Shown one piece after another: positions 1-64,000 of a stretch of 64,000 bases of DNA. Made by a program: the position numbers and the translations under genes. The DNA is taken from assembly GCA_029907475.1 (NCBI GenBank), contig JARYLU010000001.1, positions 1-64,000 of the forward strand, read 5' to 3'. How positions within the stretch are numbered: the first letter of the stretch is position 1; the number at the start of each line of letters is the position of its first letter. A model generated the notes under the pieces. It made no database searches. It worked only from the letters and a program-made list of their open reading frames with translations, and had not been told where the DNA came from. Source of the stretch: Bacillota bacterium (lineage in GTDB: Bacteria; Bacillota; DSM-12270; Thermacetogeniales; Thermacetogeniaceae).

Positions 1-210
1 GTTTTTCTTCTTTGGGGTCAATTTTGCCAAAACGCCGTTTGCCCATACCCACAAGCCGCATAAAACCTGGCTCGTGCTGGGGTAAAATATTTTTGCCATT
101 GCCCTAAAACGGCCTATTCATCTTTACTTCCGGTCATCGCAATTGGCTCAATATTTTTAAGAGAAAACTCAAAGTCTTGCCAGGACGTTTTTTTCGGCCA
201 TCGACTTATT
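1..210. other. Left edge, possible partial minus-strand ORF
   Basis: No complete gene is visible. On the minus strand an open frame runs off the left edge. It has an ATG at about 61 followed by codons for MRLVGMGKRRFGKIDP, and a weak CCAGG upstream. It could be the first residues of a neighbouring gene, but the piece is too short to recognise. The rest is AT-rich and shows no clear hairpin or promoter. Confidence 0.25.
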
Positions 211-906
211 TCAGGCCAGAAACGCCGACCTGATGCTTTCCGCGAGGGCTGTAACCAGGGCTTCCTGGCAGGCGAAGATAGGTGAATTTAGGTCTCCTGT
301 TTTATAGTCCCGGTAGATTTCAATGTGCAGTCCGAAGATTTTCCTTCCTTTAAGCTGCATTTCTCTGATCTTCCTGAAAAGGTATGTTTTGGTCGCCCGC
401 ATCACGACCTTTGTATCAAAGGGAAAAAGTCCTACCGATGGTTGAGACAGAGGAAAATCTTCTTTCCAGTACCGGCTCAGGGTTTGGGGGAGCAAAGCCC
501 GGAGGGAGGCGAGTTTCTCTCCAAACTCTTTGTCCAGGGGATGGTACGGCACCAGTTCAAATCCACACGATAGCTCGAGGTTGTAGCGGCCGCGGACGTG
601 CCCGTGAATCTCCAGAAAAAGTTCGACGGGCGGTGCAAGGGCGCGGCCCTGGTAAGCAAGGCAGAGGGCCTGCAACGCCGTTGAGGGGGCAAGGGAAGGC
701 TCCTTATTTAAATCTACGAGGGGCCTCACCCCCTCGGCGACGAGCAGGTTTGCCCCGAGAGTAGCGGCGAGGAGGGCGGCAACCTCCTTGGTAAAATAAT
801 CCGATCCGGGAATGCAGCCGTGGTGGGGAGCGGCCACCACGATTTCCCTTCTTTCTCCCTCCCGGTAAAAGAGGGCATCCTGCGGGTTGTGAATTTCCTT
901 GGCCAT
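211..906 (-). CDS. N-formylglutamate amidohydrolase-like protein
   Basis: A 231-residue protein on the minus strand, opposite to all other genes here. Seen: APHHG near residue 25, an LGANLLVAEGVRPLVDLN stretch near 50-70, and LEIHGHVRG near residue 100. These resemble the metal-binding and substrate motifs of the N-formylglutamate amidohydrolase (HutG-like) fold, which releases glutamate from N-formylglutamate. No other histidine-degradation gene is nearby, so the substrate is unknown. The ATG at 906 is preferred because GGGGG lies 5 bases upstream; an ATG at 942 has no good ribosome site. The fold call is moderate and the function is inference. Confidence 0.6.
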   Translation of the reverse strand: MAKEIHNPQDALFYREGERREIVVAAPHHGCIPGSDYFTKEVAALLAATLGANLLVAEGVRPLVDLNKEPSLAPSTALQALCLAYQGRALAPPVELFLEIHGHVRGRYNLELSCGFELVPYHPLDKEFGEKLASLRALLPQTLSRYWKEDFPLSQPSVGLFPFDTKVVMRATKTYLFRKIREMQLKGRKIFGLHIEIYRDYKTGDLNSPIFACQEALVTALAESIRSAFLA

Positions 907-1185
907 TTTTTCCCCCGTTTTTTGAGTGATCCTTGTTATCATTCTTTATTATTACGCAGAGAACCTGATTCCTGCTGCCGGGGGGATTTTGCCTGCCGTT
1001 TGGAGCCGGCCCCTTGGGTGCGGAACCCCTTCTCATTCAACAGGAAGTCGGGGAAATTTCCTGTGTTTGCCGGGCTCTTTCACTTGGTATAGCGGCCGCG
1101 GAAAAAGTAGACAATAGGAGGCAGCAGGAGTATGATGAATAGTAAATAGCCAAGAAAATACTACCAGACTGACGGAGGCAAGGGG

Positions 1186-2586
1186 ATGCTTACGAAGGCG
1201 GATCTTGAAGAGATTTTACAGGTTGCCCGGAGGGGTGGAAATTTCGCGGAAATTTTTCTCGAGAAAAAGGAAACGACTAAAATCGGCTGTGAGGCGGGAA
1301 AAATTGAAAGGGTGATTTCGGGTTCCGAGCAGGGTGCGGGGATCAGGGTCCTGCGCGGGGAACATACTGCTTACGGTTATACCAACGCCCTCGATAAAGA
1401 GAGTTTAATCGCGCTTGCCCGCCGGGTGGGAAGTGCAGCGCGGGAAAACCCGGACACCCGGGTGAGCCTGGCAACCCGGAATTCTCAACTTGCTCTTCCC
1501 GTTGACCAGCGCCCGGACGAAGCAGAGATTGACAAGAAAACCGCCCTCGTCTGGGCGGCCGACCGGGCGGCGCGGGAAGTTAACGAGGAACTGGTGCGTC
1601 AGGTTACCGTAAACTACGGGGATGCGATTCAGCAGGTAACAATCGCGAACACCGAAGGAACATACGTAGAAGACGAACGCATTCGGTGCCGGCTTGCCGT
1701 AAATGTGGTTGCCGCCGAGGGGGATGTCATCCAAACCGGTTTTGAAGCGGCCGGGGGAACCCGGGGCCTGGAACTCTTCGAGACGGAGGCGCCCTGGGAA
1801 CTCGGGCTCAAGGCGGCACGGCGCGCTCTTTTGATGCTGAATGCCCGGCGTGCCCCGGCGGGGCGTATGGCGGTGGTCCTGGCCGGTGAAGCCGGCGGCA
1901 CCATGATTCACGAAGCCTGCGGGCACGGGTTAGAGGCCGATCTCGTCCAGAAGCGGCTCTCTGTTTATGCCGGAAAGAAGGGGGAGCAGGTCGCCTCGGA
2001 ACTGGTAACGGTGATAGATGACGGGACCCTCGAAGGAAAATACGGCTCGTTTCGTTTCGATGACGAGGGGAACCCGGCAAGGCGTACGGTTTTGATCGAA
2101 CGAGGGATTCTCCAGAACTTTATGTACGATTATCTTACGGCCGCCAGGGACCAGGAACTACCTACCGGAAATGGGCGCCGGGAATCTTTTCAACATAAAC
2201 CGATTCCAAGGATGTCCAATACCTATCTGGTCCCCGGTGACGCTTCCCCAAATGAAATTATCAGGGAGACGAAGACGGGATTGCTCGTCCGGAGGATGGG
2301 GGGCGGGCAGGTTAATACAACCAACGGCGACTTCGTTTTTGAGGTTGCCGAGGGTTATGTAATTAAGGATGGAGAGGTTAGTATGCCCATCCGGGGGGCT
2401 ACCCTGACGGGAAACGGGCCTGAAGTGCTGAAACAGATTGACATGGTGGGGCGCGATCTGGGGTTTGCCATTGGAACCTGCGGGAAAGACGGGCAGGGAG
2501 TGCCGGTTTCGGATGCCCAGCCGACGATCAGGATTCCGGAACTGATCGTGGGAGGAATTCTGGAAGAAGAGGGTGAGCGGGATTGA
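1186..2586 (+). CDS. tldD: TldD-type metalloprotease subunit
   Basis: A 466-residue protein of the TldD/PmbA (U62) family. In characterised bacteria TldD pairs with TldE to form a zinc peptidase in the cytoplasm that trims small modified peptides and unfolded proteins. The zinc-binding motif HEACGHGLEAD is seen near residues 242-252, followed by the conserved YLTAARD and GRRESF regions. The catalytic histidines mark this as the D rather than the E subunit. The start ATG has GGAGG and AAGGGG upstream. It overlaps the next gene, tldE, by four bases, so the two are translationally coupled. The substrate is not indicated by neighbours. Confidence 0.93.
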   Translation: MLTKADLEEILQVARRGGNFAEIFLEKKETTKIGCEAGKIERVISGSEQGAGIRVLRGEHTAYGYTNALDKESLIALARRVGSAARENPDTRVSLATRNSQLALPVDQRPDEAEIDKKTALVWAADRAAREVNEELVRQVTVNYGDAIQQVTIANTEGTYVEDERIRCRLAVNVVAAEGDVIQTGFEAAGGTRGLELFETEAPWELGLKAARRALLMLNARRAPAGRMAVVLAGEAGGTMIHEACGHGLEADLVQKRLSVYAGKKGEQVASELVTVIDDGTLEGKYGSFRFDDEGNPARRTVLIERGILQNFMYDYLTAARDQELPTGNGRRESFQHKPIPRMSNTYLVPGDASPNEIIRETKTGLLVRRMGGGQVNTTNGDFVFEVAEGYVIKDGEVSMPIRGATLTGNGPEVLKQIDMVGRDLGFAIGTCGKDGQGVPVSDAQPTIRIPELIVGGILEEEGERD

Positions 2587-3938
2587 GGGAAACGGCAAAG
2601 CGGGATGAGCGAGAACTGGTTGCGGCCGTTGTAGACGTAGCAAGAAAAGGCGGGGCCGAAATGGCTGAGGCCTATTTTGCCCGGGGTGAAGAACTGGTTG
2701 TTGAAGTCAGGCAGGGGGAAGTTGAAACCTTAAAAATTGCTCGGGAGGAAGGGATCGGAGTCCGGGTCATCCGCGCAGGTCGTTTAGGTTTTGCCTTCAC
2801 TTCCAACTTAAATTGGCCCGCGGTCAAAAAAACTATTAACGATGCCCTTGCAAATGTTCGGACTGCAAGCGAGGATCCCTACCACTCCCTCCCCGACCCG
2901 CCTGCGGCTTACCCTGACCTAAATTTAGAAGATCCTACCCTGAGGGATATACCCCTTGCAGAAAAAATAGAAAAAGCGCGGGAGATCGAAAGGGCGGGGC
3001 ATGCCTTCGACTCTCGCATCAAGCTTACCGAGCGTGCCACCTACGAAGAAGCCCATTACCAGGTTACCATCGCCAATTCCCGGGGCCTGCTGGCCTCCTA
3101 CCGGGGGTCCTTTTGCGGGGGTTATGCTGTGCTGGTGGCTGCAGCAAACGGGGAACAGGAGACGGGTTTTGGTCTCCAGTTTACCCGGAAATTTAAGGAA
3201 CTGGATCCCGGGAAAATCGGGCGGGAGGCTGCTTCCAAGGCGATCAGCTTGTTAGGGGCGCGCCGCCTGGAGACGAAAAGGGTGCCCGTTGTATTTGACC
3301 CTTATGTGGTTACAAATTTTCTTGGAATAATTGCTTCCGCCCTCACGGCAGAAGCCGTACAAAAGGGACGATCTCTATTTGCAGGGAAAGTAGGAAAAAC
3401 CGTGGCTGCAAAGGGAGTTACGGTTGTAGATGACGCAACACTCCCCGGGGGGCTGCTGAGCGCTCCCTTTGACGGGGAAGGGGTTCCGGCGCAGCATACT
3501 GTTCTCATAAAAGAGGGGCAACTGCAGGGTTTTCTCCATAATACTTATACGGCAGCGAAAGACGGGGTGGCTTCGACGGGCAATGCGGCGCGGGGATCGT
3601 ATAAATCACCCCCCGAGTTAGGAAGCACAAATTTTTATTTAACACCGGGAGAGTCAGCGCCGGAGGAAATAATCAAGGGCACCTCACAGGGCCTTTACCT
3701 GGCTGAGGTGATGGGAATGCACACGGCAAACCCAATTTCGGGGGACTTTTCAGTGGGAGCGGCAGGAATTTGGATTGAGCATGGAGAACTAACTAAACCG
3801 GTACGGGGGATGGTAATAGCTGGAAATATTTTGGAGTTGCTGGAAACCGTTGATGCTGTGGGAAACGATTTGCGCTTTTTCATTGGTAAAGGGGCCCCTA
3901 CGATCCGGGTAACAGGTTTAACCGTGAGCGGAAAGTAG
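2583..3938 (+). CDS. tldE: TldE/PmbA-type protease partner subunit
   Basis: A 451-residue TldD/PmbA-family protein lacking the HExxxH metal motif (the equivalent region reads VVTNFLGIIASALTAEAV), as expected for the non-catalytic E subunit that builds the heterodimer with TldD. It starts at a TTG whose last bases overlap the tldD stop (TTGA), and GAGGGTGAG lies just upstream. Shared blocks with the upstream gene include YTAAKDG and STGNAARG near 320-340 and a GMHTANPISGDFS block near 370. The pair is a typical two-gene operon. Confidence 0.9.
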   Translation: MRETAKRDERELVAAVVDVARKGGAEMAEAYFARGEELVVEVRQGEVETLKIAREEGIGVRVIRAGRLGFAFTSNLNWPAVKKTINDALANVRTASEDPYHSLPDPPAAYPDLNLEDPTLRDIPLAEKIEKAREIERAGHAFDSRIKLTERATYEEAHYQVTIANSRGLLASYRGSFCGGYAVLVAAANGEQETGFGLQFTRKFKELDPGKIGREAASKAISLLGARRLETKRVPVVFDPYVVTNFLGIIASALTAEAVQKGRSLFAGKVGKTVAAKGVTVVDDATLPGGLLSAPFDGEGVPAQHTVLIKEGQLQGFLHNTYTAAKDGVASTGNAARGSYKSPPELGSTNFYLTPGESAPEEIIKGTSQGLYLAEVMGMHTANPISGDFSVGAAGIWIEHGELTKPVRGMVIAGNILELLETVDAVGNDLRFFIGKGAPTIRVTGLTVSGK

Positions 3939-3970
3939 TCTGTGTAATTACTGTCAAAGAGGTGAACGGT

Positions 3971-4414
3971 ATGGCGCGGATCCTGGTGTTGCATGGTCCC
4001 AACCTAAATTTGCTGGGAGAACGGGAAGAGGAAATTTACGGCGCTGTTACCCTGGCGGAAATCAACCGGGAGCTGGCGCGGCAGGGAGAAGCCGCAGGGG
4101 TGGAGGTTGATTTTTTTCAGTCGAATCACGAAGGGGACCTGATCGATCGGATTCATGCCGCGAAAAACTCCGCGGACTTGATTATTATTAACCCAGGCGC
4201 GCTTACTCATTACAGCTTCGCCCTCCAGGACGCCCTCCGGGCGGTCCGGTTGCCGGTGATCGAGGTCCATTTAAGCAACATTTACACACGGGAGCCCTGG
4301 CGTCACCAGTCAGTGATTGCACCGGTTGCCCGGGGCCTGATCTGCGGATTTGGTCCCTTTAGCTACACCCTTGCTTTTCAGGCTGCCTGCCGGCTGCTGT
4401 TCACTTCAAGGTAG
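3971..4414 (+). CDS. aroQ: 3-dehydroquinate dehydratase, type II
   Basis: A 147-residue type II dehydroquinase, the usual length. It dehydrates 3-dehydroquinate to 3-dehydroshikimate in the shikimate pathway and forms dodecamers. Seen: HGPNLNLLG at the N-terminus, the catalytic tyrosine in EIYG (residue ~24), INPGALTHYS near 75, EVHLSNIYTREPWR near 100 carrying the active-site histidine and arginines, and RGLICGFG. The ATG at 3971 fits AGAGGTG at the right distance; an in-frame GTG nine bases upstream lies inside that ribosome site. The aroQ-M24 peptidase-efp order matches yqhS-yqhT-efp of B. subtilis. Confidence 0.95.
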   Translation: MARILVLHGPNLNLLGEREEEIYGAVTLAEINRELARQGEAAGVEVDFFQSNHEGDLIDRIHAAKNSADLIIINPGALTHYSFALQDALRAVRLPVIEVHLSNIYTREPWRHQSVIAPVARGLICGFGPFSYTLAFQAACRLLFTSR

Positions 4415-4421
4415 GAAAAAA

Positions 4422-5504
4422 ATGACCGAGGGTGCTCAACAGGAAAGACTGGAAAAAATGCGCCGCCTCCTTGCAACGCAAGACTTAGAGGCGCTCTTCG
4501 TGACAAAACCGGAAAACAGGAGATACTTAAGCGGGTTCACAGGAAGTGCAGGGGTGCTTCTTATTACAGTCGGTAATGCGGTCCTCCTCACGGATGGGAG
4601 GTACGAGGCGCAGGCGCGCCAGGAAGCGCTCCAATGGCAAGTGGTAATTTATAAAAATTCTGTGTTTGAGGTCTTGCCGGAAATTTGCGCGGAATTCCGG
4701 GTGCACGAAATCGGCTTTGAGCAGGACCACCTTACATACCAGCAGTTTGCAAAGCTGCAGGAGCATCTTCCGCTGATCTCCCTGCGTCCCGTCACCGGTT
4801 TTATTGAGAAGTTACGCGTGATTAAAGATGCTACAGAAATCAGTTTGATTCAAGAGGCGGCGGTCGTCACCGGAGCTGCCTTCTGGTATCTTTTGGGCGT
4901 TCTTAACTACGGCCAATCCGAACAGGAAATCGCCGGAACGATGGAATTTTTTATGCGGCGCCACGGTGGAGGCCTTCCCGCTTTTGAAACGATTGTGGCG
5001 GCGGGGGAAAGGGGTTCCTTTCCGCACGGTGTTGCTTCGCAACAGCAGGTCAGGTGCGGTCAGATGGTCGTGATCGATCTTGGGGCGCGCTACCAGGGAT
5101 ATGCGGCAGATCTTACCCGGACGATCTGCCTGGGGCGGGTTGATCCCCGGCAGCGGGAGGTTTATGAGGTTGTCCGGGAAGCCCAGGCACGGGCGTTGGC
5201 TCACCTTCGCCCTGGGGTTCAGGCAGGGGAGGTAGACGCCGCGGCAAGGGGATTTCTCGCTACGCTGGGCTATGGGGAATTTTTTCCCCACTCCCTGGGC
5301 CACGGGGTGGGACTTTCGGTCCATGAGGACCCCAGGCTCGCCCCCCGGCAGGAAACAGTGCTAGAACCGGGAATGGTGATCACCGTCGAACCAGGTGTGT
5401 ACTTGCCAGGTTGGGGGGGTGTACGGATCGAAGACACGGTCCTGGTAACTCAAAACGGTTGCGAAATCCTGACACCTGTAACGAAAGACCTGCTTGTTAT
5501 TTAG
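4422..5504 (+). CDS. M24 family aminopeptidase (Xaa-Pro type)
   Basis: A 360-residue pita-bread metallopeptidase, probably cytoplasmic, cleaving N-terminal residues before proline or acting on short peptides. The N-terminal creatinase-like domain has [12 protein letters not shown]. The catalytic domain has the metal ligands in [18 protein letters not shown] (two Asp), [15 protein letters not shown] (His), TVEPGVY (Glu) and VRIEDTV (Glu). All five ligands appear intact. The start chosen is the ATG following GGTAGG just after aroQ; a longer open frame reaches back into aroQ but has no ribosome site. It is the counterpart of B. subtilis YqhT. Confidence 0.9.
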
Positions 5505-5615
5505 GATTTTCACCAGTTTTGATTACAACGAAAAATTAGGAGCGGAAAGGAGTGAAAACCTGGTCAAGCGGAGTTGCCCGTACCTGCGCGGGTAGGATGA
5601 GAGCCAGGGAGAAGG

Positions 5616-6173
5616 ATGATTTCGACAAATGATTTTCGGACTGGTTTAACCATTGAAGTTGATGGGGAAGTTTACAGTGTCGTGGATTTTCAGCATGTCA
5701 AACCTGGAAAAGGTTCGGCTTTTGTGCGCTCCAAGTTGAAGAATCTCCGGACGGGTGCAGTTATCGAGCGGACCTTCCGGGCGGGAGAAAAAGTCCCCCG
5801 CGCGCACCTGGAAAGAAAAGAGATGCAGTACCTTTACCGGGAAGGGGATTCCTTCGTCTTTATGGATAACGAGACATACGACCAGATCAGCCTCAGCGAG
5901 GACCAGTTAGGGGATAGTGTAAAATATTTAAAGGAGAACTCGAATATTTACTTGTTAATTTACGCCGGGAATTTGATCGGAAGCGAGCTTCCCCATGCGG
6001 TCGAATTAGAGGTTGTTGCCACCGACCCGGGAATCCGGGGGGACACGGCAACAGGGGGGACGAAACCTGCTACCCTGGAGACGGGCCTCGTGATCCAGGT
6101 ACCCCTTTTCGTGGAAGTGGGTGATGTCATCCGGGTTGATACCAGAACGGGGGAATATCTAGAACGGGTCTAG
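5616..6173 (+). CDS. efp: Translation elongation factor P
   Basis: 185 residues, the normal EF-P length, with the three beta-barrel domains. EF-P binds between the P and E sites and rescues ribosomes stalled on polyproline. Seen: the N-terminal ISTNDFRTG, the loop [12 protein letters not shown] near 28-39 with the lysine that is modified in many bacteria, and the C-terminal signature [17 protein letters not shown] near 136. The start is an ATG with AGGGAGAAGG upstream. The preceding 110 bases carry no recognised regulatory element. Confidence 0.97.
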
Positions 6174-6246
6174 TTTCTCGTGAAATTTCAGGTTGATGGA
6201 GGGAAATAATAATATTTAAATTAGGAAGCTGGGAGGTTTGAAAACA

Positions 6247-6747
6247 GTGGATGATTTACGAGAAAGAATCGCCTATCTCCAGGGTCTGGCAGAAGGCCTG
6301 AAGCTTGAAGAAGGAAAAGATGAAGCGAAGATTCTCAAACAGATTATTGATCTCCTTGCAGATCTCGTGGATGAGGTGGAAGAGCTCCGCGTCGCCCAGG
6401 AGGATCTTGAAGATTACCTGGAGTGTCTTGATGAAGAACTGGAAGAAGCAGAAGACGAATTTGAAGATGATTTTGAAGAGGAATCTTTTCAAAATGAAGA
6501 AAATGGTAATGCCCTGAACTGTGAAGAAGATATAGATTATGTGGAGATGGAGTGCCCCAAGTGCCATGACATCATCTGTTTTGAGGCCGACCTTGTCGAT
6601 GACGAGGATGTCGTGGAGGTAACCTGTCCCAATTGTAATGAAGTTGTTTTTGTAAACGACGGTTCCATGCCGCTCCCTCCGGGCCTGGAAAAAAGGAGGG
6701 AACAAAAAACAGCCCCTTTTTCAGAGGACGAGAACGAAGATATCTAG
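6247..6747 (+). CDS. CD1247-type protein with C-terminal zinc ribbon
   Basis: About 166 residues. Seen: an N-terminal helical segment (LRERIAYLQGLAEGLKL), a very acidic coiled-coil-like middle (runs of Glu and Asp from about 40 to 90), and two CPxC pairs (CPKC and CPNC, about 26 residues apart) that could bind one zinc. This layout is common in clostridia just ahead of spoIIIA but has no established function. The start is uncertain. A TTG at 6238 sits one base from GGGAGG, which is too close, while the GTG at 6247 is ten bases away, so the GTG is preferred. Confidence 0.7.
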   Translation: MDDLRERIAYLQGLAEGLKLEEGKDEAKILKQIIDLLADLVDEVEELRVAQEDLEDYLECLDEELEEAEDEFEDDFEEESFQNEENGNALNCEEDIDYVEMECPKCHDIICFEADLVDDEDVVEVTCPNCNEVVFVNDGSMPLPPGLEKRREQKTAPFSEDENEDI

Positions 6748-6776
6748 GTTTTAGTCTGCTCATCTGATCTAAAATA

Positions 6777-6812
6777 AAAAAGCTCCTCATTGAGTTAGGA
6801 GGGCTTTTTTAT
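6777..6812 (+). terminator. Rho-independent terminator
   Basis: AGCTCCTC and GGAGGGCT form a stem around a short loop, followed by a run of six T and then more T-rich sequence. It closes the efp-zinc ribbon transcript ahead of spoIIIA. Confidence 0.75.
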
Positions 6813-6905
6813 TTTTTGGGGGCCTGAGATGGGCTCCTTTTTTCATAAACCTGGTAAAAAATAAATATCTATATTAGGGAAAGACAGGGAAAGGGGGAAC
6901 GTCGG

Positions 6906-7916
6906 GTGCTTTGTCTTCCGTCACCGGTGCAGGAAATCCTTCCATATCTTGCGCCCTCTCTCGGGGAGATTCTCATGCAGTTACCGCCGTCGCGGGTCCA
7001 GGGCCTTGAAGAAATCAGGATCCGGAAAAACCGTCCCCTGGCCGTCCGTCTTGATCGAGGAGAGTTCTTTTTGAATTCGAAGGGGGGCCTGGTTGCTTCG
7101 GCTTCAGAAGCTCATCACGTTTCCGGTGAGGAGATCTGGAAAACGGTCCAGTTGATCAGCCAGGGTTCGGTTTATGCCTTTGAAGAGGAGTTCCGAAAGG
7201 GGTATCTTACCTTACCGGGTGGGCACCGGGTCGGTCTAACAGGAAAGGCCGTGCTGGAAGGAGGCTCGATCAAAACCTTAAGCGACCTGGGCAGTTTAAA
7301 TTTCCGGATCGCCCGCGCAGTTCCCGGTGCTGCCGATCCTCTTTTGCCCTATGTCTTGAACCTCAAAGAAGAACGGGTGTTTCACACCTTAATCATTTCT
7401 CCCCCCCGGGCGGGGAAGACAACCATTTTACGCGACCTGATCCGCCACTTAAGTTACGGCATCCCCCGTCTCAAATTCCCGGGGCTCAACGTAGGGGTAG
7501 TAGACGAGCGGAGCGAGCTTGCATCATGTTTTGCCGGAGTTCCCCAGCATGACCTCGGTCCCCGCGTGGACGTCCTAGACCACTGCCCCAAGGCGGCAGG
7601 GATGATGATGTTGTTGCGGTCGATGTCCCCCCAGGTAATAGCCACTGATGAGATCGGACGCCTTGAGGATGTAACCGCCCTTTGGGAGATGGTTCATACC
7701 GGTGTCAGTATCCTGGCAACGGCGCATGCCTCCTGCTGGGAAGAGCTGGAGCAGCGCCCCTACATTCAGGATTTAATTGCACGGCAAATTTTTCAGCGCT
7801 ACGTTTTTTTAAGCAGGCGCAAAGGGCCAGGAACCATCGAAGGGGTTTGGGACGAACTGAGAAGCCCTCTTCCAGGCGGGCGAAAAAGGTGGGAGGCGGA
7901 ATGTTTATCAAGCTGA
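6906..7916 (+). CDS. spoIIIAA: Stage III sporulation protein AA, secretion-like ATPase
   Basis: A 336-residue cytoplasmic ATPase of the secretion ATPase class. In B. subtilis it powers the SpoIIIA-SpoIIQ channel joining mother cell and forespore and is needed for SigG activity. Seen: Walker A PPRAGKTTILRDL near residue 165, Walker B-like VGVVDERSEL near 197, and IATDEIG near 247. The GTG start follows GGGGGA at good spacing. It is the first gene of a complete eight-gene operon and overlaps spoIIIAB by 16 bases. In Bacillus the operon is read by SigE in the mother cell; I see no unambiguous SigE site here. Confidence 0.96.
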   Translation: MLCLPSPVQEILPYLAPSLGEILMQLPPSRVQGLEEIRIRKNRPLAVRLDRGEFFLNSKGGLVASASEAHHVSGEEIWKTVQLISQGSVYAFEEEFRKGYLTLPGGHRVGLTGKAVLEGGSIKTLSDLGSLNFRIARAVPGAADPLLPYVLNLKEERVFHTLIISPPRAGKTTILRDLIRHLSYGIPRLKFPGLNVGVVDERSELASCFAGVPQHDLGPRVDVLDHCPKAAGMMMLLRSMSPQVIATDEIGRLEDVTALWEMVHTGVSILATAHASCWEELEQRPYIQDLIARQIFQRYVFLSRRKGPGTIEGVWDELRSPLPGGRKRWEAECLSS

Positions 7917-8421
7917 TCGGCGCTTTTCTCGTAATCAGTACGGCGGGTCTTGCCGGGCTTCAAATTGCCTCTTATTATTCGCTCCGCCCGCGCCAGTTGC
8001 GCGCCCTGCAGGCGGCTCTCCAAATGTTAGATACGGAGATTATGTACGGCGCAACTCCTCTTCCTGCAGCCTTGAAAAAGATTGGACAGGCAGCAGAACC
8101 TCCGGTCAGTGCGATTTTTCTTACTGCGGGCGAGTTGCTTGGAACCCCGGCAGGTTATACGGCAGCAGAGGTGTGGAGCAAGTCTCTCCTGCAGGAGCGG
8201 GAGAAAACCGTCTTGAGTAAGGAGGATCTGGCAATCCTGCATGCTTTTGGTGAAGGGTTGGGAATTTCCGACCGCCAGGAGAACATAAAAATATTACTTT
8301 AACTTCTCTGCACCTGCGCCAGGAAGAAGAAAAAGCACGGCGGGAACGGGAAAAGAACGAGCGTCTCTGGCGGTACGGGGGTTTTTTAATCGGGTTAAGC
8401 CTTGTTCTGTTGTTTTTATAA
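7901..8421 (+). pseudogene. spoIIIAB: Stage III sporulation protein AB, frameshifted
   Basis: The ATG at 7901 opens a SpoIIIAB protein with an N-terminal hydrophobic segment, TEIMYGATPLPAAL near 45 and LGISDRQENIK near 120, but the frame stops at 8300-8302 after 133 residues. The missing tail is present in the -1 frame: TLTSLHLRQEEEKARRER, then LWRYGGFLIGLSLVLLFL and a stop at 8421. One extra A in the run of five A at 8287-8291 would restore a normal 173-residue protein, aligned without gaps. The truncated form would lose the C-terminal membrane anchor. It may be a true mutation, an assembly error, or slippage on AAAAA. All neighbouring spoIIIA genes are intact. Confidence 0.88.
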
Positions 8422-8445
8422 AGAGCAAGAGAGAGGGGTTGCGGC

Positions 8446-8643
8446 ATGAATGTGGACCTGATTTTTAAGATCGCTGGGATTGGCATCCTGATTTCGGTTC
8501 TTCATATTATTCTCAAGCAGGCAGATAAAGAGGAGCAGGCCCAGATGCTGACGCTGGCAGGTGTGGTTGTCGTTTTGATCATGGTAGTTCAGATGATTAA
8601 CCAGCTCTACACCATGGTTCGCTCCGTTTTTCGCCTCTTTTAA
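8446..8643 (+). CDS. spoIIIAC: Stage III sporulation protein AC
   Basis: A 65-residue membrane protein, the standard size, with two hydrophobic helices (about 5-25 and 36-55) flanking a short charged loop (QADKEEQAQ). SpoIIIAC is a small mother-cell membrane part of the SpoIIIA export apparatus. The start ATG has GAGAGAGGGG upstream. It sits between the frameshifted spoIIIAB and spoIIIAD in the usual order. Confidence 0.95.
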   Translation: MNVDLIFKIAGIGILISVLHIILKQADKEEQAQMLTLAGVVVVLIMVVQMINQLYTMVRSVFRLF

Positions 8644-8661
8644 CTTGAAGGGGGGAGTACC

Positions 8662-9048
8662 TTGGAAATATTGCAGGTCGTGGGTCTCGGTCTCGTCGTT
8701 GCCGTGCTTGCGGTGCTCTTGCGGGAGGAACGCCCCGAAATCGCCCTCCTCCTTGCGCTGGGATTCGGGATCATGATCTTTATTATGATTTTAGGGAAGA
8801 TGGGGGCAGTCATCACCGTTTTTCGGGATCTCACCAGGCGCGCCCAGATTGATGAGTTGTACCTGACCACCCTTTTGAAAATCTTAGGAATTGCTTACAT
8901 CGCGGAGTTTGGTGCTCAGATCTGCCGGGATGCGGGGGAGGGGACGATTGCAAGCAAGATCGAGGTGGCCGGAAAAGTCCTGATTTTAATCCTGGCTCTA
9001 CCGATCTTCGCGGCAATTCTGGAGGTAATTGTCCGTCTGCTTCCTTGA
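8662..9048 (+). CDS. spoIIIAD: Stage III sporulation protein AD
   Basis: A 128-residue protein with three or four hydrophobic helices. It belongs to the same small membrane family as SpoIIIAC and carries EFGAQICRDAGEGTIASKIE near 90-109, a stretch typical of SpoIIIAD. It starts at a TTG with GGGGGAG six bases upstream. It forms part of the membrane platform of the mother cell-forespore channel. Confidence 0.95.
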   Translation: MEILQVVGLGLVVAVLAVLLREERPEIALLLALGFGIMIFIMILGKMGAVITVFRDLTRRAQIDELYLTTLLKILGIAYIAEFGAQICRDAGEGTIASKIEVAGKVLILILALPIFAAILEVIVRLLP

Positions 9049-9075
9049 GGTCCGGTTTCGTAAGGAGGATGTTTT

Positions 9076-10272
9076 TTGAAGAATTTGCGAAGCTTTTATC
9101 ACGTGTTGAGTTTCTTGCTCCTTTTTTTTCTTGTTTCTCCCTGCTTATCATCCGCCGCTGCCCCCCCGGCGTTACCGGAACCGCCTGCTCTTATTTCCGA
9201 GCAGTTTGAAAAGCTTCATTTAGATGATTTACAAGGCTACCTCCGGCAGGTTGATCGTGAACTTCAAAATCAACTTTCCGAAGTGAGTCTGAGTCAAGTC
9301 CTCGCTTCCATCCGCCGGGGAGAGCTGGACCTCAATCTTACAAATCTTTTCGGAGCTCTACTTAAATTTTTTTTCCAGGCGGTCCTAACTCATTCGGTAC
9401 TTTTGGGAAAGCTTCTCGTTTTAGGAACGATTCTCGCCATCCTGGAGCACCTGCAGGGTGCGTTTGAGCAAAATGCGGTTGCCAGGCTGGCGCACGGCGT
9501 GGGGATTTTAAGCCTGCTCACGGTTGCGATCAGTTCGTTTACCGTTGCCCTTAATACAGGGCGGGAGGCGATTGGCAACATGGTTGGTTTTATGCACGCC
9601 CTCCTCCCCGTCTTATTAACTTTAATGGCAGCGCTGGGTAATTTTTCTACAGTTGCTCTTATGCACCCGGTTATTTTAATTTCCCTCAACGTTTTGGGGA
9701 CCCTTACCCGCAATTTTGTTTTTCCCTTAATTTTTTGTGCGGCCGTGCTCGGTATCGTTAATCACCTTTCCGAGCGTTTTCAGGTTTCCCGGCTGGCCGC
9801 TCTTTTCCGCGACGGGAGCGTCGTCCTGCTCAGCCTGTTTTTGACTATTTTTATCGGGATTCTGGGAATACAGGGGGTGGCGGGAGCGGTTACCGACGGG
9901 ATCGGCCTCCGAACGGCAAAATTTTTAACAGGTGCCTTTGTACCGGTGGTAGGGGGAATTTTATCCGATGCGGTAGAAGCGGTTGTGGGGTGCTCCCTTT
10001 TTTTGAAGAACGCGGTGGGCATTTTGGGTGCGCTTACCCTGCTCTTTCTCTGCGCCCTCCCGATCGTGAAGATCCTCTCAGCGGCCTTCATCTACAGACT
10101 GGCGGCAGCCCTGATGCAGCCTTTGGGTGCCCAACGGTTGGGGGAATGCCTCCAAATGCTGGGCAACTACCTCTTCCTCGTTTTTGCCGCAGTGACGGGA
10201 GTAGGACTGATGTTCCTCGTAGCGCTTACGATTATTGTGGGGTTAGGGAATATGGTTGTGATGCTGAGATAA
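9076..10272 (+). CDS. spoIIIAE: Stage III sporulation protein AE
   Basis: A 398-residue polytopic membrane protein. Seen: an N-terminal signal-like hydrophobic segment ending near SSAAAPP, an amphipathic region, then about seven hydrophobic helices from 90 to 395. This is the largest membrane component of the SpoIIIA complex. It starts at a TTG preceded by AAGGAGGATG. The length is in the usual range. Confidence 0.95.
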   Translation: MKNLRSFYHVLSFLLLFFLVSPCLSSAAAPPALPEPPALISEQFEKLHLDDLQGYLRQVDRELQNQLSEVSLSQVLASIRRGELDLNLTNLFGALLKFFFQAVLTHSVLLGKLLVLGTILAILEHLQGAFEQNAVARLAHGVGILSLLTVAISSFTVALNTGREAIGNMVGFMHALLPVLLTLMAALGNFSTVALMHPVILISLNVLGTLTRNFVFPLIFCAAVLGIVNHLSERFQVSRLAALFRDGSVVLLSLFLTIFIGILGIQGVAGAVTDGIGLRTAKFLTGAFVPVVGGILSDAVEAVVGCSLFLKNAVGILGALTLLFLCALPIVKILSAAFIYRLAAALMQPLGAQRLGECLQMLGNYLFLVFAAVTGVGLMFLVALTIIVGLGNMVVMLR

Positions 10273-10290
10273 GCAAAACGGGTGATAAGT

Positions 10291-10935
10291 ATGGAAACGA
10301 TCCGTTTTATCGTGAGAAACCTCATTTTTCTCGTCCTGCTCGCCGCCTTTTTGGAGATGTTGCTCCCTTTGAGGGACGCCCGGAAGTTCGTCCAGGTGAT
10401 TCTGGGGCTTTTTATTCTTGCTGTAATTCTCAATCCTGTTGTTACTTTTTTCCAACAAACACCCCTCTTTAACCTTGATTTTTCCCGGGAAGCCCGGGGC
10501 AAGGGAGAAGAACTCCGCTCTATATTAGCGCAGGGGGAAACGCTGCAGCAGGCTACGGTTGAGCAGGCGCGTGGTGCCTACGTGAAGCGCCTTGAGGAAC
10601 AGGTGGTGGTGATGGTCCGCCTTGTTCCCGGCGTGGGGGAAGCGAAGGCGAGAGTTGAACTTGCTCCCTCTTCCTCCCTGCAAGCCCTGGGCACGATTAA
10701 CAAGGTGTACGTCACAGTTAAGCCCGGTCAGGAGGCAAGAGGCGAGGGGATCGCCACTCCTGTTGAAGAAATCCGGATCGGAAAGGAGGTGCAGGAGCGG
10801 GACCAAAGCTCGCAGATAAACCGGGTTTATTCGTATGACAAGAGGGAACTCCTTTCCCGTGTACAGGAAACTATAGCCTCCCTGTTTGGGTTGCGGTCTG
10901 AACAGGTGATTGTCAAATTAGAATTTCCAGGGTAG
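10291..10935 (+). CDS. spoIIIAF: Stage III sporulation protein AF
   Basis: A 214-residue protein with two N-terminal hydrophobic helices (about 9-27 and 33-50) followed by a soluble domain that ends in a ring-forming-like region (LLSRVQETIASLFGL). In Bacillus it belongs to the channel between the two cells. The ATG at 10291 has GGTGA five bases upstream; an in-frame GTG at 10282 lies within that site and is less likely. The gap to spoIIIAG is only 10 bases. Confidence 0.93.
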   Translation: METIRFIVRNLIFLVLLAAFLEMLLPLRDARKFVQVILGLFILAVILNPVVTFFQQTPLFNLDFSREARGKGEELRSILAQGETLQQATVEQARGAYVKRLEEQVVVMVRLVPGVGEAKARVELAPSSSLQALGTINKVYVTVKPGQEARGEGIATPVEEIRIGKEVQERDQSSQINRVYSYDKRELLSRVQETIASLFGLRSEQVIVKLEFPG

Positions 10936-10945
10936 GTGGGTAGCG

Positions 10946-11575
10946 ATGTTTAATCTCAAGGATGATTTTGTGAAGTGGTGGGAGCAGGCGAAAGGGAGGA
11001 AGGATTGGCCCGGTTTGGGCTCTCCCCAGCTCTGGCGGCTTCTCCTCTTGCTAGGGGCAGGGATCTTTCTGCTGGTTTACGCGGGGTCCTGGATTCATCC
11101 CCAAAATACGCCCGCGCGGGAGTCTTCCCCTCCTCAAAAAGAGGAAATAGTATCGGAGGCGGGTTTGGCTGCGGCAGAGAAGGATTTGGAGAGGAGGCTC
11201 GAGGAGATCTTGAGTGCTGTCGCTGGGGCAGGGCAGGTCCAGGTTACCGTCACTCTGGCTGCCGGTCCCGAACATGTATATGCAAAAAATACTTCTCAAG
11301 AAAAAAGGACGATTGAGGAAAAAGACCAGGCAGGGGGGACCCGGACGACGACAGAGATTAATGAACAGGGGAACCTTGTGCTTGTTCAACAAGTAAGCGG
11401 CGGAAAAGAAGAGCCTGTGGTGATTAAGGCAACGCGCCCCGAAATTGCCGGGATTCTGGTTCTTGCTGAAGGAGCGAGGAACGCTGATTTGCGCGAAAAG
11501 CTGGTTCACGCGGTCGTAACGGTGCTTGCTGTTCCCCCCCATAAAGTAACGGTGCTTCCGAAGGAAAGCTGGTGA
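10946..11575 (+). CDS. spoIIIAG: Stage III sporulation protein AG
   Basis: A 209-residue single-pass membrane protein. A helix at about 30-48 is followed by a Pro/Ser linker, then a ring-building motif domain (LERRLEEILSAVAGAGQVQV near 76-95) and an insertion rich in charged residues. In B. subtilis SpoIIIAG forms a large ring in the intermembrane space. It starts at an ATG with AGGTGGG upstream and is followed after four bases by spoIIIAH. Confidence 0.94.
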   Translation: MFNLKDDFVKWWEQAKGRKDWPGLGSPQLWRLLLLLGAGIFLLVYAGSWIHPQNTPARESSPPQKEEIVSEAGLAAAEKDLERRLEEILSAVAGAGQVQVTVTLAAGPEHVYAKNTSQEKRTIEEKDQAGGTRTTTEINEQGNLVLVQQVSGGKEEPVVIKATRPEIAGILVLAEGARNADLREKLVHAVVTVLAVPPHKVTVLPKESW

Positions 11576-11579
11576 AAAT

Positions 11580-12125
11580 GTGATTTCTGTGTACTTTGAT
11601 AGAAGAAAACTGTTACTGGGTGTAATCCTGATTTTTTTGCTGGGAGGTTGCTGGTTTCTCTCGCAGCAGGCAAGATTCCGTCAAAAATCCGCCCCGAGCT
11701 CTCCGGTTGAAGTGGAGATATCCCGGCCCCGGGAAATGCCGGGTCAGCTTGCCGCAGGTCCTACAGACCTCGTAAAAGAAGAATTTTTTGTGGAATGCCG
11801 CCTTGCCAGGGATCGCATCCGCAGTCAACAGATTGAGCTTTATCAAGAAGTTGCTAATAATCCCGCGTCAAGTGGTGAAGTGCGCGACCGGGCGCTGCGT
11901 GAATTAATGAAGCTTACCGAAAACATGGGAAAAGAAACAGAACTTGAAAAATTGATCATGGCGCGGGGGTTTAAAGACGCCGTTGTCCTGATCCAGCCTA
12001 AGTCTGCGACTGTGATTGTACAAACGCGTTCTCTTTCAACCCAGGAAGTAAATAAAATTACAGATCTTGTCGCGAAAACAACAGAACTCGATCCGGCAAA
12101 TATTACAATCATCCCGAAACCATAA
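11580..12125 (+). CDS. spoIIIAH: Stage III sporulation protein AH
   Basis: A 181-residue protein with one N-terminal membrane helix (about 9-26) and a C-terminal YscJ/FliF-like domain (SLSTQEVNKITDLVAKTT near 150). In Bacillus this domain binds forespore SpoIIQ across the intermembrane space. It starts at a GTG with GGTGA upstream. It is the last gene of spoIIIA, and no strong terminator follows. Confidence 0.95.
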   Translation: MISVYFDRRKLLLGVILIFLLGGCWFLSQQARFRQKSAPSSPVEVEISRPREMPGQLAAGPTDLVKEEFFVECRLARDRIRSQQIELYQEVANNPASSGEVRDRALRELMKLTENMGKETELEKLIMARGFKDAVVLIQPKSATVIVQTRSLSTQEVNKITDLVAKTTELDPANITIIPKP

Positions 12126-12166
12126 TCTATAACAACTGCGAATACTGTATACAATGTCACTGCGGG

Positions 12167-12195
12167 TTGAAAAAAAAGTTAGATCAAGATATAAT
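12167..12195 (+). promoter_or_regulatory. SigA-type promoter ahead of the carboxylase genes
   Basis: TTGAAA at 12167-12172 and TATAAT at 12190-12195 are 17 bases apart. They lie about 90 bases before the start of the fused carboxyltransferase gene. This suggests the accB region has its own vegetative promoter apart from spoIIIA. Confidence 0.65.
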
Positions 12196-12285
12196 TAACT
12201 TCAATATCCAATCAGGGTTCGCAAACGTATATTTTAAACCTCTTTATAATTATGGTCTATATAAGGAGACGAGGGGGAGCCGGTA

Positions 12286-14250
12286 GTGAAGAGGCCGAGG
12301 ATTACTGATACCACCCTGCGGGATGCGCATCAAAGTCTCTGGGCAACCCGAATGCGAACAGAAGATATGGTTCCTATTTTAGAAGAACTCGATAAAGTGG
12401 GCTACTTTTCCCTTGAGATGTGGGGGGGAGCCACCTTCGATGTTTGCATCCGCTATCTTAACGAAGATCCGTGGGAGCGGATCAGGATCATCAAAAAGCA
12501 CGTGAAGCAGACACCTCTTCAGATGCTGCTCCGGGGTCAAAATGTGGTTGGATATGCCAATTACCCCGATGACGTTGTAGAAGCCTTTGTGCCGATGGCG
12601 GCCGAATGCGGGATTGACGTTTTCCGGGTTTTCGATGCTTTAAACGATGTGCGGAACCTGGAAGTACCCATGCGGGCCGTCAAAAAAACGGGCAAGCACC
12701 TTCAAGCCTGTGTTGTTTATACGTTAAGCCCGGTTCATACCAACGAGCATTACCTGGAAACTGCCTTGCGACTCCAGGACATGGGTGCCGACTCAATCTG
12801 CATCAAAGATATGGCGGGCATGATTGCCCCGTACGTCGCATACGAGCTGGTCTCTCTTTTTAAAGAAAAGCTGGATGTACCGATCCAACTTCACACGCAC
12901 TATATCGGCGGAATGGCAATTGGGGCCTGTTTAAAAGCTGTGGAAGCAGGAGTAGATGTTTTTGACGCTTGTTCCGGCCCCCTGGCCTTCGGATCGTCCC
13001 AGCCCCCGGTGGAGACCCTGGTACGGGCGCTGCAGGGGACCGAGTACGACACCGGCCTGGACCTGCACCACCTGTTTGAGATCGCCAACTACTGGGAGGA
13101 TCTCCGGCGCCGGCGCGGCTATGAGCGCGGCGTCACCCGCCTTAACGCTATGCAGGTATTTGATCACCAGGTGCCGGGGGGCATGATCACGAACCTTGTT
13201 ATTCAACTGGAAGAGCAAAAGGCATTGCACCGGATGAACGAGGTACTGGAAGAAATCCCCAGGGTGCGGGCGGAACTCGGGTATCCTCCCCTGGTTACTC
13301 CGACAAGCCAGGTTGTGGGGATGCAGGCTGTCCTTAACGTCTTGTTGGGCGAGCGCTATAAGCTGGTACCGCAGGAAGTTAAGGACTACGTCCGGGGCTT
13401 TTACGGGAAGCCCCCGGTTCCGATTGACGAGAAAATTAAACGCCTGATTATCAGGGATGAGGAACCCATTACCTGCCGGCCCGCCGACCTTTTAGAGCCC
13501 AAGTTCGAAAAAATGAGAGAAGAAATTAAAGACCTGGCGGAATCGGAGGAAGATTATATCACTTATGCCCTCTTCCCTCCGATTGCCAGAAAATTTTTCG
13601 AGTACCGGATGAAGGTGCGAAACGGTGAAATTCAGCCAATAACCGAAGAGCAAAAGGAAGCAGCACCGCAGCCCAAGGAAGTTCTGCCCAAGCAAGGGGA
13701 GAGAGTGACCCCGCTTGCAACAAAAGAAACCCCGCAGATCTCCAGGGAGGATGGAGTAATGAATGTCGAAGATGTAAAGGAATTTATTCGAATGATTCAC
13801 GAAACAGATGTCAACGAACTTCATGTCGAGACGGTTTCCATGAAAGTGAATATCCGGAAAGGGGTTTTCAAAGAGGCCCCACCTGTTTTTGGCGATTTTG
13901 GCTCGAACCAGTTAGCTGCCTCCCAATCTGCCCAGAATGCACAGAGTACGGTGGCAACGAATCTTCCTCCTCCAACAAAACCTGAAATTAAAGAGCGACT
14001 GGCAAATCTTGTGGAGATTGTTGCTCCCGTGGTCGGTACTTTTTACCGCGCCCCAGCCCCCGACGCTCCACCCTTTGTTGAGGTGGGGTCGAAGGTCAGC
14101 AAGGGAGATACTTTGTGCATTATCGAGGCAATGAAGCTTATGAACGAAATCGAGGCAGAATGTGGAGGAGAAGTCGTGGAGATTCTCGTTGAGAATGCCC
14201 AACCCGTCGAATTCGGTCAGGTTCTTTTCCTCATTGCTCCTGAAGAATAG
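12286..14250 (+). CDS. Carboxyltransferase fused to AccB biotin carrier
   Basis: 654 residues. Residues 1-460 are a pyruvate/oxaloacetate carboxyltransferase domain (PycB/OadA type): [19 protein letters not shown] at the N-terminus, CIKDMAG near 174 with the lysine that is carbamylated in the family, and LHTHYIGG near 202 with the metal histidines. A proline- and charge-rich linker follows, then from about residue 492 a complete AccB: the N-terminal [17 protein letters not shown], a Gln/Ser/Pro linker, and the biotinyl domain with EAMKLMNE (biotin lysine near 617). PycB proteins normally end in their own short biotinyl domain, not a full AccB. accC follows directly. It probably acts with AccC as a two-subunit pyruvate carboxylase and may also supply BCCP for acetyl-CoA carboxylase. 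The start is a GTG after GAGGGGGAG. Confidence 0.9.
13744..13761 (+). promoter_or_regulatory. accB: Internal ribosome site and start for separate AccB
   Basis: Inside the fused gene, AGGGAGG lies nine bases before an in-frame ATG at 13759. Translation from there would give a 163-residue protein with the exact N-terminus and length of free-standing AccB. A separate biotin carrier could therefore be made from the same mRNA. This is inferred from sequence only. Confidence 0.5.
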
Positions 14251-14269
14251 AAAGGGCAATTTATCTGGT

Positions 14270-14305
14270 ACCGCATGTCTTATGTACACTATGTACACAT
14301 GCGGT
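14270..14305 (+). promoter_or_regulatory. Inverted repeat between accB and accC
   Basis: ACCGCATGT at 14270-14278 is perfectly repeated in inverse at 14297-14305. Between the arms lie two copies of ATGTACAC. No T run follows, so this is more likely an operator or mRNA processing/stability hairpin than a terminator. It does not match the usual BirA box. Confidence 0.45.
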
Positions 14306-14332
14306 CTTACTTTATTTCAGGGAGGTTTCTGC

Positions 14333-15673
14333 GTGTTTAAAAAAATCCTCGTGGCAAACCGGGGCGAGATTGCTGTCAGGATCATCCGGACTTGCCGCGA
14401 AATGGGAATAAAGACTGTTGCCGTCTATTCAGAGGCGGATCGGGAATCCCTTCATGTGAAAATGTCCGATGAAGCAGTTTGTATCGGAGCGCCCCCTCCA
14501 ATCCGAAGCTATCTTAATATTCCTAATATCATCAGTGCGGCCGAAGTTAAAGGGGCGGAAGCGATTCACCCCGGTTATGGTTTTCTTGCCGAGAACCCGT
14601 ACTTTGCGGAAATTTGTGAAACATGCGGGATTAAGTTCATCGGCCCCCCCGCCCTGGCAATTGAAGAAATGGGGGCCAAGGCGCGTGCCCGGGAGATCAT
14701 GGCAAAGGCGGGGGTACGGGTTGTACCGGGATCGCCGGGGCTGCTTAAAACAGATGAAGAAATTGCCGAAATTGCCGAAGCCATCGGATACCCCGTCATT
14801 ATTAAGGCATCTGCCGGCGGTGGAGGCCGGGGAATGCGAATCGTCCAAAACCGCGCGGAGCTGGAAAAATCCGTGAGCGTGGCGCGGGCGGAAGCAGAGG
14901 CCACCTTTGGAGATGGAGGGGTATATTTAGAAAAATATATTGACGAGCCGCGGCATGTGGAAATTCAGGTTTTAGCGGATCAATACGGAAATGTGATTCA
15001 TTTGGGAGAAAGGGACTGCTCCATCCAAAGGCGGCACCAGAAACTGGTGGAGGAAACTCCCTGTCCTGTACTTACGCCGGCACTAAGGGAAGAAATGGGA
15101 GCCGCGGCTGTAAGGTCCGCCAGGGCCGTGAAATATGTGGGCGCGGGGACGGTCGAGTTTTTGCTGGATAAAGAGGGTAATTACTATTTTATTGAAATGA
15201 ACACAAGAATCCAGGTGGAACATCCTGTTACGGAGTGGGTTACCGGGATCGATCTGGTATCCGAAATGATTCGGATCGCGGCAGGTGAGCCCTTAGGTTA
15301 CGAACAGGAAGACATTAAATTTACTGGTGCCGCAGTCGAGTGCCGGATTAATGCCGAAGACCCTGATATGGATTTTCGCCCCTGCCCCGGGACTGTTACG
15401 ACTTACCTTCCTCCCGGGGGGCTTGGAGTGCGTGTTGACAGCGGGATTTATCCGGGTTACCCGATTCCACCTTATTACGATTCTCTCATTGCGAAATTAA
15501 TTACCTGGGGAAGGAACCGCGACGAGGCCATCAGCCGGATGCAGCGGGCTTTAAAAGAGTTCGAGATCAAAGGTGTTGTGACAACAATTCCCTTTTTGCA
15601 GCGGATCATGGAAAACGCTTTTTTCCGGCGCGGCGAAACTTATACAAATTTCATCCAGCGCCGCTTGACCTAG
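14333..15673 (+). CDS. accC: Biotin carboxylase
   Basis: A 446-residue ATP-grasp enzyme that carboxylates biotin on the carrier using ATP and bicarbonate. Seen: the N-terminal [32 protein letters not shown] near 75, the glycine-rich [12 protein letters not shown] near 159, and [16 protein letters not shown] near 286 with catalytic Glu, Asn and Arg. The GTG at 14333 fits GGGAGG; an open frame reaching back into accB has no ribosome site. As in B. subtilis it follows accB. It could serve both pyruvate and acetyl-CoA carboxylation. Confidence 0.96.
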
Positions 15674-15686
15674 ATTGAGGTTTTTC

Positions 15687-15714
15687 TTGCAATTACGGAC
15701 ATGCCTGGTATAAT
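15687..15714 (+). promoter_or_regulatory. SigA-type promoter for the Asp23 module
   Basis: TTGCAA at 15687 and a perfect TATAAT at 15709 are 16 bases apart. They lie about 55 bases before the GTG of the Asp23-family gene. Confidence 0.65.
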
Positions 15715-15767
15715 GGTTTTGGGAATGGAGATAATTTAGGCGGGAATTCTACAGGAGGTGATCGGCA

Positions 15768-16163
15768 GTGGTTGATGGTAAAGTTGAAGAAACAAGCCGC
15801 ACTACTTCTTTAGGGGCAATTCGAATTGCCAACGAGGTTGTAGCGGTGATTGCCGGTCTCGCGGCTACCGAAATTGAGGGAATTGCAGGAATGAGCGGAG
15901 GAATTGCCGGCGGGATCGCAGAAATGCTGGGCCGGCGCAATTTATCGCGAGGAGTTAAGGTTGAGGTAGGGGAACGGGAAGCGGCAGTAGACCTTTTTGT
16001 GATCGTTGAGTTTGGGGTGCGCATTCCTGATGTTGCCGTAAGGGTTCAGGAAAATGTCAAGCAAGCCATTGAAAGCATGACGGGACTTGCAGTAGTCGAG
16101 GTTAATGTTCATGTGCAGGGAGTACATTTTCCAGAAGCCCAGGAAGAGCAGCGCGTAAAGTAG
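15768..16163 (+). CDS. Asp23/Gls24 family envelope stress protein
   Basis: A 131-residue protein of the Asp23 (DUF322) family, the counterpart of B. subtilis YqhY. Seen: GAIRIANEVVAVIAGLAATE near 12-31, VKVEVGEREAAVDLFV near 65, and VAVRVQENVKQAIESMTG near 90. In staphylococci Asp23 sits at the membrane through AmaP, and loss triggers a cell-wall stress response. The GTG start follows a full AGGAGGTG. The next gene encodes an AmaP-like anchor, which supports the pairing. Confidence 0.92.
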   Translation: MVDGKVEETSRTTSLGAIRIANEVVAVIAGLAATEIEGIAGMSGGIAGGIAEMLGRRNLSRGVKVEVGEREAAVDLFVIVEFGVRIPDVAVRVQENVKQAIESMTGLAVVEVNVHVQGVHFPEAQEEQRVK

Positions 16164-16196
16164 GAAAAAACGGCGAAAGGAGTTTTCTATTATCTT

Positions 16197-16733
16197 ATGC
16201 GGCTACCATACCGTTTCCTCCTCGCGATATTTTCTTTGGTTATTATCGTTCTGGCAGGGCTTGTACTCGCGTGCGCGCTGGGGTGGACGGAGCCCTTTGC
16301 CCTTTTACCTGTGTTTTTTGCCGTACCGGTGAACCGCTGGGGAGCCGGAATTGTCAGTGCATTTCTAATTTTGATGTCATTGCAGCTCCTCGCGGTATTG
16401 CTCCGGAGGGGGCGTGAGCGCGAAGTTATCATCCAGGAAACGGGACTCGGCCGGGTGGAAATTGCGGCTTCTGCCTTAGAAAATTTAATTCGCAGGGCAG
16501 CCCGCCAAGTCCGGGAAGTGCGTGAAGTTAAGCCGGTGTTGCGTTATGACCGTGATGGTCTCACGATTTCCCTTCACTTAAATGTGAATCCAGAAGCAAA
16601 CCTTCCGGCTGTTTCCCAGGCAGTTCAGCAAGTAATTCAAGACTACCTGGAAGAAAAAGCAGGGGTTCGGGTGCTCCAGGTGCAGGTACGGATCGAAAGC
16701 ATTTCCCTGGAACAACGGGCTCGTGTCGAATAG
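16197..16733 (+). CDS. amaP: AmaP-like alkaline shock membrane anchor
   Basis: A 178-residue protein with two N-terminal membrane helices (about 5-28 and 36-68) and a C-terminal Asp23-like domain (GLGRVEIAASALENLIRRAA near 84-103). It likely anchors the preceding Asp23-family protein to the membrane. The best ribosome site, AAAGGAG, is about 14 bases from the ATG, which is rather far. The role is taken from Staphylococcus AmaP. Confidence 0.82.
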   Translation: MRLPYRFLLAIFSLVIIVLAGLVLACALGWTEPFALLPVFFAVPVNRWGAGIVSAFLILMSLQLLAVLLRRGREREVIIQETGLGRVEIAASALENLIRRAARQVREVREVKPVLRYDRDGLTISLHLNVNPEANLPAVSQAVQQVIQDYLEEKAGVRVLQVQVRIESISLEQRARVE

Positions 16734-16763
16734 CACCTCAGGGCAGAAAGAAAGGGAACTTCA

Positions 16764-16997
16764 ATGTGGGGCGGAAAACCTTTGCGCGAAATTTTTGTGG
16801 ATCTCCTTGAAAGACACCGGGGAAAGATGCTGGGAATTTTTTTTGGCCTCGTGGTCGGGCTTCTTATTATTCTGTTCGGTTTCTGGAAAACTATCTTTGT
16901 TGTGCTTTGTGTTCTCATCGGATATTTTTTGGGAAAACGATTTGACGACGGAAGTAGCCCCGGAGGCTGGTGGGATCACTTCTTCGGAGAACGATAG
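16764..16997 (+). CDS. DUF2273 small membrane protein
   Basis: 77 residues with two hydrophobic helices (about 20-36 and 41-55) and an aromatic, acidic C-terminus. DUF2273 proteins regularly accompany Asp23 and AmaP genes in Gram-positive bacteria and probably belong to the same envelope assembly. The ATG has AAGGGAAC upstream. Function beyond this association is unknown. Confidence 0.85.
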   Translation: MWGGKPLREIFVDLLERHRGKMLGIFFGLVVGLLIILFGFWKTIFVVLCVLIGYFLGKRFDDGSSPGGWWDHFFGER

Positions 16998-17031
16998 GCC
17001 CAAAGTCAAGGCAGGTAGGAGGGTTTTGAGG

Positions 17032-17448
17032 TTGGGAAGGCGGCGGGCCAGGGAAGTAGCTTTACAGATTTTGTTTCAAGTTGATGTTGGAAAAGTGAAG
17101 CCTGAGAGGGCACTTGTTTATACTTTAAATGAATTTCAGGTGAGAGGGGAAACGGCCGCGTACGCCCGTGCCCTCGTAGAGGGGACGCTGGCGTATCTCG
17201 AGGAAATTGACGATTTCTTGAAAAGGTACGCGACGGAGTGGGATCTGCCGCGCATGGCAAATGTTGACCGGAACATTTTGAGGCTCGGTCTTTATGAAAT
17301 GCTCTATTGCCGCGAAACTCCTTTAAATGTAGCCATTGACGAGGCGCTGGAACTGGCAAAAACCTTCAGCAACGAGGATGCTCCCCGCTTTATCAACGGT
17401 ATTCTGGGACGCATCGCGAAAGAATCCCTTTGTAAGGAAAGGACGTAA
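17032..17448 (+). CDS. nusB: Transcription antitermination factor NusB
   Basis: A 138-residue all-helical RNA-binding protein that, with NusE, loads on boxA of rRNA leaders. Seen: the arginine-rich N-terminus RRRAREVALQILFQVDVG, VDRNILRLGLYEML near 81, and PLNVAIDEALELAKTFS near 98, all typical of NusB. The start chosen is the TTG at 17032, nine bases from AGGAGG; a TTG six bases earlier is too close. It ends the Asp23-nusB transcript; a terminator follows. Confidence 0.93.
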   Translation: MGRRRAREVALQILFQVDVGKVKPERALVYTLNEFQVRGETAAYARALVEGTLAYLEEIDDFLKRYATEWDLPRMANVDRNILRLGLYEMLYCRETPLNVAIDEALELAKTFSNEDAPRFINGILGRIAKESLCKERT

Positions 17449-17522
17449 TGAACGGACGGAACGGACGCCGGGTTTTGGCAGGTGTGAGGTGGGCCCGGCC
17501 TAAAATGTTGTGAAGGCACCGG

Positions 17523-17556
17523 CCCTGGTTGGCTAAGACCGAACCAGGGTATTTTT
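17523..17556 (+). terminator. Rho-independent terminator after nusB
   Basis: CCCTGGTT at 17523-17530 pairs perfectly with AACCAGGG at 17542-17549 and is followed by TATTTTTAT. Confidence 0.85.
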
Positions 17557-17881
17557 ATCCATCTAATACCAATTAAGCGATTAGCTTGCAAATATTGGCT
17601 TAAGAAATTCATAAAAAAGTTTCGCTTTAGAGGCAGGAATTTGGTAAGTTTTTCACGAATATATCCAGCATGTGCGGGCTAATTGCTCTCTTAGTTTAGT
17701 TGCGCGGGGGGTCTTTCTCTTCGAACGAGCAACCCGGGCGTAGAATAACAGGGAAAGCCCTCCCCGGTAAGGTTAGGGGCGGAAAATAACAGGAAACCCG
17801 GGAGGTGAAGGAGGGAAGCCAGGATTTTCAGCGTTTCTTTGCAATTTCTGTCGGAAGTCCTCTCAAAAAAGCAGGGGATCT
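17557..17881. other. Intergenic region before folD1, unidentified
   Basis: About 325 bases with no credible gene. It is AT-rich to about 17690 (with inverted arms TTAAGC and GCTTAA near 17570 and 17600), then rich in purine runs and short GGG/CCC hairpins such as GGGGGGT pairing with ACCCGGG. It may be part of a leader or an eroded mobile element whose right end lies just downstream. I recognise no known RNA. Confidence 0.4.
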
Positions 17882-17983
17882 ATGGCAGCTAGGGCGGGAA
17901 CCGCCCGAAGTTACGCCTGCTTAAAAGTTCATTCGGTGAAGCAGGAAGCTCCTTCCGGTGGGGGAGGGGTGGTTCACTCTTAA
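17882..17983 (+). mobile_element. Orphan TnpB right end / omega-RNA-like remnant
   Basis: The conserved tail of an IS200/IS605-type tnpB element without the gene. In one frame it encodes GTARSYACLKVHSVKQEAP and then a glycine stretch ending VVHS and a stop, a tail style known from TnpB. At the DNA level it has GAAGTTACGCCTG, GAAGCAGGAAGC, a GC-rich hairpin and GGTTCAC at 17971-17977, the usual element end. A second copy lies near 39740. It stops 24 bases before the folD1 start, so folD1's ribosome site occupies the place where a guide would be. Confidence 0.6.
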
Positions 17984-18001
17984 TAGTGAGGAGGAAGAGA
18001 A

Positions 18002-18871
18002 ATGGCTGCAGAGCTTCTGTTAGGAAAGCCCCTGGCGGAGAAGATCAAGGCCCAGGTAGTCAAGGATGTAGAAGAATTAAAGGCCAAAGGCGTTTATCCG
18101 AGTTTGGTGGCAGTTCAAGTGGGTGAAAACGAAGCTTCGCGTGTTTATACAAATGCCCAGCGGAAAAATGCTGAGGCTTGCGGGATTAAATACGAACTCC
18201 AGGAATTGCCTGCAGACACCACACAGGAACAGCTTTTAAAACATATCGCGGGTTTGAATGCTGATCCCAATGTGACGGGAATCATTCTGCAAATGCCCGT
18301 CCCTCCCCAGATTGATGCAAAGGTTTGCCAGTGGAGCATTGCTTACGAGAAAGACGTCGAAGGGGTAACCCCAACGAATATGGGTTTAGTTTCGTTTGGA
18401 AAGCCCCGGATGGCGCCCTGTACGGCTTTGGGGGCTTACGAGTTGATAAAATCCACCGGTGTTGATATCTACGGGAAAGAGGTAGTAGTAGTCGGTCACA
18501 GTGACATCGTAGGAAAACCGGCGGCACTCCTTCTCTTAAACAGTTTCGGAACTGTAACCGTTTGTCACATTGCAACAGGTCAGCGGGGGCTCACTGAAGC
18601 GCACGTGAGACGGGCGGAAATTCTCGTCGTTGCTGTAGGTGTTCCTCATTTAATTAAAGGGGAATGGATTAAAGAGGGCGCGATTGTTGTAGACATCGGA
18701 ATCAACACAACGAAAGACGGCAAGATCGTCGGGGACGTTGAAACCGAGGTGGCAAAAGAAAAAGCGGCCTGGATTACTCCGGTTCCAGGTGGTGCCGGAA
18801 CTGCAACGACCGCGATTTTAATGCGGAATACCATTGAAGCGGCCAAGTGGCAACTGGAGAAGAAGCAATAG
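18002..18871 (+). CDS. folD: FolD-type methylene-THF dehydrogenase, atypical
   Basis: A 289-residue member of the FolD family, which interconverts methylene-, methenyl- and formyl-tetrahydrofolate. Seen: ILQMPVP near 95 with the conserved Gln, EKDVEG near 117, GHSDIVGKP near 165 (nucleotide site) and TPVPGGAG near 260. The tyrosine of the active site is kept (Tyr49), but the catalytic lysine four residues later is Gln53. In human MTHFD1 and E. coli FolD this lysine is needed for the cyclohydrolase step, so this copy is predicted to act mainly as a dehydrogenase. A second folD follows. The start ATG follows GAGGAGGAAG. Confidence 0.9.
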   Translation: MAAELLLGKPLAEKIKAQVVKDVEELKAKGVYPSLVAVQVGENEASRVYTNAQRKNAEACGIKYELQELPADTTQEQLLKHIAGLNADPNVTGIILQMPVPPQIDAKVCQWSIAYEKDVEGVTPTNMGLVSFGKPRMAPCTALGAYELIKSTGVDIYGKEVVVVGHSDIVGKPAALLLLNSFGTVTVCHIATGQRGLTEAHVRRAEILVVAVGVPHLIKGEWIKEGAIVVDIGINTTKDGKIVGDVETEVAKEKAAWITPVPGGAGTATTAILMRNTIEAAKWQLEKKQ

Positions 18872-18890
18872 GACGTAAGCTGGCTGACTT

Positions 18891-18931
18891 GGAGAACTGG
18901 ACCGCAAGATGGGGGTCCAGTTCTCCTTTCC
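18891..18931 (+). terminator. Strong hairpin between the two folD genes
   Basis: GGAGAACTGGACC at 18891-18903 pairs perfectly over 13 bases with 18914-18926, followed by TTTCCTTAT. It could end or attenuate the folD1 transcript before folD2. The tail is not a pure T run. Confidence 0.6.
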
Positions 18932-18963
18932 TTATCAAGCAACTAAAAAGAGGAGGTAGTCCG

Positions 18964-19821
18964 ATGGTGGCAGTTCGTATTGATGGTAAGGCGATAGCTG
19001 AAGGGGTCAAGCAACAATTGGCCCAGGAGGTTGAAGCGCTTAAAGCGAAGGGAATTAATCCAAGCATGGCTCTGATTCTTGTAGGGGATGCCCCGGATTC
19101 TGCTCTTTATGTACGCAGCAAAGCAAAAGCGTGTGAGGGGGCAGGGGGTTTTGCCGAAACGCACCATTTACCCGAAGATGTCAGTTTAGAACAGTTGCTT
19201 GCTTTAATTGATAAGCTGAACAGGGACGATAGTGTGCACGGAATTCTTGTTCAGCTTCCTTTGCCTCACCACCTTCATCCTTACGAAAAACAGGTAATGG
19301 ATGCGGTTGCACCCGAGAAGGATATCGACGCTTTCCACCCGGTTAATATCGGAAATCTGGTCATAGGGGATGAATGTTACTGGGGTGTAACAGCTTACGC
19401 CTGCATCAAAATTCTTGAGAACCTGGGTATCGAGTTTAAGGGGAAGCACGCCGTTGTGGTCGGCTGGTCGATTGAAATTGGAAAACCAGTTAGCGTGATG
19501 CTTTTTGAAAAGGGGTGTGCTGTCACTCTCGTTCATCCCGATGCCGATTTTGTACCCTATACGAAGCAGGCAGATATTCTGGTTACTGAAGTGGGGAGAC
19601 CAAGGGCGATCACGGGAGATATGATCAAACCAGGTGCGATTATCATTGATACCGGTTCGAACTGGGTAGATGGGAAGTCGGTCGGAGATGTTGATTACGA
19701 AAGTGCGGTCGAAGTTGCTGGTTACATTACCCCGGTTCCGGGTGGGGTTGGGCCGGTGAGAATTATCATGCTGATTTACAACCTCGTCCAGTCAGCAAAA
19801 CGAAAAGCCGGGGTTAGCTAG
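18964..19821 (+). CDS. folD: Second FolD (dehydrogenase/cyclohydrolase)
   Basis: 285 residues. Unlike the upstream copy it keeps the catalytic pair: Tyr49 and Lys53 in ALYVRSKAKA. Also seen: ILVQLPLPHH near 96, EKDIDAFHPVNIG near 120, and TPVPGGVGPVR near 257. The nucleotide motif reads GWSIEIGKP, with Trp where Arg is common, which may shift NAD/NADP preference. It most resembles a working cyclohydrolase or bifunctional FolD. The ATG follows AGAGGAGGT. Its stop shares one base with the GTG of xseA, so it is coupled to that gene. Confidence 0.9.
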   Translation: MVAVRIDGKAIAEGVKQQLAQEVEALKAKGINPSMALILVGDAPDSALYVRSKAKACEGAGGFAETHHLPEDVSLEQLLALIDKLNRDDSVHGILVQLPLPHHLHPYEKQVMDAVAPEKDIDAFHPVNIGNLVIGDECYWGVTAYACIKILENLGIEFKGKHAVVVGWSIEIGKPVSVMLFEKGCAVTLVHPDADFVPYTKQADILVTEVGRPRAITGDMIKPGAIIIDTGSNWVDGKSVGDVDYESAVEVAGYITPVPGGVGPVRIIMLIYNLVQSAKRKAGVS

Positions 19822-21068
19822 TGGTTGTCCGCAGGGTCTTTCGTGTGGGAGAGGTTACTAATTACCTCAGAAACCTCCTCGAAGGGGACCCCGTCCTAAA
19901 TAGCATCTGGGTTCGCGGCGAGATTTCAAATTTTAAGTTTCATACTTCCGGGCACCTTTACTTTACCCTTAAAGATGAAGCCGGTTCTTTACGTTGCGTT
20001 ATGTTTCGCTCCCGGAGCGGGCAGCTTTCCTTTTTACCTGCTAACGGGATGAATGTTCTGGTACGGGGTTACATCTCTCTTTATGAGCGGGAGGGGAGTT
20101 GCCAGTTATATGTTGAGGAGTTGACGCCTGATGGGCTGGGCGCGCTTTACCTTGCTTATTGCCAGCTAAAGGCCCGGCTTGAAAGGGAAGGACTCTTTGC
20201 GTCTGAGCATAAAAAACCTCTCCCTTTTCTCCCACGAAAGATAGGCGTAATCACGTCGCCTAACGGTGCGGCATGGCACGACCTTGTTACGGTGATGCGC
20301 CGGCGTTTTCCGGGGATTCCTATTCTTTTAGCCCCTGCTGCTGTCCAGGGAGAACAGGCACCTATGCAGCTCTGCGCCGCCCTGGCCGCCCTCAACCGGC
20401 GTTTCGATTTGGATGTTATCATTATGGGGAGAGGGGGCGGCTCCCTTGAGGAGCTTTGGGCATTTAATACAGAAGAAGTAGTGCGGGCGATTTTTAATTC
20501 CAGGATTCCCGTTGTAAGTGCGGTGGGTCACGAGACGGATTATACAATCGCAGATTTTGTTGCGGATTTAAGGGCACCTACGCCTTCAGCGGCGGCAGAA
20601 CTGGTTGTTCCCGCTCGGGCCGAATTGGAAAGGAAACTTTACTCACTTCAAAACCGTTTAATTCAGGCAACCTTACAGATTCTCAAGGGGAAACAGGAAC
20701 AGGTGCGGGGGAATGCCGGTCGGAATTTCACCTGCCTGCTTCAAAATAGGGCAATTGTTCATCAGCAGGAAGTGAAACTCTTAAGTCTCAGGTTGATCCA
20801 GGAGATGCGAAAGACCTGGGAGAGCAACAGAACAAAAATAGAGGTCCTGGCCGGAAAATTAAATTCACTCAGCCCTCTTACCATTTTACAGCGGGGATAC
20901 AGTTTGTGCTGGGTGCCGCAAACCGGTCAGCTCATCCGGAGCAGTCGTCAGGTGGGAGAAGGGGATGCTCTCGAAGTGATCCTCGGGGAGGGAAGCTTAA
21001 GCTGCCTGGTAAAAGAAGTGAAGGAGGGGCTCCCTTGGAAAATCGAAAAGTACAGCACGAAGAAATGA
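19821..21068 (+). CDS. xseA: Exodeoxyribonuclease VII large subunit
   Basis: 415 residues. It is the catalytic subunit of the ATP-independent single-strand exonuclease VII. Seen: an N-terminal OB-fold (SIWVRGEISNFKFHTSGHLY near 28-47), PRKIGVITSPNGAAW near 136, IIMGRGGGSLEELWAFN near 197, SAVGHETDYTIADFVADLRA near 235, and a coiled-coil C-terminus. It starts at a GTG overlapping the folD2 stop by one base. xseB follows in an overlapping frame. Confidence 0.95.
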   Translation: MVVRRVFRVGEVTNYLRNLLEGDPVLNSIWVRGEISNFKFHTSGHLYFTLKDEAGSLRCVMFRSRSGQLSFLPANGMNVLVRGYISLYEREGSCQLYVEELTPDGLGALYLAYCQLKARLEREGLFASEHKKPLPFLPRKIGVITSPNGAAWHDLVTVMRRRFPGIPILLAPAAVQGEQAPMQLCAALAALNRRFDLDVIIMGRGGGSLEELWAFNTEEVVRAIFNSRIPVVSAVGHETDYTIADFVADLRAPTPSAAAELVVPARAELERKLYSLQNRLIQATLQILKGKQEQVRGNAGRNFTCLLQNRAIVHQQEVKLLSLRLIQEMRKTWESNRTKIEVLAGKLNSLSPLTILQRGYSLCWVPQTGQLIRSSRQVGEGDALEVILGEGSLSCLVKEVKEGLPWKIEKYSTKK

Positions 21069-21292
21069 CTTTTGAAGAAGCACTGGCGCGCCTTGAAGAA
21101 GTAGTTGCAATTCTAGAGAAGGGAGAACTTTCCCTTGATACGGCCCTGGCTGCCTTTCAGGAAGGAATGAAATTCCTACGAATTTGTATTACCAAGCTGA
21201 CTATTTTCGAAGAGCAGATAGAAATAGCACTTAACGACTATTACTCTGAAATCCCTTCCTGGCTCAGGAATCAGAAACGGGAGGAAAATTGA
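21035..21292 (+). CDS. xseB: Exodeoxyribonuclease VII small subunit
   Basis: 85 residues, the usual small size. Seen: MTFEEALARLEEVVAILEKG and then LSLDTALAAFQEGMKFLRIC, the helical hairpin that binds XseA. The TTG at 21035 has GGAGGGG eight bases upstream and overlaps xseA by 34 bases. An alternative ATG at 21065 overlaps the xseA stop but has no ribosome site. Confidence 0.92.
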   Translation: MENRKVQHEEMTFEEALARLEEVVAILEKGELSLDTALAAFQEGMKFLRICITKLTIFEEQIEIALNDYYSEIPSWLRNQKREEN

Positions 21293-22177
21293 ATGAATTG
21301 GGAAAAAGAACTTGCAGTCAGGGCAGGCCTGATTAACGAAGGATTAGACCGTTATCTTCCTCCCGTTTCGTTATACCCTCCGTCAATCCACGAAGCGATC
21401 CGGTACAGTTTGTTCGCGGGAGGAAAGCGCCTCCGGGGAGCCCTGACCCTGGCTACGGCTGAGGCTTTTGGGACGGAGCAATCCCGGATTCTCCCGGCGG
21501 CCTGCGCCCTGGAGATGCTCCACACTTATTCGTTAATTCACGATGATTTGCCTGCCATGGATGATGATGATTACAGGCGCGGCAAGCCTACCTGCCACCG
21601 GATTTTTGGAGAAGCTACAGCAATTCTGGCCGGCGATGCCCTGCTCACTCTCACCTTTGAAACCTTGTGCCACCTCAAGCAGGATTTTCGGCCGGGGTTG
21701 GTCGTTCGGGTTATTGAGGAAGTGGCAACTGCAGCGGGCACCAGGGGATTGATCGGTGGTCAGGTTGCGGATTTGGAATCAGAGGGGAGAACGGTCACAC
21801 CCGAGCTGCTGGAATACATTCATCTCCATAAAACGGGCGCCCTTTTCCGGGCCGCGGTTCGAACAGGTGCCCTGCTTGCCGGGGCAGATGAGCGGGTCTT
21901 GAGCGCCTTCACTGATTATTCGGTTGCTTTTGGTTTGGCTTTTCAAATTACCGATGACATCTTAGACCTTACCGGAAGCGAAGTTTTGCTCGGAAAACCC
22001 GTCAAGCGCGACCTCGCCAAACAAAAAGCTACCTACCCTGCTTTCTTTGGTTTGGAGCGGGCGCGTGAGCTGGCCGCGTACCAGGTACGTAAAGCTCTGC
22101 AAAGTCTCGAAATTTTTGGAGCTGAGGCGGAATTCTTGAGAGAAGCAGCCCGTTACTTGTTGTACCGCGAATCTTAA
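21293..22177 (+). CDS. ispA: Polyprenyl (farnesyl/geranylgeranyl) diphosphate synthase
   Basis: A 294-residue trans-prenyl synthase that condenses isopentenyl with allylic diphosphates. Seen: GGKRLRGAL near 43, the first aspartate-rich motif IHDDLPAMDDDDYRRGKPT near 82-100, a lysine in HLHKTGALF near 178, and the second motif QITDDILD near 219. The start ATG directly follows the xseB stop with GGGAGG upstream. With dxs two genes on, it belongs to the MEP isoprenoid pathway. Product chain length cannot be told with certainty. Confidence 0.95.
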   Translation: MNWEKELAVRAGLINEGLDRYLPPVSLYPPSIHEAIRYSLFAGGKRLRGALTLATAEAFGTEQSRILPAACALEMLHTYSLIHDDLPAMDDDDYRRGKPTCHRIFGEATAILAGDALLTLTFETLCHLKQDFRPGLVVRVIEEVATAAGTRGLIGGQVADLESEGRTVTPELLEYIHLHKTGALFRAAVRTGALLAGADERVLSAFTDYSVAFGLAFQITDDILDLTGSEVLLGKPVKRDLAKQKATYPAFFGLERARELAAYQVRKALQSLEIFGAEAEFLREAARYLLYRES

Positions 22178-22190
22178 CGTAAGCGTATAT

Positions 22191-22219
22191 TTGTTTGCTT
22201 TTCAGGCATATGTTATAAT
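22191..22219 (+). promoter_or_regulatory. SigA-type promoter of the OLE RNA
   Basis: TTGTTT at 22191 and a perfect TATAAT at 22214 are 17 bases apart. Transcription would begin near 22227, at the left border of the structured region. Confidence 0.65.
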
Positions 22220-22226
22220 AATGCTT

Positions 22227-22860
22227 GCTCGGTATCGAATAGTGTACGGAATAAAGTGAATATGGGAGCAGGTGGTGCAGTATTCTAGTCGGGACGGCCG
22301 GCTTCAAAGGCGGGCCTAAAAATCCGTCGCGGGCACATCGATGAAGTTCCTGGTGCAGGCTTCCGAAGCCCAGTCGGGGGTTTGTGCTGGGAGTTAAGGA
22401 GGAAGGGCGATCTACAAAGGCATGTAGGCGTTGACCCTCCCTCCGCGGAGGCCTACGTGCGTGGGAGCCAAACTACGGCGTGGGTGAAACCTGCATGTGG
22501 TACCAGACGAGTGCTATGTGCAGAGTAGCCTGCCTTGAGTGGTGCTGGTGGATAACGAGAAAAAGCTTCTTGTTTCAAGTGGGCCCTAGAAACAGGAGGT
22601 CCCGTTTGAAACCTTCACTGCAAAAGAGGCTAGAAGTCGGTTGAACCGCCGAGGAAAACTCCTAGACTGTCTGCCTCCGGGCCGGCACCTGCTGGGGATT
22701 AAAGTGTGGACTAAGTGGTAATCTAGCCCTGTTTTCGGCGACGAAACAGAACAGGCTTAAAGGGGAACCACCAAAACGGTGACGTTTTGGCGCCTTGTGG
22801 GGAAAACCTGCTAGACCTAAGCCACAATATTTACTCAGCAGGTGACCACCTGCTTAACAT
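22227..22860 (+). ncRNA. ole: OLE RNA (ornate large extremophilic RNA)
   Basis: A 780-base gap between ispA and a small polytopic membrane protein gene, followed by dxs. This is exactly the position of OLE RNA (about 600 nt) in extremophilic and anaerobic Bacillota. The stretch has no coding character and is packed with complementary arms: GGCATGTAGGC with GCCTACGTGC (22419-22460), CCAAAACG and CGTTTTGG closed by a GTGA loop (22771-22790), CTGTTT with AAACAG, and AGCAGGT with ACCTGCT (22837-22854). OLE is known to bind the membrane protein OapA, encoded next door, and to affect energy, Mg2+ and cold or alcohol tolerance in Halalkalibacterium. Exact ends are estimates. Confidence 0.87.
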
Positions 22861-22866
22861 AGAAAT

Positions 22867-22912
22867 TAGGTTGGAGGAAGAGGTTAAACCCTCAACCCCA
22901 ACCTATTTATCT
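22867..22912 (+). terminator. Possible OLE terminator hairpin
   Basis: TAGGTTGG at 22867-22874 pairs with CCAACCTA at 22898-22905, followed by TTTATCTAG. The T tract is short, so partial read-through into oapA is likely. Confidence 0.5.
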
Positions 22913-22958
22913 AGTCTCACTTTTTCTAACTCCATAAAAATCTGCAGGTGAATCAAAA

Positions 22959-23546
22959 GTGCTTGCGCGGAACCGGTGGTTGCGCCGGGGTTTAGGGAGC
23001 GCTGCTCTTACCTTCGTTCTGAGTTTAATTTTTAGTTACCTGGCTGAATTCCTCTTAAGGCATATTTTAATTCTTTTCTTAGCTTTTCTTCTTTTACTGG
23101 TGGTTATTCTGATCGGAGTTATTTCGGACATGATCGGTTTTGCCGCAGCCGCAGCGGAATTCGGCCCTTTAAATGCGCGGGCCGCGAATAAAGTCTGGGG
23201 AGCGCGCCAGGCGGTGAGGCTGATCAAGAACGCCGATCAGGTTGCAGTTTTTTGTAGCGACGTGATGGGAGACATTTCAGCTACGCTTGCAGGGGCCCTC
23301 GGAGCTGTGATTGTTTTTCGCCTCCTTGCGGATCACCCGGGAGCCGAGGTTGGTTGGCTAACTACGGTGATGACAGGGCTGGTAGCAGCTGCCAGTGTAG
23401 GGGGGAAAGCGTTTGGTAAGGGTTTGGCATTGCGGGAGGCTACAGAAATTATGTTCCGGTTGGGCCAGCTAATTGCCTGGGTAGAAAGATTAACCGGATA
23501 CGAGTTTTTCCGTCCGACCAAAGGGGAAAAGGGGAAGAAAAAGTGA
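22959..23546 (+). CDS. oapA: OLE RNA-associated membrane protein OapA
   Basis: 195 residues with about four hydrophobic segments (roughly 14-33, 36-66, 105-128 and 135-150) and a lysine-rich C-terminus (KGEKGKKK). In Halalkalibacterium, OapA (about 21 kDa) binds OLE RNA and carries it to the membrane. Seen between helices: [20 protein letters not shown] near 93, with conserved-looking Asp residues. It starts at a GTG with CAGGTG upstream, just after the RNA, and overlaps dxs by four bases (GTGA). The context makes the identification strong. Confidence 0.9.
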
Positions 23547-25411
23547 TCATCGAGCGGATTGAATCCCCTTCAGATTTACGTACTCTTTCTTTTACGGAGT
23601 TAGAAACTTTAGTTCAGGAGATCAGGGCTTATTTACTTGATACAGTCTCACGTACCGGGGGACACCTTGCCCCTAATTTGGGAGTCGTGGAGTTAACCCT
23701 TGCCCTGCATCGTGTTTTTTATTCCCCGCGAGATAAAATTATTTGGGATGTAGGGCACCAGTGTTATGTTCACAAGATTCTCACCGGGCGCCGCAAACAG
23801 TTTCCAACCTTGAGGCAGTACGGGGGTTTAAGTGGTTTTCCGAAAAACCGGGAAAGTGTACATGATTGCTTCGGAACCGGGCACAGCAGCACTTCAATTT
23901 CTGCCGCTCTGGGGTTTGCATTAGCACGGGATCTCAATGAAGAGAATTATGCGGTTGTGGCAGTGATCGGGGATGGGGCACTAACCGGGGGAATGGCGTT
24001 TGAAGCGATGAACCACGCAGGCCACCTCGGTACCCGTTTGATTGTCATTTTAAACGATAATGAAATGTCAATTGCTAATAATGTCGGTGCTTTGTCCGGT
24101 TATTTGAGCAGGCTCCGGACCGACCCCTTTTACCACCGAAGTAAAGAGGAAATAGAGGAAATCCTGCGCCGGATTCCAAATATTGGGCCGCGAATGGTCA
24201 GGGCCGTCGAGCGTTTTAAAGACAGCTTAAAACACCTGCTCGTTTCCGGAATGCTTTTTGAGGAACTGGGTTTTACTTATTTAGGCCCTATAGACGGCCA
24301 TAACCTCAGGTTGTTAAGCCTTACTCTTGAGCGGGCAAAGGGGTTACCGGGGCCTGTGCTTGTCCATGTTTATACTAAAAAGGGTAAAGGGTACCCTCCT
24401 GCGGAGAGAAATCCAGATAAATATCACGGGCTGGGGCCCTTTAATTTAGAAACCGGAGAGCCCCTTTCCACGAATTCGGCCCCCACTTATACCCGTGTTT
24501 TTGGCGATTGTCTCATCCGTCTCGCTCAAGAAAACCAAAGGATTATCGCGATTACTGCGGCAATGCCGGAGGGAACGGGCTTGACGGAATTTGCCCGGAG
24601 ATTTCCAGATCGCTTTTTTGATGTCGGAATTGCAGAACAGCACGCGGTGACTCTTGCAGCAGGTTTAGCGAAGAGTGGATACCGCCCCGTTGTTGCCATC
24701 TATTCGACTTTCCTGCAGCGCGCCTATGATCAGATTCTGCATGATGTAGCCCTGCAAAAACTTCCGGTAATCTTTGCCCTGGACCGGGGGGGGTTAGTGG
24801 GAGAAGACGGGGAAACCCACCAGGGTGTTTTTGATCTATCTTATCTTCGGCATATACCCGGTATGACTTTAATGGTACCAAAGGATCAGAACGAGTTGGT
24901 GGTGATGTTATGGAGTGCCCTTAATTATGGGGGGCCCGTGGCAATTCGTTATCCCCGGGGGGCGGGTTGTAACTTTGAGGTAGACTTCAATTTTCCCGCC
25001 GTTCCCCTTGAACCCGGTCACGGTGAACTCCTAAGGGAAGGCAAGGATCTCGTAATTTTTGCAGTTGGCCCCCCTGTTTATACCGCTCTTGAAGTAGCAG
25101 ACGTACTTGCGAAGCAGGGCAAAGATGTTGCTGTCGTGAACTGTCGTTTTGTGAAACCACTGGACGAGTCTCTAATCCTGTCCTGGGCGGAAGCGACAAA
25201 ACGGGTTCTTACATTCGAGGAAAACGTCCGGGCGGGAGGTTTCGGAAGTGCGGTATTGGAACTTCTGGCGGACCGGGGCTTCCGGGGTGAGGTTGCCCGG
25301 ATTGGAATTCCCGATTGTTTTGTCGAACATGGCACGCCTGAACTCTTGCTACGGCGATATGGGCTCGATGCGGAAGGTGTAATCAGGCATATCCGGTCAA
25401 GGGGCTGGTAG
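23543..25411 (+). CDS. dxs: 1-deoxy-D-xylulose-5-phosphate synthase
   Basis: A 622-residue thiamine diphosphate enzyme joining pyruvate and glyceraldehyde 3-phosphate, the first step of the MEP pathway. Seen: [20 protein letters not shown] near 36-55, [15 protein letters not shown] near 69, [18 protein letters not shown] near 143 (ThDP motif), the catalytic glutamate region [16 protein letters not shown] near 363, and RYPRG near 472. It starts at a GTG overlapping the oapA stop. The ispA-OLE-oapA-dxs set forms one locus. Confidence 0.97.
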
Positions 25412-25413
25412 CC

Positions 25414-26247
25414 TTGGGTCGGGAAGGCAAAAAGCGCATTGATCTTTTGCTGGTAGAAAAAGGTTTCTTTTCAAGCCGGGAGCAGGCCCAGCGGGCGGTC
25501 ATGGCAGGTCTTGTGTTTTATCAAGGACGGAAGATCGAAAAGGCGGGGACTTTCGTGGCGCCGGGAGGCGAGATTGAAGTAAAAGGGGATCCCTGCCCCT
25601 ACGTGAGCCGCGGGGGAGTTAAACTTGATGCTGCTTTACAGGAGTTTGGAATTGATGTTAAGGACAAAGTTGTGCTCGATGCCGGGGCTTCGACCGGCGG
25701 GTTCACGCATTGCCTCCTGAAGAAAGGAGCAAAACGGGTATACGCTGTTGATGTAGGATACGGTCAATTGGCCTGGGAACTGCGCCAGGACCCGCGGGTT
25801 ATCGTTCTCGAAAGAATCAATATCCGCTACCTGACCCCCGAGATTTTAGCAGCAAAAGTGGACCTGGTAACGCTCGATCTCTCTTTTATTTCTCTACAGA
25901 AGGTACTCCCAGCAGTAAAAAAACTATTAAAATCAGAGGGGCAAGTTCTGGCTTTAGTGAAGCCCCAGTTTGAGGCGGGGCGGACCTTGGTCGGAAAGGG
26001 TGGAATTGTGAGGGATCCCGAAGTTCATGTCCGGGTCCTGGAACAGGTCATCACCGGGGCACGCGGGTTAGGTTTTAACATTGGGGGGCTTACCCACTCT
26101 CCTCTTCCAGGAGCGGATGGAAATATCGAGTTTTTTCTATGGATGCATTTGGAACAGGCGGGGTTATCTAGAAAAATTTCACCTGAGGCCGTGCGCGAAG
26201 TGGTAGCACGAGCTCACGCTACCCTAAGAGACCGTCCAGAAAACTAA
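25414..26247 (+). CDS. tlyA: TlyA family rRNA methyltransferase
   Basis: 277 residues. An N-terminal S4 RNA-binding domain (KKRIDLLLVEKGFFSSREQA near 5-24) is followed by a Rossmann methyltransferase domain (VLDAGASTGGFTHCLLKKGA near 86, and VDLVTLDLSFISL near 150). TlyA 2'-O-methylates 16S and 23S rRNA cytidines in mycobacteria; the Firmicutes YqxC relatives are less studied. It starts at a TTG two bases after dxs. Its position between dxs and argR/recN is conserved. Confidence 0.92.
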   Translation: MGREGKKRIDLLLVEKGFFSSREQAQRAVMAGLVFYQGRKIEKAGTFVAPGGEIEVKGDPCPYVSRGGVKLDAALQEFGIDVKDKVVLDAGASTGGFTHCLLKKGAKRVYAVDVGYGQLAWELRQDPRVIVLERINIRYLTPEILAAKVDLVTLDLSFISLQKVLPAVKKLLKSEGQVLALVKPQFEAGRTLVGKGGIVRDPEVHVRVLEQVITGARGLGFNIGGLTHSPLPGADGNIEFFLWMHLEQAGLSRKISPEAVREVVARAHATLRDRPEN

Positions 26248-26277
26248 TATTCTCTTTTTGCGGTTAGGAGGCAGGCG

Positions 26278-27135
26278 ATGAAACGGGTTGGTTTGGTGGT
26301 GAATTTCCGGAAGGCCCGGGGGGGGAAGATCTTACAGTTACTGAGGGAATGGTTTGAGAAGCGGGATATTCAGGTACTGATGCCCCAGTGCACCGCTCAA
26401 GATAGAGAGTTCACCGATCTGGATTATCTTGGTTCCGAACTTGGAGAGCAGGTGGACATGATTATTTCCCTGGGTGGGGATGGAACCTTATTAGGGACGG
26501 CGCGCCGGACCGCGGGAACGGGGGTCCCCATTTTAGGCGTGAATATGGGCCATTTAGGCTTTCTTACAGATCTCGAAATGCCGGATTTATTTCCCGGCCT
26601 GGAAAGAGTTTTGCGAGGAGACTATGAAATTGAGGAGCGCATGATGCTGGCCATTGAGGTTCGACGGGAGGGGTTGCCTGTTGCCCGTTATGCTGCTCTA
26701 AACGACGCCGCGATTACGAAAGGGCCTCTGTCCCGAATTATCAGGCTGGAGACTTACGTGGGAGATGAGTACCTTGCTACTTACCGCGCGGATGGAATTA
26801 TCGTTGCTACTCCTACAGGCTCCACGGCTTATTCCCTTTCTGCCGGAGGGCCGATCGTCAGCCCCGACCTCGAGGTCATGATTGTAACGCCCATCTGCCC
26901 TCATACCCTTTACGCCCGGCCGTTTATTGTTGCTGAGCGCCAAACGATCAGAATCATTTTCAAGTCTAATTCCACCGATGTCATGCTAACAATTGATGGC
27001 CAGCTCGGGTTTCCCTTACAAAAAAAGGATCAAATCCTGGTACGTAAAGCAGAAGTTCGTACGAGGTTGGTGAAGCTTCGTAAACGAACTTTTTTTGAAG
27101 TTTTACGCCTTAAACTCCGGGAGAGTGACTATTAG
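26278..27135 (+). CDS. nadK: NAD kinase
   Basis: A 285-residue enzyme that phosphorylates NAD to NADP. Seen: SLGGDGTLLGTARR near 64 (GGDGT motif), VNMGHLGFLTD near 89, DGIIVATPTGSTAYSLSAGG near 172 and TPICPHTLYARPFI near 206. Length and motifs are typical. The ATG follows GGAGGCAGGCG. Its stop overlaps the GTG of the following methyltransferase gene by one base. Confidence 0.95.
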   Translation: MKRVGLVVNFRKARGGKILQLLREWFEKRDIQVLMPQCTAQDREFTDLDYLGSELGEQVDMIISLGGDGTLLGTARRTAGTGVPILGVNMGHLGFLTDLEMPDLFPGLERVLRGDYEIEERMMLAIEVRREGLPVARYAALNDAAITKGPLSRIIRLETYVGDEYLATYRADGIIVATPTGSTAYSLSAGGPIVSPDLEVMIVTPICPHTLYARPFIVAERQTIRIIFKSNSTDVMLTIDGQLGFPLQKKDQILVRKAEVRTRLVKLRKRTFFEVLRLKLRESDY

Positions 27136-27731
27136 TGCCGAAGGTTCTTGCGACCCCGGTTGTCCTTGCTCATCTTTTAGTGGGTCAGGTTCTACAACCA
27201 GGTGATTGTGCAGTCGATGCTACAGCGGGAAACGGACACGATACCCTTTATCTCGCCCAAAGGGTAGGAGACCGGGGAAAAGTCTACGCTTTTGATGTCC
27301 AGCAGGAGGCCATTCTCCAGACAGCGGCACGCCTTCGGGCGGGAGGGTTTGAAAACAGGGTGGTTTTAATTCAGGCAGGCCACGAGCGGCTCAAGGAGTT
27401 TGTTCCGGCCGGAATTAAAGCGGCAATGTTTAATCTCGGGTATTTGCCCGGTGGGGATCACCGCCGCATTGTGACCCGCCCTGATACAACGCTCGCGGCC
27501 CTGGAACAGGTGCTGGATCTTTTAGATTCTGGAGGCCTTGTTACGGTGGTTGTTTACCGCGGTCACGAGGGAGGAGAGGAAGAAGGCGAGGCGGTCTCGC
27601 AGTTCGCGAAGAGCCTTAGCTTTAAACAATGGGATGTAATCATAACAGCTTTTCCCAACCGTTCACCTCGTGCTCCCTTCCTGGTAGCCATGCAAAAAAC
27701 CGATCCTCGAGAGGAAGGGAGGGTTTTATGA
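27135..27731 (+). CDS. mnmM: tRNA (mnm5s2U34) methyltransferase, YtqB type
   Basis: A 198-residue class I SAM methyltransferase. Seen: VDATAGNGHDTLYLAQRV near 29, FDVQQEAI near 55, and FNLGYLPGGDHRRIVTRPDTT near 96, a signature of the YtqB family. In B. subtilis and Staphylococcus this family methylates nm5s2U34 of tRNA (MnmM). It starts at a GTG overlapping the nadK stop. It overlaps argR by four bases (ATGA). The family call is firm; the exact tRNA role is by homology. Confidence 0.85.
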   Translation: MPKVLATPVVLAHLLVGQVLQPGDCAVDATAGNGHDTLYLAQRVGDRGKVYAFDVQQEAILQTAARLRAGGFENRVVLIQAGHERLKEFVPAGIKAAMFNLGYLPGGDHRRIVTRPDTTLAALEQVLDLLDSGGLVTVVVYRGHEGGEEEGEAVSQFAKSLSFKQWDVIITAFPNRSPRAPFLVAMQKTDPREEGRVL

Positions 27732-28180
27732 AACTGCGGCGCCAGCAATTGATCCTGGAAATTATCGAAGAAAAACCGGTAGCAACTCAGGAGGAACTGG
27801 CTTTAGAACTGCGGGCCAGGGGGATCCGTGCAACCCAGGCCACTATTTCCCGTGATATTAAGGAACTCCAGTTGGTGAAAATCCCTACAGGAGATAATTC
27901 TTATCGTTATGCCAGGCCGCTTCAGCCCTTGGAAGCGCCCCGGATCCACAACCGCCTCCGGCGTGTTTTTCAGGATTCCGTAGTAAGTCTTGATTTTAGT
28001 GAAAATATAATTGTCATCCACACGCTTCCGGGTGCGGCCCAGAGCATTGCTTCGGTGATCGACCAGGTGGGCTGGCGGGAAGTCATAGGTACCGTCGCGG
28101 GAGATGATACGATTTTCGTTGTGGTGAAACCCCGGGATCTTGTTCTCCAGGTACTAGAGAGGTTCGAATCTCTTTTGTAG
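27728..28180 (+). CDS. argR: Arginine repressor
   Basis: A 150-residue ArgR/AhrC regulator. The winged helix N-terminal domain (ATQEELALELRARGIRATQA near 18-37, then TISRDIKELQLVKI) binds ARG boxes. The C-terminal domain has HTLPGAAQSIASVID near 103 and GTVAGDDTIFVV near 126, which bind arginine and form the hexamer. The ATG has AAGGGAGGG upstream and overlaps the methyltransferase stop. The argR-recN-spoIVB-spo0A order matches B. subtilis. Confidence 0.95.
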   Translation: MKLRRQQLILEIIEEKPVATQEELALELRARGIRATQATISRDIKELQLVKIPTGDNSYRYARPLQPLEAPRIHNRLRRVFQDSVVSLDFSENIIVIHTLPGAAQSIASVIDQVGWREVIGTVAGDDTIFVVVKPRDLVLQVLERFESLL

Positions 28181-28193
28181 TGAGGGAGAGCTT

Positions 28194-29873
28194 GTGCTTG
28201 TACAACTTTCCATTGATAACTTGGCCTTAATTGAAAAGATTGATCTCGTACTTGGTCCGGGTCTGAATGTTTTGACCGGCGAGACAGGGGCAGGAAAATC
28301 CATTGTAGTTGATGCCATGGGTATCCTGGTCGGAGGGCGGGCTTCCAGCGAACAGGTGCGGACCGGAGCCGAAAAGGCACTGGTGGAGGGTTATTTTGAC
28401 TGCACTTCCTACCCCCACATTCCCGAAAGATTAGCCGAACTTGGTTTACCTGTGAGTGAAGACGGTTCCCTCCTTCTTGCCCGGGAGCTGGTACGGGGGG
28501 GGAGGAGTCTCTGCCGGGTGAACGGGCGCATTGTTCCCCTGGCGATTTATCGGGCCCTGGGGGAACTTCTTGTGGATCTACACGGACAACACGAACATCA
28601 ATCTCTGCTTAAAACAGACCGGCACCGGGAGTTGCTGGACCGGTTCGCAGGGAGCGAGGTATTAAAGCAGCGTTCCCTGGTCGAAAACCTGTACCAGCAA
28701 CTTACTGTTTTGAAAAAAGAAGAGCAAAAACAACACCTGGACGAAAAAGAAATCAGTCGCCGGGTTGATTACCTTCGTTATGCAATTGAGGAGATCGAGA
28801 GGGTGGGACCCATTCCGGGAGAAGAGGAAGAACTGCAGCAGGAGAGGGATCGCCTGCGCTACAGTGAAAAACTGGCGGAACTTGCCCGGGAGGTTGTTGT
28901 TAGTTTATCAGAAGGTGATGCAGGTCTGGTTCCTGCTTCTGACCTTTTGAGCCGCGCTGCAGAAAAAACCCATGAAATGGCGCATTACGATAGTTCAGTT
29001 GCAGAAATCAGCAGTGCCCTGGAAGAAATCAGGTATAAACTCGAAGATGTGACTGGTTCCCTCCGCCGTTACCACGAAAATCTTGAGTTTGATCCGGGGC
29101 GCGCCCGGGAAGTGGAAGAGAGGCTTTACGCTCTAAAAAGTTTAATGCGCAAGTATGGGACCCCCCTCGCTGCAGTGTCTACTTACCGGGATCAGGCTGC
29201 CGCCGAGCTGGAAGAACTCCTCTCGGCGCAAAATCGTTCCCGGGCCCTGGCCGGGGAGCGCGAAAAAGTTTTACAGAGGTATCAGGAGGAGGCCCGTATC
29301 TTATCAAACATGCGCCGGGAAAGGGGAGCCTGCTTTGTAGAAGCTGTAACAGCGGAGCTGCATAGCCTGGGGATGCATCACGCAAAATTTGATATTATGT
29401 GGGAAAAATTGAGCGAACCAACTCCTGCAGGGTATGACTACCTGGAATTTATCTTTAGCGCGAACCCGGGCGAACCCCTGAAGCCTCTGGCCAGGATCGC
29501 CTCAGGTGGTGAAATGTCGCGCGTAATGCTCGCATTGAAAGTGATCCTCGCCGAAAATGATGAGATTCCTACGCTTATTTTCGATGAAATAGATACCGGG
29601 ATCGGAGGCCGAACACTTCAGGCAGTTGGAGAGCGACTTGCGTCTGTGGCGCGCGCAAAGCAGGTTTTATGTGTTACCCATTCTCCTCACATTGCCGGAA
29701 GGGGGCAAAGGCATTTTTATATCGAAAAAATTGTTGCGAAAGAAGCCACGCGGACGGTTATACGCTTGCTGGATTACCAGGGGAGAATCGAGGAGTTGGC
29801 GCGGATGCTTGGGGGTGCCGATGGCGAAGAAGTAACACGCATTCACGCGGAGCAAATCTTACAGCAGAGCTGA
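28194..29873 (+). CDS. recN: DNA repair protein RecN
   Basis: A 559-residue SMC-like ATPase that gathers DNA ends at double-strand breaks. Seen: Walker A LTGETGAGKSIVVDAM near 27, a long coiled-coil middle (about 160-360), the ABC signature ARIASGGEMSRVMLALK near 433, and Walker B TLIFDEIDTGIGG near 461. It starts at a GTG after GAGGGAG. Length is normal. Confidence 0.95.
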   Translation: MLVQLSIDNLALIEKIDLVLGPGLNVLTGETGAGKSIVVDAMGILVGGRASSEQVRTGAEKALVEGYFDCTSYPHIPERLAELGLPVSEDGSLLLARELVRGGRSLCRVNGRIVPLAIYRALGELLVDLHGQHEHQSLLKTDRHRELLDRFAGSEVLKQRSLVENLYQQLTVLKKEEQKQHLDEKEISRRVDYLRYAIEEIERVGPIPGEEEELQQERDRLRYSEKLAELAREVVVSLSEGDAGLVPASDLLSRAAEKTHEMAHYDSSVAEISSALEEIRYKLEDVTGSLRRYHENLEFDPGRAREVEERLYALKSLMRKYGTPLAAVSTYRDQAAAELEELLSAQNRSRALAGEREKVLQRYQEEARILSNMRRERGACFVEAVTAELHSLGMHHAKFDIMWEKLSEPTPAGYDYLEFIFSANPGEPLKPLARIASGGEMSRVMLALKVILAENDEIPTLIFDEIDTGIGGRTLQAVGERLASVARAKQVLCVTHSPHIAGRGQRHFYIEKIVAKEATRTVIRLLDYQGRIEELARMLGGADGEEVTRIHAEQILQQS

Positions 29874-29955
29874 CTGTGTATAAAAGACGGAAGATGAGGT
29901 TAAGTTAAGAAGCGTGGAGGAAGAGTAGCAGGGGGAGACTAAGGAGTGACAAAAG

Positions 29956-31332
29956 ATGGGATGCGCCCTGTGGAGGCGCAGGCTTCTTAGCCTTCTCCTC
30001 TTTATTTTTTTAGGAGCATGCCTTTTTACCCTCTTTTTTCAATCTTTTGTGATGTTTCCTTCCAATTACCGGGTTAGTGTCGGGGAACAGGTAAAATTCA
30101 GGAATTTCCTCCCTCACCAAATTTCAACAAAGATCACCGCTTCTGTTTCTCAAGATCCAGAAGGAATGTTAAAATGGCAAAAAGCCCGGTTGACGGAACA
30201 AGCGTTTCATCCCTTTCTTGATGAATCTCCAATTGCTGCCCTTCCGGGGCAGGTTCATTTGGAACTTCGTCTCTTTGGAAAATTACCTTTAAAGCGAGTT
30301 ACGGTTGAAGTAGTTCCTCCCATAAAAGTAGTGCCTGGAGGTCATTCAATCGGAGTGCTTCTTCACACGCAAGGCGTGATGGTTGTTGGCTACGCCGGCA
30401 TCGCAGACACTTTAGGAAGGCAAATTTGTCCCGCCAGGGAAGCAGGAATTTCCCCTGGAGATATCATCCTCGAAATCGAGAATACTCCAGTCCGGAGTGA
30501 CGCCCAGGTAAGTTTTTTGATTGATCAACTCGCTCGCAAGAAGGAGGTACTTAATTTTCGAGTAAAACACCAGGGGGCTTTACAAGAATACCAGATAAAA
30601 CCCATTTTTTGCCAGGAGACGCGGCGTTACCGGATTGGGTTATATGTCCGCGATAGTGCTGCAGGAGTAGGAACTCTGACTTTTTTTGAGCCCAAGACCA
30701 AAAAGTATGGAGCACTCGGCCATGTGATTACCGATTCCGAAACGAACCGGTGGTTGGATTTGAGAGATGGAAAAATTGTGAGAGCTACAGTGCAGGGGAT
30801 CCAGCAAGGCCAGCGGGGGCGGATTGGGGAAAAAGTTGGATTATTCCTTGGTAATGAAAACACTGCGGGAAATATTGACAAAAATACAAAATACGGCATC
30901 TTCGGAACACTGACGGAAAATTTAAACAATCCGCTGTTTCCCAAGCCTATTCCTGTTGCCTTGGGCCACCAGGTTCGAGAGGGGCCAGCCCAGTTGCTGA
31001 CAGTTTTAAATGGGGAGAAAATAGAATCTTTTTCTATCGAAATCCAAAACATTTTTCCGCAACCCCGCCCGGATGGAAAGGCTTTTATCTTGAAGATTAC
31101 CGATTCCGAACTTTTGAACCGGACCGGCGGGATTGTACAAGGAATGAGCGGGAGCCCAATTATCCAAAATGGAAGGCTGATTGGCGCGGTCACTCACGTT
31201 TTTATCAATGATCCTACCCGCGGGTACGGGGTTTTAAGCGAATCGATGTTGGAAGAAGCAGGATTGCTTTTTACGAGGGCCAGGCAGAGCGTACCTGGCC
31301 TTTCTTTAACTCTAAATAATTCGACAACCTAA
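29956..31332 (+). CDS. spoIVB: SpoIVB sporulation serine peptidase
   Basis: 458 residues. It is made in the forespore and signals across the intermembrane space to start SigK processing by cutting SpoIVFA. Seen: an N-terminal membrane anchor (about 10-33), a PDZ domain (about 125-215, with SPGDIILEIENTPV), and an S55 peptidase domain with YGALGHVITD near 249 (His) and QGMSGSPIIQNG near 396 (Ser near 400). All catalytic regions appear intact. The ATG has AAGGAGTGA upstream. Confidence 0.95.
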   Translation: MGCALWRRRLLSLLLFIFLGACLFTLFFQSFVMFPSNYRVSVGEQVKFRNFLPHQISTKITASVSQDPEGMLKWQKARLTEQAFHPFLDESPIAALPGQVHLELRLFGKLPLKRVTVEVVPPIKVVPGGHSIGVLLHTQGVMVVGYAGIADTLGRQICPAREAGISPGDIILEIENTPVRSDAQVSFLIDQLARKKEVLNFRVKHQGALQEYQIKPIFCQETRRYRIGLYVRDSAAGVGTLTFFEPKTKKYGALGHVITDSETNRWLDLRDGKIVRATVQGIQQGQRGRIGEKVGLFLGNENTAGNIDKNTKYGIFGTLTENLNNPLFPKPIPVALGHQVREGPAQLLTVLNGEKIESFSIEIQNIFPQPRPDGKAFILKITDSELLNRTGGIVQGMSGSPIIQNGRLIGAVTHVFINDPTRGYGVLSESMLEEAGLLFTRARQSVPGLSLTLNNSTT

Positions 31333-31428
31333 AAAAATTCTCTCTAAAAGGTGCACAGGCAGAAAAATGGGGAATTATTTAGTTCCTTCAAGAACAAGAT
31401 TCAGCCAGTATTTGCCATTGTTCGAAGA

Positions 31429-31454
31429 AGGATCTGGTTCCTAAGACGTCGAAT
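31429..31454 (+). promoter_or_regulatory. SigH-type promoter of spo0A
   Basis: AGGATCT at 31429-31435, 12 bases, then GTCGAAT at 31448-31454. This fits the SigH pattern (AGGAWWW, N11-12, RNNGAAT) with one mismatch. CGTCGAA inside it also resembles a Spo0A box (TGTCGAA). spo0A is SigH-controlled in B. subtilis. Confidence 0.55.
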
Positions 31455-31508
31455 CATAACTAACGTGTTTTGGAAATTAAGGGAAAAGTAACTAGGAGGC
31501 GAAAGAAA

Positions 31509-32270
31509 TTGAATAAGGCGATTAAAATCCTGATAGTTGATGATAACAGGGAATTTTGCGAAATTTTAAAAGAATACTTTGAGGGACAAAACGACTGCAT
31601 GGTTTTAGGAGTAGCCCACAATGGGCTGCAGGCGTTGGAACTCCTTGCCCAGGAAATGCCCGATGTAATGATTCTTGACATCATTATGCCCCATCTTGAT
31701 GGAATTGGTGTATTGGAAAAACTATATCTTGAATATGAGGTACGCCCTCAAGTTATCATTTTAACTGCCTTTGGCCAGGAAGCAATGACTCAGCGGGCGG
31801 TGGAATTGGGAGCCAATTATTACATTTTAAAGCCGTTTGATATTGAGGTGTTAGGAAACCGCGTCCGGCAGTTAACCAACGGGGCCGTTCAAGTTTCTAC
31901 CCCACACCCCAAAATGCGTAATTTAGATGTGGAAGTAACTAATTTGATTCATCAAATGGGGGTACCTGCTCACGTTAAAGGGTACCAGTACCTTCGCGAC
32001 GCCATTATTCTTGTAATCGGTGAAATGGGTTTACTGGGAGCCGTAACTAAAGAGCTTTACCCGATGATCGCGGAGAAATACAATACAACTCCCAGCCGGG
32101 TGGAGCGGGCGATTCGCCATGCCATTGAGCTGGCCTGGGACCGGGGTAACGTAGAATTGATGAACAAGTTTTTCGGGTATACAATAGATGTTGATCGGGG
32201 AAAACCGACCAATTCAGAGTTTATTGCGATGGTTGCGGACCGGCTCAGGATTGGGGCTAAGGTAAGTTAA
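31509..32270 (+). CDS. spo0A: Sporulation master regulator Spo0A
   Basis: 253 residues. The receiver domain has [13 protein letters not shown] near 8, the phosphorylated Asp in [13 protein letters not shown] near 56, and YYILKPFD near 105. The DNA-binding effector domain (about 140-253) has [13 protein letters not shown] and [14 protein letters not shown] with the recognition helix. It starts at a TTG nine bases from AGGAGG; an upstream in-frame extension lacks a ribosome site. It turns on sporulation when phosphorylated. It sits right after spoIVB, as in Bacillus. Confidence 0.97.
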
Positions 32271-32294
32271 TGAAATTTAAATTTGACAGAATTC

Positions 32295-32323
32295 TTGCGC
32301 TTGAACAGACCTTGCATTAAAAT
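32295..32323 (+). promoter_or_regulatory. Possible SigA promoter of steA
   Basis: TTGCGC at 32295 and TAAAAT at 32318 are 17 bases apart, about 40 bases before the steA ATG. A nearby TTGACA at 32283 has no matching -10 box. Confidence 0.4.
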
Positions 32324-32361
32324 TTAAATGGAGTATGAAATTGGTAGCGGGGTAGTAAGAA

Positions 32362-33483
32362 ATGGTGATCAGGGGAAAGGCGAAAGTAGACAAACGCACG
32401 AAGAACCTTGTTAAACGCTTACGGCCCCACGAAATTGCCGTGATTGATCATGAAGATCTCGACGATGTTGCAGCTCAGAGTTTAATTAACTGCCGACCGC
32501 GTGCCGTAATTAATGTTAGTTCCTCAATTACGGGAAAGTATCCTAACACGGGGCCCCTTTCCCTCCTCAAGGCAGGGATTCCCCTGATTGACGAAGCTGG
32601 TTATGCTGTAATTGAAGAGGTTCGTGATGGTGACGAAATCCTTCTCTGTTCCGATGGAATCTACCGGGATGGGAAACGCATCGGAAATGGAACGTGGCTT
32701 TCCGAAGCTGTGGTACGGGAAAAAATGGAAGCCACCCAGGAGAATTTAAAAAAAGAACTGGTCAAGTTTGTGGAAAATACTCTCACCTATGCCCAGCATG
32801 AACAGGGGTTGATCCTGGGGGAATATCCTGTTCCAGCGCTCCGTGTTAGTTTTCGTGGTCACCATGCCTTGATCGTGGTTCGAGGACAGGGATACCGGGA
32901 GGATATTCTGGCCATCAAACCTTATATTGACGAAGTGAAACCGGTATTGGTAGGTGTGGACGGGGGAGCCGATGCTTTACTCGAGCTTGGTTATCTCCCG
33001 GATCTTATTATTGGAGATATGGATAGCGTTTCCGACCGGGCTCTGCAGTCGGGGGCGGAAATTGTCGTCCACGCATATCCTGATGGAAATGCCCCCGGCC
33101 TTAAGAGAATTCAAGAATTAGGCCTGGAAGCAGTACTTTTCCCGGCTCCAGGTACAAGTGAAGACATCGCACTCCTGCTGGCTTATGAAAAGGGGGCTGA
33201 ATTAATTGTAGCCGTAGGAACGCACTCAAATATGATCGATTTTCTGGAAAAAGGCCGTCCCGGGATGGCCAGCACTTTTTTAGTACGGCTTAAAGTGGGC
33301 TCGATTTTAGTAGATGCTAAAGGAGTAAGTAAACTTTACCGGCAGAACTTGCTTTTCCGGCACGTTGCTGAACTCTTTTTGGCTGCGTTGATCCCCCTTG
33401 TTGTTGTTGCTGCTGTTTCACCGGCAATGAGGCAGTTCTTTCAACTTCTCATTATTCAATTAAAACTTTTGCTCCGTATTTAA
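32362..33483 (+). CDS. steA: SteA-like cytokinetic ring protein
   Basis: 373 residues. The central part has an thiamin-pyrophosphokinase-like fold motif (VGVDGGADALLELGYLPDLI near 198, GDMDSV near 219). The N-terminal part has RLRPHEIAVIDHEDLDDVAA near 20, and a C-terminal membrane helix lies near 335-355. In Corynebacterium, SteA with membrane partner SteB takes part in cell separation; here a SteB/MctB-like gene follows. It may bind a nucleotide, but its enzymatic role is unknown. Confidence 0.82.
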   Translation: MVIRGKAKVDKRTKNLVKRLRPHEIAVIDHEDLDDVAAQSLINCRPRAVINVSSSITGKYPNTGPLSLLKAGIPLIDEAGYAVIEEVRDGDEILLCSDGIYRDGKRIGNGTWLSEAVVREKMEATQENLKKELVKFVENTLTYAQHEQGLILGEYPVPALRVSFRGHHALIVVRGQGYREDILAIKPYIDEVKPVLVGVDGGADALLELGYLPDLIIGDMDSVSDRALQSGAEIVVHAYPDGNAPGLKRIQELGLEAVLFPAPGTSEDIALLLAYEKGAELIVAVGTHSNMIDFLEKGRPGMASTFLVRLKVGSILVDAKGVSKLYRQNLLFRHVAELFLAALIPLVVVAAVSPAMRQFFQLLIIQLKLLLRI

Positions 33484-33507
33484 GCCAAAAAAGAGGGGGG
33501 TATTTTT

Positions 33508-34380
33508 TTGATCATTGATTTAAAATACCACATTGCTTCCCTGGTAGCAGTTTTTCTGGCCTTGGGGATCGGGATTTTAATCGGAACCACCATGATCGGA
33601 AGCGACGTTATCATGAAGCAGCAGGAACGTCTGGTGGCGAACCTCCAGCAGGAATTTGTTTCCCTCCGGGAAGAAAACCGGCGGACCGCTGAGGCCCTTG
33701 CAGTAATGCAGGCAGATTCGGCATATCAACAGCAGTTCAACCGGGAGGTACTTCCAATTCTTATCCAGGAAAAACTGAAGGAACGAAAAGTAGCCTTAGT
33801 GGATTTAAATTACCGGAAAGAGCACGACGGGTTGGTAAACGTGCTCCGGCTGGCGGGAGCCGAGGTGGAGTCCGCAACCGTAGTAAATTTAAACATGCTC
33901 AAAAATCCTGAAACCAGCAACCGGGTTGCGGTTTTTTTAGGTAAAGAAAGAGAAACCCCCCCGGAGAGGTATTTACCTGAGTTCGCCCGTTATCTTGCGA
34001 GAGCACTGGTTACGGGTGAGGCTTCAGAGTTTGCCGATTTTTTAGAAGAACAGGGCATCGTGAAAATTTCTGGAACCTGCGGAGAACCGCTTCAAGATAT
34101 TGTCCTCATTGGCGGAAGCAACAGTAAAGAGCAGGATTATGCGAAGTCCTTCGATCTCGTTCTTGTGAAAGCGTGGCAAAACTACGGGCTCCGTGTTTTT
34201 GGAGTTGAAGATAGCCAGGTACCTGTTTCTTATATGCGTTATTATCAAAGCGCGCGTTTAACAACCGTAGATAATATTGATACAATCTACGGTCAGGTTG
34301 CCCTGGTACGTGCGATGGGAGGTTATCCCGGACATTACGGGATTAAACAAACTGCCGAAGCCTTTATTCCTCCTTTATAA
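33508..34380 (+). CDS. SteB/MctB-like (DUF3186) membrane protein
   Basis: 290 residues. One N-terminal membrane helix (about 7-27, HIASLVAVFLALGIGILIG) is followed by a coiled coil (about 35-70) and an extracytoplasmic domain. In mycobacteria a relative (MctB) is called a copper transporter; in Corynebacterium the steA neighbour encodes SteB. Adjacency to steA favours a SteB-like cell-division role. It starts at a TTG after GAGGGGGG. No copper-binding motif is evident. Confidence 0.75.
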   Translation: MIIDLKYHIASLVAVFLALGIGILIGTTMIGSDVIMKQQERLVANLQQEFVSLREENRRTAEALAVMQADSAYQQQFNREVLPILIQEKLKERKVALVDLNYRKEHDGLVNVLRLAGAEVESATVVNLNMLKNPETSNRVAVFLGKERETPPERYLPEFARYLARALVTGEASEFADFLEEQGIVKISGTCGEPLQDIVLIGGSNSKEQDYAKSFDLVLVKAWQNYGLRVFGVEDSQVPVSYMRYYQSARLTTVDNIDTIYGQVALVRAMGGYPGHYGIKQTAEAFIPPL

Positions 34381-34394
34381 AAGGGGGCATCCTC

Positions 34395-35060
34395 TTGCTT
34401 TCTGTATTAATTCCGGCTTACAACGAGGGGAAGGTCATCGACAAAACAGTAAGCGCCACCTGGCAGGTAAAAGGGGTTCGCCAGGTACTTGTAATAGATG
34501 ACGGGTCTCAGGACGATACTGCAGCCCGGGCAGCAGCGGCAGGAGCCGAGGTACTCCGGCTTCCCCTGAACGTCGGAAAGGGGGGAGCTTTAAATCAAGG
34601 GGTGCCCCGGCTTACACAACCCGTCGTTGCCTTGCTTGACGGAGATTTAGGAGAGAGCGCCCGGGAGTTAGAGAAACTTGCTGGGCCGGTTCTGGAGGAA
34701 CGAGCCGATTTAACCATCGCCTCTTTTCCTCCTGCTCCCGGAGTGGGCGGATTTGGAATTGTGAAGGGGCTGGCTCGCGCTGGCATTTATCTCATGACGG
34801 GCTTAAAGTTAAGCGCTCCTTTATCGGGCCAGCGCGTGATGAAGAAGGCGGTTTTGGAAGCGGTCTTTCCTTTCGCGGGAGGTTACGGAGTAGAGGTGGC
34901 AATGACGGTAGAGGCGGCGCGCCGGGGGTTCCGGATCATGGAAGTGCCTACAAGCATGCGACACCGCTTCACAGGGAGGAATTGGGCAGGGTTTTGCCAC
35001 CGGGGAAAACAATTCTGGCATGTCTTTTGGGCGTTACTCAAGGCAACAAGGCTGAGGTGA
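34395..35060 (+). CDS. Family 2 glycosyltransferase
   Basis: A 221-residue GT-A enzyme. Seen: SVLIPAYNEGKVIDKTV near 3, the nucleotide-sugar site VLVIDDGSQDDTA near 31, NVGKGGALNQGV near 59, and the DGD metal motif in VALLDGDLGE near 78. No membrane helices are obvious. It sits between the steB-like gene and an MraY-like gene, and probably acts in cell-envelope glycan or lipid-linked sugar synthesis. It starts at a TTG after AGGGGGC. Confidence 0.85.
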   Translation: MLSVLIPAYNEGKVIDKTVSATWQVKGVRQVLVIDDGSQDDTAARAAAAGAEVLRLPLNVGKGGALNQGVPRLTQPVVALLDGDLGESARELEKLAGPVLEERADLTIASFPPAPGVGGFGIVKGLARAGIYLMTGLKLSAPLSGQRVMKKAVLEAVFPFAGGYGVEVAMTVEAARRGFRIMEVPTSMRHRFTGRNWAGFCHRGKQFWHVFWALLKATRLR

Positions 35061-35065
35061 AGAGT

Positions 35066-35887
35066 GTGAAATTTATCCTGGGAGGTGGGGTTGGGTTTTT
35101 ATTGACCTTTCTGTTGCTTCCCCCGTTTTTTAATTTTCTTCAGGAGAACGGAGCAACCAGACCCAATTACAAAGGAAGTCAGGTTCCTACAGGGATGGGT
35201 ATTGTTTTTATACCCGTTTATTTCATAACAGCGTTACTGATGTTCAAATGGTACCCGGCAAAACTGCTCTTTTCATTTCTGCTGGGAATTGTTTTTTTCG
35301 GTTTCCTGGGGATTGTTGACGATCTGTTAGGTTCCCGCGGCAGCAGGGGGATGAGGGGTCACTTTGGCTCCCTTTTGCGGGGAAAGCTCACAACCGGAGC
35401 CTTGAAAGCCCTGGGCGGCGGAATCGGAGCCCTCTTGATTGCAGTGGTTAGTTTACCGTTACGGCCCTGGTGGGAGGTTTTGACGGGCGCTATTTTAATG
35501 GCACTCAGTGCAAATACCATCAATCTCTTTGATTTACGACCAGGGCGGGCAATTAAAGTTTTTTTTCTCTGGTTTTTCATCCTCTTCGGGGCAGCAGGGA
35601 ACAGGAGCCCTCTTTTTTCCCTTGTTCCCCTGGCCGGAGGTCTTATTGCCTATGCCCCGTATGACTTCAAAGCAAAAGGAATGTTAGGCGATACAGGAGC
35701 CAACCTTTTAGGGATTAGCCTGGGGATGGTTACTGTTTGGTCCTTTTCTTTTTCCGTCCAGCTCGCTGTACTGGGGTTTTTGGTTTTACTTCATCTTTTT
35801 ACAGAAAGGTATTCTCTCTCTGAAATTATCGAGCGAAATCGCTTGCTGCGCTTTTTAGATCACTTAGGGCGAACCGATATCAAATAG
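35066..35887 (+). CDS. MraY-like glycosyl-1-phosphate transferase
   Basis: A 273-residue polytopic membrane protein with 7-9 helices. Seen: FLGIVDDLLGS near 77 (the DD motif of the GT4/MraY/WecA family), NTINLFDLRPGRAIK near 152, and GDTGANLLGISLG near 208. These enzymes attach a sugar phosphate to a polyprenyl phosphate. It is shorter than true MraY, and mraY normally lies in the dcw cluster, so this is a paralogue for another glycan. It starts at a GTG with GAGGTGA upstream. Confidence 0.83.
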   Translation: MKFILGGGVGFLLTFLLLPPFFNFLQENGATRPNYKGSQVPTGMGIVFIPVYFITALLMFKWYPAKLLFSFLLGIVFFGFLGIVDDLLGSRGSRGMRGHFGSLLRGKLTTGALKALGGGIGALLIAVVSLPLRPWWEVLTGAILMALSANTINLFDLRPGRAIKVFFLWFFILFGAAGNRSPLFSLVPLAGGLIAYAPYDFKAKGMLGDTGANLLGISLGMVTVWSFSFSVQLAVLGFLVLLHLFTERYSLSEIIERNRLLRFLDHLGRTDIK

Positions 35888-35901
35888 GGGAGGTTGTCTG
35901 A

Positions 35902-37044
35902 GTGGAACAGCAGTCTGTGGCAGTTAACGAAGAAAGGCTGAGACGGGAGTTTATCAGGCTTGCGGAGATTTCTTCTCCGTCGTTCCGGGAAGGTGCTTTA
36001 CGGGATTATCTTTCCCGCCGCCTTACAAAGCTGGGTCTTGAGTTCGAAGAAGATGAGACCGGAGCAAAAATCGGGGGTGATTGCGGAAATATCCTGGCGC
36101 GCCTACCGGGCGAAGAGAAATATCCCCCCCTCTTTTTTTGTGTCCACATGGATACCGTGGAACCGGCCACGGGGATCAAGGTCGTTTTCCAGGATGGAGT
36201 TTTTCGCAGCGAGGGAAATACGATCCTCGGCGGTGATGATAAAGCGGGGATTGCCGCGATTCTGGAAGTTCTCGAGTTGCTCCGGGCGACCCGGGTTCCT
36301 CACGGCTCTCTGGAAATCATTTTTACGGTTGGGGAAGAACAGGGTCTTTTAGGAAGCAAAAATTTTGATTTTTCTAAAATTAAGGCAAAATTCGGCTATG
36401 TTCTTGACAGTAGCGGCCCGCCGGGGACGGTGATCGTTGCCGCTCCCGCCCAAAATAAGCTTGATATTACGGTAAAGGGGCGTGCCGCCCACGCCGGAAT
36501 TGACCCGGAACGGGGGATAAATGCCATCCAGGTGGCGGGGCAGTGTCTTGCGCAACTTCGTCTTGGAAGAATCGACGCCGAAACTACGGCAAACATTGGC
36601 ATCATTAAAGGGGGCAAGGCTACAAATATTGTACCGGATCACGTCTACATCCAGGGCGAGGTGAGAAGTATTGACAGGAAAAAGATGGATGCTCTCACCA
36701 GGGAAATTATTGCGACCTTCACGCGGGTCTCGGAAAATAATGGTGCTAAAAGTGAGGTTAAAGTAGAGCTTCTTTACCCGGAATTCCGTCTCGATGCGGA
36801 ACTCCCGCTTCTCAAATACGCGGCATCTGCCGCTCGGAACGCCAATTTACCAGTACGCTTTGAGAGGAGCGGGGGCGGGAGTGACGCCAATATCTTCAAT
36901 GCGGCAGGAATTCCTGCGGCGAACCTGAGCATCGGAATGCAACAGGTACATACAACCGAGGAGTACCTGAATCTGCAGGATTTAGTAGCAGATGTCCGCT
37001 GGCTCTGGGAAATCATTAAAGCCGCTGCAGCCGGGAAGGAGTAA
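35902..37044 (+). CDS. M20 family peptidase (PepT/YqjE-like)
   Basis: A 380-residue di-zinc peptidase. Seen: PPLFFCVHMDTVEPATGIK near 74 (His and Asp), NTILGGDDKAGIAAILEVLE near 104 (bridging Asp), IIFTVGEEQGLLGS near 135 (catalytic Glu), the dimerisation region with AAHAGIDPERGINAI near 198, and GSDANIFN near 326. It probably cuts the N-terminus of tripeptides or related substrates in the cytoplasm. B. subtilis has a relative (yqjE) near spo0A too. The start is a GTG. Confidence 0.88.
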   Translation: MEQQSVAVNEERLRREFIRLAEISSPSFREGALRDYLSRRLTKLGLEFEEDETGAKIGGDCGNILARLPGEEKYPPLFFCVHMDTVEPATGIKVVFQDGVFRSEGNTILGGDDKAGIAAILEVLELLRATRVPHGSLEIIFTVGEEQGLLGSKNFDFSKIKAKFGYVLDSSGPPGTVIVAAPAQNKLDITVKGRAAHAGIDPERGINAIQVAGQCLAQLRLGRIDAETTANIGIIKGGKATNIVPDHVYIQGEVRSIDRKKMDALTREIIATFTRVSENNGAKSEVKVELLYPEFRLDAELPLLKYAASAARNANLPVRFERSGGGSDANIFNAAGIPAANLSIGMQQVHTTEEYLNLQDLVADVRWLWEIIKAAAAGKE

Positions 37045-37049
37045 GGGTT

Positions 37050-38165
37050 TTGATCTGGTGGAGAAAAGGCAAAATCACGCGGATCCTTCGCTCTGATGCC
37101 GACCTGCAGGAGGTGGAAGTGGGGCTGGAGGGTGGCTGCTGCCCGGCGTGGAACTATCCGGGTTTAACGGGAGAGGTGCGTCCAGGTGACGAAGTGTATT
37201 TAAACACAACCGCGGTAGAATTAGGTTTAGGGAGCGGGGGGTACCACTATGTAATCGCAAACCTCAGCCGTCTCCCACTCGATCCCCCCAAAAACGGCCA
37301 CATTATGAAACTCCGCTATACTCCTTTTCAGTTGAAGGTATTGAGTGTAGAGGAAGAAGGGAGTCCTTACCGCGCCGCAGTCGAGGAATTTACTTCACTT
37401 GCCGGCACCCCGGTGGTCGTTGGAACCCTGCACAGCATGCTCGCTCCGGCTGCTGCCGGATGCAGAGTCACGGCAGGAGAGGGGGTTCGGATTGGATATA
37501 TTATGACCGATGGTGCTGCCCTGCCTGTATTTTTGAGTAAAACGGTCCGCGCCTTAAAAGCTGCCGGATTGCTGGTGGGGACCGTGACGGTTGGGCATGC
37601 CTTTGGCGGAGATCTCGAGGCGGTAAATATTTACTCGGGCTTAATTGCAGCATCTGTCGCTTTGAAAGCCGATGTCATCATCATTACGATGGGACCGGGG
37701 ATTGTCGGAACAGGGACGAAGTGGGGAACAACTGCCCTGGAACAGGGAGAAATTATTAATGCCGTGAATATTTTAGGAGGAAGGGCAGTTGCGGTTCCCC
37801 GCCTCAGCTTTGCGGACCCGCGCTCCCGGCATCGGGGGATAAGTCATCATACCCTGACAGCTCTGGGGCAGGTGGCGCTGACCCCGGCCCTGGTTGCCTT
37901 GCCCGAAATACCTCCCGGGGAGTTAGCTGTAATTGAGAAGCAGTTGAAAGAAGGGGGTATTTCCGACCGGCATCAGGTTCTGGTCAGGGACGGGAAACCG
38001 GCTCTGAAGTACCTGGCGCAGCACGGGATTCAGGCGCGCAGTATGGGGAGGGGGCCGGATGATGACCCCGTCTTCTTTCTTGCCGCCGGAGCGGCAGGGC
38101 GGGTTGCCGCAGAGCTGTTAAAAGAGCCTCAACAAGGGGAAGTTTCGAGAAGAATAAAGAACTAA
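37050..38165 (+). CDS. DUF3866 family protein
   Basis: 371 residues, cytoplasmic by composition. Seen: an N-terminal beta-rich part (GLTGEVRPGDEVYLNTTAVE near 39-58), then alternating segments with GTLHSMLAPAAAGCR near 125, VTVGHAFGGDLEAVN near 176 and IITMGPGIVGTGTKWGTTAL near 210. The family is common in Peptococcaceae and Actinobacteria near Nudix hydrolase genes but has no known function. It starts at a TTG after AAGGAG. Confidence 0.8.
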   Translation: MIWWRKGKITRILRSDADLQEVEVGLEGGCCPAWNYPGLTGEVRPGDEVYLNTTAVELGLGSGGYHYVIANLSRLPLDPPKNGHIMKLRYTPFQLKVLSVEEEGSPYRAAVEEFTSLAGTPVVVGTLHSMLAPAAAGCRVTAGEGVRIGYIMTDGAALPVFLSKTVRALKAAGLLVGTVTVGHAFGGDLEAVNIYSGLIAASVALKADVIIITMGPGIVGTGTKWGTTALEQGEIINAVNILGGRAVAVPRLSFADPRSRHRGISHHTLTALGQVALTPALVALPEIPPGELAVIEKQLKEGGISDRHQVLVRDGKPALKYLAQHGIQARSMGRGPDDDPVFFLAAGAAGRVAAELLKEPQQGEVSRRIKN

Positions 38166-38178
38166 GGTGAGAAGGCGG

Positions 38179-38733
38179 ATGGATCGAAAGCTCGAAGAGA
38201 AAACGATCGCTTCTCAGGAAATTTTTCAAGGAAAAATCATTAAAGTGCGGGTTGACACGGTTTTGCTTCCCGACGGGGGCAAGGCGACCCGGGAGGTAGT
38301 GGAGCACCCCGGTGCGGTAGCCGTAATCCCCGTCAGCGATCAAAACGAAGTGATTATGGTGCGCCAGTTTCGCCAGCCGACAGGGGAAATTCTTTTGGAA
38401 TTGCCTGCGGGAAAAAGGGATCAGGAGGAATCCCCCCTTGTTTGTGCCCGGCGCGAGCTGGAGGAAGAAACAGGTTACCGCGCCCGCGAATGGAAGACTC
38501 TTTTTTCTTTCTTTACAACACCCGGTTTCAGTAACGAACTGTTATCCCTCGTACTTGCCCGGGGTTTGGAAAAGGGGGAGGCCCGGCCCGAAGGGGAAGA
38601 GTTTCTGGAGGTAGTGGCTGTCCCCCTGGATCGCGCCCGGCAAATGGTATTGCAGGGGGAAATCAAAGATGCGAAAACAATCATCGGAATTCTTGCCCTG
38701 AGTATTCCGGGAGAAGAAAAGAATGCTTTTTGA
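38179..38733 (+). CDS. nudF: ADP-ribose pyrophosphatase (Nudix)
   Basis: A 184-residue Nudix hydrolase. Seen: the Nudix box from about residue 81 (GKRDQEESPLVCARRELEEE then TGYRA), preceded by VRQFRQPTGEILLELPAG near 62, characteristic of ADP-ribose pyrophosphatases. It hydrolyses ADP-ribose to AMP and ribose 5-phosphate. The ATG at 38179 is preferred over a GTG at 38167 because AAGGTGAGAAGG lies upstream. Its stop overlaps the ATG of a truncated gene. In B. subtilis nudF also precedes spoIIM. Confidence 0.9.
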   Translation: MDRKLEEKTIASQEIFQGKIIKVRVDTVLLPDGGKATREVVEHPGAVAVIPVSDQNEVIMVRQFRQPTGEILLELPAGKRDQEESPLVCARRELEEETGYRAREWKTLFSFFTTPGFSNELLSLVLARGLEKGEARPEGEEFLEVVAVPLDRARQMVLQGEIKDAKTIIGILALSIPGEEKNAF

Positions 38734-38815
38734 ATACTTCGGCGATCTTCACGTGCACATTGGCCGCACCCAAGAAGGTTTCCCCGTTAAGGTAACTGCG
38801 GCCCGCAACCAGGTT
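38723..38815 (+). pseudogene. N-terminal stub of endonuclease Q-like PHP protein
   Basis: An ATG overlapping the nudF stop opens FEYFGDLHVHIGRT, followed by PVKVTAARNQ. This is the first metal-binding strand (DLHVHIGRT) of the PHP-type endonuclease Q / TIGR00375 proteins, which are about 400 residues long and usually sit right here between nudF and spoIIM. After about 30 codons the similarity ends, and the frame continues as unrelated sequence to 39046. The rest of the gene is gone. Confidence 0.6.
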
Positions 38816-38939
38816 GCTACGGGAAAGTATCGCGGTAGACTTCAATCCCTTGCTTGCAGGTGGATTCTCAGAATCTGGTTGCCTGTTTCCCCTGAAAGGG
38901 GACTTCCCGGCGGGAAAAGCTCAAAAAGGAGTTTGGTTT

Positions 38940-39638
38940 TTGGTTATGGGAAACTGGAAGCAATCCGGGAAAGTTTTGACACTCGCCGCCGATGCCAGCG
39001 GTGCTTACCAGGCCGCGCTGGCCGGGCAGGCGGTATTGGTTGTTGATGTCATTGATATGGGAACAACTCTTGAGGCTGCCCTTCGTTCCGGGGCGCACCT
39101 GGTTTTGGGAGCCAGCCCCACACCCTGCAAGGCTCCGGTTCCTGTAAACCCTCGCGCCGTTGGCAGGTATGCCGCCCGGGAAGCACGAAAGCATAAATCC
39201 AGAATTGTTTTAATTGCCGAACCCCGGGTTGGGCAGGAGGAGGAGCGTATGGTTCAGGTAGCTGGCGTCCTGGAAGGACTCAAAGAAGAGGGAGTGGAGC
39301 CCCGCGGGATCTATCCCAATCTCGGTGCAGAGACGGTGAAGCTTGTAGATTTCGGGGGCTGTATTGTGGTTGCGGTTTCTGCATGCGGGGGCACGGCCTT
39401 TGACGCCGCTTTTAACGCCGGGGCCCCCGTGGTGACGGGAACCGTGGCCCGCACCTTGGGACGCACGGGTTGGGAGAACGCGGAGTCGGCGGTCGAAAGG
39501 GCCCTCCGGTTAGTGGAAGAGGAGAAATGCGGTCTTTGTGTTGTTGCTTCCAGCAGTAAATCTCTGGAAGATGTGCTGGCAGCCCAATATTTCTACCAGC
39601 GGATCCTGGCAGGGGGCTTCGTTTCTTTTCGATTTTAA
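38940..39638 (+). CDS. Unknown protein, weakly ComB-like
   Basis: 232 residues. I do not recognise it with confidence. Seen: VLVVDVIDMGTTLEAALRSG near 30-49, which recalls the start of 2-phosphosulfolactate phosphatases (VIDVxRATTT), then LGASPTPCKAPVPVNP, LIAEPRVGQEEERM near 93, and IVVAVSACGGTAFDAAFNAG near 140. No membrane helix. The TTG at 38940 sits eight bases from AAGGAG; an ATG six bases on is further from it. It lies between a gene stub and a tnpB remnant, so it may have arrived with the rearrangement. Confidence 0.6.
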   Translation: MVMGNWKQSGKVLTLAADASGAYQAALAGQAVLVVDVIDMGTTLEAALRSGAHLVLGASPTPCKAPVPVNPRAVGRYAAREARKHKSRIVLIAEPRVGQEEERMVQVAGVLEGLKEEGVEPRGIYPNLGAETVKLVDFGGCIVVAVSACGGTAFDAAFNAGAPVVTGTVARTLGRTGWENAESAVERALRLVEEEKCGLCVVASSSKSLEDVLAAQYFYQRILAGGFVSFRF

Positions 39639-39790
39639 CCTTCCCGCCGGAAGTGACAAAGGTGAACCCCTCCGGCACTTCGAGGATGATATTATCTCGT
39701 GCGTTGGCTTTGGAAGCGGCTGATCGCTTCTCAACCGTGGGAACCACGGGAAGTTACGCCTGTGGAACTAACCTGTTCGGGTTACAATGA
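39638..39790 (+). pseudogene. tnpB remnant lacking the zinc finger
   Basis: An open frame overlapping the previous stop encodes PPEVTKVNPSGTSR, as in TnpB just before its CxxC zinc finger, and then jumps to ILSRALALEAADRFSTVGTT and GSYACG, as found after the zinc finger near the TnpB C-terminus. The four-cysteine segment between them is missing, suggesting an internal deletion. It has no start and is not a working nuclease. Confidence 0.6.
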
Positions 39791-39827
39791 AGCAGGAAGC
39801 CCCTCCCGTGAGAGGGAGGTAGTTTGC
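39740..39827 (+). mobile_element. Second orphan TnpB right end / omega-RNA-like element
   Basis: The 23 bases from 39740 match the first copy (from 17897) at 20 positions, including GAAGTTACGCCTG. Both then have GAAGCAGGAAGC and a GC-rich hairpin (here CCCTCCC with GAGGGAGG) and end with GGTAGTTTGC, corresponding to GGTGGTTCAC. It stops 22 bases before the start of the MFS gene. In intact elements this part forms the scaffold of the TnpB guide RNA. Confidence 0.6.
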
Positions 39828-39849
39828 TCTTTTGAAGGAGTATTGAGTG

Positions 39850-41268
39850 ATGGCGGATAATAAGTGGCGGATCTTAACGGCCGTTTTAATCGGAACGATC
39901 ATGGGGCCGCTCGATGCCAGCGTTGTTTACATTGCCATGCCGGCGATCGCTCAGGTTTTTGAGGTCGAACCTGCGCTGGTGGGTTGGGTCTCAATATCCT
40001 ATTTACTCGTTCTGGGAAGCTTTCTTTTATCCTTTGGCCGTCTGGGTGACATCTTTGGATTTAAAAAGATTTACCTGCGGGGCCTGCTCCTTTTCGTGGT
40101 AACTTCGGCTCTCTGCGGGGTGGCTGTCAATTTACAAACTTTAATTGTTTTTCGCGTCCTCCAGGCGGTTGGAGCAGGGATGATTATGGCGATGGGCCCC
40201 GCAATTGTCACTGCTGCCTTTCCTCCCACGGAGCGGGGGAAGGCATTGGGTTTGATCGGGATGGCGGTTGCTGTTGGTTTGGCTTTAGGGCCGAGTTTAG
40301 GCGGTTTATTGACTGAATGGGTTGGGTGGCGAGCAATTTTTTTTCTGAATATCCCGGTCGGGACTGCTGCCTACCTTTGGGGCTGGCGCGTGCTTTCGGA
40401 ATTTTCCGGCACTGCAAGGCAACGATTTGACGGGTTGGGTTCTCTCCTTGCTTTTATAAGTTTGGCTACACTTCTTTTTGCGGTAAGCCGCGGCGGGGAG
40501 ATGGGGTGGTCGTGGCAATTTTTTATCCTGCTTGGTCTAGGAATCATTTCGGGAGCCTTGTTTATCCTGTTTGAAAAAAAATGCCCGGAACCGATGCTCG
40601 ATTTAAATTTATTTAGAAGCAGCGTTTTTTCTGCGGGGAATGGTGCCGCGCTGCTTAATTTCATGACGCAATACGTAATCGTCTTTCTCACCCCCTTTTT
40701 TCTGCAGCGCGTGCTGGGTTATTCACCGGGTCAGGCAGGTGCTGTGATGACAGCGTTTCCCTTTACTGTTCTGGTGATCGCACCCCTCGCGGGAGCCCTT
40801 TCGGATCGGATCGGGCAGCGGGGACCTGCTCTTTTGGGCTCCTTCATTTGTACGGTTGCTGCAGTCGGCTTCAGCAGGCTCGGTGACCAGGCGACAGCGC
40901 TGGAGGTAGCCTGGCGCCTTAGCCTTTTTGGCCTGGGAACAGGGATTTTCCAGTCTCCAAATAATAGTGCCGTGCTCGGGGCTGCTCCGAAGAACCGAAC
41001 GGGTATAGCAAGCGGCGTTCTGGCTACGACGCGAAACGTAGGAATGGTTTTAGGGATTGCACTCGGCGGGGCCGTGCTTGCTAACCGGGAAGCCTTTTAC
41101 CTGGCCAACTCCTATTTTCACCCTTTCCTCCTGGGGCTCAAGGATGCGTATTCTGCTGCGGCGCTGGTTTCCGGCCTGGGTACCGGAATTTGCTTTTTCA
41201 TGACCCCGCAGAAAAAAGACCTTTCATCATCTGTGTCACAACCGGATCGGAGAGGCGTGTCCCGATAA
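39850..41268 (+). CDS. MFS drug exporter, DHA2 (14-helix) family
   Basis: A 472-residue membrane protein with about 14 helices. Seen: MGPLDASVVYIAMPAI near 18 (motif D1 of DHA2), GRLGDIFGFKKIY near 61 (motif A), and GLALGPSLGGLLTEWVGWR near 139 with the GPxxGG motif C of proton-driven exporters. It probably expels lipophilic toxic compounds. GAAGGAG serves the ATG; a GTG three bases earlier is also possible. It lies within the normally tight nudF-spoIIM interval next to the tnpB remnant, which suggests acquisition. Confidence 0.88.
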   Translation: MADNKWRILTAVLIGTIMGPLDASVVYIAMPAIAQVFEVEPALVGWVSISYLLVLGSFLLSFGRLGDIFGFKKIYLRGLLLFVVTSALCGVAVNLQTLIVFRVLQAVGAGMIMAMGPAIVTAAFPPTERGKALGLIGMAVAVGLALGPSLGGLLTEWVGWRAIFFLNIPVGTAAYLWGWRVLSEFSGTARQRFDGLGSLLAFISLATLLFAVSRGGEMGWSWQFFILLGLGIISGALFILFEKKCPEPMLDLNLFRSSVFSAGNGAALLNFMTQYVIVFLTPFFLQRVLGYSPGQAGAVMTAFPFTVLVIAPLAGALSDRIGQRGPALLGSFICTVAAVGFSRLGDQATALEVAWRLSLFGLGTGIFQSPNNSAVLGAAPKNRTGIASGVLATTRNVGMVLGIALGGAVLANREAFYLANSYFHPFLLGLKDAYSAAALVSGLGTGICFFMTPQKKDLSSSVSQPDRRGVSR

Positions 41269-41399
41269 ACGAATTCTCTTTTTCCTCAAAAATACCCTGG
41301 TGGTTGGGGGCGCGCCGGAATTGGTTTATTTTTCCCGGCATAGACTCTAAAGAGAATTTTTTTAAAGTATTATTGAGAGCTATCCGGGAGAGAAGATGT

Positions 41400-42035
41400 A
41401 TGCAAATGTTAAAGTCCCGTTTTGGGTTGACGCACCAGAGTGAATTTTTGGTTCCCTCCTTCTGTATCACCGGGGCCTTCCTCAGCGGTTTAATAGGTGG
41501 GGCCTTAATTTTACATGGGTTAAATCCTGCTCAACGGGGAGAACTTCAGCAATATTTAAACGCTTTTCTGCAGTGGGCGGGGACCCTCTCGCAAACCGGG
41601 GCTACACCTGGAGGGTTGAAAGTCTGGCAGGAAATTCTTAAGACCCAATTAATCACCTTTGGTTTATTGTGGCTCGCAGGTTTAACCGTTGTCGGAATCC
41701 CCCTGATTGTGCTGATCATCGGTGCACGTGGCTTTATTTTAGGCTTTACGGTGGGCTTTTTAGTTCAGGAAAAGGCGTGGCAGGGCTTAATCCTGGCGCT
41801 TGTGGCGGTCCTTCCCCAAAATTTATGTTACGTTCCCGCTTTCCTCGGAGCCGGAGTCCTTGCCTTTTATTTTTCTTGCTCTCTTTTCCGGGGCTACCGG
41901 GAACATTCCCTCCTTACCGGCCTCCTTATTTATTCGATAGTCTTTCTGCTTGTTTTTTTGCTTGTACTGGTTGGCACCTGGCTGGAGGCTTATCTTGTTC
42001 CCGGAGCAGTTCGCCTCACCATCTTCTTTACGTAA
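41400..42035 (+). CDS. spoIIM: Stage II sporulation protein M
   Basis: A 211-residue membrane protein with five or so helices. SpoIIM is part of the SpoIID-M-P machine that thins septal peptidoglycan and drives engulfment. Seen: an N-terminal helix with LSGLIGGALIL, GARGFILGFTVGFLV near 100, and LVAVLPQNLCYVPAFLGAGV near 125, a family hallmark. The ATG at 41400 has GGGAGAG upstream; a longer frame reaching into the MFS gene lacks a ribosome site. Confidence 0.9.
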   Translation: MQMLKSRFGLTHQSEFLVPSFCITGAFLSGLIGGALILHGLNPAQRGELQQYLNAFLQWAGTLSQTGATPGGLKVWQEILKTQLITFGLLWLAGLTVVGIPLIVLIIGARGFILGFTVGFLVQEKAWQGLILALVAVLPQNLCYVPAFLGAGVLAFYFSCSLFRGYREHSLLTGLLIYSIVFLLVFLLVLVGTWLEAYLVPGAVRLTIFFT

Positions 42036-42163
42036 ATTTCCTCCTGAATGAGCAAATCTTTTTCAGACGTTGTTCTAGGGAGGGGAGGACAGGCATATGA
42101 TACCGGGGAGAAGCCTTCGGTGCTTGCCAAAAAGTGATCCTGGAGAGTCGGGGGGAAGGGAGC

Positions 42164-42457
42164 ATGTTGTTAATTGCGATTACAAATTGGCGTCGTAAAC
42201 TGGGTTTAATTTGCCGGCTGATTTTATTTCTGGTTCTTATAGGTTTAATCGTTCCCCAGTTTCTTAGTTTTATTATAGGGGGAATTGCTAATTTTCAAAA
42301 CCAAACCGAGGGGAAGCACCCTCCCGCACTCCGTGTCGAACAGGAAACACCCGGTGATGCTGAAGAACAGCGATCGGGGCAAGGCGACTCCTTTTTGAAG
42401 AAACTGCGTCAATTTTATTACGGTAAAGAGCCCGACCTTAAGCCGGGATCCCATTAA
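42164..42457 (+). CDS. DUF4227-like small membrane protein
   Basis: 97 residues with one N-terminal membrane helix (about 15-40) and a charged tail rich in Glu, Gln and Lys. The position directly ahead of xerD matches B. subtilis yqzK, a DUF4227 member, and the helix-plus-tail layout agrees. Function unknown. The ATG follows GGGGGAAGGGAG. Confidence 0.65.
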   Translation: MLLIAITNWRRKLGLICRLILFLVLIGLIVPQFLSFIIGGIANFQNQTEGKHPPALRVEQETPGDAEEQRSGQGDSFLKKLRQFYYGKEPDLKPGSH

Positions 42458-42557
42458 CCGGATTTCTCCTTCCCAATTTACTTTAAGAAGGAGGAATTTT
42501 TTTTAATTTGTGGAACTCTAAAGAGAAATAAGGAAAATTTTAACGGGGGATTTATCT

Positions 42558-43457
42558 TTGACCGAGGGATTGAAAGATCATCTCCTTCACGAGTTTTTAA
42601 ACTATCTCCGGGTCGAGAGAGGGCTTGCCCATAATACGGTGGAATCGTACCTTTACGACCTTGTTCAATTTGCTGCGTACCTGGCAAAGGGAAAGCTTGG
42701 CTTAAAAGACGCTTCTCAAAACTTGATTCTCGACTATTTAGGTTACCAGCGGGAGCAGGGACGGTCGGCCCGGACTCTTTCCCGTTACCTTGCAGCGATC
42801 CGCTCTTTTTACCATTATCTTTTACAGGAAAATTATATTGCTGTAGACCCAACTCAAAACCTTACCTCTCCTAAATTGGAAAGACGTCTCCCCCGGATTT
42901 TAAGTGTGCAAGAGGTTGATCTGCTTCTTTCCCAGCCTAATGTCCGCAGCGTTACCGGTTTACGGGATCGGGCAATGCTGGAATTTTTGTACGCTACAGG
43001 GATGCGGGTTTCCGAATTAACAGGGTTAAATACAGAACACCTTAACCTGGAAGTCGGTTATGTAAGGTGCCTGGGAAAGGGTAGCCGGGAAAGAATTATT
43101 CCCATCGGAATGGTTGCGGTGCGTTATACAAAAGAATACCTCCTCAAAAGCAGGGTTAAGCTAAGAAAAAACAATTGGGAGAGAGCGCTTTTCTTAAACA
43201 GGCACGGCAGGCGGCTTACCCGGCAGGGATTTTGGAAAATTCTTAAGGGATACGCTCAAAAAGTAGGGATCCAAAGAGAAATTACCCCTCATATTTTACG
43301 TCACTCTTTTGCTACCCACCTTTTAGAAAATGGCGCAGATCTCAGAATTGTCCAGGAAATGCTGGGTCACGCCGATGTTACGACGACCCAGATCTATACT
43401 CACTTAAGCCAGAAGAAGTTGAGGGAAGTCTATGAAAAGGCACACCCCCGCGCCTGA
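42558..43457 (+). CDS. xerD: Site-specific tyrosine recombinase XerD
   Basis: A 299-residue tyrosine recombinase that resolves chromosome dimers at dif with XerC. Seen: the N-terminal SAM-like domain with [17 protein letters not shown] near 19, and the catalytic domain with [13 protein letters not shown] (Arg), [17 protein letters not shown] near 242 (His, Arg), [15 protein letters not shown] (His) and the nucleophile Tyr near 280. All catalytic residues are present. It starts at a TTG after GGGGGA. The xerD-deoB order matches B. subtilis. Confidence 0.94.
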
Positions 43458-44655
43458 AAGAAGAGCCCGGGTAAAACGAGTTTTAATCCTGGTTTTGGAT
43501 GGAGTAGGAGTCGGAGCACTTCCAGATGCGGATACATACGGTGACGCGGGATCGTGCACTTTAGGCAACCTGGCGCACGCCATCGGGGGGCTCACCCTCC
43601 CGCAGCTTGGTTTGATGGGCCTGGGTAATATTATTTCCATTGAAGGAATGCCCCCTGTAACCCTGCCCTGTGCCGCTTACGGAAAAATGGAAATGAGGGC
43701 CGCAGGTAAGGATACGACCAGCGGCCACTGGGAGTTGATGGGGGTAATTTTGAACAACCCCTTTCCTGTTTATCCCAACGGTTTTCCCCCTGAAATCATC
43801 AAACTCTTCGAAGCAAAAATCGGAAGGAAGATTCTGGGAAATAAATCCGCCTCGGGTACGGAGATTATTGAAGAGCTTGGCCCTTTACACCTTTCCACAG
43901 GTTATCCCATTGTTTATACCTCGGCGGACAGTGTTTTTCAGGTCGCAGCTCACGAGGAAGTCATTCCCGTTTCAGAGCTTTACCGGATTTGTGAAATTGC
44001 CCGCGGCCTCCTGACAGGCGAACACGCCGTAGGGCGGGTGATCGCCCGTCCTTTTACCGGGGAACCGGGGCGCTTTCAGCGCACAGCGCGACGCCACGAC
44101 TTTTCCCTCCCTCCCCCCCGGCCCACACTCCTTGACCATTTAAAAGAAGCCGGTTATCAGGTAATTACCGTAGGAAAGGTTGCCGATATTTTTGCAGGCC
44201 GCGGGATCACCAGGTCGGTTCCTGCGGCCGGCAACAAGGAGATTTGTGGCAGGGCCTCGCGAGCTTTCCAGGAACTCGAGCAGGGGCTCGTTTTCGCAAC
44301 TCTCGTCGACTTTGATACTCTTTACGGACACCGTAACGACGTTGTGGGGTTTGCCCGAGCCCTGGGGGAATTTGACGCCTTTTTGCCGAATTTGGTTGGT
44401 TTGTTACGCCAGGAGGATCTCTTAGTCATTACTGCCGACCATGGGTGCGACCCTACCACACCGAGCACCGATCATTCGCGGGAATACGTTCCTTTGCTTC
44501 TGGCGGGACCGGCAGTGAAGCCGATTGCACTGGGAACACGCGCCACGATGGCTGATCTCGGAGCGACTCTCGCGGTATTTTTCGGTGTGGAACCGCGAGA
44601 GGGCACTCCGATGGCCGACATTTTAAACGAGGGGGATTCCTTTGCGGGTCCTTGA
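43432..44655 (+). CDS. deoB: Phosphopentomutase
   Basis: A 407-residue enzyme of the alkaline phosphatase superfamily that interconverts ribose or deoxyribose 1- and 5-phosphates. Seen: [20 protein letters not shown] near 18-37 (metal Asp), [14 protein letters not shown] near 87 (nucleophile Thr), and [19 protein letters not shown] near 335 (metal Asp and His). The ATG overlaps xerD by 26 bases and follows GAGGGAAG. It works with the following nucleoside phosphorylase. Confidence 0.95.
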
Positions 44656-45946
44656 TTTGATCGTCAAAAAGCGGGATGGTAAAGAATTAACAGCAGAAGA
44701 AATCAATTTTTTAGTCCAGGGCTACACCCGGGGCGAAATTCCAGATTACCAGATGGCCGCGTTTTTAATGGCCGTTTACTTGAAAGGGCTTGATTTTCCG
44801 GAAACCAGGGCCTTGACCCGCGCATTTGTCAACTCGGGTGAGGTTATCGATTTAAGAGAGATCCCCGGCATTAAGGTTGACAAACACAGTACCGGTGGTG
44901 TTGGGGACAAAACCACCCTGGTCCTGGTCCCTCTCGTGGCTGCCGCCGGGGTCACGGTTGTAAAGATGTCCGGGCGTGCCCTTGGCCATACCGGGGGTAC
45001 GCTCGACAAACTTGAGAGCATTCCTGGTTTCCGCGTTGATTTAGACTTGGAGGAAATTAAAAAGGTAGTCCGCCGTGTTGGTGCCGTGCTTGTGGGCCAG
45101 ACCCCCAACCTGGTTCCTGCTGATAAAAAGATTTATGCCCTCCGGGATGTTACGGGGACTGTTGACTGTCTCCCGTTGATTGCCAGCAGTGTAATGTCGA
45201 AGAAGATGGCGGGTGGCGCGGACCGGATTGTACTGGACGTTAAAGTTGGTTCCGGCGGTTTTCTCCCTGCTGTTGACGAGGCCCGCGCCCTGGCCCGGTT
45301 GATGGTTGCCCTGGGAGAAGAATTTAACCGCCGGACTGTAGCGGTACTTAGCAGCATGGAACAGCCTTTGGGATTTGCCGTCGGCAATGGCCCTGAAGTG
45401 CGGGAGGCAATTTTGACCTTGAAAGGTGAGGGCCCGCGTGATTTAGTCGAACTCTGCCTGGAGCTCGGCAGTCAGATGCTTTATGCGGCAGAAGCGGTTT
45501 CCTCACCTGAAGCAGGACGTGAAAAATTAGAAAGTTTATGGCGGCAGGGGGCCGGACTGGTAAAAATGCGGGAGATCATCACGGCTCAGGGGGGAGAACC
45601 TGAAGTAGTGGAAGACTTATCCCTGCTTCCCCGGGCTTCCCGGGAGGTTGAAATTAAGGCCCCTACAGGCGGCTACGTAAGTGCGATTAACGCCCGCGAG
45701 CTGGGATGGGCGGCGCTTTTGCTCGGAGCAGGACGGATGAAAAAAGAGGATCAAGTTGATCCTGCGGTAGGGATCGCCCTCAAGAAGAAAGTAGGGGATT
45801 ACGTTGCTCTGGGTGAGGCCCTCGCGGTTCTCCACGTAAATAAGGAAGAGCATCTTCCCGAAGCCCGAAATCGTGTTGCTAAAGCTTTCCTGCTTGGCTC
45901 CGACCCCCCTCCTTTTTCTCCCCAGATCTACGAAGTAATTTCATAA
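44642..45946 (+). CDS. pdp: Pyrimidine-nucleoside phosphorylase
   Basis: A 434-residue enzyme that splits uridine, thymidine or deoxyuridine with phosphate. Seen: [20 protein letters not shown] near 80-99 (the family signature), [21 protein letters not shown] near 108, and a C-terminal domain with [20 protein letters not shown] near 338. It starts at a TTG overlapping deoB by 14 bases. With DeoB it feeds pentose phosphates into central metabolism. Confidence 0.94.
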
Positions 45947-46003
45947 CTGCCCTCATTAAAAGTAACAGCTCAGTAAAGCTTAGGGCACCCAAGACCTCGG
46001 GAC

Positions 46004-46043
46004 GCAAAAATCTCCCTTATTAAACTGGGTTCTTTTTGCATTT
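46004..46043 (+). terminator. Likely terminator after pdp
   Basis: GCAAAAA with a CCC arm at 46004-46016 pairs with GGG and TTTTTGC at 46027-46039, followed by ATTT. There is a 3x3 internal loop, so the stem is imperfect. Confidence 0.4.
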
Positions 46044-46122
46044 ACAGGAAAGGGATTCCTGGGGTAATCCCCGAGAAAGTGCAAATAATTAAAAGTGAAA
46101 ACATGTAAGGGAGGTAGTTTTA

Positions 46123-47271
46123 ATGCGTAAACGGAGGATTTTCGTGTTTACAATTGCCCTGGTCTTCCTGTTTCAGATTTTTCCCGTAACCCGAGCGTGG
46201 AGCAGTGCCCCCCTGGAAACAAATGCTGCCTCGGCGGTGTTGATGGACGCTTATTCGGGTAAAATTTTGTATGAAAAAGAACCCCACAAACGGGTTGCTC
46301 CTGCAAGTGTCACCAAAGTTATGACGCTCCTCATCGCGATGGAGGCGATTGCAAAGGGGAAAGTCAAATGGGAAGACCGGGTAGTAGCAAGCGAGGAGGC
46401 CTGGGAATTAGGAGGCTCTCAAATCTGGCTGGAGCCGGGTGAAGAGTTTTCGCTCAGGGAAATGATGATCGCGATTGCGGTTGGTTCTGCTAATGATGCC
46501 TGTGTGGCCGTTGCCGAACACATCGCAGGAAGTCATGAGGCGTTTGTAAATTTGATGAACCAAAAGGCACAGTCCTTAGGTTTAAAAAATACCCACTTCG
46601 TAAACGCGTATGGCCTTCCGGCCGAAGGGCACTATACCAGTGCTTACGACATGGCCCACATTAGCCGGGAAGCGGTAAAATACCCGGAAATTCTCGAACT
46701 AACTGCAATGAAACATTATGATAAACTGCGGGGGGGGAGGCCCAAATTAGATAATACAAATAAAATGCTCTGGTGGTATAAAGGGACCGACGGTCTCAAA
46801 ACAGGCTGGACCACCGAGGCGCAGTATTGTTTGGCTTCGACCGTCAAAAAAGACGGCCTTCGTTTAATCTGTTGTGTGTTTGGGGTTCCCGAGGCCCGGG
46901 GGAATTTCCGGGAGTCCATGAAGATTTTCAACTGGGGCTTTGCCAACTATGATTTTCAAGAAATGGTCCAAGCCGGCAAGGTAGTGGGCAAGGTCCCGGT
47001 TGGAAAGGGAGCAAAAGATGAAGTAGAAGTTGTTGTACCCAGGAATGTTGGCATTCTGGTTAAAAAGGGCGGAGATTTGGAGGTTAAAACCGAGGTCAAG
47101 TTGCCTTCCCTTGTCCCGGCCCCAATTTTAAAAGATCAGCCCTTAGGGGAGTTAAGGGTTATGCTTCAAGGTCAACTTCAGGAAAAGGTCCCTCTTATTG
47201 CTAAAGATGAAGTTTTAAGAGGAAGCTTTGTGCGCCAGCTGGATAAAAGTTTTCGTGCTTTGATTTCATAA
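46123..47271 (+). CDS. dacF: D-alanyl-D-alanine carboxypeptidase DacF
   Basis: A 382-residue penicillin-binding protein (S11). Seen: an N-terminal signal peptide (cleavage near TRAWSSAP), the catalytic SVTK at 62-65, SAN near 125 and KTG near 225, plus a C-terminal PBP5-like beta domain. It trims the terminal D-Ala of peptidoglycan, in Bacillus during forespore development, where dacF lies just before spoIIAA as here. The ATG follows AAGGGAGGT. A terminator follows, so the spoIIA genes also have their own promoter. Confidence 0.94.
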   Translation: MRKRRIFVFTIALVFLFQIFPVTRAWSSAPLETNAASAVLMDAYSGKILYEKEPHKRVAPASVTKVMTLLIAMEAIAKGKVKWEDRVVASEEAWELGGSQIWLEPGEEFSLREMMIAIAVGSANDACVAVAEHIAGSHEAFVNLMNQKAQSLGLKNTHFVNAYGLPAEGHYTSAYDMAHISREAVKYPEILELTAMKHYDKLRGGRPKLDNTNKMLWWYKGTDGLKTGWTTEAQYCLASTVKKDGLRLICCVFGVPEARGNFRESMKIFNWGFANYDFQEMVQAGKVVGKVPVGKGAKDEVEVVVPRNVGILVKKGGDLEVKTEVKLPSLVPAPILKDQPLGELRVMLQGQLQEKVPLIAKDEVLRGSFVRQLDKSFRALIS

Positions 47272-47289
47272 ATCAAAAAATATTGATTG

Positions 47290-47317
47290 AAGTCCCTCCA
47301 GCGGGACTTTTTTATTT
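47290..47317 (+). terminator. Rho-independent terminator after dacF
   Basis: AAGTCCC and GGGACTT close a six-base loop (tccagc), followed by TTTTTATTTTT. Confidence 0.85.
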
Positions 47318-47335
47318 TTAATCCCAAAATTTAGC

Positions 47336-47360
47336 AGGATCTAGCTTGCGAAGAGAGAAA
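47336..47360 (+). promoter_or_regulatory. SigH-type promoter of the spoIIA operon
   Basis: AGGATCT at 47336-47342 is the same -35 sequence as in front of spo0A. After 11 bases, AGAGAAA approximates the SigH -10 (RNNGAAT) with one mismatch. spoIIA is SigH-dependent in Bacillus. Confidence 0.45.
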
Positions 47361-47404
47361 TCTTCTCTAAAATTGGAAAATAGAGAACGGGGAGGTTAGA
47401 AGTT

Positions 47405-47743
47405 TTGAGCCTTGAGATTCAGAAACACTGCGATGCTTTAATTGTCAGGGTTTACGGAGAATTTGATTTGAGGGCGGCTGATCACTGCCGGCGCGATATT
47501 GACCAAAAACTGAAGACTCAGGGAGCAAAACACATATTGTTTAATTTGGGAGGTGTTACTTTTATAGACAGTTCCGGCCTGGGCGTCATTTTGGGCAGGT
47601 ACCGGAAAGTTAAAGAGAATGGGGGGAAAGTGGCGATCAGTAATGTACCCCCCAGGGTGACCCGGATCTTGGAATTATCGGGGATCACCCGCCTGATCCC
47701 TGTTTACTCCAGTGAATCTGCGGCTTTGAAAGAACTGACTTAG
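47405..47743 (+). CDS. spoIIAA: Anti-sigma F factor antagonist SpoIIAA
   Basis: A 112-residue STAS-domain protein. When unphosphorylated in the forespore it displaces SigF from SpoIIAB. The phosphorylated serine is seen in FIDSSGLGVILGRY near 56. It starts at a TTG after GGGGAGG. It is the first gene of the classical spoIIAA-spoIIAB-sigF operon. Confidence 0.96.
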   Translation: MSLEIQKHCDALIVRVYGEFDLRAADHCRRDIDQKLKTQGAKHILFNLGGVTFIDSSGLGVILGRYRKVKENGGKVAISNVPPRVTRILELSGITRLIPVYSSESAALKELT

Positions 47744-47758
47744 GAGGGGAGGAGACGA

Positions 47759-48211
47759 TTGAGACTGCGTAACAGGATGAAATTGGAGTTTTTGAGCCGA
47801 CCGGAGAATGTGAGCCTGGCCCGCGTTGCTATCGCAACCTTTGCCACCGAGGTCGATTTTAATTTGAGTGATCTTGAAGAAATAAAAGTTGCAGTTTCAG
47901 AGGCGGTTTCTAACGCCATCGTTCACGGTTATGAAGAAAAACCAACCGGAACGATTCTTGTTACTGCTAACCTCTACCAGGATGTGCTTGAAATCATTGT
48001 CGAAGATGAAGGAAAGGGAATCGCGGATCTTACCCAGGCCCTGCAGCCCGGGGGCAATGCCGATCCCGAACGGATGGGGTTAGGATTTGTGTTTATGAAG
48101 TCTTTTATGGATGAGGTAGATGTCTGGTCGGAATTAGGGCAGGGGACGAGGGTAAAGCTGGTTAAAATCTTACCGGGTACGCAGCGTACGCAAAAGTACG
48201 CGGAGAATTGA
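47759..48211 (+). CDS. spoIIAB: Anti-sigma F factor / kinase SpoIIAB
   Basis: A 150-residue GHKL ATPase that holds SigF and phosphorylates SpoIIAA. Seen: EIKVAVSEAVSNAIVHGYE near 41 (N box), IIVEDEGKGIADL near 79 (G1 box) and ERMGLGFVFMKSFMDEV near 105 (G2 box). It starts at a TTG with AGGAGGGGAGGAG upstream; an ATG 18 bases on is less well placed. Confidence 0.96.
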   Translation: MRLRNRMKLEFLSRPENVSLARVAIATFATEVDFNLSDLEEIKVAVSEAVSNAIVHGYEEKPTGTILVTANLYQDVLEIIVEDEGKGIADLTQALQPGGNADPERMGLGFVFMKSFMDEVDVWSELGQGTRVKLVKILPGTQRTQKYAEN

Positions 48212-48221
48212 AGGAGTGAAA

Positions 48222-48995
48222 ATGAATTCTTTACAAGAAATGGGTTTGCCTCGTTTTCCCCTCCTTTCCGAAAGGGAAACCTTGCGGCTCTTGAAAAAGG
48301 CACACAAGGGCGATCACAGGGCCCGGGAAAAATTGATTAACTGCAACTTCCGCCTGGTCTTTAACATCGTGAAGCGTTTTGAAGGACGAGGTTTCGATCT
48401 GGAAGATCTTTTTCAGATTGGAGCGATCGGATTAATAAAGGCAATAGATAATTTCGATGTCACTTACGGAGTGAAGTTTTCGACATATGCTGTACCGATG
48501 ATTATTGGAGAAATACGCCGCTTCTTACGTGATGATCGCCCGGTCAAGGTGTCGCGGGCTTTGAAGGAGAAGGGAATTCGGGTTAAAAGGATCCGGGAGC
48601 AACTGGTACGGGAGTTTGGCCGGGAACCCACGATTGCTGAAATCGCGGATGCTCTGGAGCTTGGAAAAGACGAGGTTGTTACAGCCCTTGAAGCTACACA
48701 GCTTCCCATCTCAATTTTTGAAACATTTTACCATGATGAGAATAAGGATAATCTTTGTATCCTGGATCATTTAAAAATTGAAGATGAAGAAGAACAGGTG
48801 TGGTTGGAGAAGATTGCCCTGCGGGAGGCCCTTTTAAACCTGCCAGACCGGGAGCGAAAAATTATCTGGCTCAGGTTTTTTCAGGATAAAACCCAAGCCG
48901 AGGTTGGTGCTTTGCTTGGTTTATCCCAGGTTCAGGTATCCCGCTTAGAACGTCAAGCTGTTGCGAAGTTGAGGAAATACCTGCACTCCCCCTAA
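48222..48995 (+). CDS. sigF: Forespore sigma factor SigF
   Basis: A 257-residue SigB/SigF-type sigma factor, the first forespore-specific one. Seen: GFDLEDLFQIGAIGLIKAID near 59-78 (region 2), KFSTYAVPMIIGEIRRFLRD near 86, region 3, and region 4 with LGLSQVQVSRLERQAVAKLR near 232. The ATG at 48222 is six bases from AAGGAG; the upstream in-frame GTG is inside that site. Confidence 0.97.
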   Translation: MNSLQEMGLPRFPLLSERETLRLLKKAHKGDHRAREKLINCNFRLVFNIVKRFEGRGFDLEDLFQIGAIGLIKAIDNFDVTYGVKFSTYAVPMIIGEIRRFLRDDRPVKVSRALKEKGIRVKRIREQLVREFGREPTIAEIADALELGKDEVVTALEATQLPISIFETFYHDENKDNLCILDHLKIEDEEEQVWLEKIALREALLNLPDRERKIIWLRFFQDKTQAEVGALLGLSQVQVSRLERQAVAKLRKYLHSP

Positions 48996-49095
48996 TAAAA
49001 TCTCCTTTGTCCTCTTAAAGAAAGTTCCTGGTATAAATGCCCGGAGACAGGAGATAATACGAACAGAACAATAATAAGATAAAGGAGGGTGCGGT

Positions 49096-49305
49096 TTGTA
49101 CGTAAAAGTTGTTGAACTTGTGGGTGAGTCTCCGACCAGTTGGAAGGATGCAGTAAGGTCTGCAGTTCGGGAAGCCTCGAAGACGGTAAACAATATTACC
49201 GGAGTAGAAATTATGAATCTTACAGCAAATGTTCAAAATGGGGATGTTGTAGAGTATAAAGCCAACGTTAAAATAGCCTACGCCGATGATGAAAAAACAC
49301 GATAA
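49096..49305 (+). CDS. Dodecin family flavin-binding protein
   Basis: 69 residues, the size of dodecins, which form hollow dodecamers that store or buffer flavin and CoA. Seen: VKVVELVGESPTSWKDAVRS near the N-terminus, SKTVNNITGVEIMNLTANV, and VVEYKANVKIAYADDE at the end. The aromatic flavin-stacking position is occupied by Trp (SW). It starts at a TTG with AAAGGAGGG upstream. It lies between sigF and spoVAC and has its own terminator. Confidence 0.9.
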   Translation: MYVKVVELVGESPTSWKDAVRSAVREASKTVNNITGVEIMNLTANVQNGDVVEYKANVKIAYADDEKTR

Positions 49306-49309
49306 AGTC

Positions 49310-49344
49310 GGGAGAGTACCGGGGAGGTACTCCCTTAAATTTTT
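49310..49344 (+). terminator. Rho-independent terminator after dodecin gene
   Basis: GAGTACC and GGTACTC form the stem core, with flanking G and C pairs, followed by TTAAATTTTTA. Confidence 0.7.
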
Positions 49345-49397
49345 ATGGGACTAAAATCTGGTATTTAGGGATAATGAAGGGGGAAATTTAAGGCAGG

Positions 49398-49856
49398 ATG
49401 AATTTAGAGCAACAAAGGCAGCAGGAAATGCAAAAAGAGTATCAAGAACTCATTAAGCAGCTTAAACCTAAAACTCGTATCTTAAGGAACTGCGTTTACG
49501 CTTTTCTGGTGGGTGGAATCATATGTCTGATCGGTCAATTTTTTCTCCAGATTTACACAGGACAGGGCCTGGGCGAACGGGAAGCGGGGGCCGCGACGGC
49601 CGCAACAATGGTTTTCCTGGGGGCATTTCTTACGGGGCTGGGAGTTTACGATGTGATTGGAAAGTACGGGGGGGCAGGCTCAATTGTTCCCATTACGGGG
49701 TTTGCCAACTCCATTGTAGCTCCGGCGATGGAGTTCAAGCGGGAAGGGTTTGTTTTTGGTGTTGGAGCCCGGCTCTTTACCATCGCGGGACCCGTTCTTG
49801 TCTACGGATTCCTGATTTCTGCCCTGATCGGGATCATTTCCTTCCTGCTCCGTTAG
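49398..49856 (+). CDS. spoVAC: Stage V sporulation protein AC
   Basis: A 152-residue membrane protein with about four helices. SpoVAC is part of the spore inner membrane channel that takes up dipicolinic acid during sporulation and releases it at germination. Seen: NCVYAFLVGGIICLIGQF near 31, GGAGSIVPITGFANSIVAPA near 90, and EFKREGFVFGVGARLF near 111. The start is an ATG. Confidence 0.94.
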   Translation: MNLEQQRQQEMQKEYQELIKQLKPKTRILRNCVYAFLVGGIICLIGQFFLQIYTGQGLGEREAGAATAATMVFLGAFLTGLGVYDVIGKYGGAGSIVPITGFANSIVAPAMEFKREGFVFGVGARLFTIAGPVLVYGFLISALIGIISFLLR

Positions 49857-49868
49857 GGTGAGGAAAAC

Positions 49869-50876
49869 ATGGGAAGCAAGCTTGGTCTACATACTTTTTT
49901 GTTTTCCCAGCCCCCGTTTATAACAGCGGGTGCTACCGTAGTTGGCCCCATGGAAGGGCAGGGCCCTCTAAGTCAAACCTTTGACTGGATTCTGGAAGAT
50001 CTTTTGTTTGGAGAGCAAACCTGGGAAAAGGCGGAAAAGAAAATGCTTCAGGAGAGCGCGAAGCTGGCTCTTCAAAAAAGAAATTTAAAGGCCCAGGATA
50101 TTGACTTCTTTTTGGCGGGAGATTTGTTGAACCAAATTATTTCCGCAAATTACGCCGCCCGAAGCCTGGCAGTCCCCTTTTTAGGTTTGTTTGGGGCTTG
50201 CGCAACTTTCGTTGAGGCCATTCTGGTTGGGAGCATGCTGATCGACGGTGGTTTTTCAGAACGCGTTCTCCTGGCTGCTTCGAGCCACCATAACACTGCG
50301 GAGCGCCAGTACCGTTTTCCTACCGAACAGGGTGTCCAACGTCCGTTATCCGCCCAATGGACCGTAACAGGGGCCGGATCGCTCGTTTTAGAAAAATCAG
50401 GAGAAGGTCCGAGGGTTACAATGGGAACGATTGGAAAAGTAATAGATCTGGGGGTTACCGATATCAACAATATGGGTGCGGCGATGGCCCCCGCGGCGGC
50501 CGATACTATATTGACTCACTTTCAAGATACAGGAGCTGACCCTGCCGCCTATGATTTAATCCTGACCGGAGATTTAGCTACAGTCGGTGCAGACGCATTA
50601 AGAGAACTCCTTTTAAAGCGCGGTTATTCACTTGGTGATAATTATCACGATTGTGGGATGCTTATTTATGATCTTGAAAAACAGGATGCCCACGCGGGAG
50701 GAAGTGGCTGCGGGTGCTCTGCATCAGTTTTTTCGGGCCTGATTTTGCGCCAGTTGCGGGAAAAACAGTACCGAAAAATTCTTTTCGTGGCAACAGGTGC
50801 CCTGATGAGCACAACCAGTATCCAACAGGGTGAATCCATTCCCGGTATTGCCCACGCGGTAGTTATCGAGTTTTAA
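49869..50876 (+). CDS. spoVAD: Stage V sporulation protein AD
   Basis: A 335-residue soluble protein with a thiolase-like fold that binds dipicolinic acid in B. subtilis. Seen: PPFITAGATVVGPMEGQGPL near 16, LGLFGACATFVEAILVGSML near 98, AASSHHNTAERQYRFPTE near 137, HDCGMLIYD near 258, and GGSGCGCSAS near 277. The ATG follows GGTGAGG. It lies 12 bases after spoVAC. Confidence 0.95.
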   Translation: MGSKLGLHTFLFSQPPFITAGATVVGPMEGQGPLSQTFDWILEDLLFGEQTWEKAEKKMLQESAKLALQKRNLKAQDIDFFLAGDLLNQIISANYAARSLAVPFLGLFGACATFVEAILVGSMLIDGGFSERVLLAASSHHNTAERQYRFPTEQGVQRPLSAQWTVTGAGSLVLEKSGEGPRVTMGTIGKVIDLGVTDINNMGAAMAPAAADTILTHFQDTGADPAAYDLILTGDLATVGADALRELLLKRGYSLGDNYHDCGMLIYDLEKQDAHAGGSGCGCSASVFSGLILRQLREKQYRKILFVATGALMSTTSIQQGESIPGIAHAVVIEF

Positions 50877-50896
50877 GCTTCAGGAGGGGGAGTACG

Positions 50897-51253
50897 GTGA
50901 AATTTCTCCTTGCATTTGTAATCGGTGGTCTACTGTGCGTAATCGGACAGCTTTTGATGGATCTCACCCGTTCCTCAATTACTCCTGCTCATATTCTTGT
51001 AGGTTTTGTGACAGGAGGGGCTGTTTTAAGTGGTCTGGGTTTATACCAGCCACTCGTTGATCTGGCAGGGGCGGGAGCAACCATCCCTCTTTCCGGATTC
51101 GGGCATAGTTTGGCCCAGGGCGCAATTCGGGCTGTTCAAAGTAAAGGACTCTTAGGGGCTTTTGCCGGGGGCGTAGAGGCTACAGCTGCCGGACTTGTTG
51201 CTGCCGTTGTTTTTGGCTATGCGATGGCAGTGCTTTTTAACCCTCGCAGTTAG
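50897..51253 (+). CDS. spoVAE: Stage V sporulation protein AE (AEb)
   Basis: A 118-residue membrane protein related to SpoVAC, with three or four helices and GAGATIPLSGFGHSLAQGAI near 57-76. It is the third core part of the dipicolinate channel. It starts at a GTG after AGGAGGGGG. The next spore gene, spoVAF, is separated by an unusual 422-base gap holding a structured element. Confidence 0.93.
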   Translation: MKFLLAFVIGGLLCVIGQLLMDLTRSSITPAHILVGFVTGGAVLSGLGLYQPLVDLAGAGATIPLSGFGHSLAQGAIRAVQSKGLLGAFAGGVEATAAGLVAAVVFGYAMAVLFNPRS

Positions 51254-51284
51254 AAGCACCTGGATCGATTAGTCTCTGAGTTGC

Positions 51285-51590
51285 GATTACACGCCGGCTT
51301 CCCGCCGGCGCTGCCAAGAGCTTTTCCATGCTGCCTTGAAAATATGTCCCGATTTATCCTTGCGCTTGCTCTCGTACTCCGGTTGAACTCGCTGATAACG
51401 CGTCGCAGACGGCAGCCGACCGGCTCCTATGACGCCATCCCTGGCGCATAGTCGCCTATCTCAACTTCCTGTTTCGATTCGGCTGCCGTTAGCTGCTCCT
51501 CGTCAAGGGCGAGATAACAACCTCCGTAAGATCGCTGCGCCTGCAAGGATAAACCATTATTTTCATTCTTTGCCGCCTGGGCGGCATGAG
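51285..51590 (-). ncRNA. Structured RNA, HEARO / IscB omega-RNA-like, orphan
   Basis: A 422-base gap between spoVAE and spoVAF is full of paired arms: ACGGCAGCCGA at 51409 with its inverse at 51479, an inner hairpin at 51427-51451, CGCCGGC with GCCGGCG at 51292-51310, and GCCGCC with GGCGGC at 51572-51585. Read on the minus strand it holds AAGCGCAAGGATAAATCG and, near its end, TAATCGCAACTC. From memory these resemble the 3' half of HEARO RNAs, the guide RNAs of IscB. No iscB gene lies next to it. Strand and ends are uncertain, and no search could be run. Confidence 0.45.
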
Positions 51591-51675
51591 CGTCTGTCTT
51601 GTTTTGAACGAGCAGGTCCTAGTTCGAGTTTGATCCAGAATTCAATTAAGTTTCTACAAGGAAGGTTGATTCCGT

Positions 51676-53235
51676 TTGGGTACGAGTCAGGCAGCCCAGA
51701 AAACCAAAGTAAGCAAACACCTTGCCGATAACGTTAAAGTTCTTCATCATGCGCTGGGTGTTGGAGATAGTTTCGATATCATCACCCGTGAATTAAAAAT
51801 TGCCGGGAAAGAAGCTGTTCTGCTTTTTGTAGACGGTTTGAGCAGGGATGAAGTTTTATTATATTTGATGTGGGCACTTTTCGATCTCCCACGGGAGGAA
51901 TTGCAACCGTTCAATTTAAGTAAACTTGTCAAAGAAAAACTTCCCTACGCTGAGATTCAAACCCTTGATACCCTCGATGATATTGTTGATACGGTTTTAG
52001 CGGGACCACAGGTACTTCTCGTAGATGGTTTAGAGCAAGGGATTGTAATCGATGCCCGGATTTACCCAATCCGTTCAATCCAGGAGCCGGAACTCGAAAG
52101 GGTTGTGCGCGGGTCACGGGATGGTTTCACCGAAACTATTGTGTATAATACTGCCTTAATCCGAAGGCGAATCCGCGATCCAAGATTACGTTTCGTCATG
52201 CTCCAGGTTGGGGTACGGTCAAAAACCGATATTTGCTTGGCATATCTCGAAGATGTCGTTAACCCCGAATTAGTTGCTTTTGTCCGGAACCGCCTGGAAG
52301 AAATAAAAATTGACGGTCTTCCCATGGCTGAAAAATCCGTAGAAGAATTAATTACTCCGGGGAGTTACTGGAATCCTTTTCCGAAAGTACGCTATACCGA
52401 ACGTCCCGATGTTGCTGCTGTTCACCTTTTAGAAGGTCATCTTGTCGTTTTGGTAGATACATCTCCAAGTGTGATGATCCTGCCGGCCACTTTTTTCAGT
52501 CATGTTCAACATGCCGAGGAATACCGGCAAAGCCCATTGGTTGGCGCTTACTTAAGATGGGTACGTTTTTTTGCGATTACTGCCTCAATTTTTTTGCTAC
52601 CTGTCTGGTTCCTGGTTGCTCTGGAACCAGAACTTCTTCCTCCCTTTTTGAGATTTATCGGTCCTTCTAAACCAGGACAGATTCCTCTTTTTGGACAATT
52701 TTTGCTGGCTGAATTTGCAGTTGATTTCCTCCGGATGGCCGCGATCCATATTCCATCTGCCCTTGTAACAGCCCTCGGAATTATTGCTGCAATTTTACTG
52801 GGCGAAATCGCGATTCGGATCGGTCTTTTTAGCGGAGAGGTTGTTCTGTATACGGCAGTTGCAGCAATCGGAACATTTGCTACACCCAGTTATGAATTAA
52901 GTATGGCCAACCGTTTGGTACGTTTAGGGTTGGTAATTCTTGTAGGAATTTGGCGTTTACCCGGTCTCTTGATAGGCTTGCTGCTCAGTATTTTCTTCAT
53001 GCTTTCCAGCAAGTCCTTCGGAATTCCTTATTTTTGGCCTCTGATTCCGTTTAACTGGAATGCCTTAAAGCAGGTGCTGCTGCGCTACCCTGTACCTTTG
53101 CAAAACTTGCGACCTTCAATTACAAAACCCCGGGATGTAATCCGTCAAGCTTCGCCGGCGCTTAAGCCCGAAAGAGCAAAAGGCTCGGATCGGGGCGAAA
53201 AAAGAAGAAAAAAAACATCTGAAGAGGATTTGTAA
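51676..53235 (+). CDS. spoVAF: Spore germination protein, SpoVAF/GerA family
   Basis: A 519-residue GerA-family membrane protein. A large N-terminal soluble domain (about 1-290) with VQVGVRSKTDICLAY-type sequence (LQVGVRSKTDICLAYLEDVV near 175) is followed by about five helices (290-470) and a basic tail. SpoVAF joins the germinant receptor machinery in spores. It starts at a TTG with AAGGAAGG upstream. In B. subtilis it also closes the spoVA operon and is followed by lysA. Confidence 0.92.
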   Translation: MGTSQAAQKTKVSKHLADNVKVLHHALGVGDSFDIITRELKIAGKEAVLLFVDGLSRDEVLLYLMWALFDLPREELQPFNLSKLVKEKLPYAEIQTLDTLDDIVDTVLAGPQVLLVDGLEQGIVIDARIYPIRSIQEPELERVVRGSRDGFTETIVYNTALIRRRIRDPRLRFVMLQVGVRSKTDICLAYLEDVVNPELVAFVRNRLEEIKIDGLPMAEKSVEELITPGSYWNPFPKVRYTERPDVAAVHLLEGHLVVLVDTSPSVMILPATFFSHVQHAEEYRQSPLVGAYLRWVRFFAITASIFLLPVWFLVALEPELLPPFLRFIGPSKPGQIPLFGQFLLAEFAVDFLRMAAIHIPSALVTALGIIAAILLGEIAIRIGLFSGEVVLYTAVAAIGTFATPSYELSMANRLVRLGLVILVGIWRLPGLLIGLLLSIFFMLSSKSFGIPYFWPLIPFNWNALKQVLLRYPVPLQNLRPSITKPRDVIRQASPALKPERAKGSDRGEKRRKKTSEEDL

Positions 53236-53339
53236 GGAACAAACCAAAAAAGGAAATCCTATTAAAAATTTGCTTTTAAGAGACAAATTACCTAAAATGA
53301 GGGAGGGGGGAAGATTTTTTTTAGAAAAGGAGATTATAA

Positions 53340-54338
53340 ATGGTTACCCTGGGAATACCCCGTGCCCTCTTGTTCTACTACTATTACCCGCTTTGGCGGG
53401 CATTTTTCACTAATTTGGGTGTTCAGGTAATTGTTTCACCTGTGACCAACAAAAAGATTTTAGACTCCGGGTTGCATACCGCCTTAGACGAGGCTTGTCT
53501 TCCTGTAAAACTCTTTTTCGGTCACGTTCTTGCATTAGCCGATCGGGTAGATTATTTATTCGTTCCCCGTTTAATCAGCGTTGAGCATAAGGCCTATATT
53601 TGTCCGAAATTTATGGGGCTGCCCGATATGCTGCGGGCGCGCCTCCCTCACTTGCCCCCAATCATCGACCTCCCGGTAGATTTCCATCGTCCCGGACCGA
53701 CATTGGATGATTTTTTTGAGGCAGTTGGAAGTATTTTTACTCAGGATCGCCTTTTAATCCGGAAAGCTTTTCAGTCAGCTCATGAAACTCACCAGCAGTT
53801 TCAAAAACTTCTCGAAAGCGGTCTGCTTCCCCCGGAAGCAATCTCAGTCTTCGAGGATGAAGAGGTAACTCATCGGAGGGGCCAGGACAACTTTTTAAAA
53901 ATCGGTCTGCTTGGACATGCTTATAATCTTTACGACCCTTTTATCAGCATGGACTTGATTGGAAAATTGCGTAAAATGGATGCATCTGTGATCACCGCAG
54001 ATTCTTTACCTCCTGATTTGATTGAACAACGGGTGAAACGGCTTCCTAAAAGATTATTCTGGACTTTGGGAAAAAAAATGCTTGGCGCTGCTTTGAATTT
54101 TTTTGAAAATAAGCAGCTTGATGGGATCATTTATCTTACCTCTTTTGGGTGCGGTCCGGAATCTTTTGTTGGAGAGTTAGTCGAGAGGTGGGCCAAACGA
54201 AGGGGGGTGCTGCCCTTGATGCTGCTGACAATTGATGAACACACCGGCGAAGCGGGACTGGTAACCCGTTTAGAGGCTTTTTTAGAAATGATAAAACGGA
54301 GGAAGAAAAATGAGAATCACCTATCCACATATGGGTAA
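53340..54338 (+). CDS. Acyl-CoA dehydratase activase-related protein (DUF2229)
   Basis: 332 residues. Seen: TLGIPRALLFYYYYPLWRAF at the N-terminus, DEACLPVKLFFGHVLAL near 50 with a conserved Cys, and YLTSFGCGPESF near 264. In many clostridia this DUF2229 part is fused to BcrA/BadF-type ATPase domains in one very long protein; here it is separate. The three-gene set (with the next two) probably handles an Fe-S enzyme of 2-hydroxyacyl-CoA dehydratase type, but no substrate enzyme is nearby. It overlaps the next gene by 29 bases. Confidence 0.8.
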   Translation: MVTLGIPRALLFYYYYPLWRAFFTNLGVQVIVSPVTNKKILDSGLHTALDEACLPVKLFFGHVLALADRVDYLFVPRLISVEHKAYICPKFMGLPDMLRARLPHLPPIIDLPVDFHRPGPTLDDFFEAVGSIFTQDRLLIRKAFQSAHETHQQFQKLLESGLLPPEAISVFEDEEVTHRRGQDNFLKIGLLGHAYNLYDPFISMDLIGKLRKMDASVITADSLPPDLIEQRVKRLPKRLFWTLGKKMLGAALNFFENKQLDGIIYLTSFGCGPESFVGELVERWAKRRGVLPLMLLTIDEHTGEAGLVTRLEAFLEMIKRRKKNENHLSTYG

Positions 54339-55404
54339 TTTATATATTGTGATCAGGGCTTTGTTGACCAGCTTGGGCCTGGAGCTGGTCTTACCCCCTC
54401 CTACTTCGAACCGCACTGTGGAGCTGGGGGTGCGGTATGCCCCGGAGTTTGCCTGTTTTCCTTTGAAGCTGAACCTGGGGAATTTTCTTGAAGCGCGGGA
54501 GTTAGGAGCAGATACAATCTTGATGGCAGGCGGGGTGGGGCCCTGCCGCTTTGGCTATTATGCCCAGGTGCAGCGTGAAATTCTTGAGGACCTGGGCATT
54601 AAGATGGAAATGGTAGTGCTTGAGCCCCCTGATACAAATTGGGGGGAACTCAAGGATAAGATCAGATATCTTTTAGGAGACCGGTCCTGGTGGGAGCTCG
54701 TCAAGGCTATTAGATTTGCCTGGTATAAGGCAAGAGCGGTTGACCTGGTCGAAGAAAGGGTTCTTTACCTGCGCCCCCGTGTGGTCCAGCCGCTTGAGTT
54801 GGAAAATAAATACCGGGAGATTCTGCACAGGATTGACGAGGCGCCTGATAAAAGAGAACTCGACAGAATTGTCAAGAACTTTTTTAATTTCTCGCAAAGG
54901 CTGCCCCGGAAGTCCGGTTCCTTCTTGCGGGCGGGACTTGTAGGAGAGATTTTCACGGTCCTGGAACCGTTTGCTAATTATGATCTCGAACGGAGACTTG
55001 GCTTGTTGGGGGTTGAAGTAACCCGGAGCATTTTTTTAAGCGGTTGGATTAACGAGCATCTCTTCAGAGGTCTGTTACGGGTTAAGGGCACGAAACACGC
55101 CAAGAAACTGGCTGCCCCCTATCTAAACTCCTTTGTAGGGGGGCACGGCAGGGAGACGGTCGGTTCGACTGTTGATTTCGCCCGGCAGGATTATGACGGG
55201 GTAATCCAGGTGGCACCCTTTACATGTATGCCCGAGATTGTCGCACATTCAGTTCTTCCTGCCGTTACGAAAGATTACGGAATCCCTACCTTAACTTTTT
55301 ATTTAGACGAACAATCCGGAGAAGCAGGAATCCAGACAAGACTCGAGGCGTTTGTTGATTTGATGGCGGCGCGCCGGGAAAGAATGAGAAAGGAGAACCG
55401 CTAA
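54310..55404 (+). CDS. 2-hydroxyglutaryl-CoA dehydratase D-component-like protein
   Basis: 364 residues of the HgdB-like / CoA protein activase kind. Seen: PEFACFPLKLNLGNFLEA near 50 and GGVGPCRFGYYAQVQREIL near 75, both with Cys residues that could ligate an iron-sulfur cluster, and VAPFTCMPEIVAHSVLP near 300. It starts at an ATG inside the previous gene with GGAGGAAG upstream, and the next gene begins one base after its stop, so the three are co-translated. Confidence 0.8.
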   Translation: MRITYPHMGNLYIVIRALLTSLGLELVLPPPTSNRTVELGVRYAPEFACFPLKLNLGNFLEARELGADTILMAGGVGPCRFGYYAQVQREILEDLGIKMEMVVLEPPDTNWGELKDKIRYLLGDRSWWELVKAIRFAWYKARAVDLVEERVLYLRPRVVQPLELENKYREILHRIDEAPDKRELDRIVKNFFNFSQRLPRKSGSFLRAGLVGEIFTVLEPFANYDLERRLGLLGVEVTRSIFLSGWINEHLFRGLLRVKGTKHAKKLAAPYLNSFVGGHGRETVGSTVDFARQDYDGVIQVAPFTCMPEIVAHSVLPAVTKDYGIPTLTFYLDEQSGEAGIQTRLEAFVDLMAARRERMRKENR

Positions 55405-55405
55405 A

Positions 55406-56395
55406 ATGGACCTTGTTTTAGGAATTGATGTCGGTTCCGTCAGTACTAACCTGATCTTGCTCGATCTTGCAGGAGAACCCTATTTAACTCCGCTTTATCT
55501 TCGAACTCAGGGCCGGCCGATTGCTGTTCTCCAGCAGGGACTTGCTCTCCTGGAAGAACAGCTTTCCTCCGGGGATCGCATCTGCGGCGTGGGAACTACG
55601 GGGAGTGCCCGCTTTTTGGCCGGTGTTTTAACTGGTGCAGATATTATCAAAAATGAAATTACAGCACATGCCGTGGCTGCCCTCCGGATTGTACCAGATG
55701 CCCGTACGATTTTAGAAATCGGAGGGCAGGATTCAAAGATCATTATTTTGAGAGATGGAATCGTGGTAGATTTTGCTATGAATACGGTCTGCGCCGCAGG
55801 GACGGGCTCTTTTCTAGACCAGCAAGCCTTCCGACTTAATCTTTCGATTGAAGAGTTCGGAGCACTCGCACTGGAAGCCGCTAACCCCGTCCGGATCGCC
55901 GGCCGCTGCACTGTTTTTGCGGAATCTGACATGATCCACAAGCAGCAGATGGGACATGCCCTGCCCGATATTATTGCCGGTTTATGTGAAGCTTTAGTGC
56001 GTAATTATTTAAATAATGTCGGGAAAGGAAAGGAGGTCCTCCCGCCTGTTGTCTTTCAAGGCGGCGTTGCTGCGAACTTTGGAATGCGGGCCGCATTCGA
56101 AAAAGTATTGAAAACAGAAATCATCATTCCCCCTTATTATAACGTGATGGGAGCGTATGGGGCAGCCTTGCTGGCCCGTGAGTACGTGAAAGAAAAGGGG
56201 CAAACCAACTTTCGAGGTTTTCAGGTGGCTAACCTCCAGTATCAGCCCTGGAGTTTTGAGTGCAAGGGATGTTCGAACAGGTGCGAAATAATCGAGATCA
56301 GGGAGGGGAAACAAGTTCTGGCGCGCTGGGGGGATCGTTGCGGGCGCTGGGGTACTTCTGTGGGCGAAGCCGAAGAAGTAAAATCTATCTCTTAA
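55406..56395 (+). CDS. Acyl-CoA dehydratase activase (BadF/BcrA family ATPase)
   Basis: A 329-residue ASKHA ATPase. Seen: LGIDVGSVSTNLILLDL at the N-terminus (phosphate 1), ILEIGGQDSKIIIL near 109, NTVCAAGTGSFLDQQA near 131 with the Cys that holds the bridging Fe4S4 cluster in HgdC-type activases, and FQGGVAANFGMRAAFE near 213. A C-terminal extension with CKGCSNRCEI and GDRCGRW adds four Cys, a possible metal site. It drives ATP-dependent electron transfer to a partner protein. Confidence 0.88.
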   Translation: MDLVLGIDVGSVSTNLILLDLAGEPYLTPLYLRTQGRPIAVLQQGLALLEEQLSSGDRICGVGTTGSARFLAGVLTGADIIKNEITAHAVAALRIVPDARTILEIGGQDSKIIILRDGIVVDFAMNTVCAAGTGSFLDQQAFRLNLSIEEFGALALEAANPVRIAGRCTVFAESDMIHKQQMGHALPDIIAGLCEALVRNYLNNVGKGKEVLPPVVFQGGVAANFGMRAAFEKVLKTEIIIPPYYNVMGAYGAALLAREYVKEKGQTNFRGFQVANLQYQPWSFECKGCSNRCEIIEIREGKQVLARWGDRCGRWGTSVGEAEEVKSIS

Positions 56396-56474
56396 TAAAA
56401 ACCTCTCCTCCGGCAAGACATCCGGGGAACACCACAGTGCCCTTAATAGGAGATTTCGAAAAAGTGATCCGTGA

Positions 56475-56531
56475 AAGGTTGACGCCCAATATTACCACTG
56501 GTAAAATACAGATGTCAACCTTAAATTTTTT
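56475..56531 (+). promoter_or_regulatory. Promoter with nested inverted repeats ahead of trpB
   Basis: TTGACG at 56479 and TAAAAT at 56502 are 17 bases apart and form a good SigA promoter. The same stretch is framed by AAGGTTGAC (56475-56483) and GTCAACCTT (56514-56522), with TTACC-ACT-GGTAA nested inside, and TTTTTT follows at 56526. It may be an operator over the promoter, or an attenuator hairpin for transcripts coming from upstream. Confidence 0.55.
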
Positions 56532-56558
56532 AAGAGATGAGGAGAGATGAGGAGAAAG

Positions 56559-57914
56559 ATGGGCGAGATCAAGATTGTACTAGAAGAGAAGGAGATCCCG
56601 CAGGCATGGTATAATATTCAGGCAGATATGCCTGAACTTCCATCCCCACCTTTAAACCCTGCAACCCGCCAGCCGATTGCTCCCGAAGATTTGGCGGTAA
56701 TTTTTCCGCCTGATCTAATTGCGCAGGAGGTGGCGCGGGAACGGTGGATCGAGATTCCCGGAGAAGTTCTTGAGATCTACCGTTTATGGAGACCTACTCC
56801 CCTTTACCGTGCAGCCCGGTTGGAAAGGGCGCTACAAACCCCGGCCCAGATTTATTACAAGTATGAAGGTGTCAGTCCTGCCGGAAGCCACAAGCCCAAT
56901 ACCGCTGTAGCCCAAGCTTACTACAACAAAAAAGCGGGCATCAAGCGCCTGACTACCGAAACGGGGGCGGGACAGTGGGGGAGCGCCTTGAGTCTCGCCT
57001 GTAAATTCTTCGATCTGGATTGTACGGTTTATATGGTGAAGGTCAGTTACGAGCAAAAACCTTACCGGCGTTCTTTTATGGAGGTTTACGGCGCACGGGT
57101 CATTCCGAGTCCCAGCCCCAAAACCGAAGCAGGACGGCGCGTTTTAGCGGAACACCCGGATTCTCTGGGAAGCCTGGGGATCGCGATTAGTGAAGCAGTT
57201 GAAGAAGCAGCTCAACACGAGGATACAAACTATTCTTTAGGGAGCGTTTTAAATTACGTACTCCTGCACCAGACCGTAATCGGTCTTGAGGCGAGGGCCC
57301 AAATGAAAAAAATTGGGCTTTACCCGGATGTTGTCATCGGGTGCCACGGTGGGGGAAGCAATTTTGGGGGCCTGGCTTTTCCCTTTTTACAAGATAAGTT
57401 TCAGGGGAAACAGGTGCGGGCCGTCGCCGTCGAGCCTTTAGCCTGCCCTTCACTAACACAGGGAGAATACCTTTACGACTTCGGTGATACGGCAGGATTA
57501 ACCCCCTTGCTGAGAATGTATACTCTGGGTCACGACTTCGTCCCGCCGGGCATTCACGCCGGAGGTCTCCGCTACCATGCGGCTGCTCCTTTAGTCAGCA
57601 AGCTTTATCACGATGGGTACGTTGAGGCCCAGGCTTACGGCCAGACTGATGTATTCCAAAGCGCCCTTCTCTTTGCCCAGACGGAGGGAATTTTACCGGC
57701 ACCCGAGGCCGCGCACGCCATTCATGCTGCTGTCGTCGAGGCTATGACAGCTAAGGAATCAGGAGAAAAGAGGGTTATTCTTTTTGGCCTGAGTGGGCAT
57801 GGTCACTTTGACCTGACAGCTTATGAGGCTTTCCTTGAAAACAAACTGAACAACATTACCTTTTCCCCGGAAATGCTGGCAGCAAGCATCAAAACCGTTC
57901 CCAAAGTAGACTGA
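56559..57914 (+). CDS. trpB: Tryptophan synthase beta chain, TrpB2 type
   Basis: A 451-residue PLP enzyme of the longer TrpB2 class, which converts indole and serine to tryptophan without needing TrpA. Seen: [12 protein letters not shown] near 75, the PLP lysine in [16 protein letters not shown] near 105, [15 protein letters not shown] near 131, [14 protein letters not shown] near 263 and [10 protein letters not shown] near 410. No trpA is adjacent. The ATG at 56559 has GAGGAG at better spacing than an ATG 12 bases earlier. A role in indole salvage is inferred. Confidence 0.93.
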
Positions 57915-58195
57915 GTAAAAAAATCCACATCGTTCTTTAAAAGGAACTAGCCTTGAGGGAACAGCGAAGTTCGTGTTATCTGCTAAGAAGAGGCCCTTGG
58001 TTATCGCCGGAAGGCGGAACAAGGGCTTAATTGCTCTCTTTGGTCGGTAAGCACCGAAATCTGGAGCATGCTCAAGATGCACGGCTTCATCCTCCAGGAG
58101 TCTTTTTTTCGTTGGCAAGCACTGGTATGCATATTTTCCTTTCGGTGGACCATCTCGCCTCCGGCGGTGAATGGGCTGCGATGGCCGAACGTTCG
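57915..58195. other. Structured intergenic region between trpB and lysA
   Basis: About 280 bases with no recognised gene but clear pairing: GCCCTTGGTT..CGCC-GGAA-GGCG..AACAAGGGC near 57987-58025, GGTCGGT with ACCGAAA near 58040, and CTGGAG with CTCCAG spanning 58062-58099, followed by TCTTTTTTTCG, a possible terminator tail. It lacks the conserved core of lysine riboswitches or T-boxes. Open frames exist on both strands but resemble nothing I know. Confidence 0.4.
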
Positions 58196-58225
58196 TTGAC
58201 ACCTTGAGGATAGGCGTGTTAGAAT
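58196..58225 (+). promoter_or_regulatory. SigA-type promoter of lysA
   Basis: TTGACA at 58196-58201 and TAGAAT at 58220-58225 are 18 bases apart, about 53 bases before the lysA start. Confidence 0.6.
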
Positions 58226-58278
58226 AACCTAAATGTGGAGAAAGGGCCCTGGAGCAGGAGGAAAGGGGTTTAAAACGC

Positions 58279-59616
58279 GTGAAATTACACGGAACCATGT
58301 GTATTAATGCTGAAGGTCAACTTGAGGTAGGCGGCTGCAGGATAAACGAACTTGCTCGCAACTTTGGAACACCTCTTTATATTATGGACGAAGCCCTGAT
58401 TCGAAAAAATTGCCGGGAATATTATCGGGCCTTCAGCAGCGACGGGAAATCAGATGGTGTTCTTTACGCGGCGAAGGCTTTTATGGCCACAGCGATCTGT
58501 AAAATCGTAGAATCAGAAGGTTTAGGACTTGATGTCGTTTCGGGAGGGGAGCTTTATATTGCCTTAAAAGCCGGATTTCCCCCCGGGAAGCTCTTTTTGC
58601 ACGGTAATAACAAGTCTCTATCAGAATTAGAGTTTGCTTTAAAAAGTGGCGTGGGCCGGATTGTGATTGATAACTTTTACGAACTGGAGCTCCTCAACCA
58701 TCTGGCCGGGGCAGGAGGATATCTTCCCCAGGTTCTATTGCGGGTTGCACCCGGGATTGAGGCTCACAGCCATGCTTACATTAGAACGGGGCAGTTAGAT
58801 TCCAAGTTCGGTTTTACTTTAGCCAACGGAGATGCCCTGCGTGCTGTGGAAACTGCTCTGAGAGCGGTTAATCTCGATCTCAAGGGACTTCACTGTCACA
58901 TCGGCTCGCAAATTTTCGAGTTAGATGCCTTCCGGGACGCCGCCCGCGTCATGGTAGATTTTCTCCAGGAGGCTCGCACCAAAACAGGTTGGACCGCAAC
59001 AGAACTGGATTTAGGAGGGGGACTGGGGATTTACTACAGTGCTGGCGATACTCCTCCTGCAATCAGGGAATATGCCAGCGCGATCCATGAAAGCGTCGCT
59101 GAATCATGCAAAAAATGGAATTTTCCGCGCCCGAAGCTCTTTGTAGAACCAGGGCGTTCAATTGTTGGTCCTGCGGGGTGCACTGTTTATACAATCGGGG
59201 CCATGAAGGATATTCCCGGGGTTCGGAAGTATGTGGCTGTTGACGGAGGAATGACCGATAACCCGCGGCCTGCCCTCTATCAGGCCAGGTATGAAGGATT
59301 AATTGCAAACAAGGCAAAAGAGCCGGTTCAAGAGGTCGTTTCTATCACGGGAAGGTGCTGCGAATCAGGGGATATGCTGATCTGGGATCTTTCTGCACCC
59401 AGAGTGGAAGCAGGGGATCTTTTAGTGATATCTTGTACGGGCGCCTACAATTATTCCATGTCCAGTAATTATAACTGTCTTCCCCGCCCTGCCGTGGTTC
59501 TGGTCTGCGATGGAAATGCTGATCTGATTGTAGCGAGGGAAACTTACGAAGATCTAGTAAAAAACCACCTTGTCCCGGAACGGATCTCCTTCAGTTCCTG
59601 TAACGTACAGAGTTAA
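58279..59616 (+). CDS. lysA: Diaminopimelate decarboxylase
   Basis: A 445-residue fold III PLP enzyme making lysine from meso-diaminopimelate. Seen: TPLYIMDE near 30, the PLP lysine in VLYAAKAFMATAI near 61, GLHCHIGSQIFELDAF near 200, DLGGGLGIYY near 242, EPGRSIVGPAG near 292, and CESGDMLIWD near 363 with the active-site Cys. It starts at a GTG with AAAGGGG somewhat far upstream (about 10 bases). spoVAF-lysA adjacency is known from Bacillus; here four genes intervene. Confidence 0.95.
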   Translation: MKLHGTMCINAEGQLEVGGCRINELARNFGTPLYIMDEALIRKNCREYYRAFSSDGKSDGVLYAAKAFMATAICKIVESEGLGLDVVSGGELYIALKAGFPPGKLFLHGNNKSLSELEFALKSGVGRIVIDNFYELELLNHLAGAGGYLPQVLLRVAPGIEAHSHAYIRTGQLDSKFGFTLANGDALRAVETALRAVNLDLKGLHCHIGSQIFELDAFRDAARVMVDFLQEARTKTGWTATELDLGGGLGIYYSAGDTPPAIREYASAIHESVAESCKKWNFPRPKLFVEPGRSIVGPAGCTVYTIGAMKDIPGVRKYVAVDGGMTDNPRPALYQARYEGLIANKAKEPVQEVVSITGRCCESGDMLIWDLSAPRVEAGDLLVISCTGAYNYSMSSNYNCLPRPAVVLVCDGNADLIVARETYEDLVKNHLVPERISFSSCNVQS

Positions 59617-59693
59617 CACTGGGGCCGCCTGATTCTCTCTCATTCTTTTGTATCCAGGAACAATCAGGAACTGGGAGGGAGGGGACTGACTGT

Positions 59694-61910
59694 ATGGAAG
59701 TGATTACCACTCATATTAATACCGATTTTGATGGTTTTGCTGGAGTGATCGCAGCACGCAAGCTTTATCCCGGCGCGGAAATTGTACTGGGCGGCAATAC
59801 CCAGCCGAACGTCCGAAATTACATGGCTCTTTATAGAGATGTCTGGTTTCCGTTAAGGGTTTCGGAGCTTCCTCCGTCCAAGCTTAAGCGGTTGGTTCTT
59901 GTAGATACTGCGAATCCCGCAAGGCTGGGGAATCTTCGTAATTTGGCAGAAAAGGCCGAAGAGATTCACGTATACGATCATCATCCTTCTTCTCCTGAAG
60001 ATGTAAAGGCCACCTCCTGGATTGTGGAGCCGCTTGGTGCGACAGTGACGATTCTGGTTGAACTTCTAAAAAAAAGGGGATTGCCGGTGGACCCTTTAGA
60101 GGCTACCCTTTTTTGCTTGGGGATCTATGAAGACACCGGTTCTCTTACCTTCCCTGCTACAACCCCGCGCGATGTGGAGGCCGTGGCCTTTCTTTTGCGC
60201 TGTGGCGCCAATCTCAACATCGTGGCCAGCTACCTCGGTTATCCTTTAACACCGGAACAAAAAAAATTATTACAAAAGCTGCTTGAAGCGGGGCAGCTCT
60301 TGGTAGTTAATGGGGTACGTATCTTTGTTACAAAAGCCAGGGTAAATCACTACATTCGGGGGCTGGACCTTCTGACTCAAAAGATCGGCGAGATCGAGGA
60401 TTTTAACGCCGTTTTTACTCTTGCTCAAATGCGAGATCGGGTTTATCTTGTTGCAAGAAGTAAAACAAACCTCCTTCGCGTCAATGAAATTCTTGAAGCC
60501 TGGCAAGGCGGGGGCCACGAACAGGCGGCGTCTGCCATGGTACGGGGTACCACGCTGGATAAAATCGAGCAGCAAATTTACGATCTTCTCTGCCAGAAGG
60601 TCCAACGGGGGCCGGTTGCTCGGGATCTCATGGTGACACCGGTAAAAACGATTACCCCGCTTACATCCTTGAGGGAGGCGGGTGAGGTGATGTTGAGATA
60701 CGGTCACTCCGGCTTGCCGGTTGTCGAGGGGGGGCGGCTGGTAGGATTTATTTCCAGGCGGGATGTGGACAAAGCTCGCCAGTACGGCCTGGAACACGCT
60801 CCTGTAAAAGGGTATATGAGCAGACAGATTGCCGCGATTGATCCCGAGACAACACTTGCCGAAATTCAGCAACTTTTAGTAAAATACGACATTGGACGGC
60901 TTCCTGTTCTCGATCAAGAGGGGCAGATTCTGGGTATTGTCTCACGGAGCGATCTTTTAAGGGTTTTTCATCAGGGAAAATATTTTCACCCCTACCAGAC
61001 TCTTTATCTAAGCGGGGAGACAGCCGATCAGGCTGTACAAGGGAGGAGCTGGAATATTTTAGGATTAATGAAACGGCGGCTACCGGAGTTTCTCCTGGAT
61101 TTTTTCCGGGAAGTCGGGACGCTTGGTGAGGAATGTGCGGCTTCGGTCTATCTTGCGGGAGACTTTGTAAGGGATCTTATGCGGGGTGAGCCGGGTCTCC
61201 TGATAGAACTCGTTGTTGAAGGGGATTTCGTTTTTATGCGAAACTTGGAGCTTCGCTTAAAACAGCCCGTTCCAGGGGGAGATTTCCCTCCAGACCCTCT
61301 CCGGACGGTGTTTTTCAGGCTTCCCTCCCGGCATCGCCTGATGGTAAACACGGCGCGGGCCGAGTTTCACGAGTACCCGGCAGCTAAACTGAAGGCAGAA
61401 CGGTCCTCCTTGCGCCAGGATCTTTACCGGAGGGATTTTACCATCAATACATTAGCCGTTGGTTTAAATCCCTCTTGTTTTGCTCAATTGTTCGATTTTT
61501 TCGGGGGGCAGCGGGATTTGCTCAAGGGGTTGATTCGCGTACTTCACAATTTTAGTTTTGTAGAAGATCCCCTGCGGGTTTTGCGAGCACTAAGGTTTGA
61601 GCAGGCTTTAGGTTACCGCCTTGAAAAACAGACCCAAGCTCTGCTTGAAAATGCTGTTGCAGAACGTTTTCTTGAAAGAGTTTCTCCAGCCCGGATTAAG
61701 GAAGAATTAAAAATCTGCCTGCAGAAAAAAAATGCGCAGGGCATTCTGTGCCGGTTCGAAAACTTTAATTTGTGGGATCAGATTGGCGGGCTCCTGAATG
61801 AAAAGGATACAAGGGAGATTTTAAATCACGCGGACTCTGAAACCCGGAAGCAACTTTCGGATTACTTAAGGGGGAGAGAAAATCCCGAAAGCGAGGTTAA
61901 CCATGCCTGA
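59694..61910 (+). CDS. DHH-CBS protein with degenerate nucleotidyltransferase domain
   Basis: 738 residues. Residues 1-300 are a DHH phosphoesterase: NTDFDGFAG, VDTAN, YDHHPSS and IYEDTGSLTF, then DHHA1 with GGGHEQAAS near 276. Residues 310-430 are two CBS domains. Residues 475-700 resemble a CCA-adding / poly(A) polymerase head (AGDFVRDLMRG near 486, QDLYRRDFTINTLAV near 575, FVEDPLRVLRALRFEQ near 622). The catalytic DxD is replaced by LIE (LLIELVVEGD near 498), and the third acidic position reads VNTAR instead of DVATAR. The protein is also shorter than usual relatives (about 870). It is probably not a working CCA-adding enzyme; the DHH part looks active. Confidence 0.87.
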   Translation: MEVITTHINTDFDGFAGVIAARKLYPGAEIVLGGNTQPNVRNYMALYRDVWFPLRVSELPPSKLKRLVLVDTANPARLGNLRNLAEKAEEIHVYDHHPSSPEDVKATSWIVEPLGATVTILVELLKKRGLPVDPLEATLFCLGIYEDTGSLTFPATTPRDVEAVAFLLRCGANLNIVASYLGYPLTPEQKKLLQKLLEAGQLLVVNGVRIFVTKARVNHYIRGLDLLTQKIGEIEDFNAVFTLAQMRDRVYLVARSKTNLLRVNEILEAWQGGGHEQAASAMVRGTTLDKIEQQIYDLLCQKVQRGPVARDLMVTPVKTITPLTSLREAGEVMLRYGHSGLPVVEGGRLVGFISRRDVDKARQYGLEHAPVKGYMSRQIAAIDPETTLAEIQQLLVKYDIGRLPVLDQEGQILGIVSRSDLLRVFHQGKYFHPYQTLYLSGETADQAVQGRSWNILGLMKRRLPEFLLDFFREVGTLGEECAASVYLAGDFVRDLMRGEPGLLIELVVEGDFVFMRNLELRLKQPVPGGDFPPDPLRTVFFRLPSRHRLMVNTARAEFHEYPAAKLKAERSSLRQDLYRRDFTINTLAVGLNPSCFAQLFDFFGGQRDLLKGLIRVLHNFSFVEDPLRVLRALRFEQALGYRLEKQTQALLENAVAERFLERVSPARIKEELKICLQKKNAQGILCRFENFNLWDQIGGLLNEKDTREILNHADSETRKQLSDYLRGRENPESEVNHA

Positions 61911-62553
61911 GTTGAATTTTACCAAGGTCCTGCTCTGGTTGCCGGCGGTGATTATTGCTCTTTCTTTTCATGAATATGCGCACGGAAAAACTGCGGACTG
62001 GCTGGGGGATCCAACTCCCCGCTACCAGGGGAGGCTTACCCTAAATCCCTTTCAGCACATTGATCCACTTGGTTTTTTGCTCCTTCTCTTTGCAGGTTTT
62101 GGTTGGGCAAAACCGGTACAGGTTAATCCCCTCAATTTCCGGGGAGACCGGCGAAAAGGAATGATGCTGGTAGCGCTGGCGGGACCTTTGATGAATCTTT
62201 TAGTTGCTTTTACGGGAGCTTTGATTATGAGTCTCGCACTTCCCGATCAAATGGCCATCACTTCAGTTCACCCCTTAGTGGGAATTCTGCGGGGAATTAT
62301 GATCATCAACGTTTATTTGGCCCTCTTTAATTTAATACCTGTTCCCCCCTTAGATGGTGCGAAAGTTCTTACCGGAATCTTCCCCTCTTACGAACTTATT
62401 AGTAGTCGTTTAGAAGCCTACGGCCCAATCATCTTGCTTATTTTAATCTTTACACGTTTTATAGAAATGGTTATCCTCCCCCTGGCTGCTTTTATAATCA
62501 AACTGATAAGCCTCATTGCCCAATCGCTTGCACTCCTTTTTACAGGCTTTTAA
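61903..62553 (+). CDS. Site-2 protease family (M50) membrane protease
   Basis: A 216-residue intramembrane zinc protease. Seen: ALSFHEYAHGKTADWLGDPT near 19 with the HExxH-like HEYAH motif, GLMNLLVAFTGA-type sequence (LAGPLMNLLVAFTGAL near 90), and FNLIPVPPLDGAKVL near 143 with the third ligand Asp. It has about five helices. The compact form without a PDZ domain is the FtsH/YwhC-like group. It overlaps the previous gene by eight bases. The substrate is unknown. Confidence 0.9.
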   Translation: MPELNFTKVLLWLPAVIIALSFHEYAHGKTADWLGDPTPRYQGRLTLNPFQHIDPLGFLLLLFAGFGWAKPVQVNPLNFRGDRRKGMMLVALAGPLMNLLVAFTGALIMSLALPDQMAITSVHPLVGILRGIMIINVYLALFNLIPVPPLDGAKVLTGIFPSYELISSRLEAYGPIILLILIFTRFIEMVILPLAAFIIKLISLIAQSLALLFTGF

Positions 62554-62589
62554 GATGAAAAGAAGAACTCCAGAAAAGAGGGGATGAAA

Positions 62590-63603
62590 ATGCCGCAAAG
62601 CACGATTTTAAGTGGAATGCGACCTACGGGCCGCCTGCATTTAGGACATTTAAGTGTTTTAGAAAACTGGGCCAGGCTTCAGGAAAAGTACCGGTGCTTT
62701 TTTATGGTTGCCGATTGGCACGCGCTTACAACTGCCTTTGACGAACCGGAGCAAATATTAGAAAATACCAGGGAAATGGTGCTGGACTGGCTGACGGTCG
62801 GTCTTGATCCTCGTAAAAGCACGATCTTTGTCCAGTCACACGTTAAGGAGCACGCGGAATTACACCTGCTCTTTTCCCTCATTACCCCTGTTGCCTGGCT
62901 TGAACGTTGCCCCACATATAAAGATCAAATTCAGCAGTTTCGGGAACAGGGAAAAGATATTACGACGTACGGATTTTTAGGGTATCCCCTGCTTCAGGCT
63001 GCGGATATTTTGATCTATAAGGCCGATCTCGTTCCGGTCGGAGAGGATCAATTGCCTCACCTGGAATTGTGCCGGGAAGTAGCGCGCCGCTTTAATTATC
63101 TTTATCAAATAGATTTGTTTCCCGAACCCCAGGCTTACCTCGCCGAGGTGGCCCTTATTCCCGGGATTGACGGGCGAAAAATGAGCAAGAGCTATGGGAA
63201 TGAAATCCCTCTTGCGAGTTCGCCGGAAGAAATAGAGAGAAAGGTCCGGATGATGGTTACGGATCCGGCGCGCATTCACGCCCGGGATCCGGGGAACCCA
63301 GAGGTTTGTACAATCTATGCCTTCTATCGCTTTTTTAATCAAGAAAAAGTGAAAGAGCTGGATCAGGTTTGCCGCCGGGGGGAAATCGGGTGTGTTCCCT
63401 GCAAAAAGGAGTTAGCCCAAATCATGATTCAATTCCTATCACCTTACTGGGAGCGGCGCCGCGAACTGGAAAAAAATTTGAATTACGTTTGGGATGTGCT
63501 GAGGCAGGGGGGAAATCTGGCTCGCTTGCAAGCAAGCCAGACCATGGAAGAGATACGGGCGGCGATGGGATTTGAGCTACCGCGTGAAGTTAGAGGCTTT
63601 TGA
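62590..63603 (+). CDS. trpS: Tryptophanyl-tRNA synthetase
   Basis: A 337-residue class I synthetase. Seen: the HIGH-type motif TGRLHLGHL near 13, MVADWHALTT near 39, GYPLLQAADILIYKADLVPV near 133 with DQLPHLEL following, and the KMSKS-type loop DGRKMSKSYGNEI near 195. The ATG at 62590 is six bases from AGAGGGG; an ATG at 62584 touches that site. It charges tRNA-Trp. The M50-trpS-scpA order is common in Peptococcaceae. Confidence 0.95.
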   Translation: MPQSTILSGMRPTGRLHLGHLSVLENWARLQEKYRCFFMVADWHALTTAFDEPEQILENTREMVLDWLTVGLDPRKSTIFVQSHVKEHAELHLLFSLITPVAWLERCPTYKDQIQQFREQGKDITTYGFLGYPLLQAADILIYKADLVPVGEDQLPHLELCREVARRFNYLYQIDLFPEPQAYLAEVALIPGIDGRKMSKSYGNEIPLASSPEEIERKVRMMVTDPARIHARDPGNPEVCTIYAFYRFFNQEKVKELDQVCRRGEIGCVPCKKELAQIMIQFLSPYWERRRELEKNLNYVWDVLRQGGNLARLQASQTMEEIRAAMGFELPREVRGF

Positions 63604-64000
63604 GGGGCCACTCGACCTTCTTCTCAAACTGATTGAAAAGCAAGAACTGGCAGTTACTTCTATTTCGGTGCATGAGATCATAGAGCAATTTTTTAATTAT
63701 TTCGCAGAAATTGATTTCGCAAATGTCGAGGAAGGAAGCCGGTTCCTGGTACTGGCGGCTACCCTACTTGCAATTAAGGCCCAGCTCGTTTTGCCCCAAC
63801 CTGAACAGGAGATCGAGTTGGAGCCTGGTCTTTTCCCTCGAGAAGAAATTAAAGAAATTGTACAGGGACCGGAACTTTTAACTTATCAACAGTTTCGGGA
63901 AGCGGCAGTTGTTCTCGAAACATCCGCCAAAAACTGGCGGTTGTGCTATAAACGCCCTCCTTCCGGTTTTCAGAAAAGGCCTGCACACCGGGCAAGGCGC
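63572..64000 (+). CDS. scpA: Segregation and condensation protein A, partial
   Basis: The first 143 codons of ScpA, running off the right edge. ScpA is the kleisin bridging SMC and ScpB in the bacterial condensin. Seen: SYRVKLEAFEGPLDLLLKLI at the N-terminus and FLVLAATLLAIKAQLVLP near 60, both family hallmarks. The TTG at 63572 overlaps trpS by 32 bases; its ribosome site (GATGGGA) is weak. The rest lies outside the window. Confidence 0.92.
   Translation, partial: MSYRVKLEAFEGPLDLLLKLIEKQELAVTSISVHEIIEQFFNYFAEIDFANVEEGSRFLVLAATLLAIKAQLVLPQPEQEIELEPGLFPREEIKEIVQGPELLTYQQFREAAVVLETSAKNWRLCYKRPPSGFQKRPAHRARR

What the first reader, a model, noticed from the sequence alone, without database searches (positions are those of the whole stretch)
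17882..18001. Orphan TnpB right end abutting the folD1 ribosome site
The TnpB-type tail (GAAGTTACGCCTG, GAAGCAGGAAGC, hairpin, GGTTCAC) is present without tnpB. The bases that would act as the guide (from 17978) contain the GAGGAGG of folD1. It could be a plain remnant, or a guide-RNA-like leader that now influences folD1 expression or is used by a TnpB or TnpB-derived repressor encoded elsewhere.
Basis: partly seen in the sequence, partly recalled or inferred. Interest (0 to 1): 0.68.

Follow-up and report, generated by a model that had tools for sequence, protein, structure and literature searches.

The report
Decayed ends-only IS605 transposon before folD
The sequence in front of folD is an old, partly decayed miniature of an IS605-type jumping gene that kept its two ends, including the guide-RNA scaffold, but lost its genes; it is an ordinary kind of genomic relic, with no evidence that it works as a guide RNA or controls folD.

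Summary
Window 17889-17977 carries the right end/ωRNA scaffold of an IS200/IS605 TnpB element; the same end follows tnpB genes in other genomes. It is more than a right end: a decayed left end can be traced from about 17843, making a ~135-bp ends-only (PATE-like) element. The same insertion sits before folD in the sister species G001, where the terminal hairpin is gone. It is missing from the other family members checked, whose leaders are correspondingly shorter. The window's genome holds three further copies of this end. Full tnpA+tnpB elements with the matching left end, preceded by TTAC, occur in a congener and another family member.

No tnpB in the window's genome carries this scaffold; G001 has only a short OrfB fragment. 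Between the two species the folD copy diverges near the neutral rate (63% identity against 55% at fourfold sites, p=0.11). The "guide" overlaps the folD ribosome site only because the element landed there. A guide-RNA or TldR role is not supported. A hydrogenase-leader copy is mildly better conserved (78% against 61%), leaving small room for exaptation there. Ordinary; new member of a known kind.

The parts
17633..17660 (+). conserved promoter-like element GCAGGAATTTGGTAAGTTTTTCACGAAT (sigma-H-like) upstream of folD; flank of the insertion, not part of it
   Evidence: present upstream of folD in 17 of 17 genomes compared; 11 matches of the generalised pattern in the genome, 0 in the reversed control; sigma-H assignment recalled, not tested
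17838..17842 (+). TTTGC, degenerate target (TTTAC in full-length elements) preceding the left end
   Evidence: intact relatives have TTAC directly before the left end; the empty site in G004 and G015 reads TATTTTAC at the equivalent spot
17843..17888 (+). decayed left end (LE) of the ends-only element
   Evidence: position taken from the alignment with the G001 orthologue, whose LE is found by a model that did not contain it (E=1.6e-7); the window copy alone gives no hit here
17889..17977 (+). right end / omega-RNA scaffold: hairpin 1 (17892-17906), GAAGTTACGCCTG (17907-17919), GAAGCAGGAAGC (17938-17949), terminal hairpin (17948-17970), terminus TTCAC
   Evidence: same end follows tnpB in L038 and L041
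17978..18001 (+). flank that would be read as guide; contains the folD ribosome site; identical in G001
18002..18871 (+). folD (first of two tandem folD genes)
39632..39827 (+). second copy of the same right end (39732-39827), with remains of the tnpB C-terminus (TKVNPSGTS / ALALEAA) and a truncated left end in front, upstream of an MFS gene

Best explanation
It is a decayed ends-only derivative (a PATE: left end fused to right end, about 135 bp, 17843-17977) of an IS200/IS605 element whose right end is the TnpB omega-RNA scaffold. An IS605 Y1 transposase (TnpA) acting in trans probably placed it 3' of a TTAC-like target just upstream of the folD ribosome site, in the common ancestor of G000 and G001. 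It has been decaying since and is carried passively in the folD/OLE-operon 5' leader. Shown: the right-end identity, the left end in the sister copy, the shared insertion, the missing segment in relatives, related copies and full-length relatives. Inferred: mobilisation in trans, passive transcription from the upstream promoter, and absence of function.
For: The same right end follows TnpB genes in L041 and L038. Copies at folD, at a hydrogenase-type gene (L057/L036) and at gcvT (L037) share a head (CCGCCGGG, hairpin, GATGAAAGGCGG) fused to CTACCGCGGG. That head is the left end of complete tnpA+tnpB elements in G006 (444002-445796 and 472899-474693) and G002 (C289), all preceded by TTAC. A left-end model without the folD copies finds it in the G001 folD leader, E=1.6e-7. 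The promoter-to-ATG distance is 310-341 nt in G000/G001 and mostly 159-224 nt in genomes without the element; the GGTGAG-to-ATG distance is 192-200 against 61-77 nt. At gcvT in G015, a filled copy stands beside an empty paralogue and an empty orthologue in G004. At folD, right-end identity between G000 and G001 is 63% against 55% at fourfold sites (p=0.11), and G001 has lost the terminal hairpin.
Against: The left end of the window copy is too decayed to be recognised without the G001 orthologue. GAAGCAGGAAGC is fully conserved in both orthologues despite 55% fourfold identity. The hydrogenase-leader copies are more conserved (78% against 61% at fourfold sites, p=4e-4) with compensatory stem changes, so decay may not be neutral at every site. 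The only full-length elements read end to end (G006, G002) have a somewhat different right-end subtype.
Confidence: 0.87

Rival explanations
1. Exapted cis-acting leader: the element's folded RNA in the folD 5' UTR now tunes translation or stability of the folD/OLE-operon mRNA.
For: It lies in sense between a conserved promoter-like element and the folD ribosome site. The structure is folded and covarying across copies. The hydrogenase-leader orthologues are more conserved than neutral. Solo IS605 stem-loops conserved as RNA near genes are reported in Borrelia plasmids (PMC2775950).
Against: At folD the right end diverges near neutrally and the terminal hairpin is deleted in G001. The insertion is absent from all other family members compared. 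The sense orientation is shared by intact copies that interrupt genes, so it is not a sign of regulation. The fold of the leader is only mildly better than shuffles (z about -2).
Confidence: 0.08
2. Guide RNA in trans: the scaffold plus the folD flank is used by a TnpB or a TldR-like repressor encoded elsewhere to bind or cut DNA near folD.
For: The scaffold is nearly complete in G000, and the sequence after TTCAC would by position be the guide.
Against: The OrfB hits of the genome are an IS605 TnpB whose end is unrelated, a 568-aa TnpB/Cas12f-like protein and a fragment; none of these loci holds the scaffold. G001, which shares the insertion, has only a ~104-codon OrfB fragment above cut-off and a broken scaffold. 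The guide is simply the insertion flank.
Confidence: 0.02
3. Right-end fragment left by deletion of a full-length tnpA+tnpB element in place, rather than insertion of an already miniature element.
For: The copy at 39.7 kb is clearly such an in-place relic with tnpB pieces.
Against: Three separate sites (folD, hydrogenase, gcvT) share the same LE-RE arrangement without tnpB pieces, which fits movement as a short element better; the decayed folD copy cannot by itself exclude in-place deletion.
Confidence: 0.12

Closest known systems
PATEs (palindrome-associated transposable elements), ends-only derivatives of IS605-type transposons (Haloquadratum walsbyi, PMC3119063; Halanaerobium hydrogeniformans, PMC7290912)
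   Same: short, no transposase, near-terminal hairpins at both ends, ends matching full-length IS605 elements, no target duplication expected, strain- or species-specific insertions
   Different: few copies, in another Firmicutes family; the folD copy is old and decayed; it retains the whole TnpB omega-RNA scaffold rather than only terminal palindromes
IS200/IS605 elements with tnpA and tnpB (G006, G002)
   Same: same left end after TTAC, related right end ending in TCAC
   Different: the folD element has no genes; right-end subtype GAAGTTACGCCTG/GAAGCAGGAAGC instead of GAACTCAAGCCTCC/GAAAGAGGAAGC
Free-standing IS605 stem-loops beside Borrelia lipoprotein genes (PMC2775950)
   Same: IS605 end structures kept next to genes without transposase
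   Different: there placed at gene 3' ends and reported conserved as RNA; here before the gene and, at folD, decaying
TldR guide-RNA transcription factors (PMC13418256)
   Same: derived from TnpB and its guide RNA
   Different: no protein partner found here, no scaffold conservation at folD

Membership tests
IS605-derived PATE | no transposase gene, short length | tested here: met
   17843-17977, 135 bp; no tnpA or tnpB in the region
IS605-derived PATE | left and right ends related to a full-length IS605 element | tested here: met
   right end; left end: found in the G001 orthologue, E=1.6e-7, and matching full-length elements; in the window copy only by alignment to G001
IS605-derived PATE | insertion 3' of a short target without target duplication; empty site in relatives | tested here: met
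   TTAC before full-length copies; TTTTAC at the empty site in G004/G015 and shorter leaders without the element; the target at folD itself has decayed to TTTGC
IS605-derived PATE | mobilised in trans by a Y1 transposase | not testable with these tools
   a Y1 transposase is encoded in the genome in an unrelated IS605 element; activity on these ends unknown
TnpB omega-RNA (ancestry) | scaffold at the transposon right end, overlapping or downstream of tnpB | tested here: met
   L041 and L038 carry tnpB directly upstream of the same scaffold
TnpB omega-RNA (functional today) | cognate TnpB protein | tested here: not met
   no TnpB with this right end in G000; only a fragment in G001
TldR system | nuclease-dead TnpB-like protein with a guide RNA matching a promoter region | tested here: inconclusive
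   no candidate near any scaffold copy in G000; highly diverged proteins could be missed by PF01385 and PF07282
TldR system | guide RNA expressed and processed | not testable with these tools
   needs RNA data

The most novel reading that the evidence does not exclude
A short family of IS605 ends carrying the TnpB omega-RNA scaffold has been kept as structured 5' leaders of metabolic genes (clearest at the hydrogenase-type gene in G000 and G001, possibly weaker at folD), so a guide-RNA scaffold has become a cis-acting mRNA element without its nuclease.
Probability: 0.07. Interest if true: 0.6.

Novelty: new member of a known kind. Interest (0 to 1): 0.2.

Why it matters
As it stands it is a worked example of how TnpB guide-RNA scaffolds outlive their nuclease as miniature transposons in gene leaders, and it explains an apparent guide RNA over a ribosome site as an insertion flank. 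It matters more only if the hydrogenase-leader copies prove to be selected as RNA.

Tried and rejected
Rfam: no family above threshold at the site; the best sub-threshold match is the H. pylori sRNA HPnc0580 (23.6 bits against a gathering score of 37), not usable as evidence. A sigma-70 promoter or a terminator on the element's strand: none found. A switch between the RE hairpin arm (CUCCUU) and the ribosome site: possible by base pairing in G000, rejected because the hairpin is missing in G001. Sense orientation as evidence of regulation: rejected, since the three full-length elements read, which lie in or against genes, are also in sense. Phage collection: no match. Nucleotide HMM of the left end on the window copy alone: no hit at 17843; a weak hit (8.4 bits) at 17751-17774 lies upstream of the conserved GGTGAG motif, hence outside the insertion as bounded by the empty sites, and was not interpreted. 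The class-level model search added nothing, because the class held the same 20 genomes.

Full report
What is there. The exact two-box pattern occurs twice in the 3.01-Mb genome, at 17907 and 39750 of this window, once each in two of the 40 related genomes searched, and in 6 stretches among 84,980 species genomes.

The link to TnpB. In two of those six stretches, a Nitrososphaera genome (L041) and a Syntrophomonadaceae genome (L038), a protein with TnpB domains ends just upstream of, or overlaps, the same sequence (PF01385 1.6e-20 and PF07282 5.7e-18 in L041; PF07282 1.2e-20 in L038). In the window itself the second copy at 39.7 kb keeps pieces of the tnpB C-terminus (TKVNPSGTS and ALALEAA, matching L038) in front of the same end. 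So the sequence is the right end, or omega-RNA scaffold, of an IS605-type TnpB element. Its three helices are supported by covariation over eight copies (the alignment is small and the structure came from a subset of these sequences).

It is more than a right end. A covariance model finds four copies of the end in the genome: folD, MFS, a hydrogenase-type 4Fe-4S gene at C3:116152 and an ABC transporter at C11:39874. It finds two in G001 and one strong copy in G015 before gcvT. At hydrogenase, gcvT and one G001 site the right end is preceded by a shared ~50-base head. A search with a sequence built from that head finds it at the start of complete tnpA+tnpB elements in G006 (two copies) and in G002, a member of the window's own genus. 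All of these are preceded by TTAC and end in GTCAC about 1.8 kb later. The head is therefore the left end, and the short copies are left end joined to right end. At folD the left end is recognisable in G001 by a model that did not contain it (E=1.6e-7). In the window copy it is too decayed to be seen alone and is placed by alignment with G001.

The insertion history. The G001 folD leader has the same insertion at the same place, with the terminal hairpin deleted. In the other family members a promoter-like box lies mostly 159-224 nt from the folD start, against 310-341 nt in G000 and G001, and a second conserved motif 61-77 nt against 192-200 nt. Three genomes fall outside the promoter range: G036 (127 nt), G010 (38 nt, shortened leader) and G014 (477 nt, other inserted sequence). 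G004 and G015 have TATTTTAC at the equivalent spot. At gcvT in G015 one gene copy is filled and a second copy in the same genome, plus the orthologue in G004, are empty.

Is it selected? Between G000 and G001, fourfold-degenerate sites are 55% identical in folD and 61% in the hydrogenase gene. The right end is 63% identical at folD (46 of 73, p=0.11 against 55%) and 78% at the hydrogenase gene (69 of 88, p=4e-4 against 61%, p=0.005 against 65%, which is close to the 64% seen in the rest of that leader). The folD copy gives no evidence of constraint. The hydrogenase copy gives a mild signal with paired changes in two stems. Independent insertion of related elements at the same target could also produce that, and only two species were available.

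Could a protein use it? The OrfB-type loci of G000 are a complete IS605 with an unrelated end, a 568-aa TnpB/Cas12f-like protein and a fragment. None holds this scaffold. G001 has only a fragment of about 104 codons above cut-off. A guide-RNA use at folD is therefore unlikely. The putative guide is the insertion flank, which happens to hold the ribosome site.

Comparison with the known. Ends-only IS605 derivatives are described as PATEs in Haloquadratum (PMC3119063) and Halanaerobium (PMC7290912). The Halanaerobium example likewise joins a short left end to the end of tnpB and the whole right end. Conserved solo IS605 stem-loops next to genes are described in Borrelia plasmids (PMC2775950). 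The folD element is a new, decayed member of this kind.

Limits. The genomes are drafts except G006. The two-species comparison is small. The binomial tests treat sites as independent. No RNA data exist here. The identity of the organism was not established; G006 may be Thermacetogenium phaeum judging from its size, which is recalled and not tested.

Noticed in passing
window 17633-17660: GCAGGAATTTG...CACGAAT, resembling a sigma-H promoter (recalled consensus), lies upstream of folD in 17 of 17 genomes compared; the generalised pattern occurs 11 times in the genome and 0 times in the reversed control. It may drive the folD-OLE operon.
   Followed up: partly
window 17800-17815 and equivalents in relatives: A GGGAGGTGA(G/A) motif is conserved 61-77 nt upstream of folD in genomes without the insertion; possibly the start of a short upstream ORF.
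   Followed up: partly
window 22256-22865: OLE RNA (Rfam RF01071, 521 bits) downstream of a polyprenyl-synthase-like gene and upstream of a probable OapA-like membrane protein (22959-23546) and dxs; the folD leader lies at the head of this gene cluster.
   Followed up: partly
window 18002-19821: Two adjacent folD genes only about 39% identical to each other, a pair kept in nearly all family members.
   Followed up: no
L057 and L036 (hydrogenase-type gene leaders in G000 and G001): Orthologous copies of the same miniature element, better conserved than fourfold sites and with paired stem changes; the best place to look for exaptation.
   Followed up: partly
L002 (G000:C25:1950-5144): A 568-aa TnpB/Cas12f-like protein beside a short ORF containing a repeated YSTWLRGLKTETA unit, perhaps a small repeat array.
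   Followed up: no
L114 (G015:C3) against L117 and L115: Filled and empty sites of the miniature element between a glycine-riboswitch-like leader and gcvT.
   Followed up: yes
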